A stretch of 64,000 bases of DNA, from NCBI RefSeq assembly GCF_000145255.1, contig NC_014394.1:1426001-1490000 (forward strand). Reading direction: 5' to 3'. The translations under genes and the position numbers were made by a program. Numbering within the stretch: the first letter of the stretch is position 1; each line of letters starts with the position of its first letter. Source of the DNA: Gallionella capsiferriformans ES-2 (GTDB lineage Bacteria > Pseudomonadota > Gammaproteobacteria > Burkholderiales > Gallionellaceae). Under the pieces are notes generated by a model. That model saw nothing but the letters and a program-made list of their open reading frames with translations, ran no database searches and was not told the origin of the DNA. Of this stretch, positions 1 to 64,000 are shown in pieces.

Positions 1-928
1 TTCGATCAGTGAGAGTTCAAAGCGCATCGTCGATATTATCAGCGTGATCGATGGTATCGCCTTTCAGACCAATATTTTGGCCTTGAATGCCGCCGTGGAA
101 GCCGCGCGTGCCGGTGAGCAGGGACGAGGTTTTGCGGTCGTCGCAACAGAGGTGCGCAATCTGGCTAAACGCAGCGCGGTCGCCGCCAAAGAAATTAAGG
201 ATTTGATCGGTGATTCGGTGCATAAGGTACAGGCGGGTACTGAGCTTGTCGATCAGGCAGGTAAAACGATGGAGGAAGTGCAGGGTGCCGTTAAACGGGT
301 CACCGACATCATGGCAGAAATCAGTGCGGCCTCGGCCGAGCAGAGCACCGGGATTGATCAGGTTAATCTGGCGATCACGCAGATGGATAATATGACGCAG
401 CAAAATGCCGCGCTGGTAGAACAGGCCGCGGCCGCTGCAGAATCCATGGAGGAACAGGCCGAGCAACTGACGGTCATGATGGCAACCTTTAAACTGGGCA
501 ATCCGAAAAAGTCCTTAGTGACTTCTGCGCCGCGTCTGGTAAGTCCGTCAGCCTTCTCTTTTGGTGATGGAATCAACGCGCACATCAAGTGGAAAACCCG
601 ATTGGTCGATTACATCAAGGGGAACAGTCAGGAAGAACTGGAGGTTGCCAAGGTATCCTGTGACGATAAATGTGATTTGGGTAAATGGCTGTATGGACCG
701 GCGACCTCCTATGCGCAGATGCAGGAATACAGGGATCTCAAGCATTCGCACGCCGAATTTCATCGCAGTGTCGGCGTAATTGTGCAGTGTGTGCACGACA
801 AACAACTGGATGAAGCGACTAAGAAACTGGGCGGTGAGTTCTTCCAGTTATCTAACCAGACTATCCGCTCTATTAAGGCATTGCAGGCCAGGGTGACGGG
901 CACCAATGCACCAAAGCTGCTTAAATAA
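1..928 (+). CDS. Methyl-accepting chemotaxis protein with C-terminal CZB domain (5' partial)
   Basis: The reading frame is open from base 2, so the N-terminal sensor and membrane part lie outside the window. What remains is the cytoplasmic signalling hairpin of a chemoreceptor: the highly conserved tip reads [20 protein letters not shown] followed by [15 protein letters not shown], which contacts CheA and CheW. After the helical bundle, the last ~115 residues match a chemoreceptor zinc-binding (CZB) domain: HIKWK, then CDLGKWLYG, then HAEFH, supplying the His/Cys ligands known for this domain. In other bacteria CZB receptors sense zinc or hypochlorous acid; the ligand here is inferred, not visible. 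A strong terminator follows 22 bases downstream. Confidence 0.93.
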
Positions 929-950
929 ACTGAATTTCAGTCACCAGAAA

Positions 951-977
951 ACCCCGGGCATGCCCGGGGTTTTTTTA
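951..977 (+). terminator. Rho-independent terminator after the chemoreceptor gene
   Basis: A perfect 20-base palindrome (ACCCCGGGCA then TGCCCGGGGT) is followed by a run of T. It lies 22 bases after the stop codon of the chemoreceptor gene and separates it from the sensor kinase gene. Confidence 0.9.
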
Positions 978-1149
978 CGGCGGCGCACTTAGCTCGCACG
1001 GAGAAAAAAGGCTAGATTATTAACGCCTGTTTAATATTCGTATTGTGACAGTGAGGGATTATTGGTAGTCTTCCGCCCTATGAAATGAGCGCTTTTTCTT
1101 TCGGAGAAAAGGGAGCGCTTAACTATCCCGTTAAGAAGGCAAGAACACA

Positions 1150-4100
1150 GTGAAAATCCAGCATATGTTAGAAAAAGTGCAACGCAATCTCGTGCTATGG
1201 GTCATCGTTTTGCTGCTGTGTTGGGTAATGCTGGCATGGGTGATGGCGGCACGGAATTTTGACGGTGAGCTTTTTGAGCTTGTAGAGAGAGAGCAGCACA
1301 GTGCAGAAACCACGTCGACCGATGTTGCAGACAGCATTAAACGCAGTTTGCATTTTGTCGCAGGGATACCGGATACTTTTCAAAATGCCATGCGTGCCAG
1401 AAAAGCGCTGGGAGAATTTCCCCCTGATGTTCAGCCGACAACGCTGAGTAAAACCGATGCGGTAAAAAAATGGACCGCTAATCCCGTGCTGGAGGATATA
1501 AATAAATATTTTGAATTAACCCAGCGTTCGCTCGGGGTTGATCTGGTTTTTCTGGTCAATGCCGCAGGTGACTGCATTTCGGCGAGTAACTGGGGCCAGC
1601 CTGGCGTCAGCATCGGTACCAACTTTTCTGACCGTCAGTGGTTTCAGGATGCGAAAACCTGGTTTCGCGGCATGCAATATGCTGTGGGTAAAACTACGCA
1701 TGTTCCCGGACTCTATTTTTCCACGCCTATCGTGCTCGACGGTAAGTTTCAGGGGGCGGTAGTGGCCAAGATTGATCTGCCTACGCTGGGGTTTTTAACG
1801 CAACGGGCGGATGCCTATATCGTCGATAGCAACGGCGTTATCATCATGGCACATGATCCTGAAATGGTCATGTTGACGATTCCGGATGCCACGGTAAATA
1901 AATTGAGCCGTCAGGACAAGCAGCAACTCTATCAGCGTACGGAATTTGCGTCACTAAAAATTGAGTCTTGGAAAGGTTCTGACCGGTTAAAACGCATCAA
2001 TGGTGAAAATTTCCCACATGTGCTAGCAGCAACCTCACTGCCCGAATACGGGATGACTGTCTATGCGGAAAGTGATTTGCCGGGCATTGCGGTGCTGGAG
2101 CGAGATCGGCGTAACATGTTCTTTCTGATCAGTTTGTTAGGCTGTACGCTGATTTTGATCGGTGGCGGTTTGATTTATTATTTTCGATCGGTGCGCGATG
2201 CAAAGCATACCGTGGAGGAGAGTGAGTCCCGCCTGCGTTTGTTGTTAGAGTCCGTGAATGGCGGAATATGGGGGCAATCGCTCAATGGCGGTATTTGCAC
2301 CTTTATCAATGCTGCTGGAGCGAAAATGCTGGGTTATCAGCCGGATGAGTTATTAGGCCAATCGCTGCACAGCCTTGTGCACCATACTTATCCGGATGGT
2401 GCACATTATGAGGCAGAGATATGTCCGATGCATGCAACGTCCCTCGACGGAATACCTCGTAAGATCAATAACGAAGTATTGTGGCGTCGCGATGGTACGA
2501 GTATAGCTGTCGAGTATTCAACACATCCGATGTATCGGGATGGCCGCATTGAAGGTACTGTGGTGGTGTTTGAAGATATCACCGAGCGTCAGCGCATGGA
2601 ACGGCAGATGCAAGAAAGGGATGCCGTTTATAGCGCTGCCATTAAAACATCGGTCGATGGATTTTGGACGGTAGATCTGGAGGGCTATCTTCTTGAAGTC
2701 AATGATGCCTATGTGCAAGCATCAGGCTATACGCGGGATGAGTTGCTAAGTATGCGAGTCAGTCAGCTTGAAGTAATCGATTCGGAGGCCGATGTAGAGA
2801 CGCGCATCGAGAAAATAAGGCGTGAGGGAAGTGATGAATTCGAGTCGCGCCACCGCACCAAAGCGGGGCGAATCTGGGATGTATCGGTTGCCGTCTCCTA
2901 CGCGCCGATTGCGGGCGGACGTCTGTTCTGTTTTGTGAAAGACATCACCGAGCGTAAACAGCAGGCAAAATTACTTGAGGCCGCGCGTGAGAAGGCAGAG
3001 TCGGCTAATCGTGCCAAAAGTGATTTTCTGGCCAATATGTCTCACGAAATCCGCACACCGATGAATGCGGTGATCGGATTTTCGGAACTTGCGCTTGATG
3101 ACCCTAATCCGGTATCACAGCGCGCGCATTTGCAACAGATCATTGAGTCTTCGCGCTCCTTGCTCGGCATACTCAACGATATCCTCGATTTCTCCAAGAT
3201 TGAATCACGGCAGATGACGCTGGAGATGGAGGTGCTCAATCTCGATGAGTTGCTAGGCCAGGTGCGCCGTATGTTTGTCATGCAGGCTAAGGAAAGGACG
3301 CTGGATCTTGTTGTGGCAAGAGAGGCTGGGGTGCCGAATATACTGACAGGAGACCCGCTGCGTCTGAGACAGATTTTGACTAATCTGCTGGGGAATGCGA
3401 TTAAATTCACTAACCAGGGGGCAGTCAGTCTTAATGTGCGGGCAATTCAGACGAATAGCGAGAATGTCACACTCGATTTTTGCGTTAAAGACAGTGGTAT
3501 TGGCATGAGTGCAGCGCAGTTGGCAAGTCTGTTTCAGCCCTTTGTGCAGGCGGATAATTCAATCACACGCCGTTTTGGCGGAACGGGGTTGGGATTGACG
3601 ATCAGCCGGAATCTGGCGCGATTGATGGATGGTGATATCCGGGTTGACAGCGTAGCGGGTACAGGCAGTGAGTTTCATTTTGAGGTGACGCTGCCAATAG
3701 CTAATGCAATGCAGTTGGCATCGCATGTCAAGGATGTACCACCTGTGCAGGATATGACGCAGGCGTTATACGGTAAGCGAGCGCTCCTGGTGGAAGACAA
3801 CAAGGTGAACCAGTTGCTCGCGACCCACGTCATTAAAAAGCTCGGGATGCTGCTCGATATTGCCAATCACGGTGTAGAGGCCATTGAGTGTGTTGAGCAT
3901 CAGCAGTACGACGTGGTGCTGATGGATATCCAGATGCCTGTGATGGATGGCTTGGAGGCAACCCGCTTGATTCGTCAGGATAGCCGCTTTGCCAGTCTGC
4001 CGATTGTAGCGATGAGCGCCGGCGTTACGCTGGATGAGCAGGAGAAGTGTTCGGAAGTCGGAATGACTGATTTTATCGGTAAGCCGATCGATTCGGAACT

Positions 4101-4512
4101 GCTGACTCAAATGCTCATTAAGCTGTGTGTCGATGTGGATAAGGAGTCATTGCGGCCGGATAGCCCTGTTTTATCCAATTCAGGCGTGTTGCACATAGAG
4201 GGCTTTGATGACGAGCGACTCGCCGAGGTCGTTGCCTTGCTGGGCGATCACGATTTGCTGTTCGAATTGATTGCCTCCATGCGTCTGGAGTTCGCGGAAA
4301 TCGTCGAGCAGGTCACACGGTTGATCGATTCAAATCAAATGGAGGAGGCGAAAAGTAAATTACACGCGCTCAAAGGCGTGGCCGGTAATCTCGGCGCTGA
4401 CCGGATTTGTGCGGTGATAGCCACATTAGAGGCTAAGCTCAATGCAGGTCAATCACCCTCTGAAGCGTTAGAAGATTTTGTTCAGGTTTGGAATCTGTTT
4501 ATGAACACCTAG
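1150..4512 (+). CDS. Hybrid sensor histidine kinase (Cache-like, PAS-PAS, HisKA, HATPase, REC, Hpt)
   Basis: A 1,120-residue inner-membrane kinase starting with GTG. Order of parts: first membrane helix (about 17-37), a periplasmic region of ~290 residues resembling a double-Cache sensor, second membrane helix (about 320-345), two PAS domains (about 360-475 and 495-610), HisKA with [14 protein letters not shown] (phospho-acceptor His632), HATPase with N box ([13 protein letters not shown]), DSGIGM and GGTGLGL, a receiver domain (VEDNKVNQ, phospho-acceptor Asp926 in [15 protein letters not shown]), and a C-terminal Hpt domain with His1072 in [14 protein letters not shown] full phosphorelay within one protein is therefore present. 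No dedicated response regulator is adjacent and the stimulus is unknown. The neighbour miaA is convergent, one base apart. Confidence 0.93.
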
Positions 4513-4513
4513 G

Positions 4514-5473
4514 CTAAAAGCGTAATGCGCCGCGCACTTTGTTAGTTAGGTTATCTGTCAGACAGTCGATTTGTACATTTTCCGGCATGGAGCGCAGCCA
4601 GGTTAACTGGCGTTTGGCGAGCTGGCGTGTGGCGATGATGCCGGTCTCGACAAACTGTGCTTGAGTGATTTCCCCTTCACTATACTGCCAGGCCTGCCGG
4701 TAGCCGACGCAGCGCATCGATGGCAGTTCGGGATCTAATGCGTATTTCTTTCGCAAATCCTGCAACTCTGTTAGCAATCCCTGTTCGATCATCTGATGAA
4801 AACGCGTTTCGATGCGCTGATGCAGCACGCTGCGATCTGATGGAACGAGCGCGATCGAGGTGATCTGGTAGGGTAACGCGGCGTTTTCGGTTTGAAGCTT
4901 GAAGAGCGCAGACATCGCGGTTCCTGTGATCCGGTAAATCTCCATCGCACGCTGGATGCGCTGGGTGTCGTTGGGCGAGAGGCGCGCCGCTGTCTCGGGA
5001 TCGACGATGGCCAGTTGTTGATGCAGGTGGCTAATGCCGTGTTGGGCAATCACCGCGTCAAGTTCAGCTCGCACCGAAGGGTTCGCGACCGGTAATGCAC
5101 TCAGCCCCTCGCGCAAGGCTTTGAAATACAGCATGGTGCCGCCAACGAGCAGCGGAATTTTCCCGCGCGCGGTGATGTCCGCCATCAGGGCCAGTGCAGC
5201 TAGCCTGAAGGCCGCGGCGGAATACGCTTCTGTCGGATCGATCACATTGATCAGGTGATGAGGGGCCAGAGCAAGTGTTGCTGCATCGGGTTTAGCCGTG
5301 CCTATATCCATGTCGCGATACACCAGCGCGGAATCCACGCTGATGAGCTCAACCGGCAGCGTCTGTGCCAGTTCAACCGCGACGCCGGTCTTGCCGCTGG
5401 CGGTCGGGCCCATTAAAAACAGGGCGGGTGGCAGATGCGAGGATTCTGGATCGAGGATTGTGGATTGGGTCAT
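4514..5473 (-). CDS. miaA: tRNA dimethylallyltransferase
   Basis: Transfers a dimethylallyl group to A37 of tRNAs reading UNN codons, the first step to i6A/ms2i6A. 319 residues, the usual length. The P-loop is FLMGPTASGKTGVAVELA (about residues 18-35), followed by SVDSALVYRDMDIGTAKP, PHHLIN and VGGTMLYFKAL, all family signatures. I chose the ATG at 5473 because it overlaps the stop of the upstream MFS gene (ATGA); the frame is open much further upstream but has no MiaA homology there. Residues 2-12 come from a 7-bp tandem repeat and precede the conserved core. Third gene of a leftward mutL-MFS-miaA operon; hfq, a common next gene, is absent. Confidence 0.95.
   Translation of the reverse strand: MTQSTILDPESSHLPPALFLMGPTASGKTGVAVELAQTLPVELISVDSALVYRDMDIGTAKPDAATLALAPHHLINVIDPTEAYSAAAFRLAALALMADITARGKIPLLVGGTMLYFKALREGLSALPVANPSVRAELDAVIAQHGISHLHQQLAIVDPETAARLSPNDTQRIQRAMEIYRITGTAMSALFKLQTENAALPYQITSIALVPSDRSVLHQRIETRFHQMIEQGLLTELQDLRKKYALDPELPSMRCVGYRQAWQYSEGEITQAQFVETGIIATRQLAKRQLTWLRSMPENVQIDCLTDNLTNKVRGALRF
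5439..5466. repeat. Heptanucleotide repeat array in the miaA 5' end
   Basis: Four 7-bp units on the plus strand: GAGGATT, CTGGATC, GAGGATT, GTGGATT. The array encodes the first residues of MiaA (ILDPES) just after the start codon. It belongs to the same family as arrays in mutL, sdhE and cusB. Confidence 0.8.
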
Positions 5474-6738
5474 GTCAGTTCCTTGTCGCGTGCATCCGTG
5501 ATGAAGAGCGCCGCGCTCACGCTGATGGCGGCAGCCACTGAAATATAGCCGCCCACCCAGGTGAGCCCCCCTGCCAGCACCAATTGCTGTGCGATATAGG
5601 GGGCAAGCGATGCGCCTAGAATGCCGCCCAGATTGTAGGCCGCACCCGCGCCGGTATAGCGCACTCGGGTCGGAAAGAGCTCCGGCAGCAGGGCGCCCAT
5701 AGGCGCGAAGGTGGCCCCCATCAAAAATAATTCCAGACACAGAAAGCCTGTAATTTGAAAAAGTGAGCCGCTCTCGAGTGCGGGGGCGAGTAGAAATCCT
5801 GACAGTAGGGCCGCTAAGCCTGCCGTGATGAGGACAGGACGGCGGCCGAACCGGTCCCCTAACCATGCCGAGAGCGGTGTAGCGGCCGCCATAAATAGCA
5901 CGGCGACGCACAGCATCAGCAAAAATTGCGGTCGGGGAATGCCAAGCGTCGTTGTGCCGTAACTCAAGCTAAACACCGTCGAGATATAAAACAAGGCATA
6001 GCACACCACCATCACTAGCGCGCCCAGTACCAGTGGCTTTGCATGATGACGGAACAATTCGGCGGCCGGTAGTTTGACGGCCTGTTGGGCGCTTTGCGCG
6101 AACACGGGTGTTTCGGTCAGCTTGAGCCGCACGTAAAGACCGATGATCACCAGGATTGCGCTGGCGAGAAACGGGATGCGCCATCCCCACTCGCGAAACT
6201 GTGCGTCATCTAGCAGTTGTGAGAGCAGCAAAAAACTGCCGACTGCCAGCAAAAAACCGACCGGCGGCCCAAGTTGCGGGAACATGCCAAACCAGCCGCG
6301 TCGTCCCTTAGGCGCATGTTCAGCAGCCAGCAGTGCGGCACCGCCCCATTCGCCTCCCAATCCGATTCCCTGACCAAAGCGCAACAGGCAGAGCAGGGCG
6401 GGCGCGCTCCAACCAATCAGCGCGTAGCCTGGCAGAAAACCGATCAGCGTGGTGCAACTGCCCATGACCAGCAAGGAGGCGGCTAGCGTGGTTTTTCTGC
6501 CGATTTTGTCGCCAAAATGGCCGAATAACAGCGCGCCGATGGGGCGTGCGACAAAGGCGATACCGAAGGTTAAAAATGCATTCAGAGCTTGCGTGGCAGG
6601 ATCGCTGGCAGGGAAAAACACAGGACCTATCACCATCGCCACAGCCAGACCGTAGATGTAAAAGTCGTAGAATTCAATTGCGGTGCCGATGAAACTGGCA
6701 AAGGCGATACGCAAGATGGAAGGATAAGTAGTCGTCAT
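5470..6738 (-). CDS. MFS transporter, metabolite:H+ symporter (MHS) family
   Basis: A 422-residue inner-membrane protein with about 12 hydrophobic segments. The N-terminus SFIGTAIEFYDFYIYGLAVAMVIGPVFFP and the loop FGHFGDKIGRKTTLAASLLVMG are typical of the MHS branch (ShiA, ProP, KgtP relatives), as is RFGQGIGLGGEWGGAALLAAEHAP. Substrates of this branch include organic acids, shikimate and compatible solutes; nothing in the sequence fixes the substrate. The gene sits between mutL and miaA, 43 bp after mutL, and overlaps miaA by 4 bp (ATGA), so the two are probably translationally coupled. The functional link to DNA repair or tRNA modification is not obvious and may be an insertion into an older mutL-miaA operon. 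Confidence 0.9.
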   Translation of the reverse strand: MTTTYPSILRIAFASFIGTAIEFYDFYIYGLAVAMVIGPVFFPASDPATQALNAFLTFGIAFVARPIGALLFGHFGDKIGRKTTLAASLLVMGSCTTLIGFLPGYALIGWSAPALLCLLRFGQGIGLGGEWGGAALLAAEHAPKGRRGWFGMFPQLGPPVGFLLAVGSFLLLSQLLDDAQFREWGWRIPFLASAILVIIGLYVRLKLTETPVFAQSAQQAVKLPAAELFRHHAKPLVLGALVMVVCYALFYISTVFSLSYGTTTLGIPRPQFLLMLCVAVLFMAAATPLSAWLGDRFGRRPVLITAGLAALLSGFLLAPALESGSLFQITGFLCLELFLMGATFAPMGALLPELFPTRVRYTGAGAAYNLGGILGASLAPYIAQQLVLAGGLTWVGGYISVAAAISVSAALFITDARDKELT

Positions 6739-6781
6739 TAAGTTGTACGTGATGAGTTGTCGTGCTTGCAGGTTTGTATCA

Positions 6782-8671
6782 TTACTGTCCGCGCATAAAC
6801 ATCTTGTCGAGTTCGTTCATCGTCAGCGCAAACCAGGTCGGGCGACCGTGGTTGCACTGGCCTGACCGTTCGGTCTGTTCCATTTCGCGCAGCAGCGCGT
6901 TCATCTCAGGTACGCTCAAAATCCGGTTGGCACGCACCGCACCATGGCAGGCTAAGCTTGCCAGCAGCTCATTGCGGCGCTCAGTGAGCATCCTGCTGCC
7001 ACCGTATTTGCGCAGCTCGTTCAAGATGTCGCGCGCAGCCGCTTCCGCTTCCGCCTGTTTGAGCAGCACCGGCATGGCACGGATCGCAATCTGGGTGGGC
7101 GAGAGCGGTTTAATGTCAAATCCCAGCTTATGCAGTGCGTCCTGCTCGGCTTCTACCGTTGCGACATCGTGCGCATCGGTTTGAAAACACACCGGAATCA
7201 GCAAAGGCTGCGTGGCGATGGCTTCATGATCCATAGAAGCCTTGAGCTTTTCATAAACGATACGCTCGTGAGCTGCGTGCATGTCCACGACGATCAGCCC
7301 CTGCTCATTTTGCGCGAGGATATACACGCCGGACAACTGGGCTAAGGCAAAACCTAAAGGATGGTCAGTGGAGAGTGGATAGTGGGAAGTCGTTGGTGAT
7401 TGGATAGCGGGCAGTGAGGAGCTCTCAGCGGGAGCAGTTTGCCCGCTTTCCACTTTCCACTCACCACTTGCCGCTTCTCCACTCTTTACTCCCCACTTTC
7501 CACTCCCCGTTTGTGCTTCCCACACCTGATAGGTTGCATTGAGTTGCGCCGCAGCGAGCGGTATGCGTTGCTGAGTCGGAATGGGTGCCTGAATTGCCCT
7601 CTCCTGGGTCGCAGCGCCCGACAGGGCAGGGGCGGCGAGTGCCTGTTGCAGGGTATGGAAAATGAACTGGTGTATGCCTTGCCCCTCGCGAAAGCGCACC
7701 TCAGACTTAGCAGGATGCACGTTTACGTCCACTTGCTCCGCCGGTAGCTCAAGAAACAAGACAAAGGCGGGGTGCCGCTGGTGGTGCAGGATGTCCTGAT
7801 AAGCCTGACGTAGCGCGTGACTGGCCACTTTGTCGCGCACGAAGCGGCCGTTAACGAAAAAGTATTGTGCATCGCGATTGCCGCGCGAATAGGCGGGCAG
7901 GGCGGCAAGTCCATGCAAGGTCAGGTTGGCCGCGCTGCCCGATACGGGAACGGCCGCATTGCCGAATTCAGCACCGAGCAGCGCTGCAACGCGCTTTAAT
8001 GCGGCATTTTGCATCCAACCGCCATCGTCTTCGCCCCTCAATCCTCGATCCTCAATCCTCAATCCTGGATTGAGTTGCCAGACGGTACGGCCGTTGTGTT
8101 GCAGCGAAAATCCGACATCGGGACGCGAGAGCGCGATGCGCTTGAAGGCTTCTTCGCAGTGGGCGAATTCGGTCGCCTCGGATTTTAAAAATTTACGGCG
8201 CGCGGGGGTGTTGAAATACAACTCGCGCAACTCGATCGTGGTGCCCGGCGGATGGCTTGCAGGCGCGGCCTCGCTGATACGTCCATCGATTGCCTCAACC
8301 ATCCAGCCGTGAGTGTCATGTGCAGTGCGGCTCGATAAGGTGAGCTGTGCCACAGCGGCCATACTGGCCAGCGCCTCACCGCGAAAGCCCATGCTTTCAA
8401 CGCTTTGCAGATCGTCCAGTGACGCGATTTTGCTCGTGGCATGGCGCATGAGTGCGAGCGCGAGTTCATCGCGCACGATGCCGCGCCCGTTGTCGCGTAT
8501 ACGCAGCAGTTTGATGCCGCCATTATCCAGTTGGACCGTGATATCGGTGGCGCCTGCATCCAGACTGTTTTCCAGCAGTTCCTTGAGTGCGGCCGCCGGA
8601 CGTTCGATCACCTCGCCTGCAGCGATCTGGTTGATCAGGAGTTCGGGCAATACGCGGATGTATGAAGGCAT
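6782..8671 (-). CDS. mutL: DNA mismatch repair protein MutL
   Basis: A 629-residue GHKL ATPase that links MutS recognition to strand removal. The N-terminal domain shows ELLENSLDAGATDI (motif I), RDNGRGI (II), ATSKI and GFRGEALASM (III). The C-terminal dimerisation domain contains DMHAAHERIVYE, which fits the endonuclease motif DQHA(x)2E(x)4E with M for Q, plus SLACHGAVRA and CNHGRPTWF, the other metal-site motifs. The protein is therefore likely a nicking endonuclease, unlike E. coli MutL. Two low-complexity stretches encoded by 7-bp repeats interrupt it: residues about 202-213 (LRIEDRGLRGED) late in the N-terminal domain and about 388-438 in the linker. First gene of the mutL-MFS-miaA operon, divergent from pntA. 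Confidence 0.96.
   Translation of the reverse strand: MPSYIRVLPELLINQIAAGEVIERPAAALKELLENSLDAGATDITVQLDNGGIKLLRIRDNGRGIVRDELALALMRHATSKIASLDDLQSVESMGFRGEALASMAAVAQLTLSSRTAHDTHGWMVEAIDGRISEAAPASHPPGTTIELRELYFNTPARRKFLKSEATEFAHCEEAFKRIALSRPDVGFSLQHNGRTVWQLNPGLRIEDRGLRGEDDGGWMQNAALKRVAALLGAEFGNAAVPVSGSAANLTLHGLAALPAYSRGNRDAQYFFVNGRFVRDKVASHALRQAYQDILHHQRHPAFVLFLELPAEQVDVNVHPAKSEVRFREGQGIHQFIFHTLQQALAAPALSGAATQERAIQAPIPTQQRIPLAAAQLNATYQVWEAQTGSGKWGVKSGEAASGEWKVESGQTAPAESSSLPAIQSPTTSHYPLSTDHPLGFALAQLSGVYILAQNEQGLIVVDMHAAHERIVYEKLKASMDHEAIATQPLLIPVCFQTDAHDVATVEAEQDALHKLGFDIKPLSPTQIAIRAMPVLLKQAEAEAAARDILNELRKYGGSRMLTERRNELLASLACHGAVRANRILSVPEMNALLREMEQTERSGQCNHGRPTWFALTMNELDKMFMRGQ
7362..7509. repeat. 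Facing inverted heptanucleotide arrays in the mutL linker
   Basis: Left array from 7362: TGGTCAG, TGGAGAG, TGGATAG, TGGGAAG, TCGTTGG, TGATTGG. Right array from 7446: CTTTCCA twice, CTCACCA, CTTGCCG, an 8-base unit, CTCTTTA, CTCCCCA, CTTTCCA, CTCCCCG. The two arrays are roughly reverse complements of one another, separated by about 40 bp. They encode residues about 388-438 of MutL, in frame, in the interdomain linker. Confidence 0.85.
8037..8071. repeat. Heptanucleotide repeat array in the mutL N-terminal domain
   Basis: Five consecutive 7-bp units on the plus strand: CTCAATC, CTCGATC, CTCAATC, CTCAATC, CTGGATT. They encode the peptide LRIEDRGLRGED at about residues 201-213 of MutL. Confidence 0.88.
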
Positions 8672-8742
8672 GAAAGATAGGCGCGGAAATTAATTCGACA
8701 GGATGAGATTATACGTGGGGTTTTATGTTCCGCGAGAATCGG

Positions 8743-8748
8743 TATAAT
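8743..8748 (+). promoter_or_regulatory. Candidate -10 box for pntAB
   Basis: A perfect TATAAT lies 55 bp upstream of the pntA start, in the 131-bp gap between divergent mutL and pntA. No good -35 hexamer is visible at the right distance (best is T-rich around 8720), so this is only a candidate sigma-70 promoter. Confidence 0.4.
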
Positions 8749-8802
8749 CGCGGGCTTAATCACAAGTGCATAGATGCACGACTTACACCAGAGGAGAATC
8801 AG

Positions 8803-10368
8803 ATGCGTATAGGCATTCCTGCGGAAACGCATGCAGGCGAGAAGCGCGTCGCGACAGTACCTGAGATCGTCGAGAAACTCATCAAGCAGGGTTTCAATGT
8901 CGCGGTCGAATCGGGTGCAGGTGACGGGGCGAATTTCAGCGATGAAGCTTACCGCACGGCGGGTGCTGAAATCGTGAATGATAAAGCTGCGCTGTGGGCA
9001 GAATCCGACATCGTATTCAAGGTAACGGTACCGACCAGTAGCGAAGTCAACCTGATGCGGGTAGGCATCACCCTGATCGGCTTTATCTGGCCTGCGCAAA
9101 ATCCCGAACTGATGCAGCAACTGGCCGCCAAAAAGGCGACGGTGCTGGCCATCGACGCACTGCCGCGCCAACTCTCCCGCGCACAAAAGATGGACGCGCT
9201 GACCTCCCAGGCTGGGGTTGCCGGTTACCGGGCTGTTATCGAGGCCGCTAATGTATTCGGGCGCTTCTTTAACGGCCAGATCACGGCGGCCGGCAAAGTG
9301 CCGCCTGCTAAAGTCTTTATCGCCGGTGCTGGCGTCGCAGGCTTAGCGGCTATCGGCACGGCGGCAGGTTTAGGCGCTGTGGTGCGCGCCAATGATACCC
9401 GTGCAGAAGTGGCCGATCAGGTCAAATCGCTGGGCGGTGAATTCGTTAAAGTCGAGTATGAAGAAGAGGGCGGTGGCGGCGGTGGTTACGCCAAGGTAAT
9501 GTCTGAAGGCTTCTTGCAGGCGCAACGCGAAATGTACGCCAAACAGGCGCGTGAAGTGGACATCATTATCACTACGGCCCTGATCCCGGGACGACCTGCG
9601 CCCATGCTGATCACCGCCGAGATGGTGAAGTCGATGCGCCCCGGCAGTGTCATCGTCGATATGGCGGCCGAGCGCGGTGGCAATTGTGAATTGACCGAAG
9701 CGGGAAAAGCCGTGGTGAAGCACGGCGTGACCATCGTAGGTTACACCGATCTTAACAGCCGTTTGGCACGCCAGTCCTCCACGCTGTATGCAACCAATCT
9801 GTTCCGTCTGACTGAGGAACTATGCAAGACTAAAGACGGCGTTATCAACGTCAACATGGAAGACGATGCCATTCGCGGCCTGACCGTCATCAAGGACGGC
9901 GAGATCACCTGGCCTGCACCCGCGATAAAAATGCCGCCACCTAAACCGGCCGTTGCTGCCAAACCTGCGCCTGCCGCGCACGGTAGTAGCGGTGCGCCGG
10001 CCTCGGCAGGAAAAACGGCTGCATTTTTTGCTGTCGCCGCATTGCTGTTTCTGCTCATCGGTGCTTACGCGCCTCCCGCATTCTTAGGCCACTTTACCGT
10101 ATTCGTGCTCGCCTGTTTCGTAGGTTACATGGTGGTGTGGAACGTCACGCCCGCCCTGCATACGCCGTTGATGAGCGTGACTAACGCAATTTCCAGCATC
10201 ATCGCAATCGGTGCGCTGGTGCAGGTTTCACCACCAATGATGTTGGATATGACTCGCCCGGATGACTGGATACGCGCGCTGGCGGTGGCGGGGATTGCAC
10301 TCACGGCGGTCAATATGTTCGGCGGCTTTGCCGTTACCCGGCGCATGCTGGCGATGTTCCGCAAATAA
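8803..10368 (+). CDS. pntA: NAD(P) transhydrogenase subunit alpha
   Basis: Membrane proton-translocating transhydrogenase subunit that, with PntB, uses the proton motive force to reduce NADP+ with NADH. 521 residues, close to the E. coli enzyme (510). The N-terminal NAD(H)-binding domain begins MRIGIPAETHAGEKRVATVPE and contains the Rossmann motif GAGVAGLAAIGTA; the C-terminus (about 425-515) has four hydrophobic segments after an Ala/Pro-rich linker, so the alpha1 and alpha2 parts are fused as in enterobacteria. An upstream ATG at 8725 is in frame, but I chose 8803 because GAGGAGA precedes it at good spacing and homology starts there. pntB follows after 9 bp. Confidence 0.96.
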   Translation: MRIGIPAETHAGEKRVATVPEIVEKLIKQGFNVAVESGAGDGANFSDEAYRTAGAEIVNDKAALWAESDIVFKVTVPTSSEVNLMRVGITLIGFIWPAQNPELMQQLAAKKATVLAIDALPRQLSRAQKMDALTSQAGVAGYRAVIEAANVFGRFFNGQITAAGKVPPAKVFIAGAGVAGLAAIGTAAGLGAVVRANDTRAEVADQVKSLGGEFVKVEYEEEGGGGGGYAKVMSEGFLQAQREMYAKQAREVDIIITTALIPGRPAPMLITAEMVKSMRPGSVIVDMAAERGGNCELTEAGKAVVKHGVTIVGYTDLNSRLARQSSTLYATNLFRLTEELCKTKDGVINVNMEDDAIRGLTVIKDGEITWPAPAIKMPPPKPAVAAKPAPAAHGSSGAPASAGKTAAFFAVAALLFLLIGAYAPPAFLGHFTVFVLACFVGYMVVWNVTPALHTPLMSVTNAISSIIAIGALVQVSPPMMLDMTRPDDWIRALAVAGIALTAVNMFGGFAVTRRMLAMFRK

Positions 10369-10377
10369 GGATAAATT

Positions 10378-11796
10378 ATGATGTCTGCAAGCTTGGCAAC
10401 CGTTTCATATATTGGTGCGATCATTCTCTTCATCTTGAGTTTGGGCGGCCTGTCCAATCCGGAGTCATCAAGGCGCGGTAATCTCTACGGCATGATAGGC
10501 ATGACCATCGCCGTGCTGGCTACCGTGTTTGGCCCGCGCGTCACCATGGCTGGCCTGCCATGGATTATCGGTGCAATGGTGGTGGGCGGGAGTATCGGCC
10601 TTTACGCTGCGCGCAAAGTCCAAATGACCCAGATGCCGGAACTCGTTGCATTGATGCACAGCATGGTCGGTCTTGCTGCCATGCTGGTGGGTTTTGCCAA
10701 TTACATCGATCCGATGGCGGCCTTAAATCTGTCCGGTGCTGAAAAGGCCATCCACGAAGTCGAAGTGTATCTGGGTATTTTGATCGGTGCGGTGACCCTT
10801 GCCGGTTCTCTGATTGCGTTTGGTAAACTGTCCGGCAAGATCGGCGGCAAGCCGCTGCTGCTGCCGGGCCGTCACTTCATGAATCTGGCGGGACTGCTGG
10901 TTGTGATCGCGTTTGGCTGGCAATTCATGCATAGCGATTCGATCAGTTCAGGCATGACCGCTTTGACCGTGATGACCGTCATCTCGCTGCTGTTCGGCAT
11001 TCACATGGTGATGGCCATCGGGGGCGCGGATATGCCGGTGGTGGTCTCTATGCTCAACAGTTACTCAGGCTGGGCGGCAGCGGCCACCGGCTTTATGTTG
11101 AACAACGACCTGCTGATCGTCGTGGGTGCCCTAGTGGGCTCGTCCGGTGCGATTCTGTCCTACATCATGTGTCGCGCGATGAACCGCAACTTCATCAGCG
11201 TGATCGCAGGGGGTTTCGGTGGCGGTAAACCTGTCAAAAAGGCGGAGGGGGATGCGCAACCTGCCGGCGAAGTGGTTTCCATCAGTGCAGTCGAGACGGC
11301 TGAATTACTCAAAGACGCCAAGAGTGTGATCATCGTGCCGGGATATGGCATGGCGGTGGCGCAGGCGCAGCATACGGTGAATGAGATTACCAAATTGCTG
11401 CGCGAAAAAGGCGTTAACGTGCGTTTCGGTATTCATCCCGTTGCCGGACGGATGCCGGGTCACATGAACGTGCTGCTGGCCGAGGCCCGTGTGCCTTACG
11501 ACATCGTGATGGAAATGGACGAGCTCAATGCAGACTTCCCCGATACGGATGTGGCGATGGTGATCGGTGCCAACGACATCGTCAATCCGGCAGCACAGGA
11601 CGATCCGACTAGTCCCATTGCCGGCATGCCGGTGCTGGAAGTCTGGCGTGCGAAGACCTCTATCGTGATGAAGCGCAGCATGGCGTCAGGCTATGCCGGC
11701 GTTGACAATCCTTTGTTCTACAAAGACAACAACCGCATGCTGTTTGGCGATGCAAAGAAAATGCTGGAAGAAGTACTCGCTGCTTTGAAAGCATAA
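10378..11796 (+). CDS. pntB: NAD(P) transhydrogenase subunit beta
   Basis: 472 residues. The N-terminal two thirds is a bundle of hydrophobic helices forming the proton channel (dII). The C-terminal ~180 residues are the NADP(H)-binding d[18 protein letters not shown], then [31 protein letters not shown] and [16 protein letters not shown], all diagnostic. A ribosome-binding site AAGGATAAA lies before the ATG. Together with pntA it supplies NADPH at the cytoplasmic membrane. A terminator follows 52 bp after the stop. Confidence 0.96.
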
Positions 11797-11848
11797 GACC
11801 TGTCGCAGTGCTGTGGTACAAGCAGTCTTACCACGTCTTACGCGCAAA

Positions 11849-11893
11849 AAAACAGCCGTATCCTTAATCCGGAGCGGCTGTTTTGATTTTTTG
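11849..11893 (+). terminator. Rho-independent terminator after pntAB
   Basis: Ten-base stem AAAACAGCCG with CGGCTGTTTT and an interrupted T tract (GATTTTTT). It closes the pntAB operon before pepN. Confidence 0.85.
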
Positions 11894-11938
11894 TGTCAGT
11901 TGTTCACGTTCCTAAAATTTTTCTGATATCGGTTAAAC

Positions 11939-14536
11939 ATGACTACATCTACTCCGAAAACAATCTATCTGGCCGACTACACGCCGCCCGCGTTTTTGAT
12001 CGACACGGTGGATGTCGATATCAATTTTCAGCCGGATTACGCCGAAGTTACCGCGCATCTGGCTGTGCGTCGCAATCCGGCCGTGGCCGCGGCATCGCTG
12101 GTACTCGACGGAGAGGAGCTGGAATTGCTGTCGGTCAGTATCGATGGCGTCGTGACCGATCGCTACACGCTGGGGGAAAATACCCTTGTATTGAGCCATG
12201 TGCCCGATGTGTTTCGTCTGAGCACTGTGGTGCGTATCCGCCCCGATCTCAATACGCGCCTGTCCGGCCTGTACCGTTCGGCGAACGGCTACTTTACCCA
12301 GTGCGAAGCCGAAGGGTTTCGCCGCATCAGCTGGTTTACCGATCGTCCTGACGTGATGTCCCGCTACAGCGTGACGCTGCATGCGGATCAGGCGTTGCTG
12401 CCTTGTCTGCTATCCAACGGCAATCCGGTCGCGAGCGGTGTCGAGGCTGCCGGGCGCCACTGGGCGAGCTGGCAGGATCCGCATCCCAAACCATGCTATT
12501 TGTTTGCTGTGGTCGCAGCTAAACTCGATGTATTGCGTGACAGCTACCGCACCACGTCGGGCCGTGAGGTGCAGTTAGGTATTTACGTTGAACCCGGCAG
12601 GCTCGATCAATGCGATCACGCGATGGCGGCACTGAAAAAATCGATGCATTGGGATGAACAGACCTATGGTCTGGAATGCGATCTGGATCACTATATGATC
12701 GTCGCGGTGGGCGACTTCAACATGGGGGCGATGGAAAACAAGGGCCTCAACATCTTCAATACCAAATATGTGCTGGCCCGCGCGGATATTGCCACTGATC
12801 TTGATTTTGAAAATATCGACCGCGTTGTCGCGCACGAGTATTTTCACAACTGGACCGGTAATCGCGTGACCTGTCGTGACTGGTTTCAACTCTCGCTGAA
12901 GGAAGGGTTGACGGTATTTCGCGATCAGGAATTCGGCGCCGATGTCCACAACCGGCAGGTTGCCCGCATACACGAAGTCAGGGGGCTGCGCGCCGGCCAG
13001 TTCCCTGAGGATGCAGGCCCGATGGCGCATCCGGTGCGCCCCGCGTCCTATATTGAAATCAATAACTTTTATACGGCGACCATCTATAACAAGGGCGCGG
13101 AAGTCGTGCGCATGATCCAGACGCTGATAGGTCGCGCGGCGTTCAGGCGCGGCATGGATCTGTATTTCGAACGTCACGACGGTCAGGCGGTGACCTGCGA
13201 TGAATTTGTCGCTGCGATGGCCGATGCCTCAGGCCATGATCTGACACAATTTATGCGCTGGTATCAGCAATCCGGCACGCCGCATGTCAAGGCATCAGGC
13301 GTTTACGATCCGGCAGCCCAGCGCTATGTGCTCACACTTGCCCAGTCAGCCGGTGTATGCGGCAATTTGCTGATTCCCGTGACGGTTGCGCTGATCGGCC
13401 CTGACGGGCTGCCCTTGCCGTTTGAGGGGTCCATAGACTCTCAGTGTGTGTTGTCGCTGTCTGAATCGTCGCAACAATTTACCTTTGAAAACATAGCAGT
13501 TCCTCCCATCCCGTCGCTGTTGCGCGACTTTTCAGCGCCTGTCGTGCTTGAGTTCGATTACAGCGATGAGGCGTTAGCGCACCTGTTAGCGCATGACACC
13601 GATCCTTTTAACCGATGGGAAGCGGGGCAGCGTCTGGCAGGGCGCCTGATACTTCAGGCAACAGAAGCGATCAGTGCAGGTCTTGAACCTGTCTGGCCTG
13701 AGCGTTTAGTCGCCATTGTATCGGGCATGCTCGCCTGTTCTGATGAAACGGCCGCTTTTGCCGCCGAGATCTTGTCTTTGCCGGGCGAGGCGACACTGGC
13801 CGAGCAACTGGAGGTGGTCGATCCGGATGCGCTGCACGCGGCACGCAACAGTCTGCGCCGCTATTTGGCCTGTCAACTGGAGGCGGAGTTTCGCGCCTGT
13901 TACGAAAGACTTGCGCCACTGGGGGCTTATGCGCCCGACTCAACCTCTGCCGGCCGTCGTGCACTGCGCACGGTCTGTTTAGGATACTTGTGTGAAATTG
14001 ATACGGTGTCATATCGCGCGGCCGCTTTGCAGCAGTTTGAACACGCGGATAACATGACCGATCAATTTGCCGCTTTAGCCGTGCTCGCGCAAGGATCGAG
14101 CGATGAATCTCGTCTTGCACTGGCGGAATTTTACCGGCGCTGGCACGATGAACCGCTGGTGGTCGACAAATGGCTGCAAGTGCAGGCCGCCAGCCGGTGT
14201 GCCGAGACGCTGGCGCGCGTTGAGGCGTTGACCCGTCATCCGGCCTTCGAGTTGCGCAATCCGAACAAGGTGTATGCGCTGCTGCGCGCTTTCGGCGGCA
14301 ATCACGTGCGTTTTCATGCCGCAGACGGCAGCGGTTACCGTTTCCTGGCCGCGCAAATCTGCGCACTTGATGCAATCAATCCGCAGGTTGCCTCGCGACT
14401 TGCACGCTGTTTCGACCGCTGGCGTAAATTTGACGCCGCGCGTCAGGCTCATGCCCGTGCAGCGCTTAACATGATCCATGATCATGCGGGCCTGTCCCGC
14501 GATGTATTAGAGATTGTGGCGCGCGCACTGGGCTAA
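11939..14536 (+). CDS. pepN: Aminopeptidase N (M1 zinc metallopeptidase)
   Basis: Cytosolic broad-specificity aminopeptidase of 865 residues (E. coli PepN is 870). Substrate-anchoring GAMENKGLNIFN is followed by the zinc motif HEYFHNW with ligands His299 and His303, catalytic Glu300, and the third ligand Glu322 in LKEGLTVF. The C-terminal helical region is full length. The ATG at 11939 gives a start equivalent to known PepN proteins (KTIYLADYTPPAF), though the ribosome-binding site is weak. It stands alone between the pntAB terminator and parE. Confidence 0.96.
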   Translation: MTTSTPKTIYLADYTPPAFLIDTVDVDINFQPDYAEVTAHLAVRRNPAVAAASLVLDGEELELLSVSIDGVVTDRYTLGENTLVLSHVPDVFRLSTVVRIRPDLNTRLSGLYRSANGYFTQCEAEGFRRISWFTDRPDVMSRYSVTLHADQALLPCLLSNGNPVASGVEAAGRHWASWQDPHPKPCYLFAVVAAKLDVLRDSYRTTSGREVQLGIYVEPGRLDQCDHAMAALKKSMHWDEQTYGLECDLDHYMIVAVGDFNMGAMENKGLNIFNTKYVLARADIATDLDFENIDRVVAHEYFHNWTGNRVTCRDWFQLSLKEGLTVFRDQEFGADVHNRQVARIHEVRGLRAGQFPEDAGPMAHPVRPASYIEINNFYTATIYNKGAEVVRMIQTLIGRAAFRRGMDLYFERHDGQAVTCDEFVAAMADASGHDLTQFMRWYQQSGTPHVKASGVYDPAAQRYVLTLAQSAGVCGNLLIPVTVALIGPDGLPLPFEGSIDSQCVLSLSESSQQFTFENIAVPPIPSLLRDFSAPVVLEFDYSDEALAHLLAHDTDPFNRWEAGQRLAGRLILQATEAISAGLEPVWPERLVAIVSGMLACSDETAAFAAEILSLPGEATLAEQLEVVDPDALHAARNSLRRYLACQLEAEFRACYERLAPLGAYAPDSTSAGRRALRTVCLGYLCEIDTVSYRAAALQQFEHADNMTDQFAALAVLAQGSSDESRLALAEFYRRWHDEPLVVDKWLQVQAASRCAETLARVEALTRHPAFELRNPNKVYALLRAFGGNHVRFHAADGSGYRFLAAQICALDAINPQVASRLARCFDRWRKFDAARQAHARAALNMIHDHAGLSRDVLEIVARALG

Positions 14537-14612
14537 GTGATGCGCGTAGCCGGCGCAATAGGCTATCATGTCAGGTTGATTGAGTAATCGGTTTGAAAAT
14601 GGAGAAGTGCGA

Positions 14613-16574
14613 GTGAGTACTACGTACGACGAGTCGTCATTCAAGGTATTGCGGGGGTTGGAGCCGGTGCGGCAGCGCCCCGGCATGTACACCACGCTGG
14701 ATAACCCGAATCACATCATCACCGAAGTGGTGGATAACGCATGCGATGAGGCGCTGGCAGGCTATAGCAAAAATATCAACGTGATCGCGCACAGTGATGG
14801 CTCGGTATCGGTGCAGGATGAGGGGCGCGGCATTCCGGTCGGCATCCACCCTGAAGAGGGGGTATCTGTCGTCGAAGTCGCGTTTACCGTGCTGCATTCA
14901 GGCGGTAAATTCGACAAGGAATCGGGGGGCGGTGCCTACCGCTTCGCAGGCGGTTTGCATGGCGTAGGGGTTGCGGTCACCAATGCGCTCTCAACGGCGG
15001 TTGAAGTCACGGTGTTTCGCGATGGTGGTGAGCATCGCCTGCGCTTTGAAAACGGTGTCGCCACATCGCCTCTGGCGCAAGTTGCCACCTGCGGCAAACG
15101 CAAATCGGGCACTACGGTGCGCGCCTGGCCGGATGTTAAATATTTTGACAGCCCTTTAGTCAATCTCGCCCAACTGGAACGCGCGCTGCGCGCCAAGGCG
15201 GTCTTGCTGCCGGGCGTCACGATCACGCTTACCATTGAAAAGACGCGCGAGAGCAAATCCTGGTCGTATCCTGACGGTTTGCGCGGCTATTTGATGGAGG
15301 CGCTAGCGGACGTGGAACTGGCCGCTCCCATTTTTACCGGCGAGCGCTATATCGCAAAGGGAGATGAGGCTTTTGTCGAAGGAGAGGGGGCTGCATGGGC
15401 TTTCGCCTGGGCCGAGGAAGGCACGATCACCCGTGAATCCTATGTCAATCTGATTCCGACCTGGTCGGGTGGAACGCATGACGCGGGGATGCGCGACGGC
15501 ATCTTTAACGCAGTCAAAAGTTTCATCGACCTGCACGGCATGTTGCCCAAGGGCGTTAAACTCGCCTCCGACGATGTATTCTGCCGCGTGAGTTTTATTC
15601 TATCCGCCAAACTGCTCGATCCCTCTTTTCAGGGGCAGACCAAGGAAAAACTGGTGTCGCGCAACGCGCTAAAACTGGTCTCTACCATGGTCAGCGACCC
15701 TTTGCTGCTGTGGCTGAACGAGCATACCGAGTACGGAAAAAAAATTGCAGAAATTTCCATCCGGCAGGCGCAAAGCCGGATGAAATCGACGCAGAAAATC
15801 GAAAAGAAAAAAGGCTCGTCGGTCGCGGTACTGCCCGGAAAACTGACGGATGCGGCCGAATACAATCCGGCGCGCAACGAACTGTTTCTGGTCGAGGGCG
15901 ATTCGGCGGGCGGTTCGGCCAAACAGGGGCGCAATAAGGAGTTTCAGGCGATTTTGCCGTTGCGCGGCAAGGTGCTCAATACCTTTGAAGTCGATCGCGA
16001 CCGGCTGTTCTCCAACGCCGAAGTACACGATATTGCGGTGGCGATCGGTGTCGATCCGCACAGCATGAACGACAACGCCGACCTGTCAGGACTACGCTAT
16101 CACAGCATTTACATCATGGCCGATGCGGACGTCGATGGCTCGCACATCGCGACCTTGCTGCTGACCTTGTTTTTCAGACACTTCCCGAAGCTGATTGCAG
16201 CCGGGCATATTTATCTGGCGCAACCGCCGTTATTCCGCATCGATGTGCCGGCTCAGGGTAAAAAGCCGCTGCGCAAACTGTACGCGCTCAATGCCGATGA
16301 GTTAACTTCGATTGAGGATAGGCTGAGCAAGGAAAAAGTCAGGGCAGGCTCATGGAGCATCTCGCGCTTCAAAGGACTGGGGGAGATGAATCCGCTGCAG
16401 CTGTGGGAGACTACCATGTGCCCGGATACGAGGCGGGCGCTATGCGTGCAACTGGATGCCGCATCCTTCGATTCGGCAGAGCAAACCATGACGATGCTGA
16501 TGGCAAAAAAGGAATCCGGTTCCAGACGTGAATGGCTGGAATATCACGGCAATGAGGTAACGGGCGATGTCTGA
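14613..16574 (+). CDS. parE: DNA topoisomerase IV subunit B
   Basis: ATPase subunit of topoisomerase IV, which decatenates daughter chromosomes. 653 residues with the GTG start at 14613, chosen because GGAG lies 8 bases upstream and the N-terminus [25 protein letters not shown] lines up with ParE; a TTG at 14580 would add 11 residues. Motifs: [13 protein letters not shown] (GHKL), [30 protein letters not shown] region [17 protein letters not shown] and [14 protein letters not shown]. Overlaps parC by 8 bp. Distinguished from GyrB by length and by linkage to parC. Confidence 0.95.
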
Positions 16575-18963
16575 GATTCAGGAAGAGTTATTTGATGCAG
16601 GGGTACCGGTTATGCCGGTAGAAACACTGCCGGTCGTTGCAGTCAAAGTGGCACGCGAGTTTTCTCCGCTGCCCGCACTGCCGGACGGCGATACGGTGCC
16701 ACTCGCGCAGTACGCCGAGCGCGCCTATCTGGAATATGCGGTCTCGGTCGTCAAGGGGCGGGCGCTACCAGATGTGTGCGACGGACAAAAACCGGTGCAG
16801 CGGCGCATCTTGTATGCGATGCGCGAAATGGGACTGACGCACAACAGCACCTTCGTCAAATCCGCCCGCGTGGTCGGCGAGGTGCTGGGTAAATTTCACC
16901 CGCACGGCGATTCGTCCGCCTATGATGCGATGGTGCGTTTGGCGCAAAACTTCTCCTTGCGCTATCCGCTGGTCGATGGGCAAGGCAATTTCGGTTCGCG
17001 GGACGGCGATAACTCGGCCGCCATGCGCTATACGGAAGCGCGTTTAACGCCGATCGCGGCGGTGCTGCTCTCCGAACTGGATATGGGTACGGTCGATTTG
17101 ATCCCCAATTACGACGGGCATTTTCAGGAGCCTGCCATGCTGCCGGCACGGCTGCCGATGGTGCTGCTCAACGGCGCATCAGGCATTGCCGTCGGCATGG
17201 CGACCGAAATTCCGTCGCATAATCTGCGCGAAATAGGCGGCGCTGCCGCCTTGTGCGTGCGCAATCCGGACTGCTCCGATGAAGAAATATTAAGCGGGAT
17301 TACAGGCCCTGACTTACCCAGTGGCGCGCAGATTATTTCTTCTCCTGCAGAAATTCGCGAGTGTTACCGTACCGGACGTGGTTCTTTGAAGATGCGCGCG
17401 CGCTGGAGTGTCGAAGAGCTGGCGCGCGGCCAGTGGCGTGTGGCGGTGTTCGAACTGCCGCACGGCGTTTCCTCCAAGAAAATCATGGAGGAAATTGAGG
17501 AACTAACCAATCCTAAATTCAGGCTGGGAAAAAAGACCCTGACCACGGAACAAATCCACAACAAACAGTTGATCCTGTCTGTGCTGGATAAAGTCGCCGA
17601 TGAATCGGACAAAGATCAGGCGGTGCGTCTGGTGTTTGAACCGAAATCAGGCCGCCAGTCGGTCGAGGAATTGATGGCGATTTTACTGGCGCACACCAGT
17701 TTAGAGTGCGGCCTGTCCATCAATATGGTGATGATCGGGATCGACGGCCGCCCCAAGCAAAAAGCCATCACCGACATCATTCGCGAATGGGCGCAATTCA
17801 GGCTTGCAACGGTGCATCGCCGCTGTACTTATCGATTGTCACAGATCAACGACCGCATCCATGTGCTCGAAGGGCGTATGACGGTGTTTCTCAATCTGGA
17901 CGAGGTCATTCGTATCATCCGCGAATCGGATGATCCTAAGGTGGCGCTGATTGCCCGCTTTGAGCTGTCCGACCGTCAGGCCGAAGACATTCTGGAAATT
18001 CGTCTGCGCCAGCTGGCCCGAATGGAAGGCATTAAGATCGAACGTGAGCTCAAAGGCTTGCAGGAGGAAGGCGCAGATCTGAACAAAATGCTCGCCTCAG
18101 AATCCCTGCTGCGCCGCCGTGTTGCCCGTGAAATCGATGAAGATATCAAGGCCTATGGCGATGACAGGCGCACACTGATTGAACAGGCCGAACGGGTGTC
18201 GCTCACCGCTACCGTGGTTGATGAACCTGTCACGGTGTTGATATCCCAAAAGTACTGGGGGCGCACTCGTATCGGTCATGGGCTGGATTTGTCGGCGGTG
18301 GCCTTCAAAGAAGGCGACAGTTTGCTCGCCGCATTCGAGTGCCGTAGCACCGATCAGTGCATCGTTATTTCAAGCAACGGCCGGGTGTGCAGCATACCCG
18401 TCTCTGTGCTGCCGGGCGGGCGCGGTGACGGGGTACCGCTGACCACGCTGGTTGAGTTAGCCGCCGGCGCTAAAATCGTCCGCGTGTTTTGCGGTGCGGC
18501 AGAACAAAACGTGCTGCTGGCGACCTCGGCCAGTTACGGCTTCGTCTGCCAATTATCCGATATGATCGGACGCAATAAGGCCGGCAAGCAATTCATCACC
18601 ATTGAGGGTGACGAGCTGATACTCCCGCCTGTGCTGTATACCCCGAGTGAGCAGGCGCAGGTGATTTCAGTGAGCCGTTCAGGCCGGCTGCTGTCTTTTG
18701 CTTTGCCTGAAATGAAACGGCTCAGCTCAGGCGGTCGCGGGCTGATTGTGATGGGACTTGAGGAGGGCGATGTGCTGGCCTCGCTGATGGTGGCGGAAAA
18801 GTCAAAAATTACGGTCATCTCGCAAACGGCTAGTGGTCGCGAACAGGCGATTCGTTTGTCGGAAGCGGAACTATTGACGCACTTCGGTAAACGCGCCCGT
18901 ATGGGCCGTATGCTGCCTGTGAAGGCAAAAACCTTTATTACGCAGGTTAAACTCAGCGATTGA
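16567..18963 (+). CDS. parC: DNA topoisomerase IV subunit A
   Basis: DNA-cleaving subunit, 798 residues, somewhat longer than E. coli ParC (752). The catalytic tyrosine is about Tyr155 in [12 protein letters not shown]. The quinolone-resistance region reads [20 protein letters not shown], with Ser and Asp at the positions of E. coli Ser80 and Glu84, a wild-type-like arrangement. The C-terminal part has the degenerate beta-propeller typical of ParC. Start overlaps parE (8 bp), so the two are co-translated. rmuC follows. Confidence 0.95.
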
Positions 18964-18995
18964 AGCAAGCGGTCGTATTTTTACCCAAGGACAGC

Positions 18996-20492
18996 ATGAA
19001 TTTTCAACCATATCTCTTAGTGGCGTTTTTAACCGGGCTCTTGATCGGGGTCGCTTTCATCTGGCTGCTGTTTCGCGAAAAACTTGCCGCAGTCAGGCAA
19101 AGCTGCAATGGCGAAACACAGCTTGAATTAGCAAGACTCAATGAACGCTTAAGTGCGGCGCACGAGGAGATGAGTCGGCTGAAATTGGCATCTGGCAGTG
19201 CTGATGTTCTCAATGAGAAACTTGAGCAGGAACTGGGCGATTTACGCGAAAAAACCGGTGCGTCAGACGCCACTGTCAGCAGTCAGCGGGATCAACTGAT
19301 CGCGTTGCAGCGCGAGAAGGATGAGCTGGCCGATTTACGCGACCAATTGACGGGTGCGCAGCAGCGTCTGAGCAATCAGGTGACTGAGCTTAACACCCAG
19401 CTCGTCGCCGAACGCGAGAAGGCAGGCGAGAATCTGGCGATCTTAAACAGCGCAAGGGAGGAGCTTGCCAATCAGTTCAAGTTGCTGGCCAATGAGATAC
19501 TCGAGGATAAAACTAAACGCTTTACCGAGCAGAACCAGACCAATCTGAACCAGTTGCTCGAACCGTTAAAGGTCAAGATCACCGAGTTTCAAGGGCAGGT
19601 GCAGCAGGTCTATGTTCAGGAGGGCAAGGACCGCTCGGCGCTGGCAGAGCAAGTCAAGCAACTGATGTCGCTCAATAACCAGTTATCCAAAGATGCGCAT
19701 AACCTGACGTCCGCGCTCAAGGGGCAGGCCAAGACGCAGGGGAACTGGGGGGAGTTGATCCTCGAAAAGGTACTGGAGGCCTCAGGCTTGCGCCGGGGTC
19801 ATGAATATGATGTGCAGGAGAGTCATACTCGCAGCGATGGCACGCGTGCGCAGCCGGATGTGGTTGTGCATTTGCCGGAAGACAAGCATCTGATTATCGA
19901 TGCGAAAGTATCGCTCAACGCGTATGAAGAATATGCCAATGCCGAGACCGAACTGCTGCGCGATGCGGCGATGAAGCGCCATCTGGATTCAGTTAAGACG
20001 CACATCAAAGAATTGTCCGAGAAAAATTACCAGCAACTATACGGCTTGAAATCGCTCGATTTTGTGCTGATGTTCATTCCGGTGGAACCGGCCTTCATGC
20101 TGGCCATCGCCAATGACAGCGAATTGTGGCATGAAGCGTGGCGGCGCAATGTGTTGCTGGTCAGTCCTAGCACCTTGTTGTTTGTCGTGCGTACCGTTGC
20201 GCATTTGTGGCGTCAGGAGCAGCAAAACCGCAACGCGCAGGAAATTGCCAGTCGGGGTGCTGAGCTGTACGACAAACTGGCGGGCTTTGTGGAGGATTTA
20301 GATGGCTTAGGTGCCAGACTGCAACAGGCACAGAAAGCCTATGACGGCGCCTACAGTAAATTTACCGGCGGGCGCGGCAATGTGATCCGTCAGGCACAGA
20401 TGCTAAAAGAACTTGGGGTCAAACCCACCAAACAATTGCCGCAGAAATTGCTTGATGCGGCACTCGATGAAGTTGAGGACAGGACATCATGA
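18996..20492 (+). CDS. rmuC: DNA recombination protein RmuC
   Basis: 498 residues. An N-terminal membrane helix (about 7-24, LLVAFLTGLLIGVAFIWLLF) is followed by a long coiled coil (about 30-170) and the conserved RmuC nuclease-like core: GNWGELILEKVLEASGLRRGHEYDVQ, then PDVVVHLPEDKHLIIDAKVSLNAYE and FIPVEPAFMLAI. RmuC limits inversion-type recombination in E. coli. I chose the ATG at 18996 with AAGGA upstream; a TTG at 18960 overlapping the parC stop is possible. It overlaps glk by 4 bp (ATGA), so parE-parC-rmuC-glk may be one transcription unit. Confidence 0.93.
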   Translation: MNFQPYLLVAFLTGLLIGVAFIWLLFREKLAAVRQSCNGETQLELARLNERLSAAHEEMSRLKLASGSADVLNEKLEQELGDLREKTGASDATVSSQRDQLIALQREKDELADLRDQLTGAQQRLSNQVTELNTQLVAEREKAGENLAILNSAREELANQFKLLANEILEDKTKRFTEQNQTNLNQLLEPLKVKITEFQGQVQQVYVQEGKDRSALAEQVKQLMSLNNQLSKDAHNLTSALKGQAKTQGNWGELILEKVLEASGLRRGHEYDVQESHTRSDGTRAQPDVVVHLPEDKHLIIDAKVSLNAYEEYANAETELLRDAAMKRHLDSVKTHIKELSEKNYQQLYGLKSLDFVLMFIPVEPAFMLAIANDSELWHEAWRRNVLLVSPSTLLFVVRTVAHLWRQEQQNRNAQEIASRGAELYDKLAGFVEDLDGLGARLQQAQKAYDGAYSKFTGGRGNVIRQAQMLKELGVKPTKQLPQKLLDAALDEVEDRTS

Positions 20493-21463
20493 TCAAAGTA
20501 TTGAGCGGGGATATCGGCGGCACCAAGACGCGACTGGCGATTGCGAGCGTAACGGGCACGCGGGTAGAGATCGAGCATGAAGCGAGTTTCCCCAGTCAGT
20601 CGTACGACACGTTCGACGCGCTGCTGGGCGAATTCTTAACCGGTTTAGACGTGCCGGAGTTTTCGGCCTTCGGTGTCGCAGGCCCCGTTCAGGGACGGGT
20701 TGTGCAGACGACGAATCTGCCCTGGTTTATCGATGCTGACGCACTGCAACGCCGTTTTGGCTTGACGCACTGCGCCTTGCTCAACGATCTTGAGGCGACT
20801 GCCTGCGGCTTGCCAGCCTTAGGCGATGAGGACTTGCTGACCTTGCAGGCCGGATCGCCGGATGCTGCGGGCAACAGGGCGGTGATCGCGGCGGGGACGG
20901 GCTTAGGGGAGGCGGGTTTATTCTGGAATGGCAAACTGCATCAGCCGTTCGCCACCGAAGGCGGGCACACGAGTTTCGCGCCTTCGAACACGCTGGAATT
21001 TGCGCTGCTGCGGACTTTGCAGCAGCAGTATCAGCACGTCAGCTGGGAGCGCGTGGTATCGGGGATGGGGATAGTCGATCTGCATGCGTTTTTGCGCCAG
21101 TATCGGAGTATCGCAGCACCTGACTGGTTGCAGGTCGAGATGGCGGCAGGAGATGCGGCGGCCGCAATTTCAAATGCGGCCTTGCGTGATGAAATTTGTG
21201 CCGAGACCATGCAATTGTTTGTGCGTCTGTACGGCGCTGAAGCCGGTAATCTGGCGCTCAAAATCATGAGTCGCGGCGGGCTCTATATCGGCGGCGGCAT
21301 CGCACCCAAAATATTGCCGTTGCTGCAAAGCGGTGAATTTATGGAAGCCTTGTTGAATAAAGGCCGCATGCGCCCGTTGCTGGAGGCCATGCCGGTAAAA
21401 GTAATACTCAATGACAGGGCTGCGTTATACGGACCTGCTTTACGCGCCGCAGCGAAAAAATAA
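20489..21463 (+). CDS. glk: Glucokinase
   Basis: ATP-dependent phosphorylation of glucose to glucose-6-phosphate. 324 residues, the length of proteobacterial Glk. The N-terminal phosphate loop is LSGDIGGTKTRLAI; GVAGPVQG, TNLPWFID, LLNDLEA and AAGTGLGEAGL follow, and the glucose-site region EGGHTSFAP is intact. It is translationally coupled to rmuC (ATGA overlap) and lies directly upstream of glycogen phosphorylase, so it likely recycles free glucose produced during glycogen and maltodextrin breakdown. Confidence 0.94.
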   Translation: MIKVLSGDIGGTKTRLAIASVTGTRVEIEHEASFPSQSYDTFDALLGEFLTGLDVPEFSAFGVAGPVQGRVVQTTNLPWFIDADALQRRFGLTHCALLNDLEATACGLPALGDEDLLTLQAGSPDAAGNRAVIAAGTGLGEAGLFWNGKLHQPFATEGGHTSFAPSNTLEFALLRTLQQQYQHVSWERVVSGMGIVDLHAFLRQYRSIAAPDWLQVEMAAGDAAAAISNAALRDEICAETMQLFVRLYGAEAGNLALKIMSRGGLYIGGGIAPKILPLLQSGEFMEALLNKGRMRPLLEAMPVKVILNDRAALYGPALRAAAKK

Positions 21464-21524
21464 ACTTTTGCAGCGTTTTTCCGTGCACGCGGATAGGGCG
21501 TAAATCAGCCATTACACGGGGTAG

Positions 21525-21533
21525 TGCTATAAT
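21525..21533 (+). promoter_or_regulatory. Extended -10 promoter element upstream of glgP
   Basis: The sequence TGCTATAAT is a perfect extended -10 element about 98 bp upstream of the glgP start. No consensus -35 hexamer is visible, as expected for extended -10 promoters. Confidence 0.5.
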
Positions 21534-21631
21534 GCCGCGCTATTGTGCGATTGAATACGGTGAAAAACACGTTTTGTTATCCCTTATATGTGTCGCAAAA
21601 ACTAATTCTTTATTAAATACAGGTGGTTGTT

Positions 21632-24106
21632 ATGAGTTCTTCGAAAAAACCAAATTCTGCTCAGCTTGACAGATCAAATCCTGAAGTGTTGCAAAGGATG
21701 TTGTCGAATCACTTAATTTATACCGAAGGCAAGTCCGTTGCCACGGCGACTGAACGTGACTGGTTTGAGGCGTCCGCCCATGCCGTGCGCGACCAGATGA
21801 TCGAAAAACACCTGAAAACCACCGAGGCCTGCGTGGATCAGGATCCTAAACGGCTGTATTATCTGTCTTTGGAATTTTTGATCGGTCGCACCTTGTCGAA
21901 TGCGGCGCTCAATATGGGGCTTGAGCCTGCATTGCGCGACAGTCTGAAAGCGCTGGGCCATGATCTGGAAGAAGTCGAAGAAACAGAAATCGATGCTGCG
22001 CTGGGTAACGGCGGTCTGGGCCGACTGGCTGCGTGTTTCCTTGATTCCATGGCGACGTTGGATCTGCCGGGGCAGGGCTACGGCATCCGTTACGAATACG
22101 GCATGTTTAATCAGCGCATCAAGAATGGTCAGCAGGTCGAGCGTCCGGATAACTGGCTGCGTTTTGGTAACCCCTGGGAATTTCAACGTCCTGAACGCAT
22201 GTATCCGGTCAAGTTCTTTGGTCGCGTTGTGCAGTTTTCCGATGGCGATGGCGGTATCGAACATCACTGGGTCGATTCGGATACGGTTATGGCGATGGCC
22301 TACGATGTGCCTATCCCGGGTTACAACACGGGTACGGTAAACAATCTGCGTCTGTGGGCGGCTAAAGCTGCGCGCGAATTCAATCTCGAATCGTTCAACG
22401 CCGGCGATTATCTCAGCGCGGTTCAGGACAAAAATATCTCCGAGAGCCTCTCTAAGGTGCTGTACCCGAATGACAGCTCTGCCGTGGGTAAGGAATTGCG
22501 CTTAAGACAGGAGTATTTCTTCGTCTCAGCTTCCATACAGGATATCTTGTATCACTTCTTGCAAAAGCACAGCGACTGGAATCAGCTGCCGGAAAAAGTG
22601 GCGATTCAACTCAATGACACACATCCGGCGGTTGGCGTTGCCGAACTGATGTATCAATTGATCGATGTGCATGGTCTGAAATGGGATCATGCCTGGGGTT
22701 TGGTCACCAAGATCTTTGCCTACACCAACCATACCCTGATGCCTGAAGCGCTGGAAACTTGGGCGGTGGAAAAGTTTGAACGCGTATTGCCGCGTCATCT
22801 GGAAATCATCTACGAAATCAATCATCGATTCTTAGCCCAGGTGAACCACTTGTTCCCCGGCGACACCGAGTTGCTCAGTCGTGTTTCCATCATCAATGAA
22901 AGTCATGGCCGTCGCGTGCGCATGGCGCATCTGGCTGTGGTGGGCAGTCATACCGTCAACGGCGTGGCCGCAATTCATAGCGGCTTGCTGCAAACGACCC
23001 TGTTTGCAGATTTCCATCGCATTTATCCGGAAAAATTCATTAACGTGACCAATGGCATCACGCCGCGTCGCTGGTTGAATCAGTGTAATCACAATCTGGC
23101 TCAGCTGATTTCATCGCGTATCGGCAATGGCTTCGTGCGCAATCTCGATCAGCTCAAGGGGCTGATTCCGCATGCAGAAGATGCTGAATTCCGCAAGCAA
23201 TTCCGTGCCGTCAAGCAGGAGAATAAGGCGCGTCTGGCCGAGTACATCAAGGAAAAGGTCGGTATTACCGTCGACATCAATTCGATGTTTGACGTGCAGA
23301 TCAAGCGTATACACGAATACAAACGTCAACTGCTCAATGTACTGCATGTGATTACACTGTATAACCGCATCCGCAGCGGCAACGCACACACGATTACGCC
23401 GCGCACCATCATTTTTGCAGGTAAAGCGGCTCCCGGCTACAAGCTTGCCAAGATGATTATTCGCCTGATCAACGATGTTGCCAGCATCGTGAATGAGGAT
23501 CCTGCCGTACACGGTCTGCTCAAAGTGGTGTTTTTGCCAAACTACGACGTGTCATCGGCTGAAAAGCTGTTCCCGGCCAGTGATCTGTCCGAACAGATTT
23601 CCACCGCGGGTACTGAAGCTTCAGGTACCGGCAATATGAAGATGGCGTTGAATGGTGCGCTGACTATCGGTACGCTCGATGGCGCTAACGTCGAAATCTT
23701 AGAGGAAGTTGGCGACAACAATATCTTCATCTTCGGCCTGACTACGCCACAAGTAGCCGATCTGCGCACCAAGGGTTACAGCGCGTGGGATCACTATTAT
23801 GGCAATGAAGAGTTAAGACAAGTGCTGGACATGATAGGCAATGGTTTCTTCTCTGTTGAAGAGCCGGATCGTTACCGCCAGATTTTTGATAATCTGACTC
23901 ATCATGGCGACCACTACCTGTTGCTGGCCGATTACGCAAGCTACATTTCGACGCAGGATAAGGTCAGTTTGCTCTATCAGGACAAGGAAGAGTGGACGCG
24001 TCGCGCCATTCTCAATGTCGCTAATATGGGCAAGTTTTCCAGCGATCGCACGATCATGGAGTATGCTGATAATGTCTGGAATGTGAAGAGCTTAAAGCAA
24101 AGCTAA
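21632..24106 (+). CDS. glgP: Glycogen/maltodextrin phosphorylase (GT35, GlgP type)
   Basis: Releases glucose-1-phosphate from alpha-1,4-glucan. 824 residues from the ATG at 21632; the frame also has a GTG at 21623, but AGGTGG just before the ATG is the ribosome-binding site. Diagnostic stretches: LSLEFLIGRTLSNAALNMG, ALGNGGLGRLAACFLDSMATL, AIQLNDTHPA, VTNGITPRRWL, and the pyridoxal-phosphate lysine region STAGTEASGTGNMKMALNGA. Length and motifs match the E. coli GlgP/MalP group. It is followed by a terminator and then by a second, divergent member of the family. Confidence 0.95.
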   Translation: MSSSKKPNSAQLDRSNPEVLQRMLSNHLIYTEGKSVATATERDWFEASAHAVRDQMIEKHLKTTEACVDQDPKRLYYLSLEFLIGRTLSNAALNMGLEPALRDSLKALGHDLEEVEETEIDAALGNGGLGRLAACFLDSMATLDLPGQGYGIRYEYGMFNQRIKNGQQVERPDNWLRFGNPWEFQRPERMYPVKFFGRVVQFSDGDGGIEHHWVDSDTVMAMAYDVPIPGYNTGTVNNLRLWAAKAAREFNLESFNAGDYLSAVQDKNISESLSKVLYPNDSSAVGKELRLRQEYFFVSASIQDILYHFLQKHSDWNQLPEKVAIQLNDTHPAVGVAELMYQLIDVHGLKWDHAWGLVTKIFAYTNHTLMPEALETWAVEKFERVLPRHLEIIYEINHRFLAQVNHLFPGDTELLSRVSIINESHGRRVRMAHLAVVGSHTVNGVAAIHSGLLQTTLFADFHRIYPEKFINVTNGITPRRWLNQCNHNLAQLISSRIGNGFVRNLDQLKGLIPHAEDAEFRKQFRAVKQENKARLAEYIKEKVGITVDINSMFDVQIKRIHEYKRQLLNVLHVITLYNRIRSGNAHTITPRTIIFAGKAAPGYKLAKMIIRLINDVASIVNEDPAVHGLLKVVFLPNYDVSSAEKLFPASDLSEQISTAGTEASGTGNMKMALNGALTIGTLDGANVEILEEVGDNNIFIFGLTTPQVADLRTKGYSAWDHYYGNEELRQVLDMIGNGFFSVEEPDRYRQIFDNLTHHGDHYLLLADYASYISTQDKVSLLYQDKEEWTRRAILNVANMGKFSSDRTIMEYADNVWNVKSLKQS

Positions 24107-24135
24107 ACCGGATATTTCAACGCGGTATTAGATTA

Positions 24136-24168
24136 ATGGCCACCTTAATCAAAGGTGGCCATTTTTTT
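24136..24168 (+). terminator. Rho-independent terminator after glgP
   Basis: An 11-base stem (ATGGCCACCTT with AAGGTGGCCAT) and a run of seven T, 30 bp after the stop. Confidence 0.92.
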
Positions 24169-24193
24169 GTCATAAAAACCCGTTGATAGTCTG

Positions 24194-24222
24194 TTCGTTA
24201 CCCAACATAGCTGCGCTATAAT
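24194..24222 (+). promoter_or_regulatory. Candidate promoter of the second phosphorylase gene
   Basis: TATAAT at 24217-24222 with a weak -35-like TTCGTT 17 bp upstream, just after the glgP terminator. This supports separate transcription of the second phosphorylase and glgA. Confidence 0.45.
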
Positions 24223-24270
24223 CCTACCCGTTACACTCAGTCTCATTCTTATGCATCAGAGGAATTGACG

Positions 24271-26832
24271 GTGAAAAAGAGCACTTCATATTTTCTGCAA
24301 GTCCGTCCTAAAGTTCCGGCGCGTCTGGCGCGTCTGGAAGAGTTAGCCAATAATCTTTGGTACGGATGGGATCGGTCAACGCGTCGCCTGTTCGCGAGGC
24401 TGCATCCGGGGTTATGGAAGGCGACCGGCCATAGCCCCAAAGCCTTTTTGAAGCGCGTCGATGAACAGTTACTGCTCGATGCGGCCGAAGATCAAGTTTT
24501 CATCGGCAACTTTAACCGCGTGCTGGCCGATTACGATACGTATCACGATCACCGGTTACCGTCCGGTGGTGCCGACTGGTTAGGCCCTGATGATCTGATC
24601 GCTTATTTTTGCGCTGAATTCGGTTTGCATGAGAGTTTTCCGATCTATTCCGGTGGCTTAGGGATACTGGCGGGTGATCACTGCAAGGCGGCCAGCGATC
24701 TGCGCCTGCCCTTTGCAGGTGTCGGACTCTTATATCGTCAGGGATATTTTCACCAGAATATAGACGGCGAAGGCAATCAGATTGCCAGCAACACCGATTC
24801 TAATTTCGATGATCTGCCCGTCTCGCCCGCATTGCGCCCTGACGGCTCGGAGGCCTATACGCAAATCGAATTGCCCGGCAGCGTCGTGCACATCAAGATA
24901 TGGCAGGCCCGTGTCGGTCATATCACGCTCTACCTGCTGGATACCGATTTGGACAGTAATATCGCCCGCGACCGGGATATCACCCATCGTTTGTATGGCG
25001 GAGACACGGCGATGCGCATCGAGCAGGAAATCGTGCTGGGTATCGGTGGCGTGCGCGCGTTGCAGGCGTTGGGGCTGAAACCCACCGTCTGGCATATCAA
25101 CGAAGGTCATGCTGCCTTTATGATGCTGGAGCGCGTCAGACAGAAGACCAGTGCCGAAGGTTTTTATTTTGAAACCGCACTCGAAGCGGTGGCGGCTAAT
25201 ACGATCTTCACGACCCATACACCGGTGCCAGCAGGACACGATCATTTCAGCGAGGGGATGATACAGCATTACTTTGAGCACTATTACGCCGAACTCAAAC
25301 TCAATCACGCAAGATTTATGATGCTGGGGCGAACCGGTAGCAGCCCGGATTTCAACATGACTGCGCTGGCGCTGCGCGGCTCGCGTTTTCACAACGGTGT
25401 CTCGCGTATTCACGGCAGCGTGTCCTCTGAGATTTGCCGCGAGATGTGGCCTGAAATCGAACCGGCTGAAAATCCGATGACTTATGTCACCAACGGCGTT
25501 CATGCACCGACTTTTCTGGCAACCGAATGGATAGAAGTGCTGGAGCGTTATCTGGGGTCGGAATGGAATGCCCGCATGAATGATTTGAAATTGTGGGAGG
25601 GGGTGGACGACATTCCTGATCATGTCTTCTGGAGCGTGCATCAAACCCTGAAAGTTAAAATGCTCAATGCCGTCAGCGAACGCATCACCGCGCAGCATTT
25701 TCGCAATCGCGGCTCAGAGGCGCATCTTGACCGACTGCTCAAATACGTTAACCCGGAAAACCCCAATATTCTGACCGTCGGTTTTGCGCGACGTTTTGCC
25801 ACCTATAAGCGCGCTACCATGCTGTTCAGTAATCTGGACTGGTTGCGCGAAATTCTTCACAACCCCGACCGTCCGGTGGTGTTTATTTTTGCCGGCAAGG
25901 CGCATCCGGCCGATATTCCGGGACAGGATCTGATTCGCCACATCACCCATATTTCTAAAATGACCGAATTCACCGGTAAAATTTTGCTGGTGGAAGGTTA
26001 TGATCTGGCCTTGTCTCGCAAACTGGTGTCAGGCGTCGACGTCTGGCTGAATAATCCTCTGTATCCGCTGGAGGCGAGCGGCACCTCGGGCATGAAGGCG
26101 GGTATGAATGGCTGCATTAATTTATCTGTGCTGGATGGATGGTGGGGGGAGAGTTATGACGGACGTAACGGTTGGGCAATCAAGCCGGTCTCAGAAACAT
26201 TGAGCGAGGATATTCGAACGCGCGAGGAAACGCGTACGCTCTATGAGTTATTACAGGATCAGGTGGTACCCAGCTACTATGCTTACGGAAAAATGGGATT
26301 TTCGCCTGCCTGGGTAAAAATGGCCAAGCGTTCGATGGCTTCCATTATTCCCCGCTTTAATTCAAAACGCATGGTCAGCGAGTATCTGGCTAAGTGCTAT
26401 TTACCGGCTAGCCGGCAGCATGTGCTGTATACGCAAAATGAATACGAAAATTCCCATCTTCTTGCCGATTGGAAATTGCGTATCAAGGCTGCGTGGTCTG
26501 AGGTTTCACTGAACCGTACGCAATTGCCGGTTGCGCAGATTAACTATGGCGATCGTCTCTATTTTGAAGTGGCGGTAAACTTGAACCGGCTTACCCCGGT
26601 TGATGTCGTGGTTGAAATTCTGTTAGGTTACAACACTAAAAACGATCAACTGGTTTCTGTTCGTCATTATCGATTTGAGTCGACCGACCGGATCAATGAA
26701 TCCGGCGAGCACGTGTTTGTCACTGAGTTGCAACCGGAGCAATGTGGCAATCTGGAATACCGCATCCGCGTTTATCCGTTTCATGAGTTGCTGACGCATC
26801 CGTTTGAGTTAGGGATGATGCGCTGGCTGTAA
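24271..26832 (+). CDS. Alpha-glucan phosphorylase (GT35, long AgpA-like type)
   Basis: 853 residues with the GTG start at 24271 (AGAGGA upstream; a TTG six bases earlier is possible). This is the subfamily found in Thermotoga, mycobacteria and many proteobacteria rather than the GlgP/MalP type: the N-terminus has LARLEELANNLWYGWDRSTRRLF, followed by YFCAEFGLHESFPIYSGGLGILAGDH and HINEGHAAFMMLERV. The pyridoxal-phosphate site is LEASGTSGMKAGMNGCINLS. It likely also releases glucose-1-phosphate, perhaps from a different chain length or branch structure; that preference is not readable from sequence. glgA follows within 40 bp. Confidence 0.93.
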   Translation: MKKSTSYFLQVRPKVPARLARLEELANNLWYGWDRSTRRLFARLHPGLWKATGHSPKAFLKRVDEQLLLDAAEDQVFIGNFNRVLADYDTYHDHRLPSGGADWLGPDDLIAYFCAEFGLHESFPIYSGGLGILAGDHCKAASDLRLPFAGVGLLYRQGYFHQNIDGEGNQIASNTDSNFDDLPVSPALRPDGSEAYTQIELPGSVVHIKIWQARVGHITLYLLDTDLDSNIARDRDITHRLYGGDTAMRIEQEIVLGIGGVRALQALGLKPTVWHINEGHAAFMMLERVRQKTSAEGFYFETALEAVAANTIFTTHTPVPAGHDHFSEGMIQHYFEHYYAELKLNHARFMMLGRTGSSPDFNMTALALRGSRFHNGVSRIHGSVSSEICREMWPEIEPAENPMTYVTNGVHAPTFLATEWIEVLERYLGSEWNARMNDLKLWEGVDDIPDHVFWSVHQTLKVKMLNAVSERITAQHFRNRGSEAHLDRLLKYVNPENPNILTVGFARRFATYKRATMLFSNLDWLREILHNPDRPVVFIFAGKAHPADIPGQDLIRHITHISKMTEFTGKILLVEGYDLALSRKLVSGVDVWLNNPLYPLEASGTSGMKAGMNGCINLSVLDGWWGESYDGRNGWAIKPVSETLSEDIRTREETRTLYELLQDQVVPSYYAYGKMGFSPAWVKMAKRSMASIIPRFNSKRMVSEYLAKCYLPASRQHVLYTQNEYENSHLLADWKLRIKAAWSEVSLNRTQLPVAQINYGDRLYFEVAVNLNRLTPVDVVVEILLGYNTKNDQLVSVRHYRFESTDRINESGEHVFVTELQPEQCGNLEYRIRVYPFHELLTHPFELGMMRWL

Positions 26833-26870
26833 TTCGTATTTTGAACTGTTCGGGCTTAAAAGGGATTCAA

Positions 26871-28331
26871 ATGGCTAATATTAAAGTTTTATTCGTAACA
26901 TCCGAGATGGCGCCATTAATCAAGACGGGCGGTTTGGCTGACGTCAGCGGAGCGCTGCCTGCAGCCCTGCGCGAATTAAATGTAGATGTGCGTGTGCTGC
27001 TGCCCGGCTACCCTCAGGTCATGGCAAAGATGGGCCCCAGTGAAGTGGTCGCGACGTTCGATAATTTACCGGGATTTCCGCCCTCGCGGCTGTTGTTTAC
27101 GGTCATGAATAACGGTGTTCCGTTGCTGGTGCTCGATTGCCCTGCATTGTATCGTCGTGATGGTGGGCCCTATATGGATCCTGTAACAGGTCATGACTGG
27201 ATCGACAATCCGATTCGTTTCGGCCTGCTGTCGAAAATTGCAGCGATGTTGGGCAGCCACGATAACCCGCTGTCCTGGCATCCTGATCTGGTTCATGGCA
27301 ACGACTGGCAAACCGGGCTGACCGGCGTGTATCTAAGCGAAGCTGCGGGGGCAGTGCCCAATATCATCACCATACACAATCTGGCGTTTCAAGGTAATTT
27401 CCGACCCAAAAAGGTAGAGTTGCTGCACTTGCCCGAGGCCTGTTTTAATGTCAACGGGGTTGAACTGTATGGCAATATGTCCTTCCTCAAGGGCGGCTTG
27501 TATTACGCGTATCACATCACGACCGTCAGTCCGAATTATGCGCAGGAAATCCAAGGGGATGAACTGGGTTTCGGTCTGCAAGGGCTGTTGCGCTCACGCA
27601 GCGAGGATGTGACCGGCATACTCAACGGCATAGATACGGACGAATGGAATCCCGAAACGGACCGGCATTTGCCCAGCCATTTTAGCGTTGCGCGGATGGC
27701 GGGAAAGGGGCAAAACAAGGAGGCCTTGCAAAGGCGCATGGGGCTGGAAGTCAATTCTGATGTGCCGCTGCTGGGGGTGGTTAGCCGCCTGACACATCAA
27801 AAGGGGCTGGATTTACTGCTTGAGATTGCCCCGCGTCTGCTCGAATTGCCGGTACAACTGGTGATCTTGGGCAGCGGCGAAGCTTCCATGCAAAAAATTG
27901 CCAGCGATCTGGCGCAAAGCTACCCGGGTAAAATTGCCGTGATGATCGGGTTTGACGAGGCGCTGTCTCATCAAATCGAGGCGGGGATCGATATGTTTGT
28001 GATGCCGTCGCGTTTTGAGCCTTGCGGATTGAATCAGTTCTACAGTCAGCGCTATGGCACGCCGCCGATAGTCCATCGCACAGGCGGGCTTGCCGACTCG
28101 GTGGTCGACTGCAACGCCGATACCTTGCGGGACGGTACGGCCAGCGGTTTTGTGTTCAGCGGAATGACGACTGAGAACTTATTTGCCACGATACAACGCG
28201 CGATTGAAGTGTACCGCGATGAGCGAAAATGGAAAGCGCTGCGTAAGAACTGCATGAGCAAAGACTTTACCTGGCAGACCAGCGCAAAATCATACCAATC
28301 AGTCTATCGGAAAGTGCTGGGTCGCACTTGA
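26871..28331 (+). CDS. glgA: Glycogen synthase (ADP-glucose type, GT5)
   Basis: Transfers glucose from ADP-glucose to the non-reducing end of an alpha-1,4-glucan. 486 residues. The ADP-glucose-binding loop KTGGLADVSGALP is close to the N-terminus, HGNDWQTGL and VSPNYAQEI are in the first domain, and the C-terminal domain carries VSRLTHQKGLDLL, MPSRFEPCGLNQFYSQRYGT and RTGGLADSV. I chose the ATG at 26871, preceded by AAGGG, over an upstream in-frame start. No glgC or glgB is in the window, so ADP-glucose supply and branching must be encoded elsewhere. Confidence 0.95.
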   Translation: MANIKVLFVTSEMAPLIKTGGLADVSGALPAALRELNVDVRVLLPGYPQVMAKMGPSEVVATFDNLPGFPPSRLLFTVMNNGVPLLVLDCPALYRRDGGPYMDPVTGHDWIDNPIRFGLLSKIAAMLGSHDNPLSWHPDLVHGNDWQTGLTGVYLSEAAGAVPNIITIHNLAFQGNFRPKKVELLHLPEACFNVNGVELYGNMSFLKGGLYYAYHITTVSPNYAQEIQGDELGFGLQGLLRSRSEDVTGILNGIDTDEWNPETDRHLPSHFSVARMAGKGQNKEALQRRMGLEVNSDVPLLGVVSRLTHQKGLDLLLEIAPRLLELPVQLVILGSGEASMQKIASDLAQSYPGKIAVMIGFDEALSHQIEAGIDMFVMPSRFEPCGLNQFYSQRYGTPPIVHRTGGLADSVVDCNADTLRDGTASGFVFSGMTTENLFATIQRAIEVYRDERKWKALRKNCMSKDFTWQTSAKSYQSVYRKVLGRT

Positions 28332-28382
28332 CCGTCGTCTATCGTATCCGTCTTGCCGCGTATGAATTGAGGCAAGGATAAA

Positions 28383-29069
28383 ATGATCCCCTTCAAATTA
28401 GTCGACACGGCCTTTGAGGCCGGTGTCGCTCTGCGGCTGTATCAGCGGGGTGACGAATTTTCCATTCGTGTGGATAAGGCGGGCGAACTGATGAACAGCC
28501 GGGCACATCACTCAGAAGAGGTGCTCGCAGAAGTGGCGTGCCGGATGATCGCGAATCGTCAAAAACCTCATCTGCTGGTGGGAGGGCTGGGCATGGGATT
28601 TACGCTGGCGGCGGTGTTATCCCACACGGTGCCGGAGGCACGCGTGACCGTAGCCGAACTGATTCCTGCCGTGGTGCGCTGGAACCGCGAATTTATCGGG
28701 CAGCTGGCAGGCGCTCCGCTTGCAGACGCACGTGTCCATGTGATGGAACTCGACGTAGGGCAAGTGATGCGGCAAGGCAAAAACAGTTTCGACGCCATCA
28801 TGCTCGATGTCGATAACGGCCCGAGTTCCTTCACCCATGAGGACAACGATGCGCTCTACAGTTTGCGCGGATTAAAGCTGATTTATGATGCGTTAAAACC
28901 CGGTGGTGTATTCACGGTCTGGTCAGCTAGCACGGATCCAGCATTTACTCAGCGGATGATCAAGACAGGTTTTAATGTCAGCGAGCAGCGTGTCGGCTCT
29001 CACGCCTCTAAACGCGGTAATCGGCACAATATCTGGATCGGCGTCAGGCCGGACCATTTTTCGATATAA
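28383..29069 (+). CDS. Spermidine synthase-like SAM-binding protein
   Basis: 228 residues with a Rossmann methyltransferase fold of the polyamine-synthase superfamily: LLVGGLGMGFTLAAVL (motif I), VTVAELIPAVVRWNR (acidic loop), DAIMLDVDNGPSSFTHEDN (motif near the catalytic Asp) and LKPGGVFTVWSAS. It is shorter than true spermidine synthases (about 280) and lacks their N-terminal beta domain, so the substrate is uncertain; it may be a methyltransferase or aminopropyltransferase of unknown target. It lies downstream of glgA and ends at a terminator shared with convergent mdh. Confidence 0.7.
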   Translation: MIPFKLVDTAFEAGVALRLYQRGDEFSIRVDKAGELMNSRAHHSEEVLAEVACRMIANRQKPHLLVGGLGMGFTLAAVLSHTVPEARVTVAELIPAVVRWNREFIGQLAGAPLADARVHVMELDVGQVMRQGKNSFDAIMLDVDNGPSSFTHEDNDALYSLRGLKLIYDALKPGGVFTVWSASTDPAFTQRMIKTGFNVSEQRVGSHASKRGNRHNIWIGVRPDHFSI

Positions 29070-29113
29070 AAAAGAGCGCCCCGCAGTGAAACGGGGCGCT
29101 TAATTCATTTTTT
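29069..29113. terminator. Bidirectional terminator between convergent genes
   Basis: Stem AGCGCCCCG (29075-29083) and CGGGGCGCT (29092-29100) with an 8-base loop. T-rich tracts follow on both strands (ATTTTTT on plus, CTCTTTTTTATA on minus), so it can end both the spermidine-synthase-like gene and mdh. Confidence 0.85.
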
Positions 29114-29135
29114 AACACTGGGACTGATAGTCGCT

Positions 29136-30119
29136 TTACGCAAATAAATGTTTTACCAGTTCGCGTTCTTCCATCAATTCACGGTGAGAGTCCAGCATGT
29201 GTTTGCGTCCTAATTCGCTGATGGGCAAATCCTGTACGATCTTGAAGTGGCCGTTCTTGCAGGTGACGGGAAAGCCATACAGCACGCCTTCGGGAATGTC
29301 ATAACTACCGTCAGAGGGCACGCTCATGGTGACCCAGTCGTTGTGATGGGAGCTTAACATCCAGTCGTGGATATGACCGACAGCCGCGTTGGCCGCACTC
29401 GCAGCGCTGGACAGTCCGCGCGCCTCAATGACGGCCGCACCGCGTTTTTGCACCGAAGGAATAAACGTGTTTTCGACCCAGTCCTGATCCGGCAGAATAT
29501 CGCGTACCAGACGGCCGCGAATTTCGGCGTGATCAAGATCAGGATACTGTGTGCCGGAATGATTTCCCCAGATAATCATCTTTTTGATATCGCGTATCGG
29601 CTGGAATAATTTCTGTGCAATCTGAGCGATTGCGCGGTTGTGATCGAGCCGCATCATCGCGGAAAAGTTGCGCGGATCGAGATCCGGCGCATTTTTCATC
29701 GCAATCAGCGCATTCGTATTGGCAGGATTGCCGACCACCAGCACCTTGACGTGACGGGCTGCATATTCGTTGAGCAATTTGCCCTGCGCTGAAAAAATCG
29801 CGCCGTTCGCTTCGAGCAGATCTTTACGCTCCATGCCTTTGCTGCGCGGACGCGCGCCGATCAGCAGTGCGATTTCGGTATCTTTGAAAGCGACCTTCGG
29901 ATCATCGGTGATGATGACCTGTTGCAACAGCGGGAATGCACAGTCTTCCAGTTCCATCATCACCCCGCGCAGTGCGCCTTGCGCCTGCGGAAGATCCAGT
30001 AATTGCAGGATGACCGGTTGCTCACGCCCCAGCATATCGCCGTTTGCGATGCGAAACAATGCGGCATAACCGATTTGTCCGGCGGCGCCGGTGATAGTGA
30101 CACGGATAGGTGCTTTCAT
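29136..30119 (-). CDS. mdh: Malate dehydrogenase
   Basis: Oxidises malate to oxaloacetate in the TCA cycle. 327 residues of the LDH-like cytosolic type common in betaproteobacteria: [22 protein letters not shown] (NAD site), [15 protein letters not shown] (substrate loop), [19 protein letters not shown] and the catalytic His in [13 protein letters not shown]. The ATG at 30119 has AGGAGC upstream; longer in-frame starts lack homology. Divergent from sdhC, as in many betaproteobacterial TCA clusters. Confidence 0.96.
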
Positions 30120-30231
30120 GGAGTTGCTCCTTGTGTGATGAAGTGGGCACATGATAGATCTTTTAGTATTCTCATGCCATGCAAAAGGTGTAACATTGCA
30201 TCCGGAATTTTCATCACGCAAAAGGTTCGCA

Positions 30232-30606
30232 ATGCTAAAAAAACGTCCGAAACATCTTGCGCTGCATCTCATTAAATTACCGCTTCCAGGCTTTGTGTCG
30301 ATACTTCACCGTATAAGCGGTCTGGCACTTTTTCTCGCACTCCCCTTGTTTCTGCTCATGTTGCAATACAGCTTACGCTCTGTTGAGACTTATACATCGT
30401 TGATGGACGTGTTATCACATCCGTTAGCCAAACTCGTATTACTGGGTTTGTTGTGGTCTTTTTTGCATCACTTTTGTGCCGGCATTCGTTATCTGGCGAT
30501 TGATCTGCATTACATCAGCAATCTTGCCGAGGCACGCAGCAGCAGCAAGATCGTGATGGTAGTAAGTTTGCTGTTAACCGTATTGATCGGGGTGAAATTA
30601 TGGTAA
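30232..30606 (+). CDS. sdhC: Succinate dehydrogenase cytochrome b556 subunit
   Basis: 124-residue membrane anchor of complex II. It has the family motif [26 protein letters not shown] (quinone-site Ser and Arg in SILHR) and the heme-ligand region [18 protein letters not shown], with three hydrophobic helices. I chose the ATG at 30232 because homology begins there. It overlaps sdhD by 7 bp. Confidence 0.93.
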
Positions 30607-30947
30607 ATCGCGTGGTGGTGGGCGCTCACTACGGTCTGCGCGACTGGCTGTTTCAACGTGTCACAGCGGTGGTGATGGCGATCAGCAGCGTAACGCTGGC
30701 AGCTTATCTGTTGTGGCAATCGGACATGGACTATGATCGTTGGACGGGGTTGTTTTCCAGCCAACCGGTGCGGGCCTTTGCGCTGCTGTTTTTGATCAGT
30801 CTATTTTTCCATGCCTGGGTCGGTATCAGAGATATCGTGATGGATTATGTGAAGCCTGCCGCTGTGCGACTGGCGATACACATATTAGTCGTATTGGCGC
30901 TGATTATGTATTCGATTTGGTCCGTGCAAATTTTGTGGGGTATGTAA
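30600..30947 (+). CDS. sdhD: Succinate dehydrogenase membrane anchor subunit
   Basis: 115 residues, three membrane helices. The N-terminus HYGLRDWLFQRVTAVVMA and the heme-ligand helix FFHAWVGIRDIVMDYV are typical of SdhD. Together with SdhC it forms the quinone site and binds heme b. Start overlaps sdhC and sdhA follows after 3 bp. Confidence 0.93.
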   Translation: MVNRVVVGAHYGLRDWLFQRVTAVVMAISSVTLAAYLLWQSDMDYDRWTGLFSSQPVRAFALLFLISLFFHAWVGIRDIVMDYVKPAAVRLAIHILVVLALIMYSIWSVQILWGM

Positions 30948-30950
30948 AAA

Positions 30951-32714
30951 ATGGCAATTGCTAAACGGACGTTTGATGTGGTGGTGGTCGGTGCAGGGGG
31001 TTCAGGAATGCGCGCCGCTTTGCAACTGGCTCAGGCAGGACTCAAAGTTGCGGTGCTCTCCAAGGTGTTTCCGACGAGGTCTCATACGGTTGCAGCGCAA
31101 GGCGGCATCGCGGCTTCCCTAGGTAACGTCAATGAAGACAACTGGCACTGGCATATGTATGACACGGTCAAGGGTTCGGACTATCTGGGGGATCAGGATG
31201 CGATCGAATTCATGTGCCGCGCAGCGCCCGAAGTCGTTTACGAACTTGAACATTACGGCATGCCGTTTGACCGCTTGGATAGCGGCAAGATATATCAGCG
31301 CCCCTTCGGCGGACATATGCAGGATTACGGTAAAAATCCGGTGCAGCGCGCCTGTGCTGCGGCCGATCGTACCGGTCACGCACTGCTGCATACCCTGTAT
31401 CAGCAAAACGTCAAAGCCAACACCAACTTTTTCATCGAATGGATGGCGCTGGATTTAATCCGCGACGAAGACGGCGATGTGCTGGGCGTGACGGCCATGG
31501 AAATCGAGACCGGGGACGTGATGATGTTTCAGGCGCGCGCGACCTTGTTTGCCACGGGCGGGGCAGGGCGCATTTTTCATTCCAGCACCAACGCCTTTAT
31601 CAATACCGGCGATGGCTTAGGGATGGCAGCACGCGCCGGCATCCCGTTAGAAGACATGGAATTCTTTCAGTTTCACCCGACCGGTGTGTACGGCGCGGGG
31701 GTGCTGATCACTGAGGGCGTCAGAGGCGAAGGCGGTTATCTGGTAAACAAGGATGGCGAACGCTTCATGCCAAAATATGCGCCGAACGCTAAGGATCTGG
31801 CCAGTCGCGACGTAGTGTCGCGCGCCATGACCATCGAAATCAACGAAGGGCGCGGCTGCGGCCCGCACGGCGATCATGTGATGTTGAAGCTCGACCATCT
31901 GGGTGATGACGTGATCCGTCAGCGCCTGCCGGGCATCCGCGAAATCGCACTGAAATTCGCACACGTCGATCCTGCCAAGAGCCCGATTCCTGTTGTGCCG
32001 ACCGCACACTATATGATGGGCGGCATTCCGACCAATTATCACGGGCAAGTGGTCGCACCTTACAAGACGGGGCCTGATGAAGTGGTGCACGGCCTGTATG
32101 CGGTGGGTGAGTGCGCCTGCGTGTCGGTGCATGGTGCAAACCGTTTGGGCTGCAACTCGCTGCTCGATTTGCTGGTGTTCGGTCGTGAGGCCGGTCGTCA
32201 GATCATTGAAGATTTGAAGAGCAATCCGCATCCGAAACCGTTGCCAAGCGACGCGGCAGATCGCCCGTTGGCGCGCCTGGATCGTCTGGAAAATCAAAAG
32301 AATGGCGAGCGCGTTGCAGAAGTAGGCGATGCGATGCGCAGAAACATGCAAAAGCATTGCGGTGTGTTCCGTTTCCCTGAGTTGCTCAAAGCGGGTGTGG
32401 TCAATATCAAGGAAATCGCAGAGCGCGTGGCGCACACCGAGATCGGCGATAAGAGTCGCGTATTCAATACGGCGCGTATCGAGGCGCTGGAACTGGATAA
32501 CCTGATCGAAGTGGCGCAGGCAACGATGATCGCGGCAGAGGCTCGTAAAGAGAGCCGCGGCGCGCATGCGCGCGACGACTTCCAGGAACGGGACGATGTG
32601 AACTGGTTGAAACACAGTCTGTATTTTTCGGAAGGAAACCGCCTCGATTACAAGCCGGTGCGCCTAAAACCGCTGACTGTGGATTCTTTCCCGCTCAAAC
32701 CGAGAGTTTACTAA
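30951..32714 (+). CDS. sdhA: Succinate dehydrogenase flavoprotein subunit
   Basis: 587 residues. FAD site [21 protein letters not shown]; covalent-FAD histidine in [18 protein letters not shown]; substrate region [22 protein letters not shown] and catalytic-Arg motif [14 protein letters not shown]-terminal [19 protein letters not shown]. Oxidises succinate to fumarate and passes electrons to SdhB. It lies in the contiguous sdhCDAB operon. Confidence 0.97.
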
Positions 32715-32735
32715 GCTCATCGCTTAAGGAACGTT

Positions 32736-33431
32736 ATGAAATTCAGAATCTATCGTTACAACCCTGAAACGGATGCTGCGCCGCGCATGCAGACCTATGA
32801 TTTAAACATTGAATCAGGTGGCAAGATGCTGCTCGATGCGCTGGTGCTGTTAAAAGAGCAGGACGACAGTTTATCTTTGCGCAAATCCTGCCGCGAAGGC
32901 GTGTGCGGTTCGGATGCGATGAACATCAACGGCCGCAATGGTCTGGCGTGTATCACGCCGCTGTCCTCGCTCAAAGAGCCGGTGGAATTGCGTCCGCTCC
33001 CCGGATTGCCGGTGATCCGCGATCTGATCGTCGATATGACGCAGTTTTTCAAACAATATCATTCGATCAAGCCGTATCTGATCAATAATGACCCGCCGCC
33101 TGAAACCGAACGCCTGCAATCACCGGCGCAGCGTGAACATCTGAACGGGCTGTATGAGTGTATCTTGTGCGGTTGCTGCACCACGGCGTGTCCGTCGTTC
33201 TGGTGGAATCCGGATAAGTTTGTAGGTCCGGCCGGCTTGTTGCAGGCGTACCGTTTCATCGCCGACACGCGCGATCAGGCGACCAGTGAACGGCTGGATG
33301 ATCTGGAAGATCCTTACCGTTTATTCCGTTGCCACACCATCATGAATTGCGTGGACGTTTGCCCCAAAGAACTGAACCCGACTGAGGCCATCGGTCATAT
33401 CAAGGACTTGATGATTAAGCGCATGGTATGA
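32736..33431 (+). CDS. sdhB: Succinate dehydrogenase iron-sulfur subunit
   Basis: 231 residues. [2Fe-2S] ligands in SCREGVCGSDAMNINGRNGLAC, [4Fe-4S] in CILCGCCTTACPSFWW, and [3Fe-4S] in CHTIMNCVDVCPKELNP, all cysteines present. Electron-transfer subunit between FAD and quinone. It overlaps sdhE by 4 bp (ATGA). Confidence 0.97.
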   Translation: MKFRIYRYNPETDAAPRMQTYDLNIESGGKMLLDALVLLKEQDDSLSLRKSCREGVCGSDAMNINGRNGLACITPLSSLKEPVELRPLPGLPVIRDLIVDMTQFFKQYHSIKPYLINNDPPPETERLQSPAQREHLNGLYECILCGCCTTACPSFWWNPDKFVGPAGLLQAYRFIADTRDQATSERLDDLEDPYRLFRCHTIMNCVDVCPKELNPTEAIGHIKDLMIKRMV

Positions 33432-33760
33432 GAACTAAGGATCGTGGATTGAGGATTGAGGATCAAGTACAAGATGCTGGAAGAGGAGAGATCAGTTCGC
33501 TCAGTCCTCAGTCCTCCATGCTCGATCCTGCTGCTTTGCAGCGCGTGCGCTGGCGCTGCCGCCGCGGCCTGCTAGAACTCGATATCGTATTCGGACGCTT
33601 TGTCGATACGCACTATAGTGGATTAACCGCATCCGAGCGGCAGACATTTGATGAGTTATTGGACATGCCCGACAATCCGCTATGGGATATGATCTCGGGA
33701 AGAAAAGAAACTGAAACGGAATCACAAGCCGCCTTGCTTGCAAAAATTAAATCGGTGTAA
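33428..33760 (+). CDS. sdhE: FAD assembly factor SdhE with repeat-derived N-terminal extension
   Basis: Promotes covalent attachment of FAD to SdhA. 110 residues; typical family members are about 80-95. The core starts near residue 36 with [25 protein letters not shown], containing the conserved RGLLELD motif. The first ~35 residues ([20 protein letters not shown] and onward) are encoded by two facing arrays of a 7-bp repeat, so they look like an addition. The ATG at 33428 overlaps the sdhB stop as ATGA; an internal ATG at 33518 near the core would give a shorter protein and cannot be excluded. Confidence 0.88.
33437..33527. repeat. Facing inverted heptanucleotide arrays at the sdhE 5' end
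   Basis: Left array from 33437: AAGGATC, GTGGATT, GAGGATT, GAGGATC. Right array from 33500: CTCAGTC, CTCAGTC, CTCCATG, CTCGATC. The second is in the opposite orientation to the first, with about 35 bp between. The whole stretch is translated as the N-terminus of SdhE. Confidence 0.87.
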
Positions 33761-33809
33761 TTTTAAGATTGGAAATCGGATGGAAAAAGAACTGGGCCAG
33801 GAAGTTAGC

Positions 33810-35093
33810 ATGAAAAAACGTGTCGCAACCCTAACGCTGGATGACGGCCGCCAGATTGAGTTGCCTATGATGTCTGGCACGCTGGGACCCGATGTGATCG
33901 ATATCCACAATCTTGTTAAATTGGGGATTTTTACCTACGACCCGGCCTTTTTTTCCACGGCGAGTTGTACCTCGGAAATCACCTATATTGATGGTGATGC
34001 GGGCTTGTTGTACTACCGTGGTTATCCAATCGAGCAACTGGCCGAAAAGTCGGACTTCCTCGAAGTGTGCTATCTGCTACTCAACGGGGCGTTGCCCGAT
34101 GCGACGCAAAAAGCTGAATTTGTACACAAGGTCACCACGCACACCATTGTGCATGACCAATTGATGAAGTTTTTCAACGGTTTCAGGCGCGATGCGCACC
34201 CGATGGCGGTGATGGTCGGCGTGGTCGGTGCCTTGTCCGCTTTTTATCACGATTCGCTCGATATCAATAATCCGGAACACCGGGATCTGGCCGCCATGCG
34301 CCTGTTGGGCAAAGTGCCGACCATCGCGGCCATGGCGTACAAATATCATAACGGTTATCCGTTTATGTACCCGAAGAACAAGTACAGCTATGTCGAAAAC
34401 TTTCTGTACATGATGTTCGCGACCCCTGCCGAAGAGTATGTGCCCAATCCCGTACTGGTCAAAGCGCTCGAACGTATCTTCATTTTGCATGCGGATCACG
34501 AACAGAACGCATCGACCTCGACCGTACGGTTGGCAGGTTCGAGTGGTGCCAATCCGTTTGCCTGTATGGCTTCGGGTATTGCAGCACTCTGGGGGCCGGC
34601 GCACGGCGGGGCGAATGAAGCGGCACTGACCATGCTGGAAGAAATTGGCGACACCTCCAAGGTTGCGCAGTTCGTGCAGGATGTCAAAGACAAAAAGCGC
34701 CTGTTGATGGGTTTTGGTCATCGCGTTTACAAGAATATGGACCCGCGCGCCTCGGTGATGCGCGAAACTTGCTACGAGGTGTTAAAAGAGCAGGGGCTGG
34801 AAAACGACAAATTGTTCAAGCTGGCGATGGAGCTTGAGAAAATTGCACTGAGCGATCCGTATTTTATCGAACGAAAATTGTATCCGAACGTCGACTTTTA
34901 TTCAGGCATCGTGCTGCGCGCATTGGGTATTCCGACCAATATGTTTACCGTTATTTTTGCAGTAGGCAGAACCATCGGCTGGGTGTCGCAGTGGAACGAA
35001 ATGATGGCGGCCAGCGATCGCAAGATCGGCCGCCCCCGTCAACTCTATATCGGCGCGACACGGCGCGATTTTTTACCTGTGGATGAACGGTGA
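33810..35093 (+). CDS. gltA: Citrate synthase
   Basis: Condenses acetyl-CoA and oxaloacetate. 427 residues, identical in length to E. coli GltA (type II). N-terminal [37 protein letters not shown]; active-site regions [33 protein letters not shown] and [14 protein letters not shown] chose the ATG at 33810 (AGGAAG upstream) instead of an in-frame start inside sdhE. Its stop overlaps the sucA GTG by 4 bp. Confidence 0.96.
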
Positions 35094-37939
35094 GCACACA
35101 TTTTAACCAGATGATGCAGGATAGTTCGCTGCTGTTTGCGGCGCCCTTCGTCGAAGAATTGTATGAACAGTATCTGATCGATCCTGACAGCGTGACGGAC
35201 GAGTGGCGCGGCTACTTTGACGCATTGCCGCCCTGGAACAAAGCGGGGAGTGAGCAGCCGCACAGCCCGGTTCAGAATGCGTTTGAACTGATGCACGCCT
35301 CGGTGGCCGCAGCGCCTGATATGGAGCATGAGCGCAAACAGGTTAAGGTGCTGCAGCTGATCAACGCGCATCGTTTTTTGGGGCTGCGCGTCGCCAACCT
35401 GGATCCGCTTGCACGTCATGCCAAGCCTGTCGTGCCTGAGCTTGACCCTGCGCATTACGGACTGCTCGAGTCTGACATGAATACCATCTTTGAGACGGGC
35501 TCGCTGGTTGCAGCGGCACGTTTGACGTTGCGGGAAATCCTGCAGCTGCTGCGTCAGACATACTGCGGCAGCATCGGTGCAGAATACATGTATATCAGCG
35601 ATGTGCCGCAAAAGCGCTGGATACAGAATCGTCTGGAAGGCGTACGCGGACTGGCGGGTTATGATGCTGCACAACGCCGCCGAATCTTAGGGCGCCTTAC
35701 CGCCGCCGAGACGCTGGAGCGCTATCTGCACACCAAATTTGTCGGACAAAAGCGCTTTTCGCTCGAAGGCGGCGATACGCTGGTGCCATTGCTCGACCAT
35801 CTGCTGCAGAGGGCCGGCGGTCAGGGTGTTAAGGAAGCCGTCATCGGTATGGCGCATCGCGGACGACTGAATGTGCTGGTAAATATTCTGGGCAAGCAGC
35901 CCTCGATGTTATTCGCTGAGTTCGAGGGCATACATGCCGAACATCTGACCTCAGGTGACGTGAAATACCATCAGGGATTTTCGGCCGACATCGAAACCGC
36001 AGGTGGCAAGTTGCACGTGGCGCTGGCCTTTAATCCGTCGCACCTTGAAATCGTCAATCCGGTCGTAGAAGGTTCGGTCCGCGCCCGCCAGCATCGCTTA
36101 AAGGATCTCGAAGGCAAAAAGGTTATCCCGATTCTGTTGCACGGTGATGCGGCGTTTGCGGGGCAAGGCGTCGTGATGGAAACACTGGCCATGTCGCAGA
36201 CGCGTGGCTATCGCACTGGCGGTACCGTACACATCATCATCAACAACCAGATCGGTTTTACGGCATCTGACTCGCGCGATGTGCGTTCCAGCCAGTATTG
36301 CAGCGATGTGGCGAAGATGATCGATGCGCCGATTTTTCATGTTAACGGCGACGATCCGGATGCGGTGATGCTGATTACCGAGATTGCACTCGATTACCGC
36401 ATGCAATTTGGCCGCGATGTAGTGATCGACATGGTGTGCTTCCGTAAACTGGGGCACAACGAGCAGGACGAGCCGTTAGTCACGCAGCCCTTTATGTATC
36501 GATTTATCCGCCAGCATCCGGGCACTCGTGCGGTATATGCCGAGCGTCTGGTTAAAGAAGGCGTGATTGAGGCAGGCGAGGGTGAGGCGATGATCGCAAG
36601 CTACCGCCAGGCGATGGATGAAGGGCGCAACTCGATCCAGCCGGCAATTGAAAAAGCTGAAAAACCCGTTTCCAGCTGGTCCGGTCTTAAAACCGGCACG
36701 AAGTGGAATACGCCGGTCGATACCACCGTATCCTTAGCGCGACTGCAGCAACTGGGGCGCGTGCTGACGACCATACCGGATAACTTTATCCTGCAATCCC
36801 GGGTACAGAAAATCGTTGAGGATCGCTCGGCCATGGCGCGCGGCGAATTGTCGCTCGATTGGGGTATGGCGGAAAATCTGGCTTACGCGACCTTGCTTAC
36901 CGAAGGGTATCCGGTGCGTCTGTCAGGTCAGGATTCCGGTCGCGGCACCTTTTTCCACCGTCATGCGACCTGGCACGACCAGAATCGCGTGGTCTGGCAC
37001 GAAGGCATACACATTCCGTTGCAGCATCTGGCACAGAATCAGTCCGATTTCGTTGTGATCGATTCACTCTTGTCCGAAGAGGCGGTACTCGGTTTTGAAT
37101 ACGGCTATGCAACGGCCGAGCCTAACACCCTCGTGTTGTGGGAAGCGCAGTTCGGTGATTTTGCCAACGGCGCTCAGGTCGTGATTGATCAGTTTATCGC
37201 CTCAGGCGAAGTCAAATGGGGCCGTTTATGCGGACTGGTGATGCTGCTGCCGCACGGCTACGAAGGGCAGGGGGCCGAACACTCGTCGGGCCGCATCGAA
37301 CGCTATTTGCAATTGTGTGCCGATTACAACATTCAGGTGTGCGTACCGTCGACACCGGCGCAGATGTTCCATCTTCTGCGTCGTCAGATGTTGCGCCCAA
37401 CGCGCCGGCCGCTGATTGTGTTTACGCCTAAGAGTTTGCTGCGCAGCAAGGACGCCGCATCTCCCTTGACCGATTTCACGGACGGCAGTTTCCGAGCCGT
37501 CATCGGGGAAGTCGAAGCGCTCGCCGTTGACAAGGTGCGCCGCATTATCGCGTGTAGCGGCAAGGTCTACTACGATCTGCTTAATGCACGCCGCGCCAAG
37601 GGTATAGAGGATATGGCGATCATCCGTATTGAACAGCTCTATCCCTTCCCGCATGAAGCGTTTGCAGCACAGGTCGCAGCCTACCCGAATGCAACCGAAA
37701 TGGTCTGGTGTCAGGAAGAGCCGGGCAATCAAGGTGCATGGCATCGCATTCAGCACTATTTGTCGCGCCACTTACGTCAGGGTATGCGACTCGAATACGC
37801 GCTGCGACCGTCCTCTGCAGCACCGGCAGCAGGTTATCTCGCGGTACACAACGAACAGCAGAAAGCGGTGATCGAAGCCGCCTTCCGTCCCGATCTCGAT
37901 ATCAAGAATATTCCAGGAGCAGGTCATGAGCATCATTGA
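35090..37939 (+). CDS. sucA: 2-oxoglutarate dehydrogenase E1 component
   Basis: Thiamine-diphosphate-dependent decarboxylase of the 2-oxoglutarate dehydrogenase complex. 949 residues (E. coli 933). N-terminal E2-contacting segment [29 protein letters not shown]; core [44 protein letters not shown] and NNQIGFT; C-terminal [24 protein letters not shown] and [13 protein letters not shown] start coupled to gltA. It overlaps sucB by 14 bp. Confidence 0.96.
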
Positions 37940-39071
37940 AGTTAAAGTACCGCAATTATCCGAATCCGTTTCAGAAGCAACGCTGCTGACCTGGCACAAA
38001 AAGGTGGGCGATGCGGTGCTCGAAGGTGAAAATCTGATCGACGTTGAAACCGACAAAGTGGTGATGGAACTGCCTGCTTCTAAGAGCGGCGTGCTGAAAA
38101 AAATCATAAAGGCGGACGGCGATAAGGTCGGCAGTGAAGAGCTGATTGCGCTGATCGACACGACGGCGGTCGCAACGGCTGCGCCCGCCGCTGCAAAAAT
38201 CGATGCACCCGTACCGCCTTCGGTACGCAAACTGGCGCATGAGCTCGACATCGATGCGGCCAGCTTAGAGGGCAGCGGGCGCGCAGGTCGCGTGACCAAA
38301 GAGGATGTGCTGAGTGCTGCAACACCGAAAGCAGCCCCCATTTTACCGTCAGCCGCAGCTCCAGCCGGCGGCCGTCCCGAGCAGCGCGTCCCGATGACGC
38401 GTATTCGTCAGCGCATCGCCGAGCGTCTGGTGCAATCGCAACAGACGGCCGCCATCCTCACCACCTTTAATGAGGTGAATATGCAGCCGGTGATCGATCT
38501 GCGTACGAAATACAAAGATGCGTTCGAAAAGAAACACGGTGTAAAGCTCGGGTTCTCGAGCTTCTTCGCTAAGGCGGCCGTGTATGCGCTGCAAAAGTTC
38601 CCTATCGTCAATGCGTCGGTGGATGGCACCGACATCATCTATCACGGCTATTTCGACATCGGCATCGCGATCGGCAGCGAGCGCGGACTCACGGTGCCTA
38701 TTCTGCGCGATGTGGACAAACTGAGTTTTGCCGATATCGAAAAGCAAATTGTGGATTTCGGCGCAAGGGCTAAAACGGGTAAGCTCACGATGGAAGAGTT
38801 GACCGGCGGCACGTTCTCCATTTCCAACGGCGGCACCTTCGGTTCCATGCTGTCCACACCGATCATCAATCCACCGCAGGCAGCGATCTTGGGGATACAC
38901 GCGACCAAAGACCGTGCCGTGGTCGAAAACGGTCAGATCGTGATCCGCCCGATCAACTATCTGGCCGTGTCCTACGATCATCGCATCATCGATGGTCGTG
39001 AGGCGGTGCAGTTTCTGGTCGCCATCAAGGAAGCGCTCGAATCCCCTGAACGCATGCTGCTGGATCTGTAA
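37926..39071 (+). CDS. sucB: 2-oxoglutarate dehydrogenase E2 component (dihydrolipoyl succinyltransferase)
   Basis: 381 residues, slightly shorter than E. coli SucB (405) because the Ala-rich linkers are short. One lipoyl domain with lipoylated Lys in [13 protein letters not shown]; peripheral subunit-binding domain [32 protein letters not shown] (about 98-130); catalytic domain ending in [16 protein letters not shown] with the His and Asp of the active site. It needs an E3 (lipoamide dehydrogenase), but the next gene is not lpdA. Confidence 0.96.
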
Positions 39072-40051
39072 TGACCTTTCAGGCCTATCGCATTTTTGAG
39101 GAAAACGGCGCGTCCGCGGGGCGCTTTGTTGATTTGACGCTGGATGATCTCGATTCCGGCGACGTGGTGATCCGCTCGCATTACTCCAGCGTGAATTACA
39201 AGGATGCACTGGCGGCAACCGGTACGGGTAAAGTCATACGCCGTTTTCCCTGTGTGGGCGGTATCGATGTATCGGGTGTGGTCGAAAGCTCATCGGATGC
39301 ACGCTTTAAGGCAGGCGACGAGGTGCTGGTGACCGGTTACAACCTCGGGGTGTCGCATGACGGCGGTTTTTCTGAAACCGTGCGCGTACCAGCTGACTGG
39401 GTCGTGCCGCTGCCTGCGGGACTGAGTTTGTTTGATGCGATGGCGCTGGGAACGGCAGGCTATACCGCCGCGTTAGCGATCCACAGGATGGAGCAAAACG
39501 GCCTGAGCCCCGAGCAGGGGCGCGTGATCGTGACAGGTGCGACAGGCGGGGTGGCGAGTCTGTCCATCGTGATGCTCTCGCAGTTAGGCTATACGGTCAC
39601 AGCGTTAACCGGCAAGGCGAATGAGCACGACTATTTGAGTTCGCTGGGGGTGAGTGAGATTATCTCGCGTCACGATCTGGTGATGGGCACGCGTCCGATG
39701 GAAAAGGCCCTGTGGGCGGGCGCTGTCGATTCAGTCGGCGGCGAAACACTCGCGTGGCTCACGCGCACCATGGCGCAAAACGGCGTGATTGCAAGCTTCG
39801 GCAATGCCGGCGGGGTTGAATTTCATACCACCGTGTTGCCCTTCATCTTGCGCGGCGTTACGCTGATCGGTGTCGATTCTGCCGCAACCCCGATGCCACT
39901 GCGTCAGCGTGTCTGGCAGCGTCTGGCAAGCGATCTTTATCCTAAAAAACTCGCGCAAGTGGCGCACACGTTGCCCTTCGAGCGCTTAGCGGAGGCTTTT
40001 GATCCCTTGCTGCAAGGCAAAGGGGTCGGGCGCACGGTGATTCAATTTTAG
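39071..40051 (+). CDS. acuI: Acrylyl-CoA reductase-like MDR oxidoreductase (AcuI/YhdH family)
   Basis: 326 residues, zinc-free medium-chain dehydrogenase/reductase. SSVNYKDALAATGTGKVIRRFPCVGGIDVSGVV, FKAGDEVLVTGYNLGVSHDGGFSE and the NADPH loop VTGATGGVASLSIVMLSQLGY are characteristic of YhdH/AcuI, which reduces acryloyl-CoA to propionyl-CoA with NADPH. Its start overlaps the sucB stop by one base (TAATG), so it is translated with the TCA genes, in the place where lpdA is found in many relatives. A role in detoxifying acryloyl-CoA is inferred from the family only. Confidence 0.85.
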   Translation: MTFQAYRIFEENGASAGRFVDLTLDDLDSGDVVIRSHYSSVNYKDALAATGTGKVIRRFPCVGGIDVSGVVESSSDARFKAGDEVLVTGYNLGVSHDGGFSETVRVPADWVVPLPAGLSLFDAMALGTAGYTAALAIHRMEQNGLSPEQGRVIVTGATGGVASLSIVMLSQLGYTVTALTGKANEHDYLSSLGVSEIISRHDLVMGTRPMEKALWAGAVDSVGGETLAWLTRTMAQNGVIASFGNAGGVEFHTTVLPFILRGVTLIGVDSAATPMPLRQRVWQRLASDLYPKKLAQVAHTLPFERLAEAFDPLLQGKGVGRTVIQF

Positions 40052-40091
40052 AATGCCTTGAAATAACGCATCCAGCGCAGCGCGGGCCCGC

Positions 40092-40865
40092 TTAAAAACT
40101 GTCCCGCCACTGCCTGAGCGCCGCGAAGACGGCTGCTTCAGATGTATCAGTCAACCCCCGTTGTTGCAGTGATCGTATGATGGCCGTTTCCGTGCAGCGC
40201 AAAAATGGATTGGTGGCTTTTTCGAGTGCGAGGGTAGATGGCACGGTCGATAAGTTCGCAGCACGCAGTCTCGCTGTGTCGGCGATGCGAATTTTTAAGG
40301 CGGCATTGTCCGGCTCGCAAACAGCGGCGAAGCGCAGATTGGACGCGGTGTATTCGTGTGCACAGTACGCAAGCGTCGCCTCTGGCAGCATGGATATGCG
40401 TTGCAGCGAATGGTGAAGTTGCGCAACGCTGCCTTCGAAGCTCTTGCCGCAACCAGCACCGAACAGGACATCGCCACAAAACAGGAGGGGGGGCACCGCG
40501 TTTTGGGCAAAAAAAGCGATATGATCGTCCAAGTGGCCCGGGATTTCCATGATGTCAAACACCAGACCGAATGCATCCAGCCTGACCTGTTCCCCTTCCA
40601 GAAGTGCGTGGGTGATATGAGGATTTTTTTCATGTCGACGACCATAGACCGCCACGTTGTATACTGCGCGCAATTTTTCGATCCCGCCGACATGGTCGTG
40701 GTGGCGATGGGTGCAGAAAATGCCTGTAAGCTTGAGATTGTTTTCCGCTAAATAGGCCAGTACCGGTACGGCATCACCGGGATCGACCACAACCGCCTCG
40801 CTGTCGTTGTGGATAGCCCAGATATAATTGTCCTGAAAGGCGGGGAGTGCGGTGATTTTATACAT
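40092..40865 (-). CDS. gloB: Hydroxyacylglutathione hydrolase (glyoxalase II)
   Basis: Hydrolyses S-lactoylglutathione to lactate and glutathione. 257 residues of the metallo-beta-lactamase fold, with the binuclear metal motif THRHHDHVGG, then IPGHLDDHIAF (family: PGHT-H), CGDVLFGAGCGKSFEG and CAHEYTASNLRFA. The ATG at 40865 starts MYKITALPAFQDNYIWAI as in other GloB proteins; an upstream TTG is in frame. Divergent from the yafS-like gene with 20 bp between the starts, an arrangement shared with E. coli. Confidence 0.94.
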   Translation of the reverse strand: MYKITALPAFQDNYIWAIHNDSEAVVVDPGDAVPVLAYLAENNLKLTGIFCTHRHHDHVGGIEKLRAVYNVAVYGRRHEKNPHITHALLEGEQVRLDAFGLVFDIMEIPGHLDDHIAFFAQNAVPPLLFCGDVLFGAGCGKSFEGSVAQLHHSLQRISMLPEATLAYCAHEYTASNLRFAAVCEPDNAALKIRIADTARLRAANLSTVPSTLALEKATNPFLRCTETAIIRSLQQRGLTDTSEAAVFAALRQWRDSF

Positions 40866-40885
40866 GGGTATTTGAAAGTTGAGAG

Positions 40886-41656
40886 ATGACAGATTGTAAG
40901 TCAACTGCGCGAAGTTTGAGCGAGTGGTTTGCCACCACGCCGGGCGGCTATGTGCTCGACTATGAACAGGCCTGGTTTGACCGTTCTGTAAACGATATCT
41001 TTGGCTACAACGCGCTGCAACTGGGATTGTCCGGACACGATTTTTTGCGCAATAGTCGCATCCCTTTGCGCTTTAGCGGCGAAGACAAAACAGGCGCGGC
41101 CCTCAGGCTATGCGCAGACGAATTACCGATCGCCTGCGGGAGTCTCGATCTGGTGCTGCTGCCACACCTGCTGGAATTTTCAGCACTGCCTCATGCCATT
41201 TTGCGCGAGGTTGAGCGGGTACTCAGAGCCGAGGGCAGCCTGATTATCAGTGGTTTTAATCCGCACAGTTTATGGGGGCTGCACCGCACGATGGTCAGGC
41301 GTCAGGGTTATCCTTGGTGCGGCCATTTTATCGCGCTGCACAGGCTACGCGACTGGCTGTCTTTGCTGGGCTTTGAAGTGGCAGAAATCAGCTTCGATGC
41401 GTATGCGCCGCCGTTTCAGCAATGGCTGTCGCGTACGGATTTGATCGAGTCGGCAGGCAAGCGCTGGTGGCCGGCAAGCGGCGGGGTGTATTTTGTGCAC
41501 GCCATCAAACGCGTACCGGGCATGCGTCTGCTCAAGCCTAGCTGGAATGCAGGATTGGTTAAAAAACTGCTGCCGGTGGCACCCAAACTGAATAATCCGC
41601 AGCGCGGCGACACGGCCAGCTGCGACAATAATGTGAACAGGTTAGATCATGAATAG
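40886..41656 (+). CDS. YafS-like SAM-dependent methyltransferase
   Basis: 256 residues, class I methyltransferase fold. [55 protein letters not shown] covers motifs around the substrate side of the SAM fold; the Gly-rich motif I is not clear in the N-terminal part ([10 protein letters not shown]), which is unusual. The neighbourhood gloB - this gene - rnhA - dnaQ matches E. coli gloB-yafS-rnhA-dnaQ, which supports the YafS assignment. Its substrate is unknown. It overlaps rnhA by 8 bp. Confidence 0.8.
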
Positions 41657-42110
41657 TGAAATTGTAGAAATTTTTACCGACGGGGCCTGCAAGGGGAATC
41701 CGGGCGTCGGCGGCTGGGGCGCATTGCTGCGCAGCAAAGGCGTGCAGCGCGAACTGTTTGGCGGCGAAGCCCATACCACGAACAACCGGATGGAATTGAT
41801 GGGCGCCATCTCGGCGCTCGAAGCGTTGACGCGGCGCTGTCAGGTGAAATTGCATACTGATTCCAAATACGTGCTGCAGGGCATTACAACCTGGCTGGCA
41901 GGCTGGAAGCGCGCAGGGTGGAAGACCTCCAGCCGGCAACCTGTCAAAAATGAAGATTTGTGGCGTCGCCTCGATGCGCTGGTGATCCAGCACGAGATCG
42001 AGTGGGTGTGGGTCAAAGGGCATTCCGGTCATGCGGGGAACGAACACGCGGATGAACTGGCTAATCGCGGGGTTGCGATGATACAAGAACAAGCGAACGG
42101 AATGCTTTAA
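41649..42110 (+). CDS. rnhA: Ribonuclease HI
   Basis: Cleaves RNA in RNA-DNA hybrids. 153 residues, the family length. Catalytic carboxylates: Asp11 in [12 protein letters not shown], Glu in NNRMELMGA, Asp in [12 protein letters not shown] and Asp in [12 protein letters not shown]; the conserved His is in VKGHSGH. It overlaps its neighbours on both sides (8 bp and 1 bp). Confidence 0.96.
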
Positions 42111-42811
42111 TGCGAAAAATTGTACTGGATACCGAGACCACGGGGCTTGATCCTAAAAAAGGTCATAGAATCATAGAAATAGCAGCGATAGCTCTGGAAG
42201 GACGTAAAGTCTCCAAGCGGCATTTTCACCATTATCTGGACCCTGAACGCGAAGTCGACGAGGATGCGGCACGCGTGCACGGCTTCACCTGGGATATGCT
42301 CAAAGGTCGCGCTAAATTTGCCGACATCGCGACCAGCTTTTTAGAATTTGTGGACGGCGCCGAACTGATGGCGCATAACGCACCGTTCGATATGAGCTTC
42401 ATCAACAACGAGCTGCGACTGCTGGGATTACCGCCGCTTGAGAATCCGGTTGTCGACACCCTGAAAATGGCCCGCGAAATGCATCCGGGCAAGAAGAACG
42501 GTCTGGATGCCTTGTGCAGTCGCTACGAGATCGACAATACCCATCGCACCCTGCACGGCGCGTTGCTCGATACGGAATTGCTGGCTGAAGTGTATTTCGC
42601 GATGACGCGCGGTCAGGAGAGCCTGTTAGGTGAGGATGAACCGCCCGCTGCGCGAGAAATTGCCGTGTTAAGTACCGATGCCTCGCGGCCGACCGTACGG
42701 GTGCTGTTGCCAAGCCCCGATGAGCTGGCTGTCCATGCCCAGCAACTGCTCGACATCGACAAAGCCAGCAAAGGCGCCTGCCTTTGGACGAAGCTGGAGA
42801 GTGCGGCATGA
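42110..42811 (+). CDS. dnaQ: DNA polymerase III epsilon subunit (3'-5' proofreading exonuclease)
   Basis: 233 residues. Exo I DTETTGLDP with Asp7 and Glu9, Exo II MAHNAPFDMSFIN, Exo III RTLHGALLDTELLAEVY (His and Asp). The C-terminal ~55 residues correspond to the tail that binds the polymerase alpha subunit. In E. coli dnaQ is divergent from rnhA; here they are co-directional and overlap by one base. Confidence 0.95.
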   Translation: MRKIVLDTETTGLDPKKGHRIIEIAAIALEGRKVSKRHFHHYLDPEREVDEDAARVHGFTWDMLKGRAKFADIATSFLEFVDGAELMAHNAPFDMSFINNELRLLGLPPLENPVVDTLKMAREMHPGKKNGLDALCSRYEIDNTHRTLHGALLDTELLAEVYFAMTRGQESLLGEDEPPAAREIAVLSTDASRPTVRVLLPSPDELAVHAQQLLDIDKASKGACLWTKLESAA

Positions 42812-43647
42812 AGCGGCGTTTGACGGGGTTTGCTGCGTTGTTAGCCGTGCTGTATATGGGAGCTTGCTTCTATATGTGGTCGACCCAGATGCAACAGGTC
42901 TTCGAACCGACAATGGAGTGGCAGACGACGCCGGCTCGCATGGGGATGAACTATGAGGCGCTGCGCATCCCTGTGGGTTCGGGAGCCGATAAGGGAGAGT
43001 TGGACGCGTGGTGGGTGCCAAGTGAGCTGCCCGATGCGCCGACGCTGGTTTATTTTCACGGCAATTACCGTAATATCGGCAACAATCTTGCGCATACCCG
43101 ACACCTGCATCAACTGGGTTACAACGTGCTGCTGGCGGACTATCGGGGTTTTGGCAAAAGCAGCGGCGGCAAGCCCAGCGAAGCCAAGGTCTTTGAAGAT
43201 GCCGAGGCCGTTTGGCAATATGCCATCGGGCAGCGAGGTCGACGGCCTGCACAAACCGTCATTTACGGTCATTCGCTGGGGGGTGCGATTGCCATCGATC
43301 TGGCGGTCCACCATCCAGAGGCGGCGGGGCTGATCACCGAGGGCACGTTTACCTCGATGCAGGCGATGGGACAAATCAATTATGGTTTTCTGCCCATCGG
43401 CTTATTGCTGAATCAGCGTTTTACCTCGATTGAAAAAGTGCCCGCTTTAAAAATTCCCGTGCTGTTTATTCACGGTACCTGGGATAAAAAAGTGCCGGTT
43501 GAAATGGCTAAGCAGTTGTATGCGGCGGCAGGCGAGCCTAAGTCATTGCTGCTGATCGAAGGCGGCGAACACAACAACAGCGGGACGATAGGCTGGGTAG
43601 AATACCGCGATGCGGTGACCGCTTTCGTCAGGAAAAATACGCATTAA
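42808..43647 (+). CDS. Membrane-anchored alpha/beta hydrolase (BEM46/ABHD13-like)
   Basis: 279 residues. An N-terminal hydrophobic segment (about 6-24) anchors a serine hydrolase domain: oxyanion region YFHGNYRNIGNN, nucleophile Ser in YGHSLGGAIAID, acid region FIHGTWDKKVPVEMA and a late His in EGGEHNNSG. I chose the ATG at 42808, which overlaps dnaQ as ATGA and has GGAGAG upstream. The substrate is unknown; family members hydrolyse lipid or thioester bonds. Confidence 0.82.
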   Translation: MKRRLTGFAALLAVLYMGACFYMWSTQMQQVFEPTMEWQTTPARMGMNYEALRIPVGSGADKGELDAWWVPSELPDAPTLVYFHGNYRNIGNNLAHTRHLHQLGYNVLLADYRGFGKSSGGKPSEAKVFEDAEAVWQYAIGQRGRRPAQTVIYGHSLGGAIAIDLAVHHPEAAGLITEGTFTSMQAMGQINYGFLPIGLLLNQRFTSIEKVPALKIPVLFIHGTWDKKVPVEMAKQLYAAAGEPKSLLLIEGGEHNNSGTIGWVEYRDAVTAFVRKNTH

Positions 43648-43747
43648 TTAAAAACACCATATAATCCGCACATTACGCCAGATAAAACGCGGCGTGGCAC
43701 ACTAACTCAACACTATAAAATCCCGTTTCAGGGATTACGGAACAAAT

Positions 43748-44953
43748 ATGAAATCAGATGTCATCATTATCGGTTCAGGCGCAGCAGGCCTGATGTGCGC
43801 ACTCCAAGCCGGTCTGCGCGGTCGTTCCGTGGTATTGCTCGATCACGCCAAGAAGCTGGCGGAAAAAATCCGCATTTCAGGCGGCGGGCATTGCAACTTC
43901 ACCAATATCAACGCGAAACCTGAAAATTATATCTCCAGCAATCCGCATTTCTGCCGCTCCGCGCTGGCTCGCTACACGCCGAATGACTTTATCGAGCTGT
44001 TGCAAAAGCACAATATCAAATTCCATGAAAAGACGCTGGGCCAGCTGTTTTGCGATGACGAATCCGAAGTCATCATCGCCATGCTGCGCACGGAATGCGA
44101 TGCGGCAGGCGTCAAGCGCTTCATGAACTGCGAAATCGAAGAGATCAAACATACGCCCTATGATGCGGATGCGGGTATCGGCAAAAAGGCCAAATACTAT
44201 GTGTCGACCTCGCGCGGCGAATTCGAAGCGGTTTCGCTGGTGATTGCCACCGGCGGTCTGTCTATTCCTAAGACGGGTGCGACGCCCTATGGTTATCACG
44301 TCGCCGAGCAGTTCGGCGTGCCGATCACTAAATTGAGGGCAGGGCTGGTACCTTTGACCTTTGCGCCGGATGAATGGAAGCCTTATGCGGATCTGACGGG
44401 CGTCTCATTCCCGGCGATCGTCACCACCGCGAAACAGTCATTCCGCGAAGATCTGCTGGTCACGCATCGCGGTTTGAGTGGTCCGGTCATTTTGCAGGCT
44501 TCCTCTTACTGGCAGCCGGGTGAAGTATTGCACATTAACCTGTTGCCTGATCTTGATATGGCAAGCGTGTTAGATGAACATAAAACCAGCAAGAAACAGC
44601 TGGCCAATTTCCTGACACAATGGTTCCCGAAGAGTTTTTCAGATGTATGGTGTTCAGATAAAAAGCCGTTCGAAAACAAGCCTTTGAATCAGTATAATGA
44701 CAAACAACGCAAAGTCATTGCCGAACAGTTGCACGACTGGCAGGTGGTGCCTTCAGGCACACAGGGCTATGCCAAGGCGGAAGTCACCTGCGGCGGCATC
44801 GACACACAGGCGCTGTCGTCCAAGACGATGGAATGCAACGACGTCCCCGGCTTGTATTTCATCGGTGAAGTCGTGGACGTCACAGGACAACTGGGCGGTT
44901 ACAACTTCCAGTGGGCCTGGGCATCCGGTTTCGCTGCAGGGCAGGCGGTCTAA
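43748..44953 (+). CDS. HI0933/YhiN-family flavoprotein
   Basis: 401 residues. N-terminal dinucleotide fold VIIIGSGAAGLMCALQAGLRGRSVVLLDHAKKLAEKIRISGGGHCNFTN is the hallmark of the HI0933 family (E. coli YhiN, 400 residues), and the C-terminus has CGGIDTQALSSKTME, LYFIGEVVDVTGQLGGYNFQWAWASGFAAG. Predicted NAD(P)/FAD oxidoreductase; the physiological reaction of the family is not established. About 100 bp of upstream sequence contains TATAAT at 43660-43665 and probably its own promoter. Confidence 0.88.
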   Translation: MKSDVIIIGSGAAGLMCALQAGLRGRSVVLLDHAKKLAEKIRISGGGHCNFTNINAKPENYISSNPHFCRSALARYTPNDFIELLQKHNIKFHEKTLGQLFCDDESEVIIAMLRTECDAAGVKRFMNCEIEEIKHTPYDADAGIGKKAKYYVSTSRGEFEAVSLVIATGGLSIPKTGATPYGYHVAEQFGVPITKLRAGLVPLTFAPDEWKPYADLTGVSFPAIVTTAKQSFREDLLVTHRGLSGPVILQASSYWQPGEVLHINLLPDLDMASVLDEHKTSKKQLANFLTQWFPKSFSDVWCSDKKPFENKPLNQYNDKQRKVIAEQLHDWQVVPSGTQGYAKAEVTCGGIDTQALSSKTMECNDVPGLYFIGEVVDVTGQLGGYNFQWAWASGFAAGQAV

Positions 44954-44956
44954 ATC

Positions 44957-45271
44957 TTGAAACAAGGCTCACTGATAAGCAAACTCTTCGCGCTGATCGC
45001 AACCGCGACGCTGCTTATCGTCGGGTGGATGTTTTTCGCCGTGTTGCTGGTGTTTCTTCTGAGCGCGGGACTGATTATCTTTGGCTGGATCTGGTGGAAA
45101 ACCCGCGCACTGCGCCGCCAGTTGCGTGTACACAAGCAATTCAGAGCGAGTGCGGCAAACGATGCGGAAGCCTTTCATGCGGATGAATTTACAGGCGACA
45201 TCATCGAGGGCGAAGTGATCCGCAAAGTGGTCTCGATCGAAGAGATCAAACGCCGCCCGGATGACCTGTAA
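44957..45271 (+). CDS. Small membrane protein of unknown function
   Basis: 104 residues with a TTG start at 44957, three bases after the yhiN-like stop. Two adjacent hydrophobic segments (about 8-50) are followed by WWKTRALRRQLRVHK and an acidic C-terminal tail ending IIEGEVIRKVVSIEEIKRRPDDL. I do not recognise the family. It is 5 bp upstream of corA, so the two are probably co-transcribed. Confidence 0.65.
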   Translation: MKQGSLISKLFALIATATLLIVGWMFFAVLLVFLLSAGLIIFGWIWWKTRALRRQLRVHKQFRASAANDAEAFHADEFTGDIIEGEVIRKVVSIEEIKRRPDDL

Positions 45272-45276
45272 CAGCC

Positions 45277-46242
45277 ATGCTGCTCAATTGCGTCGCATAT
45301 CGACATGGCGTCAAAATCGCCGAACCCACCGTGGAGGAAATCAGCGATTATCTGGCGCGTACTGACTGCTTTGTCTGGGTCGCGATGCGCGATGCGACTG
45401 AAGCCGAACTCAACACCATGCAGGAGGAGTTCGGCCTGCACGATCTGGCAGTTGAAGATGCGCGTCACGGCCATCAGCGTCCCAAAGTCGAGGAATATGG
45501 CGATACGCTGTTCGTTGCGATGCATTTACCGGAATATATCGACGCTGAATTATCCGTAGGTGAGGTCAATGTCTTCGTCGGGCGAAATTTCATCCTCTCG
45601 ATACGCAGTCGAAGTTCTCATAATTTGCTCGGGGTACGCGAGCGCTGCGAGCGGGAGCCGGAACTGCTGAAACTGGGCTCGGGCTTTGTGCTTTACGCGC
45701 TGATGGATGCGGTTGTCGATCGCTATTTTCCGCTGATCGATAAGCTTGAATTGCAGTTGGAAGCAATTGAAGAACATCTGTTCGATAAGGGATATTCGCT
45801 CGCGACCATCGCGCAGCTCTACGGCCTGAAACGAAAAATTTCCGTGCTCAAACATGCCGTGATGCCGCTGATGGAGGCTACCAGCAAACTCTACGGTGGA
45901 CGCGTGCCGCCGATTTGCGTCAACACACAGGAATATTTGCGCGATGTGTACGATCACTTAACGCGCATCAATACGACGATAGACATGATGCGTGACACGA
46001 TCACCACGGCGATTCTGGTCAGCCAGTCGACCGTATCGATCGAGCAGAATGAGGTCAACAAGCGTCTGGCTGCATGGGCGGCGATTTTTGCCGTTGCAAC
46101 GGCGTTTGTGGGCATCTGGGGTATGAATTTTCAGCATATGCCGGAACTGAAACTGGAATATGGCTATCCGCTGGCGCTGCTGGTGATCATTACGGTTTGC
46201 GGATTACTGTATTTCCGTTTCAAGCGTGCAGGCTGGCTGTAA
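45277..46242 (+). CDS. corA: CorA-type magnesium/cobalt transporter
   Basis: 321 residues. A large N-terminal cytosolic domain is followed by a long helix and two C-terminal membrane segments; the first ends in the ion-selectivity motif GMN (FVGIWGMNFQHMPEL) and the protein ends with positively charged FRFKRAGWL. Also typical is VEDARHGHQRPKVEEYGDTLFVAM. Pentameric Mg2+ channel in the inner membrane. It is the last plus-strand housekeeping gene before the dif region. Confidence 0.94.
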   Translation: MLLNCVAYRHGVKIAEPTVEEISDYLARTDCFVWVAMRDATEAELNTMQEEFGLHDLAVEDARHGHQRPKVEEYGDTLFVAMHLPEYIDAELSVGEVNVFVGRNFILSIRSRSSHNLLGVRERCEREPELLKLGSGFVLYALMDAVVDRYFPLIDKLELQLEAIEEHLFDKGYSLATIAQLYGLKRKISVLKHAVMPLMEATSKLYGGRVPPICVNTQEYLRDVYDHLTRINTTIDMMRDTITTAILVSQSTVSIEQNEVNKRLAAWAAIFAVATAFVGIWGMNFQHMPELKLEYGYPLALLVIITVCGLLYFRFKRAGWL

Positions 46243-46270
46243 CGACAACGGCCAGATAGCGCAGCGCAGT

Positions 46271-46540
46271 CTATTTTCCCACGTTGATCTCGCTGAGCGT
46301 ATGGATGAGTGCCTTGTTCAGAGCCTCCAGCGTTGCCAGTCTGTTGCCGCCGTCATCGTTCGTTTTCTGGCTATATCTTAAGCTCACGAGCTGGCGTTTG
46401 AGTTCATCCATTTCAGCCTGCATATAGGCCATTCCGGCATCGATACCTGCTGAATAGTCCGCAAATGTGGGGGTGTGATGAAATGACGACATCGAGGCGC
46501 AGTAGTGCTCAAACAGCGCACGCCGGTTTGGTGTATTCAT
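46271..46540 (-). CDS. Hypothetical small helical protein
   Basis: 89 residues, ATG at 46540 with AGGAA upstream. It begins MNTPNRRALFEHYCASMSSF and has a predicted helical middle (YMQAEMDELKRQLVSL). No family recognised. It is convergent with corA, 28 bp from its stop, and lies just outside the left repeat of the Xer element, so it is either host sequence or cargo from an earlier insertion. Confidence 0.6.
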   Translation of the reverse strand: MNTPNRRALFEHYCASMSSFHHTPTFADYSAGIDAGMAYMQAEMDELKRQLVSLRYSQKTNDDGGNRLATLEALNKALIHTLSEINVGK

Positions 46541-46638
46541 TACATGTATTCCTTTTTAAATCGGCATTAATACCATGCATAAGTCTAACCGAAAAAAATG
46601 GGTTGGGATTCACTATCATTCGTGATTCTGCAATTGCT

Positions 46639-46830
46639 TTATTCAATAGAAAACCGAACAGTGGGTAAGTAAAAGGCGAAACTATGCCGCCAACCGTTCC
46701 GAGTCGACCCATTACAAAATACGCATAATGTATAAAATGGCTGACGCATCCTATTGATTTTACTTAAAAATTCTTGTCCGTTAAATTCGTTTCCAGCGCC
46801 CGAAACTGTACCGAGTTTTGCCATGTTCAT
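46639..46830 (-). CDS. Chimeric 63-codon ORF crossing the left Xer junction
   Basis: An ATG at 46830 is preceded by GGGAG at ideal spacing. The first 32 codons lie inside the element (MAKLGTVSGAGNEFNGQEF and on to RQPF); the remaining 31 codons lie outside, reading through the central region, XerC arm and the 53-bp repeat (RNGWRHSFAFYLPTVR) to a stop at 46639. If the element were circular the same start would instead read into the ORF ending at 47647. In the integrated state this is probably a truncated product. No homology recognised. Confidence 0.45.
   Translation of the reverse strand: MNMAKLGTVSGAGNEFNGQEFLSKINRMRQPFYTLCVFCNGSTRNGWRHSFAFYLPTVRFSIE
46654..46734 (+). repeat. Left copy of the 81-bp Xer-associated direct repeat
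   Basis: Identical to 48310-48362 over its first 53 bases (46654-46706), then five mismatches within the next ten bases, then identical through the XerC arm and central hexamer. 76 of 81 positions match. The offset between copies is 1,656 bp. Confidence 0.95.
46718..46745 (+). other. dif-like left attachment site with degenerate XerD arm
   Basis: XerC arm AATACGCATAA (46718-46728) and central TGTATA (46729-46734) are the same as in the full dif at 48374. The XerD half is AAATGGCTGAC (46735-46745), matching the full XerD arm TTATGTCAAAT at only 5 of 11 positions. A junction with one good XerC arm and a poor XerD arm is what integration of a TLC-phi-type element leaves on one side. Confidence 0.8.
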
Positions 46831-46865
46831 GATTTTCTCCCGTCCTGTCAAAGTTAATTTGTGAT

Positions 46866-47195
46866 TCATACCGCCACCCGTACCAGCTTTGGTCGGCCTC
46901 GTTTGGGCGGCTGGGAACGCCTCAAGGCTGGCCCACGCGTCCCGATGATGAAGTGGTAGGGGTAGGCGACCTCCCAATAGCCGTTGTCCTGCCTGCGCCC
47001 CTCTAAACGCTCTTCAGCCAGCAGAGAACGAATCCGCCTAGGCGTCACAGCCCAATCCTTCGCCACGAACGACACAGGCACGAAATGACGAGGATTAAGC
47101 GCCTTCGGGGTGTCGGTCGTCGCGCACTCAGGCAGCTGGACTGCAACGCTCTCCCGTATCGTTCTGGCTATCGAGGTGCCGCGTTTTCCTGTCAT
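46866..47195 (-). CDS. Small basic protein, possible helix-turn-helix (third gene of the Xer element)
   Basis: 109 residues. The middle segment FVAKDWAVTPRRIRSLLAEERLEGRRQDNGYWEVAYPYHF resembles an excisionase/MerR-like winged helix: a helix pair that would recognise DNA followed by a wing-like strand. The N-terminus is TGKRGTSIARTIRES and the C-terminus is strongly basic (PPKRGRPKLVRVAV). Its ATG overlaps the stop of the XafT-like gene as ATGA. No precise family assignment; a DNA-binding regulator or accessory recombination factor is an inference. Confidence 0.6.
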   Translation of the reverse strand: MTGKRGTSIARTIRESVAVQLPECATTDTPKALNPRHFVPVSFVAKDWAVTPRRIRSLLAEERLEGRRQDNGYWEVAYPYHFIIGTRGPALRRSQPPKRGRPKLVRVAV

Positions 47196-47650
47196 GATCT
47201 TTCTCCAATTCGTTTAGGTTGAGCCTCAAGGGGCAGGGGGGTTGCAACTGGTTTGCGGCTGCGATCAGGGAACGGCAGCACCGTTGACGCGGTTTTCTGA
47301 ATCCCCGAACGGGCGTACATCTGCCGCCATAGTCGAGCCTGTGCGAACACGTGCTCAGTGTTCTCCAACCAGACCGCATCGAACGACCGCCCCGCAGGGT
47401 TGAACAACTCATGATTGCGTACCGTCCAGCCTTGCCAAGCAACACCAGGCAACGCATAACCCCGCAGGATGCGCAGCATCCGGTAGGCCATCCAAGGGAT
47501 ACGAGCGCCGCCCGTTTCCCAGTTCTGAATCGTCCGTGCCGTTACGTCCAAGGCCTGAGCGGCTTCCTTGCGGGTCATGCTGGCTTGCTTGCGCAGATCG
47601 GCGAAGTCCTGCGGATTGATCCAGCGGTATGCAGCTTTGCGGCGGCTCAT
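47192..47650 (-). CDS. XafT/VC1465-family Xer recombination activation factor (probable)
   Basis: 152 residues from the ATG at 47650, which overlaps the upstream stop (ATGA). It begins MSRRKAAYRWINPQDFADLRK, has an N-terminal helix-turn-helix (SMTRKEAAQALDVTARTIQNWETGGARIPW, about 19-48), then MAYRMLRILRGYALPGVAWQGW and an NPAGRSF motif. From memory this layout (HTH, then L-R-I-L-x-GYxLPG-x-x-W-x-GW, then P-x-GR-x-F) is that of the VC1465 family; in TLC-phi the member XafT lets XerCD recombine without FtsK. Context supports it strongly, since the gene lies between two Xer sites. A generic phage Cro-like regulator is the alternative. Confidence 0.72.
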   Translation of the reverse strand: MSRRKAAYRWINPQDFADLRKQASMTRKEAAQALDVTARTIQNWETGGARIPWMAYRMLRILRGYALPGVAWQGWTVRNHELFNPAGRSFDAVWLENTEHVFAQARLWRQMYARSGIQKTASTVLPFPDRSRKPVATPLPLEAQPKRIGERS

Positions 47651-48267
47651 GATTGCGCCCCGTTTTCCAACTCGATGCACAGCCGTGAGATCTCGTTCAG
47701 GGCTTCGATCGCTGCGATCACTTCCGGCTCGTTCGCCTCGAAGCTGTCTTGAAGCTCAACGGTCTGGCAGTACACCGCAAACGCCAGGTGCTTCAGCTGC
47801 TCTTCGGTCAACGTCAAAGTCAAAAGCGGTTTTTCAGAAGGGTGAATCCCTTCGGGTTTGACGTTCAGCGCGCACTGACCAAAATCTGAGCCGGAAAACC
47901 CTTCGCGGGTCGGCCGCGAAGCCGCCCCAGATATTTGGGAAGTCTGGTCAAGCGGAACGTTAAAAACGGTCAATTCCGTGTCCGCTGCGCTCTGGCTGGT
48001 TGACCTGCGGTCAACTTCGCCGTTGAGCTGGCCGACAGCTCCAGCCAAAATCGGCTCAATCCCAACAGCCGTAAGGGTTTGCGGGTGTTTTGCCGTGTAG
48101 TTGAAAAGGTGGAACAGTATTTTTTTCGCAGTTGATCGGCCTGTAAGCCACAGGCGGCGTGGGTTTGCGCCGTTTTGGCGTAGTGTTCCACAGTCGCAAT
48201 TTGAGACTGAATGGCTACGTGTTACCCCAGAAAAAGAATTATTTATTCGCGAAATTGTTCGCGACAA
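47647..48267 (-). CDS. First ORF of the Xer element, 5' end uncertain
   Basis: 206 codons if the TTG at 48267 is used, but no ribosome-binding site is apparent there. The frame stays open to the crossover point at 48390, where the dif XerD arm supplies an in-frame TAA. In a circular element the frame would join the ATG at 46830 and give 279 residues. The C-terminal ~60 residues (LTLTEEQLKHLAFAVYCQTVELQDSF, then EVIAAIEALNEISRLCIELE) look like a genuine two-helix domain; the N-terminal part is Ser/Thr/Arg-rich and overlaps strong hairpins, so it may not be coding. Its stop overlaps the XafT-like start. Function unknown. Confidence 0.45.
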   Translation of the reverse strand: MSRTISRINNSFSGVTRSHSVSNCDCGTLRQNGANPRRLWLTGRSTAKKILFHLFNYTAKHPQTLTAVGIEPILAGAVGQLNGEVDRRSTSQSAADTELTVFNVPLDQTSQISGAASRPTREGFSGSDFGQCALNVKPEGIHPSEKPLLTLTLTEEQLKHLAFAVYCQTVELQDSFEANEPEVIAAIEALNEISRLCIELENGAQS

Positions 48268-48294
48268 GAAACAGGCTGCGCCTGTCTTCCTTGT
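48248..48294. other. Two abutting hairpins inside the Xer element
   Basis: Hairpin 1: CGCGAA (48248-48253), 4-base loop, TTCGCG (48258-48263). Hairpin 2 starts at the next base: ACAAG-AA-ACAGGC (48264-48276), loop TGC, then GCCTGT, TT and CTTGT ending at 48294 with two single-base bulges. Back-to-back hairpins are a feature of rolling-circle and filamentous-phage origins; that role is inferred. Confidence 0.6.
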
Positions 48295-48309
48295 CAGCTC
48301 ACAAAAACG

Positions 48310-48390
48310 CCGAACAGTGGGTAAGTAAAAGGCGAAACTATGCCGCCAACCGTTCCGAGTCGGCCTATTCTGAAATACGCATAATGTATA
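48310..48390 (+). repeat. Right copy of the 81-bp Xer-associated direct repeat
   Basis: Matches 46654-46734 at 76 of 81 positions, the first 53 perfectly. It ends at the last base of the dif central hexamer, which is where Xer strand exchange occurs. Confidence 0.95.
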
Positions 48391-48401
48391 TTATGTCAAA
48401 T
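48374..48401 (+). other. Chromosome dimer resolution site dif
   Basis: XerC arm AATACGCATAA (48374-48384), central hexamer TGTATA, XerD arm TTATGTCAAAT (48391-48401). Compared with the E. coli dif, the last seven bases of the XerC arm and the whole central region are identical and the XerD arm differs at one base. XerC and XerD resolve chromosome dimers here. The gene-strand switch around this point supports it as the functional terminus site. Confidence 0.92.
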
Positions 48402-48412
48402 TGATAAGCAAA

Positions 48413-48715
48413 TTAAGAAGGCTGAGCAGGATTGTGCAAAGCGTCCCAAAAGCGCTTTTCAGCATGGGGATTCCGAAGGTTTGCCGCATGCCGGCATAGC
48501 AACCGCACCAACCCACTATCAACGCCTGCTTCATGCAGGCGTTTTTTTTCAGCTGCAATCAGGCGGTATTGTTTACTCCGACGAGCCTCATTGAACGAAC
48601 GGAAATAACGAAGAGACCAGTAATAGTTCAAAATCTGGCCTGACCAATTCGGGTATGCGTGAAATATCATTTTTTTGGGATAACACCGCAACCACGCAAA
48701 ACAAAGGCGAAACAC
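48413..48715 (-). CDS. Hypothetical 100-residue protein next to dif
   Basis: ATG at 48715; an internal ATG (MIFHAYPNWSGQIL) is an alternative start. The C-terminal half (KQYRLIAAEKKRLHEAGVDSGLVRLLCRHAANLRNPHAEKRFWDAL) looks like a real, basic helical protein, but I do not recognise a family. A strong plus-strand terminator-like hairpin lies inside its coding sequence (codons for RLHEAGVD). It stops 11 bp from dif and may be a remnant of an older element at this site. Confidence 0.45.
   Translation of the reverse strand: MFRLCFAWLRCYPKKMIFHAYPNWSGQILNYYWSLRYFRSFNEARRSKQYRLIAAEKKRLHEAGVDSGLVRLLCRHAANLRNPHAEKRFWDALHNPAQPS
48521..48549 (+). terminator. Terminator-like hairpin on the plus strand, inside a minus-strand ORF
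   Basis: Stem AACGCCTGC (48521-48529), loop TTCAT, stem GCAGGCGTT (48535-48543), followed by T tract to 48549. No plus-strand gene is visible between dif and this hairpin. It could block transcription running from the right arm or the element, or simply reflect coding sequence. Confidence 0.6.
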
Positions 48716-48755
48716 TCCGCGATTAAAAAACGGCCTGAGCGCTGACTGGATAACC

Positions 48756-48850
48756 TTCGGCGGGACGACCGCCGAACCCTACGGGCTTCGGGCCGCATCC
48801 AGCAGATCAACGCCGCCCGAAACCCTTTTTCCCTATCGGGCAAAAAGCGG
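48756..48850. other. Cluster of hairpins right of dif (candidate ssDNA origin or regulatory region)
   Basis: Three structures in 95 bp: TTCGGCGG (48756-48763) with CCGCCGAA (48769-48776); GGGCTTCGGGC (48783-48793) with GCCCGAAACCC (48815-48825), one mismatch, followed by TTTTT; and TTTTTCCC paired to GGGCAAAAA (one bulge) from 48826. The 255 bp from 48716 to 48970 contain no convincing gene. The arrangement resembles the intergenic region of filamentous phages or a rolling-circle plasmid origin, but no nick-site consensus is recognised. Confidence 0.5.
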
Positions 48851-48970
48851 GACGACTGAGCATAGGATCTTAAAGATTCTTGTTTACCTCCAGAAGAGCG
48901 CCCGCAGTGGCGACTAAATTGCTAATGCAGTGAAAATCATTTAGTCTTGACCATCAACAGAAGGAAAAGT

Positions 48971-49243
48971 ATGCGGATAATTTACAGACAACACGCGATC
49001 AAGAGAATGCATGAGCGTTGCATATCGGAAATTGACGTAGAACAAGCAATAGAATCAGGGACAATTATTGAGGCATACCCGAATGACACGCCCTACCCTA
49101 GCGCACTATTACTAGGAAACGCAGGTAACAAGGCCGTTCATGTTGTATACGCCGACTCCGTCGACGAAGACCTCAGAATCATAATCACGGTGTACGAGCC
49201 AAACCCAGAAATCTGGTTCGAAGACCTGAAAACAAGGAGATAG
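48971..49243 (+). CDS. DUF4258-domain protein, probable toxin of a toxin-antitoxin pair
   Basis: 90 residues from the ATG at 48971 (AAGGAAAAGT upstream). It begins MRIIYRQHAIKRMHERCISEIDVEQAIESGTIIEAYPNDTPYPSALLLG and continues to VHVVYADS and RIIITVYEPNPEIWFEDLKTRR, the pattern of DUF4258 proteins (ArtA/MqsR-like fold: H-A-x-x-R-M-x-x-R-x-I, then I-x-T-V-Y-x-P). Followed after 2 bp by a YgiT-type zinc-finger gene, the usual antitoxin partner. Likely an RNA-targeting toxin; no activity is shown by sequence alone. Confidence 0.8.
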   Translation: MRIIYRQHAIKRMHERCISEIDVEQAIESGTIIEAYPNDTPYPSALLLGNAGNKAVHVVYADSVDEDLRIIITVYEPNPEIWFEDLKTRR

Positions 49244-49245
49244 AA

Positions 49246-49473
49246 ATGAAATGCCCAATTTGCAAACACGGAAACACACATCAAGGCGTTGCAAGCATTA
49301 CGCTCGAGCGCGGTAGCTCGACAATGATGTTTAAAAACGTACCCGCAGAAGTTTGCGAAAATTGCGGAGAGGCTTACCACGATGCGAAAATCACCCGATC
49401 ATTGTTAGAGCAGGCAAATCAGGCAGCACAGCATGGTGTTGAATTGGATGTAAGGCGGTATGCAACAGCGTGA
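49246..49473 (+). CDS. YgiT-type zinc-finger protein, probable antitoxin
   Basis: 75 residues. Two zinc-binding pairs, MKCPICKHG and AEVCENCGEAYHDA (CxxC...CxxC), with a short beta-rich middle, match the MqsA/YgiT N-terminal domain. The separate HTH domain of MqsA is absent. AAGGAG precedes the ATG, which is two bases after the toxin stop. A terminator follows 24 bp downstream, so the two genes form a compact cassette. Confidence 0.82.
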   Translation: MKCPICKHGNTHQGVASITLERGSSTMMFKNVPAEVCENCGEAYHDAKITRSLLEQANQAAQHGVELDVRRYATA

Positions 49474-49497
49474 TCGAGCGCGAATGGCCAGTAAAAA

Positions 49498-49526
49498 AAG
49501 GGGGCAAAAGCCCCCTTCTTTTTTTT
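49498..49526 (+). terminator. Rho-independent terminator after the toxin-antitoxin cassette
   Basis: Stem AAGGGGGC and GCCCCCTT around an AAAA loop, then CTTTTTTTT. Confidence 0.9.
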
Positions 49527-49725
49527 GTAAAACCAATAAAGACGCGCCCTAGAGATGCGATCGGTAAATATAGATCAGCAATCTTTGACGTGATGAATCT
49601 CAGTGCAAGACCACCAAGCATGTTGATGCTCGTGAGGTGCTGCGCACCCTGATATCAAAAAACATAAAATCAAAACCCTCATGCTGCGCACCGATCAAAT
49701 GCACCGCATGCCTCGAAACGCCTGA
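49527..49725. other. Non-coding remnant sequence
   Basis: No supported gene. The only pattern noted is an 11-base direct repeat TGCTGCGCACC at about 49638 and 49683. The stretch separates the toxin-antitoxin terminator from a fragment of a surface-protein gene. Confidence 0.4.
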
Positions 49726-50146
49726 AAAAATACTCTCGTTTATCAGGCGGCAGCTTTTGCAAACGTTGAGAAAGCGGATGTTTTTTTATTGCGGAACAAT
49801 GGCACCGGGTTTGATACAGCGACTGTAACAACCTCTCTGGGGACCATTGCTGCACCGTTAACCGTTACGGCACCGGCAGGGATTGTTATTGTCAATACGG
49901 GTGCGGGCGTTACGGCGACTAACAATGGTAACGGGTTGATGACGATTAACAGCACGGCGACAGCTGCAGTGACGGTAAACAACACGGGTAATGGGGCTGT
50001 CAATGTGACTGCATCAGGCTCCAATCCGATCACCCTCACCCATACCGGTGATGATGACTTTACCTACCCGGTCATTGTTGCCGGACTTGGCTTAGGTTCC
50101 GCTCTTGGTGGAAGTAATGCTAGCAATACTTCAATTTCCGGCACCA
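49726..50146 (+). pseudogene. Fragment of a repetitive beta-helix surface protein or adhesin
   Basis: In frame from 49726, the translation is rich in Thr, Val, Asn and Gly with short repeats: TSLGTIAAPLTVTAPAGIVIVNTG, ATNNGNGLMTINSTATAAVTVNNTGNGAVNVTASG and ITLTHTGDDDFTYPVIV. This is the pattern of large secreted adhesins or autotransporter passenger domains. There is no start, no signal peptide and no C-terminal translocation unit; after about 50146 the frame runs into unrelated sequence and stops at 50334. I read it as an internal fragment left after deletion or insertion. Confidence 0.6.
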
Positions 50147-50461
50147 TCTGCACGATAGTGGCCTCGAGTTCGTCTGCAATGTTCATGATCCATCTCCTGT
50201 ATTTCAGCAAGCTCTATCGCATTGCCTGTCATTTTTTCTGGACAAGAATAGCCGTCCGGAAACACACGCAAAACGAAAATTATCTTCATCCTGAATCGTA
50301 TGCCCTCATCCGGCTGAACGATGGGATTACCTGATGGAATGGTGAACGATGAAGCTAAACAAAACAGTGCGCTGGCGCACATAATTAATCGCGTTAACCC
50401 TGAATTTATCAGGTCTGTCTAAGGCCCATGTGTTTAATTGATCAACGTGCGAATAAGGCTG

Positions 50462-53400
50462 TCATTTTTTCCCTTTAACCAGTGCAAACAGCACCGGAAT
50501 GACCAGCAGCGTCAGAATAGCCGATGAAACCATGCCGCCCACCATCGGTGCTGCGATGCGCCGCATCACTTCAGACCCCGTACCTGTGCTCCACAGAATC
50601 GGCAACAGGCCTGCCATGATCGCGACCACCGTCATCATCTTGGGGCGTACCCGCTCGACTGCGCCATGCATGATGGCAGCGTGCAGATCATCAGTCGTGA
50701 CAACGCGGCCCTCATCCTTGCAGCGCGCCAGCACCGCCTGCCACGACTGCTCCAGATAGATTAGCATCACGACACCCGTTTCAGCCGCCACACCTGAAAG
50801 CGCGATGAACCCCACCGCAACGGCGACCGATACGTTGTAATCGAGCAGCCACAGTAGCCATAAACCGCCAACCAGTGCGAACGGCACCGACAGCATCACG
50901 ATTAGCGTATCCGTCACGCGTTTGAAATTCAGATACAGCAGCAGGAGGATCAGCAGCAAGGTGATCGGAATCACGATCTTCATGCGCGCATAGGCGCGTT
51001 CCATATATTCGAACTGACCGCTCCAGGTCGCGTAATAGCCCGCTGGAAATTTGACCTGTTCGTTGACCGCCCGGCGCGCATCAGCGACAAATGAGCCGAT
51101 GTCGCGGTCTCTGATATCCACATAAATATAGGCCGAGAGCAGCGCGTTTTCGGTACGGATCGACGATGCGCCGCGACGGATAACGATGCGAGCCACCTGC
51201 CCTAACGGAATCATCGCGCCGTCCTGAGTCGCTATAAGCACCTCGCGGGCAATATCCTCCGGCGTGCCGCGTAACTCACGCGGATAGCGCACGTTGACAC
51301 CAAAGCGCTCCCGTCCTTCCACGGTGGTGGTGACCGTCTCGCCGCCTAAGGCGCTCGCAATCACGTCCTGTACATCGCCGACAGTCAGGCCGTACCGCGC
51401 CAGCGACATGCGATCGGGCTCGATATCGAGATACGAGCCGCCCGTCAAGCGTTCCGCATAGGCGCTAGATGTACCCGGAACCTCGCGCACCACGCTTTCG
51501 ATCTGCTTGGCAAGCCGCTCCATTTCCTCAAGATTATTGCCGAACACCTTGATTCCTATCGGTGTTCTTATTCCAGTCGAGAGCATATCGATGCGCGCTT
51601 TGATCGGCATCGTCCAGGAATTGGCCACACCGGGAAATTGCAGTGCCTGATCCATCTGGGCGATCAGCTTGTCTGTCGTCATGCCGGCGCGCCACTGATC
51701 CTGAGGTTTGAGATTGATGACCGTCTCGAACATTTCCAGTGGCGCAGGATCAGTTGCCGTCTGTGCCCTGCCCGCTTTACCGAAGACGGAAGCCACTTCC
51801 GGAAACGACTTGATGATTTTGTCCTGCGTTTGCAGCAACTCGGCCGCACGGGTGACCGACATGCCCGGCAGCGAGGCTGGCATATACAGCAGTGAGCCTT
51901 CATTCAAGGTCGGCATGAACTCGCTGCCCAGCCGCATCGCTGGATAAATAGAGATCAGCAGCACCAGCAGCGCGATCGCAACGGTGGTTTTCTTCCTCGA
52001 CAGAGCGGCGGCAATCAAGGGCCGGTAGAGACTGATCATCCAGCGATTGAGCGGATTTTTTTGCTCAGGCCTAATCGGCCCGCGAATAAACAGCAGCATC
52101 AGCACCGGCACCAGCGTCACCGACAGCAACGCCGCGCCCGCCATCGAAAACGTCTTGGTATAGGCAAGCGGCGAGAACAGGCGCCCTTCTTGGGACTCGA
52201 GCGTGAATACCGGCAAAAATGACACCGTAATAATCAATAGGGAGAAAAACAGCGACGGTCCGACCTCGCGGCAGGCGGCAATAATCGCATCACTGCGCGA
52301 CTCGCCCTCCCCCAGTCGTTCGATGTGTTTATGCGCATTTTCGATCATCACGATCGCCGCATCCACCATCGCACCGATGGCAATGGCAATCCCGCCCAGA
52401 CTCATGATGTTTGAGTTCATCCCCAAGGCATGCATGGCGATAAACGCAATCAGCACACCCGCCGGCAGCATTAAAATCGCCACCAGTGCGCTTCTGACAT
52501 GCAGCAAAAACACCATGCAAACTAAGGCTACGATCACGCCTTCTTCGAACAGGGTGTGTTTGAGGGTATCGATCGCACGCTTGATCAGTTCTGAGCGGTC
52601 GTACACGGCACGGATCGTTACGCCCTCGGGTAGTCCTGCCGAGACATCAGTGAGCTTATGCTTGATGTTTTCAATGACCTCCAGCGCATTTTCACCAAAC
52701 CGCGCCATCGCAATCCCCGCCACAACCTCGCCCTCTCCGTCGAGTTCGGTGAGGCCGCGCCGCTCATCGGGCCCAAGGTCGACGCGCGCAATGTCGCGCA
52801 GCAGCACCGGCGTGCCACGATCCGCTTTCACCACCAGCGTCTCGATATCCGTTTTACCGCGCAGATAGCCGCGCCCTCTGACCATGTATTCGGTCTCGCC
52901 CATTTCTACGACACGCCCGCCGACATCGCGGTTTGAATCCCGGATGACCTGCGATACAGTCTTGAGTGCAATGCCGTAGGCGCGCAGTTTGACCGGATCA
53001 ACGCTCACCTGATACTGCTGCACAAAGCCGCCTATCGAGGCGACTTCCGAGACGCCATGCGCCTTGGTCAACTGATAGCGCAAATACCAGTCCTGCATGG
53101 TGCGCAACTGGGCAAGGTTGTGATTTTCACTCAGCACTGCATACTGGTACACCCAGCCTACACCCGTCGCATCCGGCCCCAGTTGCGGCGAGACGCCGGC
53201 CGGCATCCGTCCGGCAATACTGCCCAGCGACTCCAGCACGCGGGATCGGGCCCAGTAGATGTCGGTCCCGTCCTCGAAAATCACATACACAAAAGAGGCG
53301 CCAAAGAAGGAAAAGCCCCGCACTACGCGGGATTTGGGCACCGCCAGCATCGCCGTGGTGAGCGGATAGGTCACCTGATCCTCGACTACCTGCGGCGCCT

Positions 53401-53566
53401 GACCTGAATATTCGGTATAAACAATCACCTGTACGTCGGATAAATCGGGCAAGGCATCCAGCGGTGTCTTGAACATCGCATAAATGCCCGCCAGCACGAT
53501 GAATAAGGTCGCCAGCAGCACTAAAAACCGGTTGCGCGCCGACCAGACGATGATGTTTTGTAGCAT
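50462..53566 (-). CDS. cusA: Cu(I)/Ag(I) efflux RND permease (CusA family)
   Basis: 1,034 residues, 12-helix inner-membrane RND pump. The N-terminus FKTPLDALPDLSDVQVIVYTEYSGQAP and WYLRYQLTKAHGVSEVASIGGFVQQYQV are characteristic of CusA rather than CzcA, and GGIAIAIGAMVDAAIVMIENAHKHIER contains the proton-relay Asp. Methionines of the Cus metal path are visible in APLEMFETVINLKP and RIDMLSTGIRTPIGIKV. Exports Cu+/Ag+ through CusB and an outer-membrane channel. It follows cusB after one base, as the third gene of a leftward operon. Confidence 0.93.
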   Translation of the reverse strand: MLQNIIVWSARNRFLVLLATLFIVLAGIYAMFKTPLDALPDLSDVQVIVYTEYSGQAPQVVEDQVTYPLTTAMLAVPKSRVVRGFSFFGASFVYVIFEDGTDIYWARSRVLESLGSIAGRMPAGVSPQLGPDATGVGWVYQYAVLSENHNLAQLRTMQDWYLRYQLTKAHGVSEVASIGGFVQQYQVSVDPVKLRAYGIALKTVSQVIRDSNRDVGGRVVEMGETEYMVRGRGYLRGKTDIETLVVKADRGTPVLLRDIARVDLGPDERRGLTELDGEGEVVAGIAMARFGENALEVIENIKHKLTDVSAGLPEGVTIRAVYDRSELIKRAIDTLKHTLFEEGVIVALVCMVFLLHVRSALVAILMLPAGVLIAFIAMHALGMNSNIMSLGGIAIAIGAMVDAAIVMIENAHKHIERLGEGESRSDAIIAACREVGPSLFFSLLIITVSFLPVFTLESQEGRLFSPLAYTKTFSMAGAALLSVTLVPVLMLLFIRGPIRPEQKNPLNRWMISLYRPLIAAALSRKKTTVAIALLVLLISIYPAMRLGSEFMPTLNEGSLLYMPASLPGMSVTRAAELLQTQDKIIKSFPEVASVFGKAGRAQTATDPAPLEMFETVINLKPQDQWRAGMTTDKLIAQMDQALQFPGVANSWTMPIKARIDMLSTGIRTPIGIKVFGNNLEEMERLAKQIESVVREVPGTSSAYAERLTGGSYLDIEPDRMSLARYGLTVGDVQDVIASALGGETVTTTVEGRERFGVNVRYPRELRGTPEDIAREVLIATQDGAMIPLGQVARIVIRRGASSIRTENALLSAYIYVDIRDRDIGSFVADARRAVNEQVKFPAGYYATWSGQFEYMERAYARMKIVIPITLLLILLLLYLNFKRVTDTLIVMLSVPFALVGGLWLLWLLDYNVSVAVAVGFIALSGVAAETGVVMLIYLEQSWQAVLARCKDEGRVVTTDDLHAAIMHGAVERVRPKMMTVVAIMAGLLPILWSTGTGSEVMRRIAAPMVGGMVSSAILTLLVIPVLFALVKGKK

Positions 53567-53567
53567 C

Positions 53568-55172
53568 TCAGTGCCCCTCGTGGGAAACGTCAGCCTTGAC
53601 GTGCAGACGGGTAATCACCCATTCGTCTGGTTTTCGCTCGACGATCTCGAAGCTAATTGCGCTCCCCTGCTTGATGCCAGATGAAAGGGAGGCATTCGCG
53701 AGTGTAAAATCCATCGTCATACCGGGCCAGCCCAACGATTTAATCGCCTCGTGAGTGATGCTCACCGAGCCATCCGGATTGATCGAATTAAAGACACCCA
53801 CCGCCTGATGACCGACCGTCTTGGCAACAGGTCGTTTAACTGCGGCGGGCGCAACCGGCTTGGCGGTATCCGGTGCTAATACAGGAATGGCGGGTACAGG
53901 GATCGCGCGATCCACCCCGCCGAGTCCGCTCAGTGCGGCTTTAAGATTGCTTTCCGCATCGATCAGGAACAGCGCTGAGGTGACGACCTGTTCGCCCTTC
54001 GTCAGCCCCGCCCGTATCTCGACATACTCATCGCCGCGCTGGCCGACGGTCACGGTGCGTGGCGCAAACAGCCCTGGGGCGCGTTCAACGATCACGATCG
54101 TGCGCTTGCCGCTGTCGATCACGGCTGACACAGGCACGCTCAGCACCTCAGGATGGTGAGCCGCCTGCAAGGTGACGCTGGCATACATCGCGGGCTTGAG
54201 TTGCCCTGCCTGATTGTCCAGTTCCACACGCACCTGAACCGTGCGACTCGCGGCATTGAGGATCGGATAGATAAACGCGATTTTTCCCTCGAAAGTTTGA
54301 TCGGGATATGCCGCGATATGAATCTGTGCCACGCCCCCTACGCTGAGCTGACCGATATCCTGCTCATTAATCTCCGCAATCACCCACACCTTTGATAAAT
54401 CGGCGATCTGATACAGCGTCTCCCCGGGTAAAAAGCGCATTCCCTGCACGGCTTTTTTCTCCATCACGATGCCACTGGCCGGTGCGTAATAGGTCAATGT
54501 ACGGCGGGAACTGCCCGATTGATTAAGTTGACTCGCAGCGATATCCCAATTTTTAAGCCGCGCGCTCGCCGCCTCAGCCAGTTGGCGCATCCCGAGCGAG
54601 GCCTCGGAACCTGCATTCTTTAACGTCTCCTCACCTTGTCTGGCAATACGGTATTCACGCTGAGCGGATACCAGTTCCGGACTGTACACATCGAATAAAG
54701 GCTCGCCGCGCGTCACGCTCTGCCCTATGCTGCTGACGTACAGATGCTCGATCCAGCCTTCAAATTTTGGTGCAATCGCATAGGTGCGACGCTCATCGAT
54801 TTCAATCCGCCCGCTGGCATGCAGCATTTTATTCACATCGCGCGGTGTGGCCGCTTCGCGCTGGACGCCTAATTTCTGCACCTTTTCGACGCTGATGCTG
54901 ACCGCATTTTCCTCAGTCACATCGCCTTGATACACTGCTACGTAGTCCATGCCCATGCTGTCTTTTTTAGGCGTGGGGGACGTGTCGGGCAAACCCATCG
55001 GATTGCGGTAATACAAAATTTTTCGCGGCTCGCTAGGTTTAGCACCCGCCCCCTGCATCCCGAGTCCTGAATCCTGAGTTCTGGATCTGGCATGGCTACC
55101 CAGCCAATATCCGCCTGATGCAACGATACAAACTACTACAGCAAACAGTGTTATTAATTTGATTTTATTCAT
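53568..55172 (-). CDS. cusB: Efflux periplasmic adaptor CusB fused to a C-terminal CusF-like domain
   Basis: 534 residues. N-terminal membrane anchor (about 5-24); heavy-metal-binding segment ILYYRNPMGLPDTSPTPKKDSMGMDYVAVY (about 53-82); adaptor core with AYAIAPKFEGWIEHLYV-like barrel-sandwich, helical hairpin and VLSVPVSAVIDSGKRTIVIV; and a C-terminal ~80-residue CusF domain, VGVFNSINPDGSVSITHEAIKSLGWPGMTMDFTL, with the Trp and two Met that bind Cu+/Ag+. Residues about 28-40 between anchor and metal-binding segment come from a 7-bp repeat array. The fusion removes the need for a separate cusF, which is absent nearby. Confidence 0.93.
   Translation of the reverse strand: MNKIKLITLFAVVVCIVASGGYWLGSHARSRTQDSGLGMQGAGAKPSEPRKILYYRNPMGLPDTSPTPKKDSMGMDYVAVYQGDVTEENAVSISVEKVQKLGVQREAATPRDVNKMLHASGRIEIDERRTYAIAPKFEGWIEHLYVSSIGQSVTRGEPLFDVYSPELVSAQREYRIARQGEETLKNAGSEASLGMRQLAEAASARLKNWDIAASQLNQSGSSRRTLTYYAPASGIVMEKKAVQGMRFLPGETLYQIADLSKVWVIAEINEQDIGQLSVGGVAQIHIAAYPDQTFEGKIAFIYPILNAASRTVQVRVELDNQAGQLKPAMYASVTLQAAHHPEVLSVPVSAVIDSGKRTIVIVERAPGLFAPRTVTVGQRGDEYVEIRAGLTKGEQVVTSALFLIDAESNLKAALSGLGGVDRAIPVPAIPVLAPDTAKPVAPAAVKRPVAKTVGHQAVGVFNSINPDGSVSITHEAIKSLGWPGMTMDFTLANASLSSGIKQGSAISFEIVERKPDEWVITRLHVKADVSHEGH
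55053..55087. repeat. Heptanucleotide repeat array at the cusB 5' end
   Basis: Five 7-bp units on the plus strand: CTGCATC, CCGAGTC, CTGAATC, CTGAGTT, CTGGATC. They encode RTQDSGLGMQ just after the membrane anchor of CusB. The units are more diverged than in mutL. Confidence 0.75.
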
Positions 55173-55174
55173 GA

Positions 55175-56413
55175 TTATTCTCCTGTCAGGCGTTCAATTT
55201 CAGCCAGTCTCAGTTGCGCCTCATACTGCGCCTTGATCTGCTGCGAGCGTGCTTTAAGAATGGATCGCTGCGCATCGAGCAAGGTTGCAAAATCAACTTT
55301 GCCATTCTCATAGCCGTTCAGCGCCGATTCAAATGACAGCGCCGTCTGCGGCAGCAATTGCGTTGCAATCAGCGTTTCGGTGCGCTGCGCGCTCGTGAGC
55401 CCCGACACACTCTGGGCTAAGGCTGACAGGACGCCATTGAGCAGCGCCTCCTGCCGGGCGGTTGCGGCGGCAACACGGGCTTCCGCCTCGCGTTCCTGCG
55501 AGCGGCGCGACTCCTGCTGCAATGGGATATTGAATTCAACCATCAGATCCCAGCTTTTGATCGTGTTGCCGCTCTGGGTGGGGGCTATGCCCAGCGTGAA
55601 TCCAGGATAACGATTTTTATAGCTCAGCTCACGGTTGATTCTTGCCTCATCCATAGCGGATGCTGCAATCTGCAACTGGGGATTGTTGGTGCGCACCAAT
55701 GCATCCAGCGCCGCTAGCCTTGCCGCATCCGGCAGGGGGCGCAGCGTTTCAGGATCGGCAAGCGGTGCTTCGGATGGCCGCGACAACAGATTGTTCAGTT
55801 GGGTATGCGCATGATGTTGTTCGTTCTCCAACGCGATCAGTGTGCTTTGCAAATCGGTTTGTTCCAGTTGTGCGCGTATCACTTCCTGCTGCGTCCCCAG
55901 CCCGTTGGCATAACGGGTTTTCGTCAGTTTCTCAAGGCGCTGCGTCAGATCAGCCATCTCACGCGTGAGCCTGATGCTGACGGTCAGGAAGTAATGCATC
56001 GCATAGGCCGATTTAATTTTGCTGCTCAAATCCGACCAAAGTGCCGCCGTTTGTCCGCGCGCGCTGCTCTCCTGCGCACGGGCGACATCGCTTTGCAACT
56101 CGCGACGGCCATACCAGGGCACGCTTTGCGTGAGTAAATATCGCGTAGCGCCCGTATTGCCCGGCAGCAGGCTGGCCGGTCTGTTGCTGCCCTGATTGGT
56201 AAAGTCCATCAGTTCGGTACGCAGCACAGGGTCAGGCAGGCTGCCTGCCGGCTGCACGCGTTGGGAGGCCGCATCCGCGTCAAAACGCATCGCTGCCAGT
56301 TCCTGACTGTGTTTCTTCGCATAAGCGAGCAGGCTTGTCACATCATGGCCCAAAGGCTGAGCTGCGGCGGGCAGCAGCCAGCAAGCAAGAAAAATATAAA
56401 TGATTCGTTTCAT
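55175..56413 (-). CDS. TolC-like outer-membrane efflux channel of the Cus operon
   Basis: 412 residues with a signal peptide (MKRIIYIFLACWLLPAAAQP). Long helical repeats with two duplicated halves (LPDPVLRTELMDF, then NPQLQIAASAMDEARINRELSYKNRYPGFTLGIAPTQSG) are typical of outer-membrane factors; the C-terminal part has FATLLDAQRSILKARSQQIKAQYEAQLRLAEIERLTG. It completes a tripartite pump with CusB and CusA, which follow after 2 and 1 bases. It is a divergent member, so I do not assign cusC by sequence alone. Confidence 0.88.
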   Translation of the reverse strand: MKRIIYIFLACWLLPAAAQPLGHDVTSLLAYAKKHSQELAAMRFDADAASQRVQPAGSLPDPVLRTELMDFTNQGSNRPASLLPGNTGATRYLLTQSVPWYGRRELQSDVARAQESSARGQTAALWSDLSSKIKSAYAMHYFLTVSIRLTREMADLTQRLEKLTKTRYANGLGTQQEVIRAQLEQTDLQSTLIALENEQHHAHTQLNNLLSRPSEAPLADPETLRPLPDAARLAALDALVRTNNPQLQIAASAMDEARINRELSYKNRYPGFTLGIAPTQSGNTIKSWDLMVEFNIPLQQESRRSQEREAEARVAAATARQEALLNGVLSALAQSVSGLTSAQRTETLIATQLLPQTALSFESALNGYENGKVDFATLLDAQRSILKARSQQIKAQYEAQLRLAEIERLTGE

Positions 56414-56508
56414 GTTGCCAATCCTCGTGTGTAATCAGATAGATAGCTAAATCGCTACCCTGTTTCAGGACGGGATAAATCGATACCGACAGGCGGACTC
56501 GTCCTGTA

Positions 56509-56838
56509 TCAGACGAGCGCTAAGGGCGGAGGCAGCAGAGGAAGGCTGGTGATGGAGTTAAACGAGAACAAATAGGGTGTGACTGTCGCAACCGCGGGCA
56601 GTGCGTCAGGATGAGAAATCGCTTGTACGGCGAGATAACTGCCGCAGGCCAGATGGCAGACATCACAGGTATCGCACTGCGCAGAGGCAGGCTTCATGTC
56701 GTGCCCGTCCATCTCCATCTCCTGACAGGAATCGGACGGCAGTTGCATCATCACGCTGGCGGCCAGCGCACTGCCGCTAAATAGCGGCAACCAGATGGCA
56801 AGCAAAACAGCGATCAATTTTCGGGCGCGGTAGGACAT
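56509..56838 (-). CDS. Periplasmic Met/His/Cys-rich small protein upstream of the Cus operon
   Basis: 109 residues. Signal peptide (RKLIAVLLAIWLPLFSGSALA), then a potential metal-binding stretch SCQEMEMDGHDMKPASAQCDTCDVCHLACGSY with five Cys, four Met and two His. A hydrophobic C-terminus ends SLPLLPPPLALV. It resembles DUF2946-type proteins often found beside copper-efflux genes. It is the first gene of the leftward group, 95 bp before the channel gene, and could bind copper in the periplasm; that role is inferred from composition and position. Confidence 0.75.
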   Translation of the reverse strand: MSYRARKLIAVLLAIWLPLFSGSALAASVMMQLPSDSCQEMEMDGHDMKPASAQCDTCDVCHLACGSYLAVQAISHPDALPAVATVTPYLFSFNSITSLPLLPPPLALV

Positions 56839-56884
56839 GGGCGCAGCTTGGCAAAATTACGCTGCCTTGTCAATTTTAATCAAT

Positions 56885-56918
56885 AAAAAAGCCGCCAGAA
56901 TGATCTGGCGGCTTTTTT
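56885..56918. terminator. Bidirectional terminator after typA
   Basis: AAAAAA GCCGCCAGA, loop ATGA, TCTGGCGGC TTTTTT: a perfect 15-base inverted repeat with T runs on both strands. It lies 19 bp after the typA stop (minus strand) and separates it from the copper genes. Confidence 0.93.
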
Positions 56919-56936
56919 ACAAACGATACTGACTAA

Positions 56937-58751
56937 TTACAGACCGCGCACGTTACGCTTGCGTTCGTTTTCAGTCAGGAAGCGTTTGCGAACACGAATC
57001 GAAACCGGTGTGATTTCAACCAGTTCATCGTCGTCGATAAACTCAACGGCGGATTCCAGCGTCAAGCGTACAGGCGGTGTCAGACGAACCGCTTCATCGG
57101 TACCCGAGGAGCGCACGTTGGTCAATTGTTTACCCTTGATCGGATTGACGATCAGATCGTTATCGCGACTGTGAATACCGATGATCATGCCTTCATACAG
57201 CTTGTCGCCTGGCACCACGATCATGCGACCGCGATCTTCCAGCTTCCACAAGGCGTATGCAACTGCATCGCCTTGTTCGGATGAAATCAGCACGCCGTTA
57301 CGACGACCCGGCATATCGGCTTTAACCGGTGCGTAATCATCAAACACGTGTGCCATGATACCGGTGCCGCGTGTCAGCGTCATAAATTCAGACTGGAAGC
57401 CGATCAGGCCGCGCGCAGGCACACGGTATTCCAGACGTACACGGCCGTGACCATCCGGTTGCATATCTTGCAGATCGCCACGACGACGTCCCAATTCTTC
57501 CATGACAGCGCCTTGGTTTGCGTCTTCGACGTCCACGGTCAGCATTTCGAACGGTTCGCATTTTTCGCCGTTGATTTCACGGTACACGACACGCGGCTTA
57601 CCCACGCCCATCTCGAAACCTTCACGGCGCATGTTTTCCAGCAAAATCGTCAAATGCAATTCGCCGCGACCTGACAACAGAAACACGTCGGTGTTATCGG
57701 TCTCTTCGACGCGCAACGCTACGTTGACCAGCAATTCCTTGTTCAGGCGATCGCGAATTTGACGGCTGGTGATCAGCTTGCCTTCCTGTCCGCACAGTGG
57801 CGAAGTATTCACCATCAGGTTCATGCTCAGGGTAGGTTCGTCAATCTTAGGCAGTGGCAGCGCTTCAGGTTTGCTCATGTCCGCGATGGTTACGCCGATA
57901 CCGATCTCGTCGATACCGTTAATCAGCACGATGTCGCCGGCCATGGCTTCTTCGAGCAGCACGCGCTCGATTCCACGGAAACCCAGTACTTGATTCACAC
58001 GGGCACGCTTGGATGACTTATCGCCATTCATGACCATGACTTCCTGGCCAGGACGGATCTTGCCGCGGGTCACACGACCTACGCCGATACGACCGACGAA
58101 GCTCGAATAATCAAGGGCAGAAATTTGCAATTGCAACGGCTCTTCAGTCGCAGCAACAGTCGGTGCATGAACGTGGCTCAATACCACGTCCAGCAGGGCA
58201 AACATATTGTCGGTAACCGCTTCCAGTTCCGTCTTCGCGTAGCCGTTCAGTGCAGAGGCGTAAACAACCGGGAAATCCAACTGTTCGTCGGTTGCACCCA
58301 GCTTATCGAACAGATCGAAAGTTTGATCCACAACCCAGTCAGGACGCGCGCCCGGACGGTCCACCTTGTTGATCACAACGATAGGACGCAGGCCTAATGC
58401 CAGCGCCTTTTTAGTCACGAAACGCGTTTGCGGCATCGGGCCGTCAACTGCATCAACCAGCAGCAACACGCCGTCGACCATGCCCAGCACGCGTTCAACT
58501 TCGCCGCCGAAGTCGGCGTGACCCGGTGTGTCGACGATATTGATGTGCACGCCTTTGAATTCAACCGCGCAATTCTTCGCCAGAATCGTGATCCCGCGTT
58601 CCTTTTCCAGATCGTTGTTGTCCATAACACGTTCGGCAACGTGTTGGTGAGCTGAGAAAGAACCTGCCTGTGACAGCAGCTTATCAACCAGAGTAGTTTT
58701 ACCGTGATCGACGTGGGCGATAATGGCGATATTGCGAAGTTGGCGTGACAT
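56937..58751 (-). CDS. typA: Ribosome-associated GTPase TypA/BipA
   Basis: 604 residues. G1 [16 protein letters not shown]2 region ERGITI, G3 [17 protein letters not shown]4 [10 protein letters not shown]. The C-terminal BipA-specific domain has [20 protein letters not shown] and ends [13 protein letters not shown]. Acts in 50S assembly and stress adaptation. I chose the ATG at 58751 ([20 protein letters not shown]); longer in-frame starts lack homology. Confidence 0.96.
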
Positions 58752-58862
58752 GGATACAGCCTTGCTAAATGTAGGGGGGCGCATTCTAACACAATCAGCG
58801 GCACAAATTTTAACTAACGAAAAAAGCCCCCGCTCCCGCACTCTGTTTATGCAAACTGCCGC

Positions 58863-59102
58863 TCAGCGACGAATCAGGTAGCGGATATTGGGTCCATCCT
58901 GCTGCACTTCCAGCACCTGAAAGCCGTGATTCACCGCATCCGGCGGGACGTTGTTGATCGATTGCGAACAACGGGTCACGATCTCCAGAATCTCACCGGG
59001 TTGAAGTTGCGCCATCGCCTCCAGCGTTGCGATTGCAACATAAGGACAGGTCTCGCCCATCAGATCCAGATGATAGTCAGGGATATCGTTCTGTTCGCTC
59101 AT
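58863..59102 (-). CDS. yedF: YedF, TusA-like sulfur-carrier family protein
   Basis: 79 residues, closely resembling E. coli YedF: DYHLDLMGETCPYVAIATLEAMAQLQPGEILEIVTRCSQSINNVPPDAVNHGFQVLEVQQDGPNIRYLIRR. The conserved cysteine of the CPxP motif is present, but the second proline is Val (CPYV). Its start overlaps the yedE stop (ATGA). It is thought to act with YedE on selenium or reduced sulfur; no selenium genes are visible in the window. Confidence 0.9.
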   Translation of the reverse strand: MSEQNDIPDYHLDLMGETCPYVAIATLEAMAQLQPGEILEIVTRCSQSINNVPPDAVNHGFQVLEVQQDGPNIRYLIRR

Positions 59103-60298
59103 ACAACCTCCTGCGCGACGGTTTTAGCGGCGAAAAAGCGTTTTTCCCACCACAATACGGCAAGCAGAGCCAGCGCGAGCATGGCATAGGTGACCATCAG
59201 CCCGCCGGTCTTGCCGAACACCACCAGAAGATCGACTTTATCGTAACGAGTCGCCAGCACAGGCGCGATGTCATCCCAGCACAGTGCGAGCAAGGTCGCA
59301 CCGATAATATTGCCCAGTCCCACCCACCAGTAATGCACCTGACCTTCGACCGCGCGATACATCCAGCCCGTCTCGCAACTGCCGGCCAGCACGATACCGA
59401 AGCCGAACAGCAGCCCGCCAATTACAGCATTGGGGCCGGCCCACATGATTTTCGCCGGTACGCCGAGCTGAATATAACTGTAAACACCAATCGTGCTAAC
59501 CGCCATGCCGAGGATGATCGCCTTGGCCATCTGGGTGCGACCGGTGAGCCACAGATCACGGAATGCTGAGGTAAAGCACACCTGTCCGCGTTCAATGAGG
59601 ATACCGAAAGCCAGCCCGAACAGCGCAGCTAACCCTAGTTTTGGCGCATCGAATGTTTTGGCAATCGCCCACAGCACACATCCTGCAAATATGAGCATAC
59701 CCAGACGAAAACGGCGCGCTGCGCGTTCTGGCGTTTGAACCAGCGATTGAGCAGCTGAGACTTTTTGCATTTTCACAGCAACCCGGAACATCGGTAACAT
59801 GACAAACCGCGCGCCAAACCAGGTCCCTGCAACCGTCGACAAGGCAAAAAACCAGGCGTGCAGAGAAAATTGCGGGATGCCGGTAAAAAATGCCGCCAAA
59901 TTACACCCCATTGCCAGACGAGCGCCGAAGCCTGCGATAATTCCCCCGGCCAGCGCCTGGAAAATACGGATACGGTGTTGCGGCTGGCGCAGCCTGACGT
60001 TGTTGGACCACAGTGCGGCAGACAGGCAACCTGCAAACATCCCGATAATCATCACGCCATCCACCCGGCTCAAGGGCGATCCTTCCAGATGAATCACTTT
60101 AAAATAGCCCCATGTTTCCGGATGAAAACCGAACCATTGCAGGAGATGTCCTCCCCAGCGGGTGAATTCACCGGTGACAGCCCAAAAAGTGCCGGTAATG
60201 CCAAAATAATAGGCGGCGAGTACACCCGCTGCAATGACAGAGGGGATGGGCGACCAGAATTGCACCAGATAGTCACGTTTAAAATCGAGCCACTTCAT
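59099..60298 (-). CDS. yedE: YedE-family membrane transporter (selenium or thiosulfate related)
   Basis: 399 residues, about 10 membrane helices, aligned along its whole length with E. coli YedE (for example AAYYFGITGTFWAVTGEFTRWGGHLLQ and VEGQVHYWWVGLGNIIGATLLAL). Conserved cysteines of the YeeE/YedE family are in ARLAMGCNLAAFFTG, ERGQVCFTSAFRD and LAGSCETGWMYRA; in YeeE these relay thiosulfate across the membrane. AAGGATCC precedes the ATG. Forms a two-gene operon with yedF. Confidence 0.92.
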   Translation of the reverse strand: MKWLDFKRDYLVQFWSPIPSVIAAGVLAAYYFGITGTFWAVTGEFTRWGGHLLQWFGFHPETWGYFKVIHLEGSPLSRVDGVMIIGMFAGCLSAALWSNNVRLRQPQHRIRIFQALAGGIIAGFGARLAMGCNLAAFFTGIPQFSLHAWFFALSTVAGTWFGARFVMLPMFRVAVKMQKVSAAQSLVQTPERAARRFRLGMLIFAGCVLWAIAKTFDAPKLGLAALFGLAFGILIERGQVCFTSAFRDLWLTGRTQMAKAIILGMAVSTIGVYSYIQLGVPAKIMWAGPNAVIGGLLFGFGIVLAGSCETGWMYRAVEGQVHYWWVGLGNIIGATLLALCWDDIAPVLATRYDKVDLLVVFGKTGGLMVTYAMLALALLAVLWWEKRFFAAKTVAQEVV

Positions 60299-60756
60299 TT
60301 GGGATCCTTGTTTAATATTTGCAGTCAGTACGCAAAAACGGCAGGATGATACGGGGAGCTGACCCCAGCGGGTTGATATTTTAATCTGGCATCATAAATG
60401 AGACCTTGCGGCAATGTGTGCGACACACAGCCGGCAGCCATACTGTTCGGGGTGAAAATGAGCCAGTCGATCTGCTTGGTCAGCACCTGCAGCACTTTAG
60501 CGTTGGAAGGCATTTTTAATGATTAAGCCATCATTAAAAAACGGGCGAAATTTGCATCGAAATGCCACTGCCACTCAGTAAAAAATGTCTCTGCTCGTCA
60601 AAAAATGACTGCAGAGCGATAAAAAAACAATTTATTTTAAGAAAATTTGAACAGAATCACGCCAAGATGTTCAGTTTGTCTCGGGAGAGTGTTAGACTTT
60701 GTCCGCAGCAATGCGCAGCCCTTAACATTCACGACGCTACTCACGGAGAGATACAC
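60299..60756. other. 458-bp AT-rich gap between yedE and the HU gene
   Basis: No gene is supported with confidence. A 62-codon minus-strand ORF (60325-60513; KVLQVLTKQIDWLIFTPNSMA) is possible but lacks a ribosome-binding site and recognisable homology. It contains the inverted repeat at 60513-60540 and should hold the divergent promoters of yedE and the HU gene. Confidence 0.5.
60513..60540. promoter_or_regulatory. 10-bp perfect inverted repeat, possible operator
   Basis: TTTTTAATGA, 8-base spacer, TCATTAAAAA. An AT-only stem makes it a poor terminator; the symmetry would suit a dimeric regulator upstream of yedE or the HU gene. Confidence 0.35.
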
Positions 60757-61032
60757 ATGAACAGAAAAGAACTTATCGATGCTTTGGCCACTAAAACCGG
60801 AAGCACCAAAATTGTTGCGGAACAAAACATCGCTGCCTTGATTGAAGTGATTGGTGAAACACTGGCTAAGGGCGACAGCATTTCTCTGGTCGGTTTCGGT
60901 ACTTTTGAAGTGCGCGAGCGCGCTGCACGCACCGGTCGTAATCCAAAGACTGGCGCTGAATTGAAAATCGCTGCGTCCAAAGTGCCTGCTTTCAAGCCAG
61001 GTGCAACACTGAAGTCAGCCGTAAACAAATAA
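60757..61032 (+). CDS. hupB: DNA-binding protein HU (beta-like)
   Basis: 91 residues. MNRKELIDALATKTGSTKIVAEQNIAALIEVIGETLAKGDSISLVGFGTFEVRERAARTGRNPKTGAELKIAASKVPAFKPGATLKSAVNK is a typical HU chain, with GFGTFEVRERAARTGRNPKTG forming the DNA-embracing arm. HU compacts DNA and binds bends. The ATG at 60757 has GGAGAG upstream; the frame is open further upstream but without homology. The only plus-strand housekeeping gene in the right arm. A strong terminator follows. Confidence 0.96.
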   Translation: MNRKELIDALATKTGSTKIVAEQNIAALIEVIGETLAKGDSISLVGFGTFEVRERAARTGRNPKTGAELKIAASKVPAFKPGATLKSAVNK

Positions 61033-61043
61033 GCATTCGTTTT

Positions 61044-61079
61044 ATACGCCAGTTCTCGCAGAGAACTGGCGTATGTTTT
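61044..61079 (+). terminator. Terminator after the HU gene
   Basis: A perfect 14-base stem (ATACGCCAGTTCTC with GAGAACTGGCGTAT) around a GCA loop, followed by GTTTTA. Confidence 0.85.
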
Positions 61080-62613
61080 AACCTAACGTCTCAAGACACT
61101 CGCAACCTGCATCAATACACGGTGGATTCCGCTTGTTGCAAGCCGTTATATTTGCAAATCTGATCGTCTGCCATGGCTGTACCTGCTCCCAGGTAAAACG
61201 CCACTCCCAATTTCCCTCAGCACGTCCCGGATAGTTCATGCGATGTTCGCCTGACAGGCAAAGTACATCCTGCATTGGAAAAATAACCGTATTGGCGACC
61301 GATGCCGACAGAGCACTCATCATGTCCCACGGCACATCAATCGACGCTTTGTCAAAATAGGCATGGGCGAATTGGCGCTCGTGCGCCGAGGCGGTATTCC
61401 ACCACCCAAGGGTCGTGTCATTGTCATGCGTGCCGGTATAGGCAATCGTGTTGGCGATATAGTTATGCGGCAAAAACGCATTACGGCTGTCATCACCAAA
61501 AGCGAATTGCAAAATGCGCATGCCGGGCAGATTAAACTGGTCGCGCAATTGGGCGACATCCGGTGTAATTACCCCCAGATCTTCAGCAATAATCGGCAAT
61601 TCCGTAAAGGCTTTGGCAAAGGCATCGAACAGTTTAGCGCCCGGACCTTGCACCCACCGGCCATTAATTGCGGTGGATTCACTCGCTGGCACTTCCCAGT
61701 AGGCCGCAAAGCCCCTGAAGTGATCGATACGCACCTGATCAAAACTGGACAACGCAGATGCTAGGCGCTTGATCCACCAGGCATAACCGGTACGTTCATG
61801 CACGTCCCATCGATAGAGCGGATTTCCCCACAGTTGCCCGGTCTCGCTAAAATAATCCGGTGGTACACCCGCGACAACCGAGGGGCAGCCTGATTCATCG
61901 AGCTCGAATAACTCAGGATGCGCCCATACGTCCGCACTTTGAAACGCCACAAAAATGGGCACATCACCAACCAGCTTAATGCCGCGTCCGTTCGCGTAGC
62001 TTTTCAATTGAGCCCACTGACGCGAAAAACACCACTGACAGAATTTCCAGAAACTGATCTTGACCTGAGAAACTTCGTCCAGCACCGCCAGGGCATGCGG
62101 TGAGCGACGCGCATAGACTTCCGGCCATTCATTCCACCCGCGACCTTCTTGTTGTTCCAGTATCGTCATGAAACGGGCATAGTCTTCCAGCCATTCGCAC
62201 TCCGCCAGACAAAAGTCGGCATAGGCTTCGTGCATGCTGCTCTGACTGCTTGCAAAAAATTGTCGGGCGGCACGACGCAAGCGCTCGAGCCTGAAAGGGG
62301 CTTGCAAGGAGAAATCGACCCGATCTGCACAAAATCCCGGATCGGGAATCAAGTCTTCTGCTGTCAGCCATCCTTGCGTTGCCAGATCCTGCAGGTCGAT
62401 CAGCAGCACGTTGCCCGCAAAAGCGGAACTGCTCATGTAAGGTGAATTGCCCGGCCCGATTTCTCCCAGCGGCAAGACCTGCCAATACGTCTGCCCTGCC
62501 CCTTTTAGCCAGTCAACAAAAAGGTAGGCATTCGCGCCCAGATCTCCGGCGCCAAATGGCCCCGGTAAAGAGGTTGGGTGCAACAGAATACCGCTGGCTC
62601 GATCTTTTATCAT
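61078..62613 (-). CDS. malQ: 4-alpha-glucanotransferase (amylomaltase, GH77)
   Basis: 511 residues. N-terminal RASGILLHPTSLPGPFGAGDLGANAYLFVDWL; WQVLPLGEIGPGNSPYMSSSAFAGN; catalytic nucleophile region VRIDHFRGFAAYWEVP, acid/base region PIIAEDLGVITPDV, and TGTHDNDTTLGWW. Disproportionates maltodextrins by moving alpha-1,4-glucan chains. Upstream of it on the same strand, 43 bp away, is a GH57 amylase, so the two probably form an operon for processing short glucans released from glycogen. Confidence 0.95.
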   Translation of the reverse strand: MIKDRASGILLHPTSLPGPFGAGDLGANAYLFVDWLKGAGQTYWQVLPLGEIGPGNSPYMSSSAFAGNVLLIDLQDLATQGWLTAEDLIPDPGFCADRVDFSLQAPFRLERLRRAARQFFASSQSSMHEAYADFCLAECEWLEDYARFMTILEQQEGRGWNEWPEVYARRSPHALAVLDEVSQVKISFWKFCQWCFSRQWAQLKSYANGRGIKLVGDVPIFVAFQSADVWAHPELFELDESGCPSVVAGVPPDYFSETGQLWGNPLYRWDVHERTGYAWWIKRLASALSSFDQVRIDHFRGFAAYWEVPASESTAINGRWVQGPGAKLFDAFAKAFTELPIIAEDLGVITPDVAQLRDQFNLPGMRILQFAFGDDSRNAFLPHNYIANTIAYTGTHDNDTTLGWWNTASAHERQFAHAYFDKASIDVPWDMMSALSASVANTVIFPMQDVLCLSGEHRMNYPGRAEGNWEWRFTWEQVQPWQTIRFANITACNKRNPPCIDAGCECLETLG

Positions 62614-62656
62614 AAGCGATTCATTCTCTAAAAACAGTCTAAAGGCTGATTTTCAT

Positions 62657-64000
62657 CTACTCAGTTGCGCGGCGCATCGCTCCGTCAACTTCTGTTTCCC
62701 CAAGGCAGCCTCGGCTGACGGGATCTGCCAGTGACAGCGGTGCCGGTAATTTGAGCAGCCGATACAATTCAGTCAAATTGTGACGGTACAGACGGTCGAA
62801 ACTGGCAACCGAGTTGGCCGGATTGTAGTCGCCGAACCACCAGAACCAGTCCGAGCTCTCGCAAGAACATAATTGCTTATCTGCGGCCGCCTGCTCTGCT
62901 TTACTCAGTCGTCCGCTGGACATGACCATGTCATAACTTTGTTTAGCAGCACACAGCAAATCCCAAGCACGGTTTTTGTCTTCACAGCCTATCCATGTTG
63001 AGAAATTTCCGTACACCCAGCTGCCTGCCGATATCGTCGGCAAACTGACTGCGCGTGCACTATCGGTGCGTATCGTACTGAGCTTAATGAAGTTTTCGTA
63101 GGTCGTCGTACGAATTCTGGCATGATTTTCCAGTAGCCCATATAGCTCGTCAAGGAAGTAAAAGCCGTTGTACGGGTAGTATTCCCATGCATTTTCGCCA
63201 TCGAGGATCACGCTGACGACCGGTGTCTCGCCTTCAGGTGCGTGGCGCGAGATGTTGTCCAGCTGGTCGATAAAATGTGTCGCCGCATCTTTGCCGTGCC
63301 AGCGGGAGTATTCGAAACCGATCAGATCCGATAGATGATCGTCGCGGAAGAAACACTGTACGCCTTCGGCACCTTTTTCCAGCGTATAGGGACGATATAG
63401 ATACTGGTTACGTTCAGGCACGGACTGATTCGAGCGGCGTATGCTGTTAACCAGTACGCCTTCACCGCTGGCAGCCCAGCCGCAGCCTTCTTCGGCAAAC
63501 ACTTCCAGCGTTTCTACAGAAATTGAGCCTTCCGCAGGCCACATACCGGCAGGCTCAGAACCAAAACGTGCCTTGTGGCTCGCTTTAGCCAGCTGAATAT
63601 GCTTGGATACGCGCAAACGCCCCTTAGGATAATGCGGCGCTTTGGGCATCGGTGCATCAGGCATCGCTTCCTTGGCACTGGCAAAATCGATCAGCAGGGG
63701 CGCTAACGGATGATAATGCGGTGTGGCCGAAATCTCGATCTGACCGGATTCGGCAAGCTTGCGGTAGCGAGGAATAATGTCGCTGGTTAGTTCGCCAATC
63801 AGATCGAATAATTGTTTTCGTTCATTGAGCGTAAAGCCCTCTGCTTTCGTCATCAGTTGCGCAACCAGCTCGTTCTCGCGACGCACGCTTTCACCGCACC
63901 AGGCTAAGTGATACCAGACCAGCAGATCGTCCATATACTGACCGGACAGATAAGATAACGCGTTTTCACCCTCGGTTTGCAACATCTGGAATAAATCCCA
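62657..64000 (-). CDS. GH57 family alpha-amylase/glucanotransferase (5' partial)
   Basis: About 448 codons visible; the frame is still open at the right edge, so the N-terminus is missing. The nucleophile glutamate is in PAGMWPAEGSISVETL and the acid/base aspartate in VSVILDGENAWEYYPYNG, both hallmark GH57 motifs, with TPHYHPLAPLLIDF upstream. Acts on alpha-1,4-glucans. Together with malQ this is the window's second alpha-glucan locus, separate from the glk-glgP-glgA group about 35 kb away. Confidence 0.92.
   Translation of the reverse strand, partial: WDLFQMLQTEGENALSYLSGQYMDDLLVWYHLAWCGESVRRENELVAQLMTKAEGFTLNERKQLFDLIGELTSDIIPRYRKLAESGQIEISATPHYHPLAPLLIDFASAKEAMPDAPMPKAPHYPKGRLRVSKHIQLAKASHKARFGSEPAGMWPAEGSISVETLEVFAEEGCGWAASGEGVLVNSIRRSNQSVPERNQYLYRPYTLEKGAEGVQCFFRDDHLSDLIGFEYSRWHGKDAATHFIDQLDNISRHAPEGETPVVSVILDGENAWEYYPYNGFYFLDELYGLLENHARIRTTTYENFIKLSTIRTDSARAVSLPTISAGSWVYGNFSTWIGCEDKNRAWDLLCAAKQSYDMVMSSGRLSKAEQAAADKQLCSCESSDWFWWFGDYNPANSVASFDRLYRHNLTELYRLLKLPAPLSLADPVSRGCLGETEVDGAMRRATE

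Follow-up and report, generated by a model that had tools for sequence, protein, structure and literature searches.

An element between two dif-type sites

The window analysed here, 64,000 nucleotides of the Gallionella capsiferriformans ES-2 chromosome, carries a 1,656-bp element flanked by a degenerate dif on the left and a full dif on the right (46718-48401). The setting is the terminus of a Gallionella-type genome, and the sign of GC skew flips at about 46-50 kb, as expected of such a region. The left att site (AATACGCATAA-TGTATA-AAATGGCTGAC; 46718..46745, plus strand) consists of a XerC arm (46718-46728), a centre (46729-46734) and a degenerate XerD arm (46735-46745). The full dif (AATACGCATAA-TGTATA-TTATGTCAAAT; 48374..48401, plus strand) has the same XerC arm and central hexamer, such that only the left XerD arm is degenerate. 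With up to two mismatches allowed, TACGCATAATGTATA occurs three times in 64 kb, compared with 0.08 occurrences expected by chance, and both exact occurrences are the two att sites. These site sequences and counts bear out the boundaries named in the original prediction, including the identical XerC arm and hexamer, and the spacing of the two sites gives the 1,656 bp that it had stated. Another candidate XerD site, TATGTCAAAC upstream of the right boxes, was picked by eye and set aside; it shares bases with ORF1 codons.

Outside the left att site, and running into it, is a duplicate of the right end of the element, here called R1 (46643..46739, plus strand). This repeat, which the original prediction did not include, spans 97 bp at 88% identity (46643-46739 versus 48299-48395), and identity reaches 0.92 across the final 60 nt preceding the XerC arm. 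R1 would not be an expected product of Xer recombination between the two att sites.

The xafT-like gene (47192..47650, minus strand) encodes 152 amino acids from the ATG at 47650 and is assigned by family profiles to the VC1465/XafT family (DUF3653). Specifically, the protein read from 47192-47680 (minus strand) scores 86.6 bits against NF040522 (VC1465_fam, 'Xer recombination activation factor'; curated cut-off 70) and 77.8 bits against Pfam DUF3653 (cut-off 22.4), whereas its top PHROG carries the annotation 'tail assembly protein' (36.2 bits). Thus, the XafT-like protein proposed from the sequence is confirmed by a profile search, and because the family's own cut-off is passed, the reading as an ordinary repressor-type or otherwise unrelated HTH protein was set aside. 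Activation of XerD catalysis is the function of this family, as judged from its name and from an excerpt of PMC9765430.

A second gene (P0002; 46866..47195, minus strand) encodes a 109-amino-acid protein that is predicted to be a winged helix, perhaps of the MerR/Xis/BldC type. The structure model has a mean pLDDT of 73 and the element order E-H-H-E-E, and Foldseek aligns it with BldC, RacA and phage Xis at probabilities of 0.95-1.0, yet with E values of about 0.1-0.4. Family profile searches of the element's three main proteins revealed no recombinase family above cut-off. An attP with conserved XerC arm and centre and a degenerate XerD arm defines the IMEX class to which TLC belongs (excerpt of PMC4246890). 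The element conforms to this class in its attP, in its insertion at dif with a full dif on one side and a dif-like site on the other, and in the absence of a recombinase family from its main proteins.

Relatives of the element in Gallionellaceae

When 158 Gallionellaceae genomes were searched, 17 proved to encode this XafT, and 14 of these 17 (window copy counted) carry a complete element of 1.1-2.0 kb, each between two dif-type sites. The remaining three include L181, which is interrupted by a contig end, and L184, in which the pattern used revealed no left site. In L078, xafT has an in-frame stop and one att site was found. XafT proteins from the first 12 elements share 56-86% identity with that of the window, and a P0002-like protein is present in all 14 complete elements. 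Such small sizes are the rule among these relatives, and XafT-type elements of 0.9-1.6 kb also occur at dif beyond Gallionellaceae. The expectation that other genomes would carry the segment at dif therefore held, and the 14 complete elements give no sign of a family located elsewhere. A plasmid-borne family was set aside, as no plasmid match was found at E 1e-8, and when the lineage-2 profile was used to look for the family around G692, it gave matches in none of seven genomes. Among the papers listed by our literature searches, none deals with minimal XafT elements in its title or abstract.

Conserved boxes flank attP at fixed distances

Three sequences matching AACYRTDCC flank the joined att site, all on the plus strand. 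The left box (AACTGTACC, 46804..46812) lies 85 nt from the left XerC arm, whereas right box 1 (AACTATGCC, 48336..48344) and right box 2 (AACCGTTCC, 48348..48356) lie 39 nt and 27 nt ahead of the right XerC arm, respectively. Across the 14 elements, 35 such boxes occur on this strand, compared with a shuffle mean of 0.8 and a shuffle maximum of 3. All but one of the 35 (34/35) are at fixed positions, either 39 or 27 nt ahead of the right arm or 64, 75 or 84-85 nt past the left arm. The other strand holds 13 more boxes with no constant position.

Integration splits an open reading frame that overlaps xafT

The 5′ part of ORF1 (46746..46830, minus strand) begins with the start ATGAACATG at 46830 (MNMAKLGTV...) and, in the prophage, reads out into the chromosome to a stop at 46639. 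Its 3′ part (47647..48373, minus strand) is separated from its own start by integration. In the joined circle the frame is continuous, 46746..46830 (minus strand) passing through attP into 48373-47647, and its stop codon and the start codon of xafT overlap in an ATGA (47647-47650). Overlap with the next gene's start is mostly ATGA across the elements.

When the ends of the 14 Gallionellaceae elements are joined, attP falls in every case within the first ORF of the operon, upstream of xafT, a feature that goes beyond the original prediction. Among the 12 elements found first, the ORF across attP has 124-381 codons, a length equalled in 0-29 of 400 shuffles, and both complete elements fetched later agree. 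A six-frame check over attP likewise yields, in each of the 14, one frame of 136-404 codons and a runner-up of 36-124. Moreover, the host XerD arm ends the ORF1 frame in every one of the 12 elements (of 14) that adjoin a full dif; on the minus strand of the window copy, the XerD arm of the full dif yields TAA immediately ahead of the frame. The right site similarly closes the frame in L096b, L097, L098, L099, L195b and L196. In L096-L099 and L195, xafT itself begins across attP, whereas this arrangement of the ORF is missing from TLC and from two minimal elements. A TAA in the YTLC frame accompanies every dif of this type and is present in L259 and L260, neither of which has an ORF across attP. 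Thus, the stop in dif is by itself no sign of selection.

Silencing of xafT by integration is not obligatory, because the gene possesses a start codon of its own and several members also show a stretch resembling a Shine-Dalgarno sequence. Within the region of the element there are five promoter-like matches, versus 0.7 by shuffles. One of these (46784-46757, minus strand) is ahead of attL and would lead into xafT only in the circle. Another (48267-48238, minus strand) is inside the right end and could drive xafT in the prophage as well, which weakens the idea of an integration switch. A terminator-like match (48347-48331, minus strand) lies just inside dif; four such matches were found versus 2.4 expected. 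A candidate promoter upstream of the start of ORF1, at TTTGACAGG, was rejected, since no suitable -10 is evident by eye and it is absent from the promoter-like matches.

Might ORF1 instead be a real protein, such as a regulator, that differs between circle and prophage, rather than a gate on xafT? The precedent is the integration-dependent immunity of mycobacteriophages: in phage BPs, attP lies inside the repressor gene and integration alters its product (excerpt of PMC4557955). The ORFs do share the residues YTLC, FAFD and YVIPG in parts, and the C-terminal part of the window ORF1 is 49% identical to that of L013 over 98 amino acids. However, the frame is not kept across elements; one frame passes through attP in nine of the first 12 and another in three, and several of the seeming motifs in the peptide overlie DNA features, namely the boxes, the hairpin and the att core. 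We therefore regard a protein-level role as rather unlikely. There is also a difference from BPs, whose repressor loses a C-terminal tag, whereas here integration removes the start of the operon's first ORF and a stop is provided by the host site.

Origin-like hairpins shared with filamentous phages

An origin-like hairpin, which was not part of the original prediction and is equalled by at most two of 200 shuffles, is present in 11 of the 14 elements; the same test found no significant hairpin in the window copy, L018 or L020. What the window copy retains is GGCTACGTGTTAC (48213..48225, plus strand), 13 nt identical to one arm and the loop of the weak L018 hairpin but lacking the 3′ arm. Its putative origin thus looks damaged, and the missing arm suggests that this copy is probably immobile or impaired.

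Hairpin types 1 and 2 recur on inovirus-like contigs. Searches of IMG/VR with 15-mers gave a raw count of 43 matches, of which 32 lack the full hairpin; the check for rep genes covered the matches that have it. Type 1 is beside a rep gene in nine of nine contigs having the full hairpin (eight distinct), and type 2 in three of three. One rep next to a shared hairpin is a Phage_CRI protein (66.6 bits); a search for one CRI-type rep in the genome of the window copy found no match. Two further hairpin patterns had no match in IMG/VR. Two of the 14 elements directly adjoin an inovirus whose leftmost gene points at them. BLAST between small element and neighbouring phage found shared stretches of 28 nt in L094 and 47 nt in L096, and nothing convincing in L018, L097 or L098. 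Several relatives show sharing of the putative origin with a candidate helper phage; the window copy has half a hairpin only.

Profile searches of the window element's proteins (Pfam, PHROG and NF040522-type) gave no replication family, in agreement with the original prediction that a recognisable replication gene is lacking. The inovirus-like origin hairpin in most relatives could explain this absence. Alternatively, one of the small ORFs could be an unrecognised replication initiator that makes a phage unnecessary. An autonomous replication module has been described for TLC (excerpt of PMC4246890), and P0002, ORF1 and seven other small ORFs of relatives match no Pfam family above cut-off. 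This explanation is nevertheless very unlikely in our view: P0002 is modelled as a small winged helix, ORF1 conserves neither its frame nor the bulk of its sequence, and the hairpins match sequences beside phage rep genes of two kinds.

The half hairpin of the window copy, and the finding of no matching rep in its genome, might also suggest that the elements are dead relics, left when larger TLC-like or inovirus prophages were reduced to their dif-proximal ends. Indeed, at some dif sites (L021, L022, L024 and L028) the box region alone is left. Against this, the 14 elements all carry xafT and a P0002-like gene, share both ends and fall in a narrow range of sizes despite the divergence of their XafT proteins; the ORF and the boxes are intact, as are most hairpins. 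Convergence on this state by independent decay is hardly to be expected, and we judge decay to be an improbable origin for the family.

Comparison with known systems

TLC, at about 5 kb, is larger than the window element. Like that element, the satellite IMEXs TLC-phi and TLC-Kn1 of Vibrio cholerae have a VC1465-family XafT and an attP in which the XerD arm is degenerate but the XerC arm and the centre are intact (excerpts of PMC4246890 and PMC5357621). RS1, another satellite, carries its own replication genes. Unlike RS1, the window element lacks any recognised rep; like RS1 and other filamentous-phage satellites, it would depend on a filamentous phage. Inoviruses with Phage_CRI or RstA-like replication proteins have origin-like hairpins in common with the element family, yet they encode rep and other phage genes over several kb.

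TLC-phi and TLC-Kn1 also resemble the family in residing at dif beside filamentous prophages (excerpts of PMC4246890 and PMC5357621). Two differences stand out. The replication module of TLC has no recognisable counterpart in the window element, and in the partial TLC-Kn1 record (HM134800.1, 1,877 bp) xafT is read in the direction of attP, its end lying in the XerC arm, whereas in the window element family attP is upstream of xafT, inside ORF1.

A proposed minimal satellite and its implications

We consider it probable that the element is a minimal satellite, resident at dif, that borrows its replication from filamentous (inovirus-type) phages and integrates via XafT. We infer that host XerC/XerD would integrate and excise it, using dif and the attP with the degenerate XerD arm, and that its XafT would activate XerD such that FtsK is not needed. 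XafT, its small winged-helix partner, or both may bind the AACYRTDCC boxes at their fixed, helically phased distances around attP. Lacking its own rep, the circle would replicate in trans when a filamentous phage Rep nicks the origin-like hairpin carried by most members, and the same phage would package the satellite.

In the circle, the operon would be well expressed, because ORF1 is whole and overlaps the start of the next gene. Integration would strip ORF1 of its start and ribosome-binding site while the host XerD arm ends the frame with TAA or TGA, thereby lowering XafT and stabilising the prophage. Re-activation of xafT could come from a right-hand phage whose leftmost gene faces the satellite, or from a second satellite copy. 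As a tentative and somewhat doubtful generalization, there may be a class of filamentous-phage satellites of roughly 1-2 kb that are stripped down to an att site, an activator of the recombinase and an origin taken from a phage. In such satellites integration itself would act as the switch, interrupting the activator's operon within attP while the stop codon comes from the host dif, and members would move from one phage to another by exchanging a ~27-nt origin hairpin.

If true, these would be very small integrating satellites, near the minimum that a mobile element needs. They would offer a compact system for studying how XafT takes the place of FtsK, in which the boxes at constant spacing are candidate binding sites, and would exemplify a simple route to self-stabilising integration in which the host dif is part of the switch. 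Such elements would also suggest that parasites can copy and swap filamentous-phage origins, and that dif, often taken as a clean landmark, may conceal arrays of them.

A minimal XafT element at dif

The element at 46718-48401 is bounded, as originally predicted, by two dif-type sites 1,656 bp apart, AATACGCATAA-TGTATA-AAATGGCTGAC on the left and AATACGCATAA-TGTATA-TTATGTCAAAT on the right. The ES-2 genome is one contig of 3,162,471 bases that contains the window. Within the window, the att core pattern (up to two mismatches) occurs three times against 0.08 expected; both exact matches are these two sites. The sign of the GC skew changes at the same location. To the right of dif, 48947-49473 (plus strand) holds a 98-aa small ORF and, downstream of it, the gene for a zinc-finger protein of YgiT type (TIGR03831, 52.6 bits), a layout like that of a toxin-antitoxin pair.

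The xafT-like gene (47192-47650, minus strand) overlaps its upstream ORF as ATGA at its start, 47650. Its product scores 86.6 bits with the VC1465 family model ('Xer recombination activation factor', cut-off 70), bearing out its predicted membership of the VC1465/XafT family, and 77.8 bits with DUF3653 (cut-off 22.4). The best PHROG, annotated 'tail assembly protein', reaches 36.2 bits over the HTH part. A second, 109-aa protein, P0002 (46866-47195, minus strand), matched no family over cut-off in the family scans. Its predicted model (mean pLDDT 73; 12 rows) has the order strand-helix-helix-strand-strand and resembles BldC, RacA and a mycobacteriophage Xis in Foldseek (probability 0.95-1.0); because the E values are 0.1-0.4, a MerR/Xis-like winged helix is only a lead. 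None of the element's three main proteins matched a replication, coat or recombinase family, in line with the predicted lack of a recognisable replication or capsid gene. The family scans took in these three and seven small ORFs from relatives, none of the seven with a Pfam match over cut-off; the remaining ORFs of the 13 other elements were listed.

Just left of the left att site, at 46643-46739, lies a copy of the element's own right end (direct repeat of 97 bp, 88%). Such copies also occupy the left flanks of five related loci, and over the last 60 nt their identity is 0.92 in the window, 0.98 in L016, 0.73 in L178, 0.88 in L259, 0.98 in L196 and 0.97 in L098. Such a copy would not arise by simple Xer integration; it is perhaps what remains of an earlier tandem copy.

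Distribution of related elements

A DNA search matched 31 of 61 genomes (the window's own and 60 relatives, among which those with names belong to Gallionella, Ferrigenium and Sideroxydans), many only at dif and an adjoining region of AACYRTDCC boxes. Matches lie further inside the element in nine genomes: G000 (the window's own), G001, G009, G013, G016, G027, G028, G030 and G032. With a profile built from 12 XafT proteins (A1; E 1e-20), this XafT is found in 17 of 158 Gallionellaceae genomes. Complete elements between two dif-type sites are present in 14 of the 17, the one in the window included, so that the segment recurs at dif in other genomes, and each of the 14 codes for XafT together with a P0002-like protein. 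Their sizes are 1656 bp (the window's element), 1932 (locus L013), 1772 (L016), 1798 (L017), 1986 (L018), 2026 (L019), 1125 (L020), 1760 (L077), 1761 (L086), 1751 (L089), 2031 (L090), 2025 (L092), 1899 (L178) and 1678 bp (L183). The L181 element is incomplete, cut through by a contig end; also counted incomplete were L184, in which the search pattern used gave no left site, and L078, where xafT has an in-frame stop and a single site was found. Left out of the count were G032, whose element is divided between two contigs, and G016, where it lies at a contig end and xafT is lacking.

Among 399 genomes sampled across the order, the P0002 profile matches four, all Gallionellaceae. The VC1465 model matches nine of the 399 at 1e-12, seven of them over cut-off, and all seven, including four Gallionellaceae, carry a minimal element at a dif-type site. 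The others are G204 (L259, 1556 bp), G470 (L260, 1497 bp) and G205 (L195), whose two units in tandem measure 1507 and 1417 bp. Below cut-off are G269 (L262), whose locus is truncated at the end of a contig, and G218 (L261), which looks like an integrase-type element and at which no dif-type site was found. In the class sample, 3 of 369 genomes match at 1e-15; the third, G692 (L196), scores 61.0 bits, below the cut-off of 70, and its 930-bp unit (6327-7257 of the reverse complement) is the smallest seen. In IMG/VR, the A1 profile leads to a further lineage comprising L096 (tandem copies of 1560 and 1561 bp), L097 (1599 bp), L098 (1561 bp) and L099 (1495 bp); L200 holds the right end of an element.

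Tandem arrays of two minimal XafT units at dif occur at L195:6237-9161 and at 2214-5335 of the L096 reverse complement. The whole xafT ORF is restored at their inner junction, and the left copy could therefore be expressed. VC1465-like proteins of L079, L080, L081 and L261 adjoin apparent tyrosine integrases, as read from the sequence, and the patterns used gave no dif-type site at them; the VC1465 family may extend beyond Xer-exploiting elements.

A reading frame across attP

Downstream of P0002, the elements share a conserved minus-strand ORF start, GGAAAATC ATGAACATG and variants, encoding MNMAKLGTV or similar (GTG start in L016). In the prophage this frame, ORF1, exits the element through the left site. 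When the ends are joined, it meets no stop through XerD', the centre, XerC and the right end and reaches 124-381 codons among the first 12 elements, a length reached by 0 to 29 of 400 shuffles of the same stretch (weakest L019 with 29, L018 with 13 and L092 with 8). In 9 of 12 the stop codon and the start of the next gene overlap as ATGA, and in L018, L090 and L092 the ATG lies a few nucleotides before the stop. L178 and L183, complete elements fetched after the pattern had been noticed, both fit, with ATGA. Six-frame comparison over attP gives a longest frame of 136-404 codons and a next best of 36-124 in all 14 elements. The frame through the core varies, reading YTLC in 9 of 12 and IHYA in three (L018, L077, L090). 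Elsewhere, xafT itself starts 14-21 nt beyond the core, after a Shine-Dalgarno-like stretch (L096-L099, L195); in L196 no stop interrupts the xafT frame anywhere in the circle, which says less at a GC content of 71%. In L259 the first gene's own ribosome-binding site lies inside attP, and in L260 a hairpin does.

Read on the minus strand, the host XerD arm places TAA directly before the YTLC frame, and with TTATGTC/TAAA arms a TGA or TAA precedes the IHYA frame by three codons. In the remaining frame, the nearest four codons contain no stop. Host dif closes the frame used in 12 of 12 Gallionellaceae elements bordering a full dif, and the right sites of L096b, L097, L098, L099, L195b and L196 do likewise (the XerD arms of L096b and L097 are altered further out). 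The TAA is a consequence of dif rather than proof of selection, because it is present in any such dif and also in L259 and L260, which lack the ORF. Among elements bordering an inovirus, L017 has no stop and L018 has TGA five codons away.

This anatomy suggests a switch in which integration would control the xafT operon by cutting ORF1 from its start. Promoter- and terminator-like matches cut both ways. Specifically, 46600-48450 holds five promoter-like matches against 0.7 by shuffles; one (46784-46757, minus strand) is flanked by the ORF1 start and the left site and would read into xafT in the circle alone, whereas another (48267-48238, minus strand), inside the right end, could serve xafT in the prophage too. 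A terminator-like match (48347-48331, minus strand) lies just inside dif, with four such matches found against 2.4 expected.

Conserved boxes and origin-like hairpins

On the plus strand, AACYRTDCC occurs 35 times in the 14 elements against a shuffle mean of 0.8 (maximum 3), a comparison that is not a clean probability because the pattern was drawn from these same, related sequences. All but one of the 35, in L017, are at fixed places: 39 nt (12 of 14 elements) and 27 nt (10 of 14) before the right XerC arm, and 64, 75 or 84-85 nt after the left arm (12 of 14). The other strand has 13 further boxes without fixed place. The left distances are spaced by roughly one helical turn although the reading frame shifts, a pattern that points to a DNA-protein complex on attP. 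By eye, L021, L022, L024 and L028 have the box region about 20-40 nt upstream of a full dif and lack XafT or P0002 matches at E 1; they look as though only the right end of a former element remained.

A hairpin with a TAC-type loop lies in the last 260 bp of 11 of 14 elements, equalled by at most 2 of 200 shuffles. No significant hairpin was found there in L018 (17 of 200 shuffles as good), L020 (91), the window's element (177), L259 (53) or L260 (168); L259 has one elsewhere, at 431. The window element retains 13 nt, GGCTACGTGTTAC, equal to one arm and the loop of the L018 hairpin, with the other arm absent, and is probably damaged at this putative origin.

One type, GTCCGGGTR-TTACATA-..-ACCCGGAC, is common to five elements. 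Scanning IMG/VR with TCCGGGTATTACATA gave 43 matches in 41 stretches, and the full hairpin in 11 matches on nine contigs (eight distinct, because L286 largely repeats L279). On each of the nine, a copy is located immediately 5' of a gene for a LIDW(L/M)T(L/I)R-type protein or within that gene's start region. One such protein matches Phage_CRI (66.6 bits, cut-off 21.7); the others were assigned as CRI-type rep, and the contigs as inovirus, by reading of the sequence. L279 and L286 each carry a satellite (the G013 element) and an inovirus-like phage, both of which have their own hairpin copy. A second type, AGTTGCAGTGGTACT..ACTGCAACT, is present in the L089 and L013 elements and complete in at least three loci (3 of 80 among the matches listed); among these listed matches, each of the three complete hairpins is close to where a rep-like gene starts, and these genes are of the CDW..IRCPSSDTS kind, which reads as RstA-like. 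Two other stem types had no matches in IMG/VR. Searching G000 with one CRI-type rep gave no match, which alone shows little.

Neighbouring phages and relation to TLC

The L018 element is followed by a 6.7-kb inovirus (L018:4314-11053; Zot 62.7 bits, G2P-type Rep 44.9 bits), and the L017/L094 element by an inovirus with a CRI-type rep; in both, the leftmost phage gene is directed at the att site and extends a little beyond it. Like the L018 phage, an inovirus of 8.7 kb in Gallionellaceae (L084:5248-13958; Zot, G2P-type Rep) is integrated at dif; it has its own VC1465-like gene, at only 25.9 bits with the VC1465 model. Phage genes beside IMG/VR elements are not independent evidence, because those contigs were chosen for phage content. 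In the L096 reverse complement, a 47-nt stretch of the element (877-923) is 83% identical to one in the neighbouring phage (about 10461-10507; E 7e-8), perhaps this lineage's origin or another signal.

PMC4246890 portrays TLC as a satellite that has an autonomous replication module and a degenerate XerD arm and whose recombination is XerD-first and reversible; PMC9765430 names XafT as a XerD-activating factor, and PMC4557955 describes an attP located within a repressor gene. The xafT gene of the TLC-Kn1 record terminates inside the XerC arm and therefore points towards attP; its depositors annotate another gene, VC1471-like, as disrupted by integration.

Together, the dif sites, the XafT score over cut-off and the relatives at dif support and extend the original reading of a minimal XafT element. 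The window element belongs to a family of minimal TLC-class integrative mobile elements exploiting Xer (IMEXs), and this family is best explained as satellites of filamentous phages.
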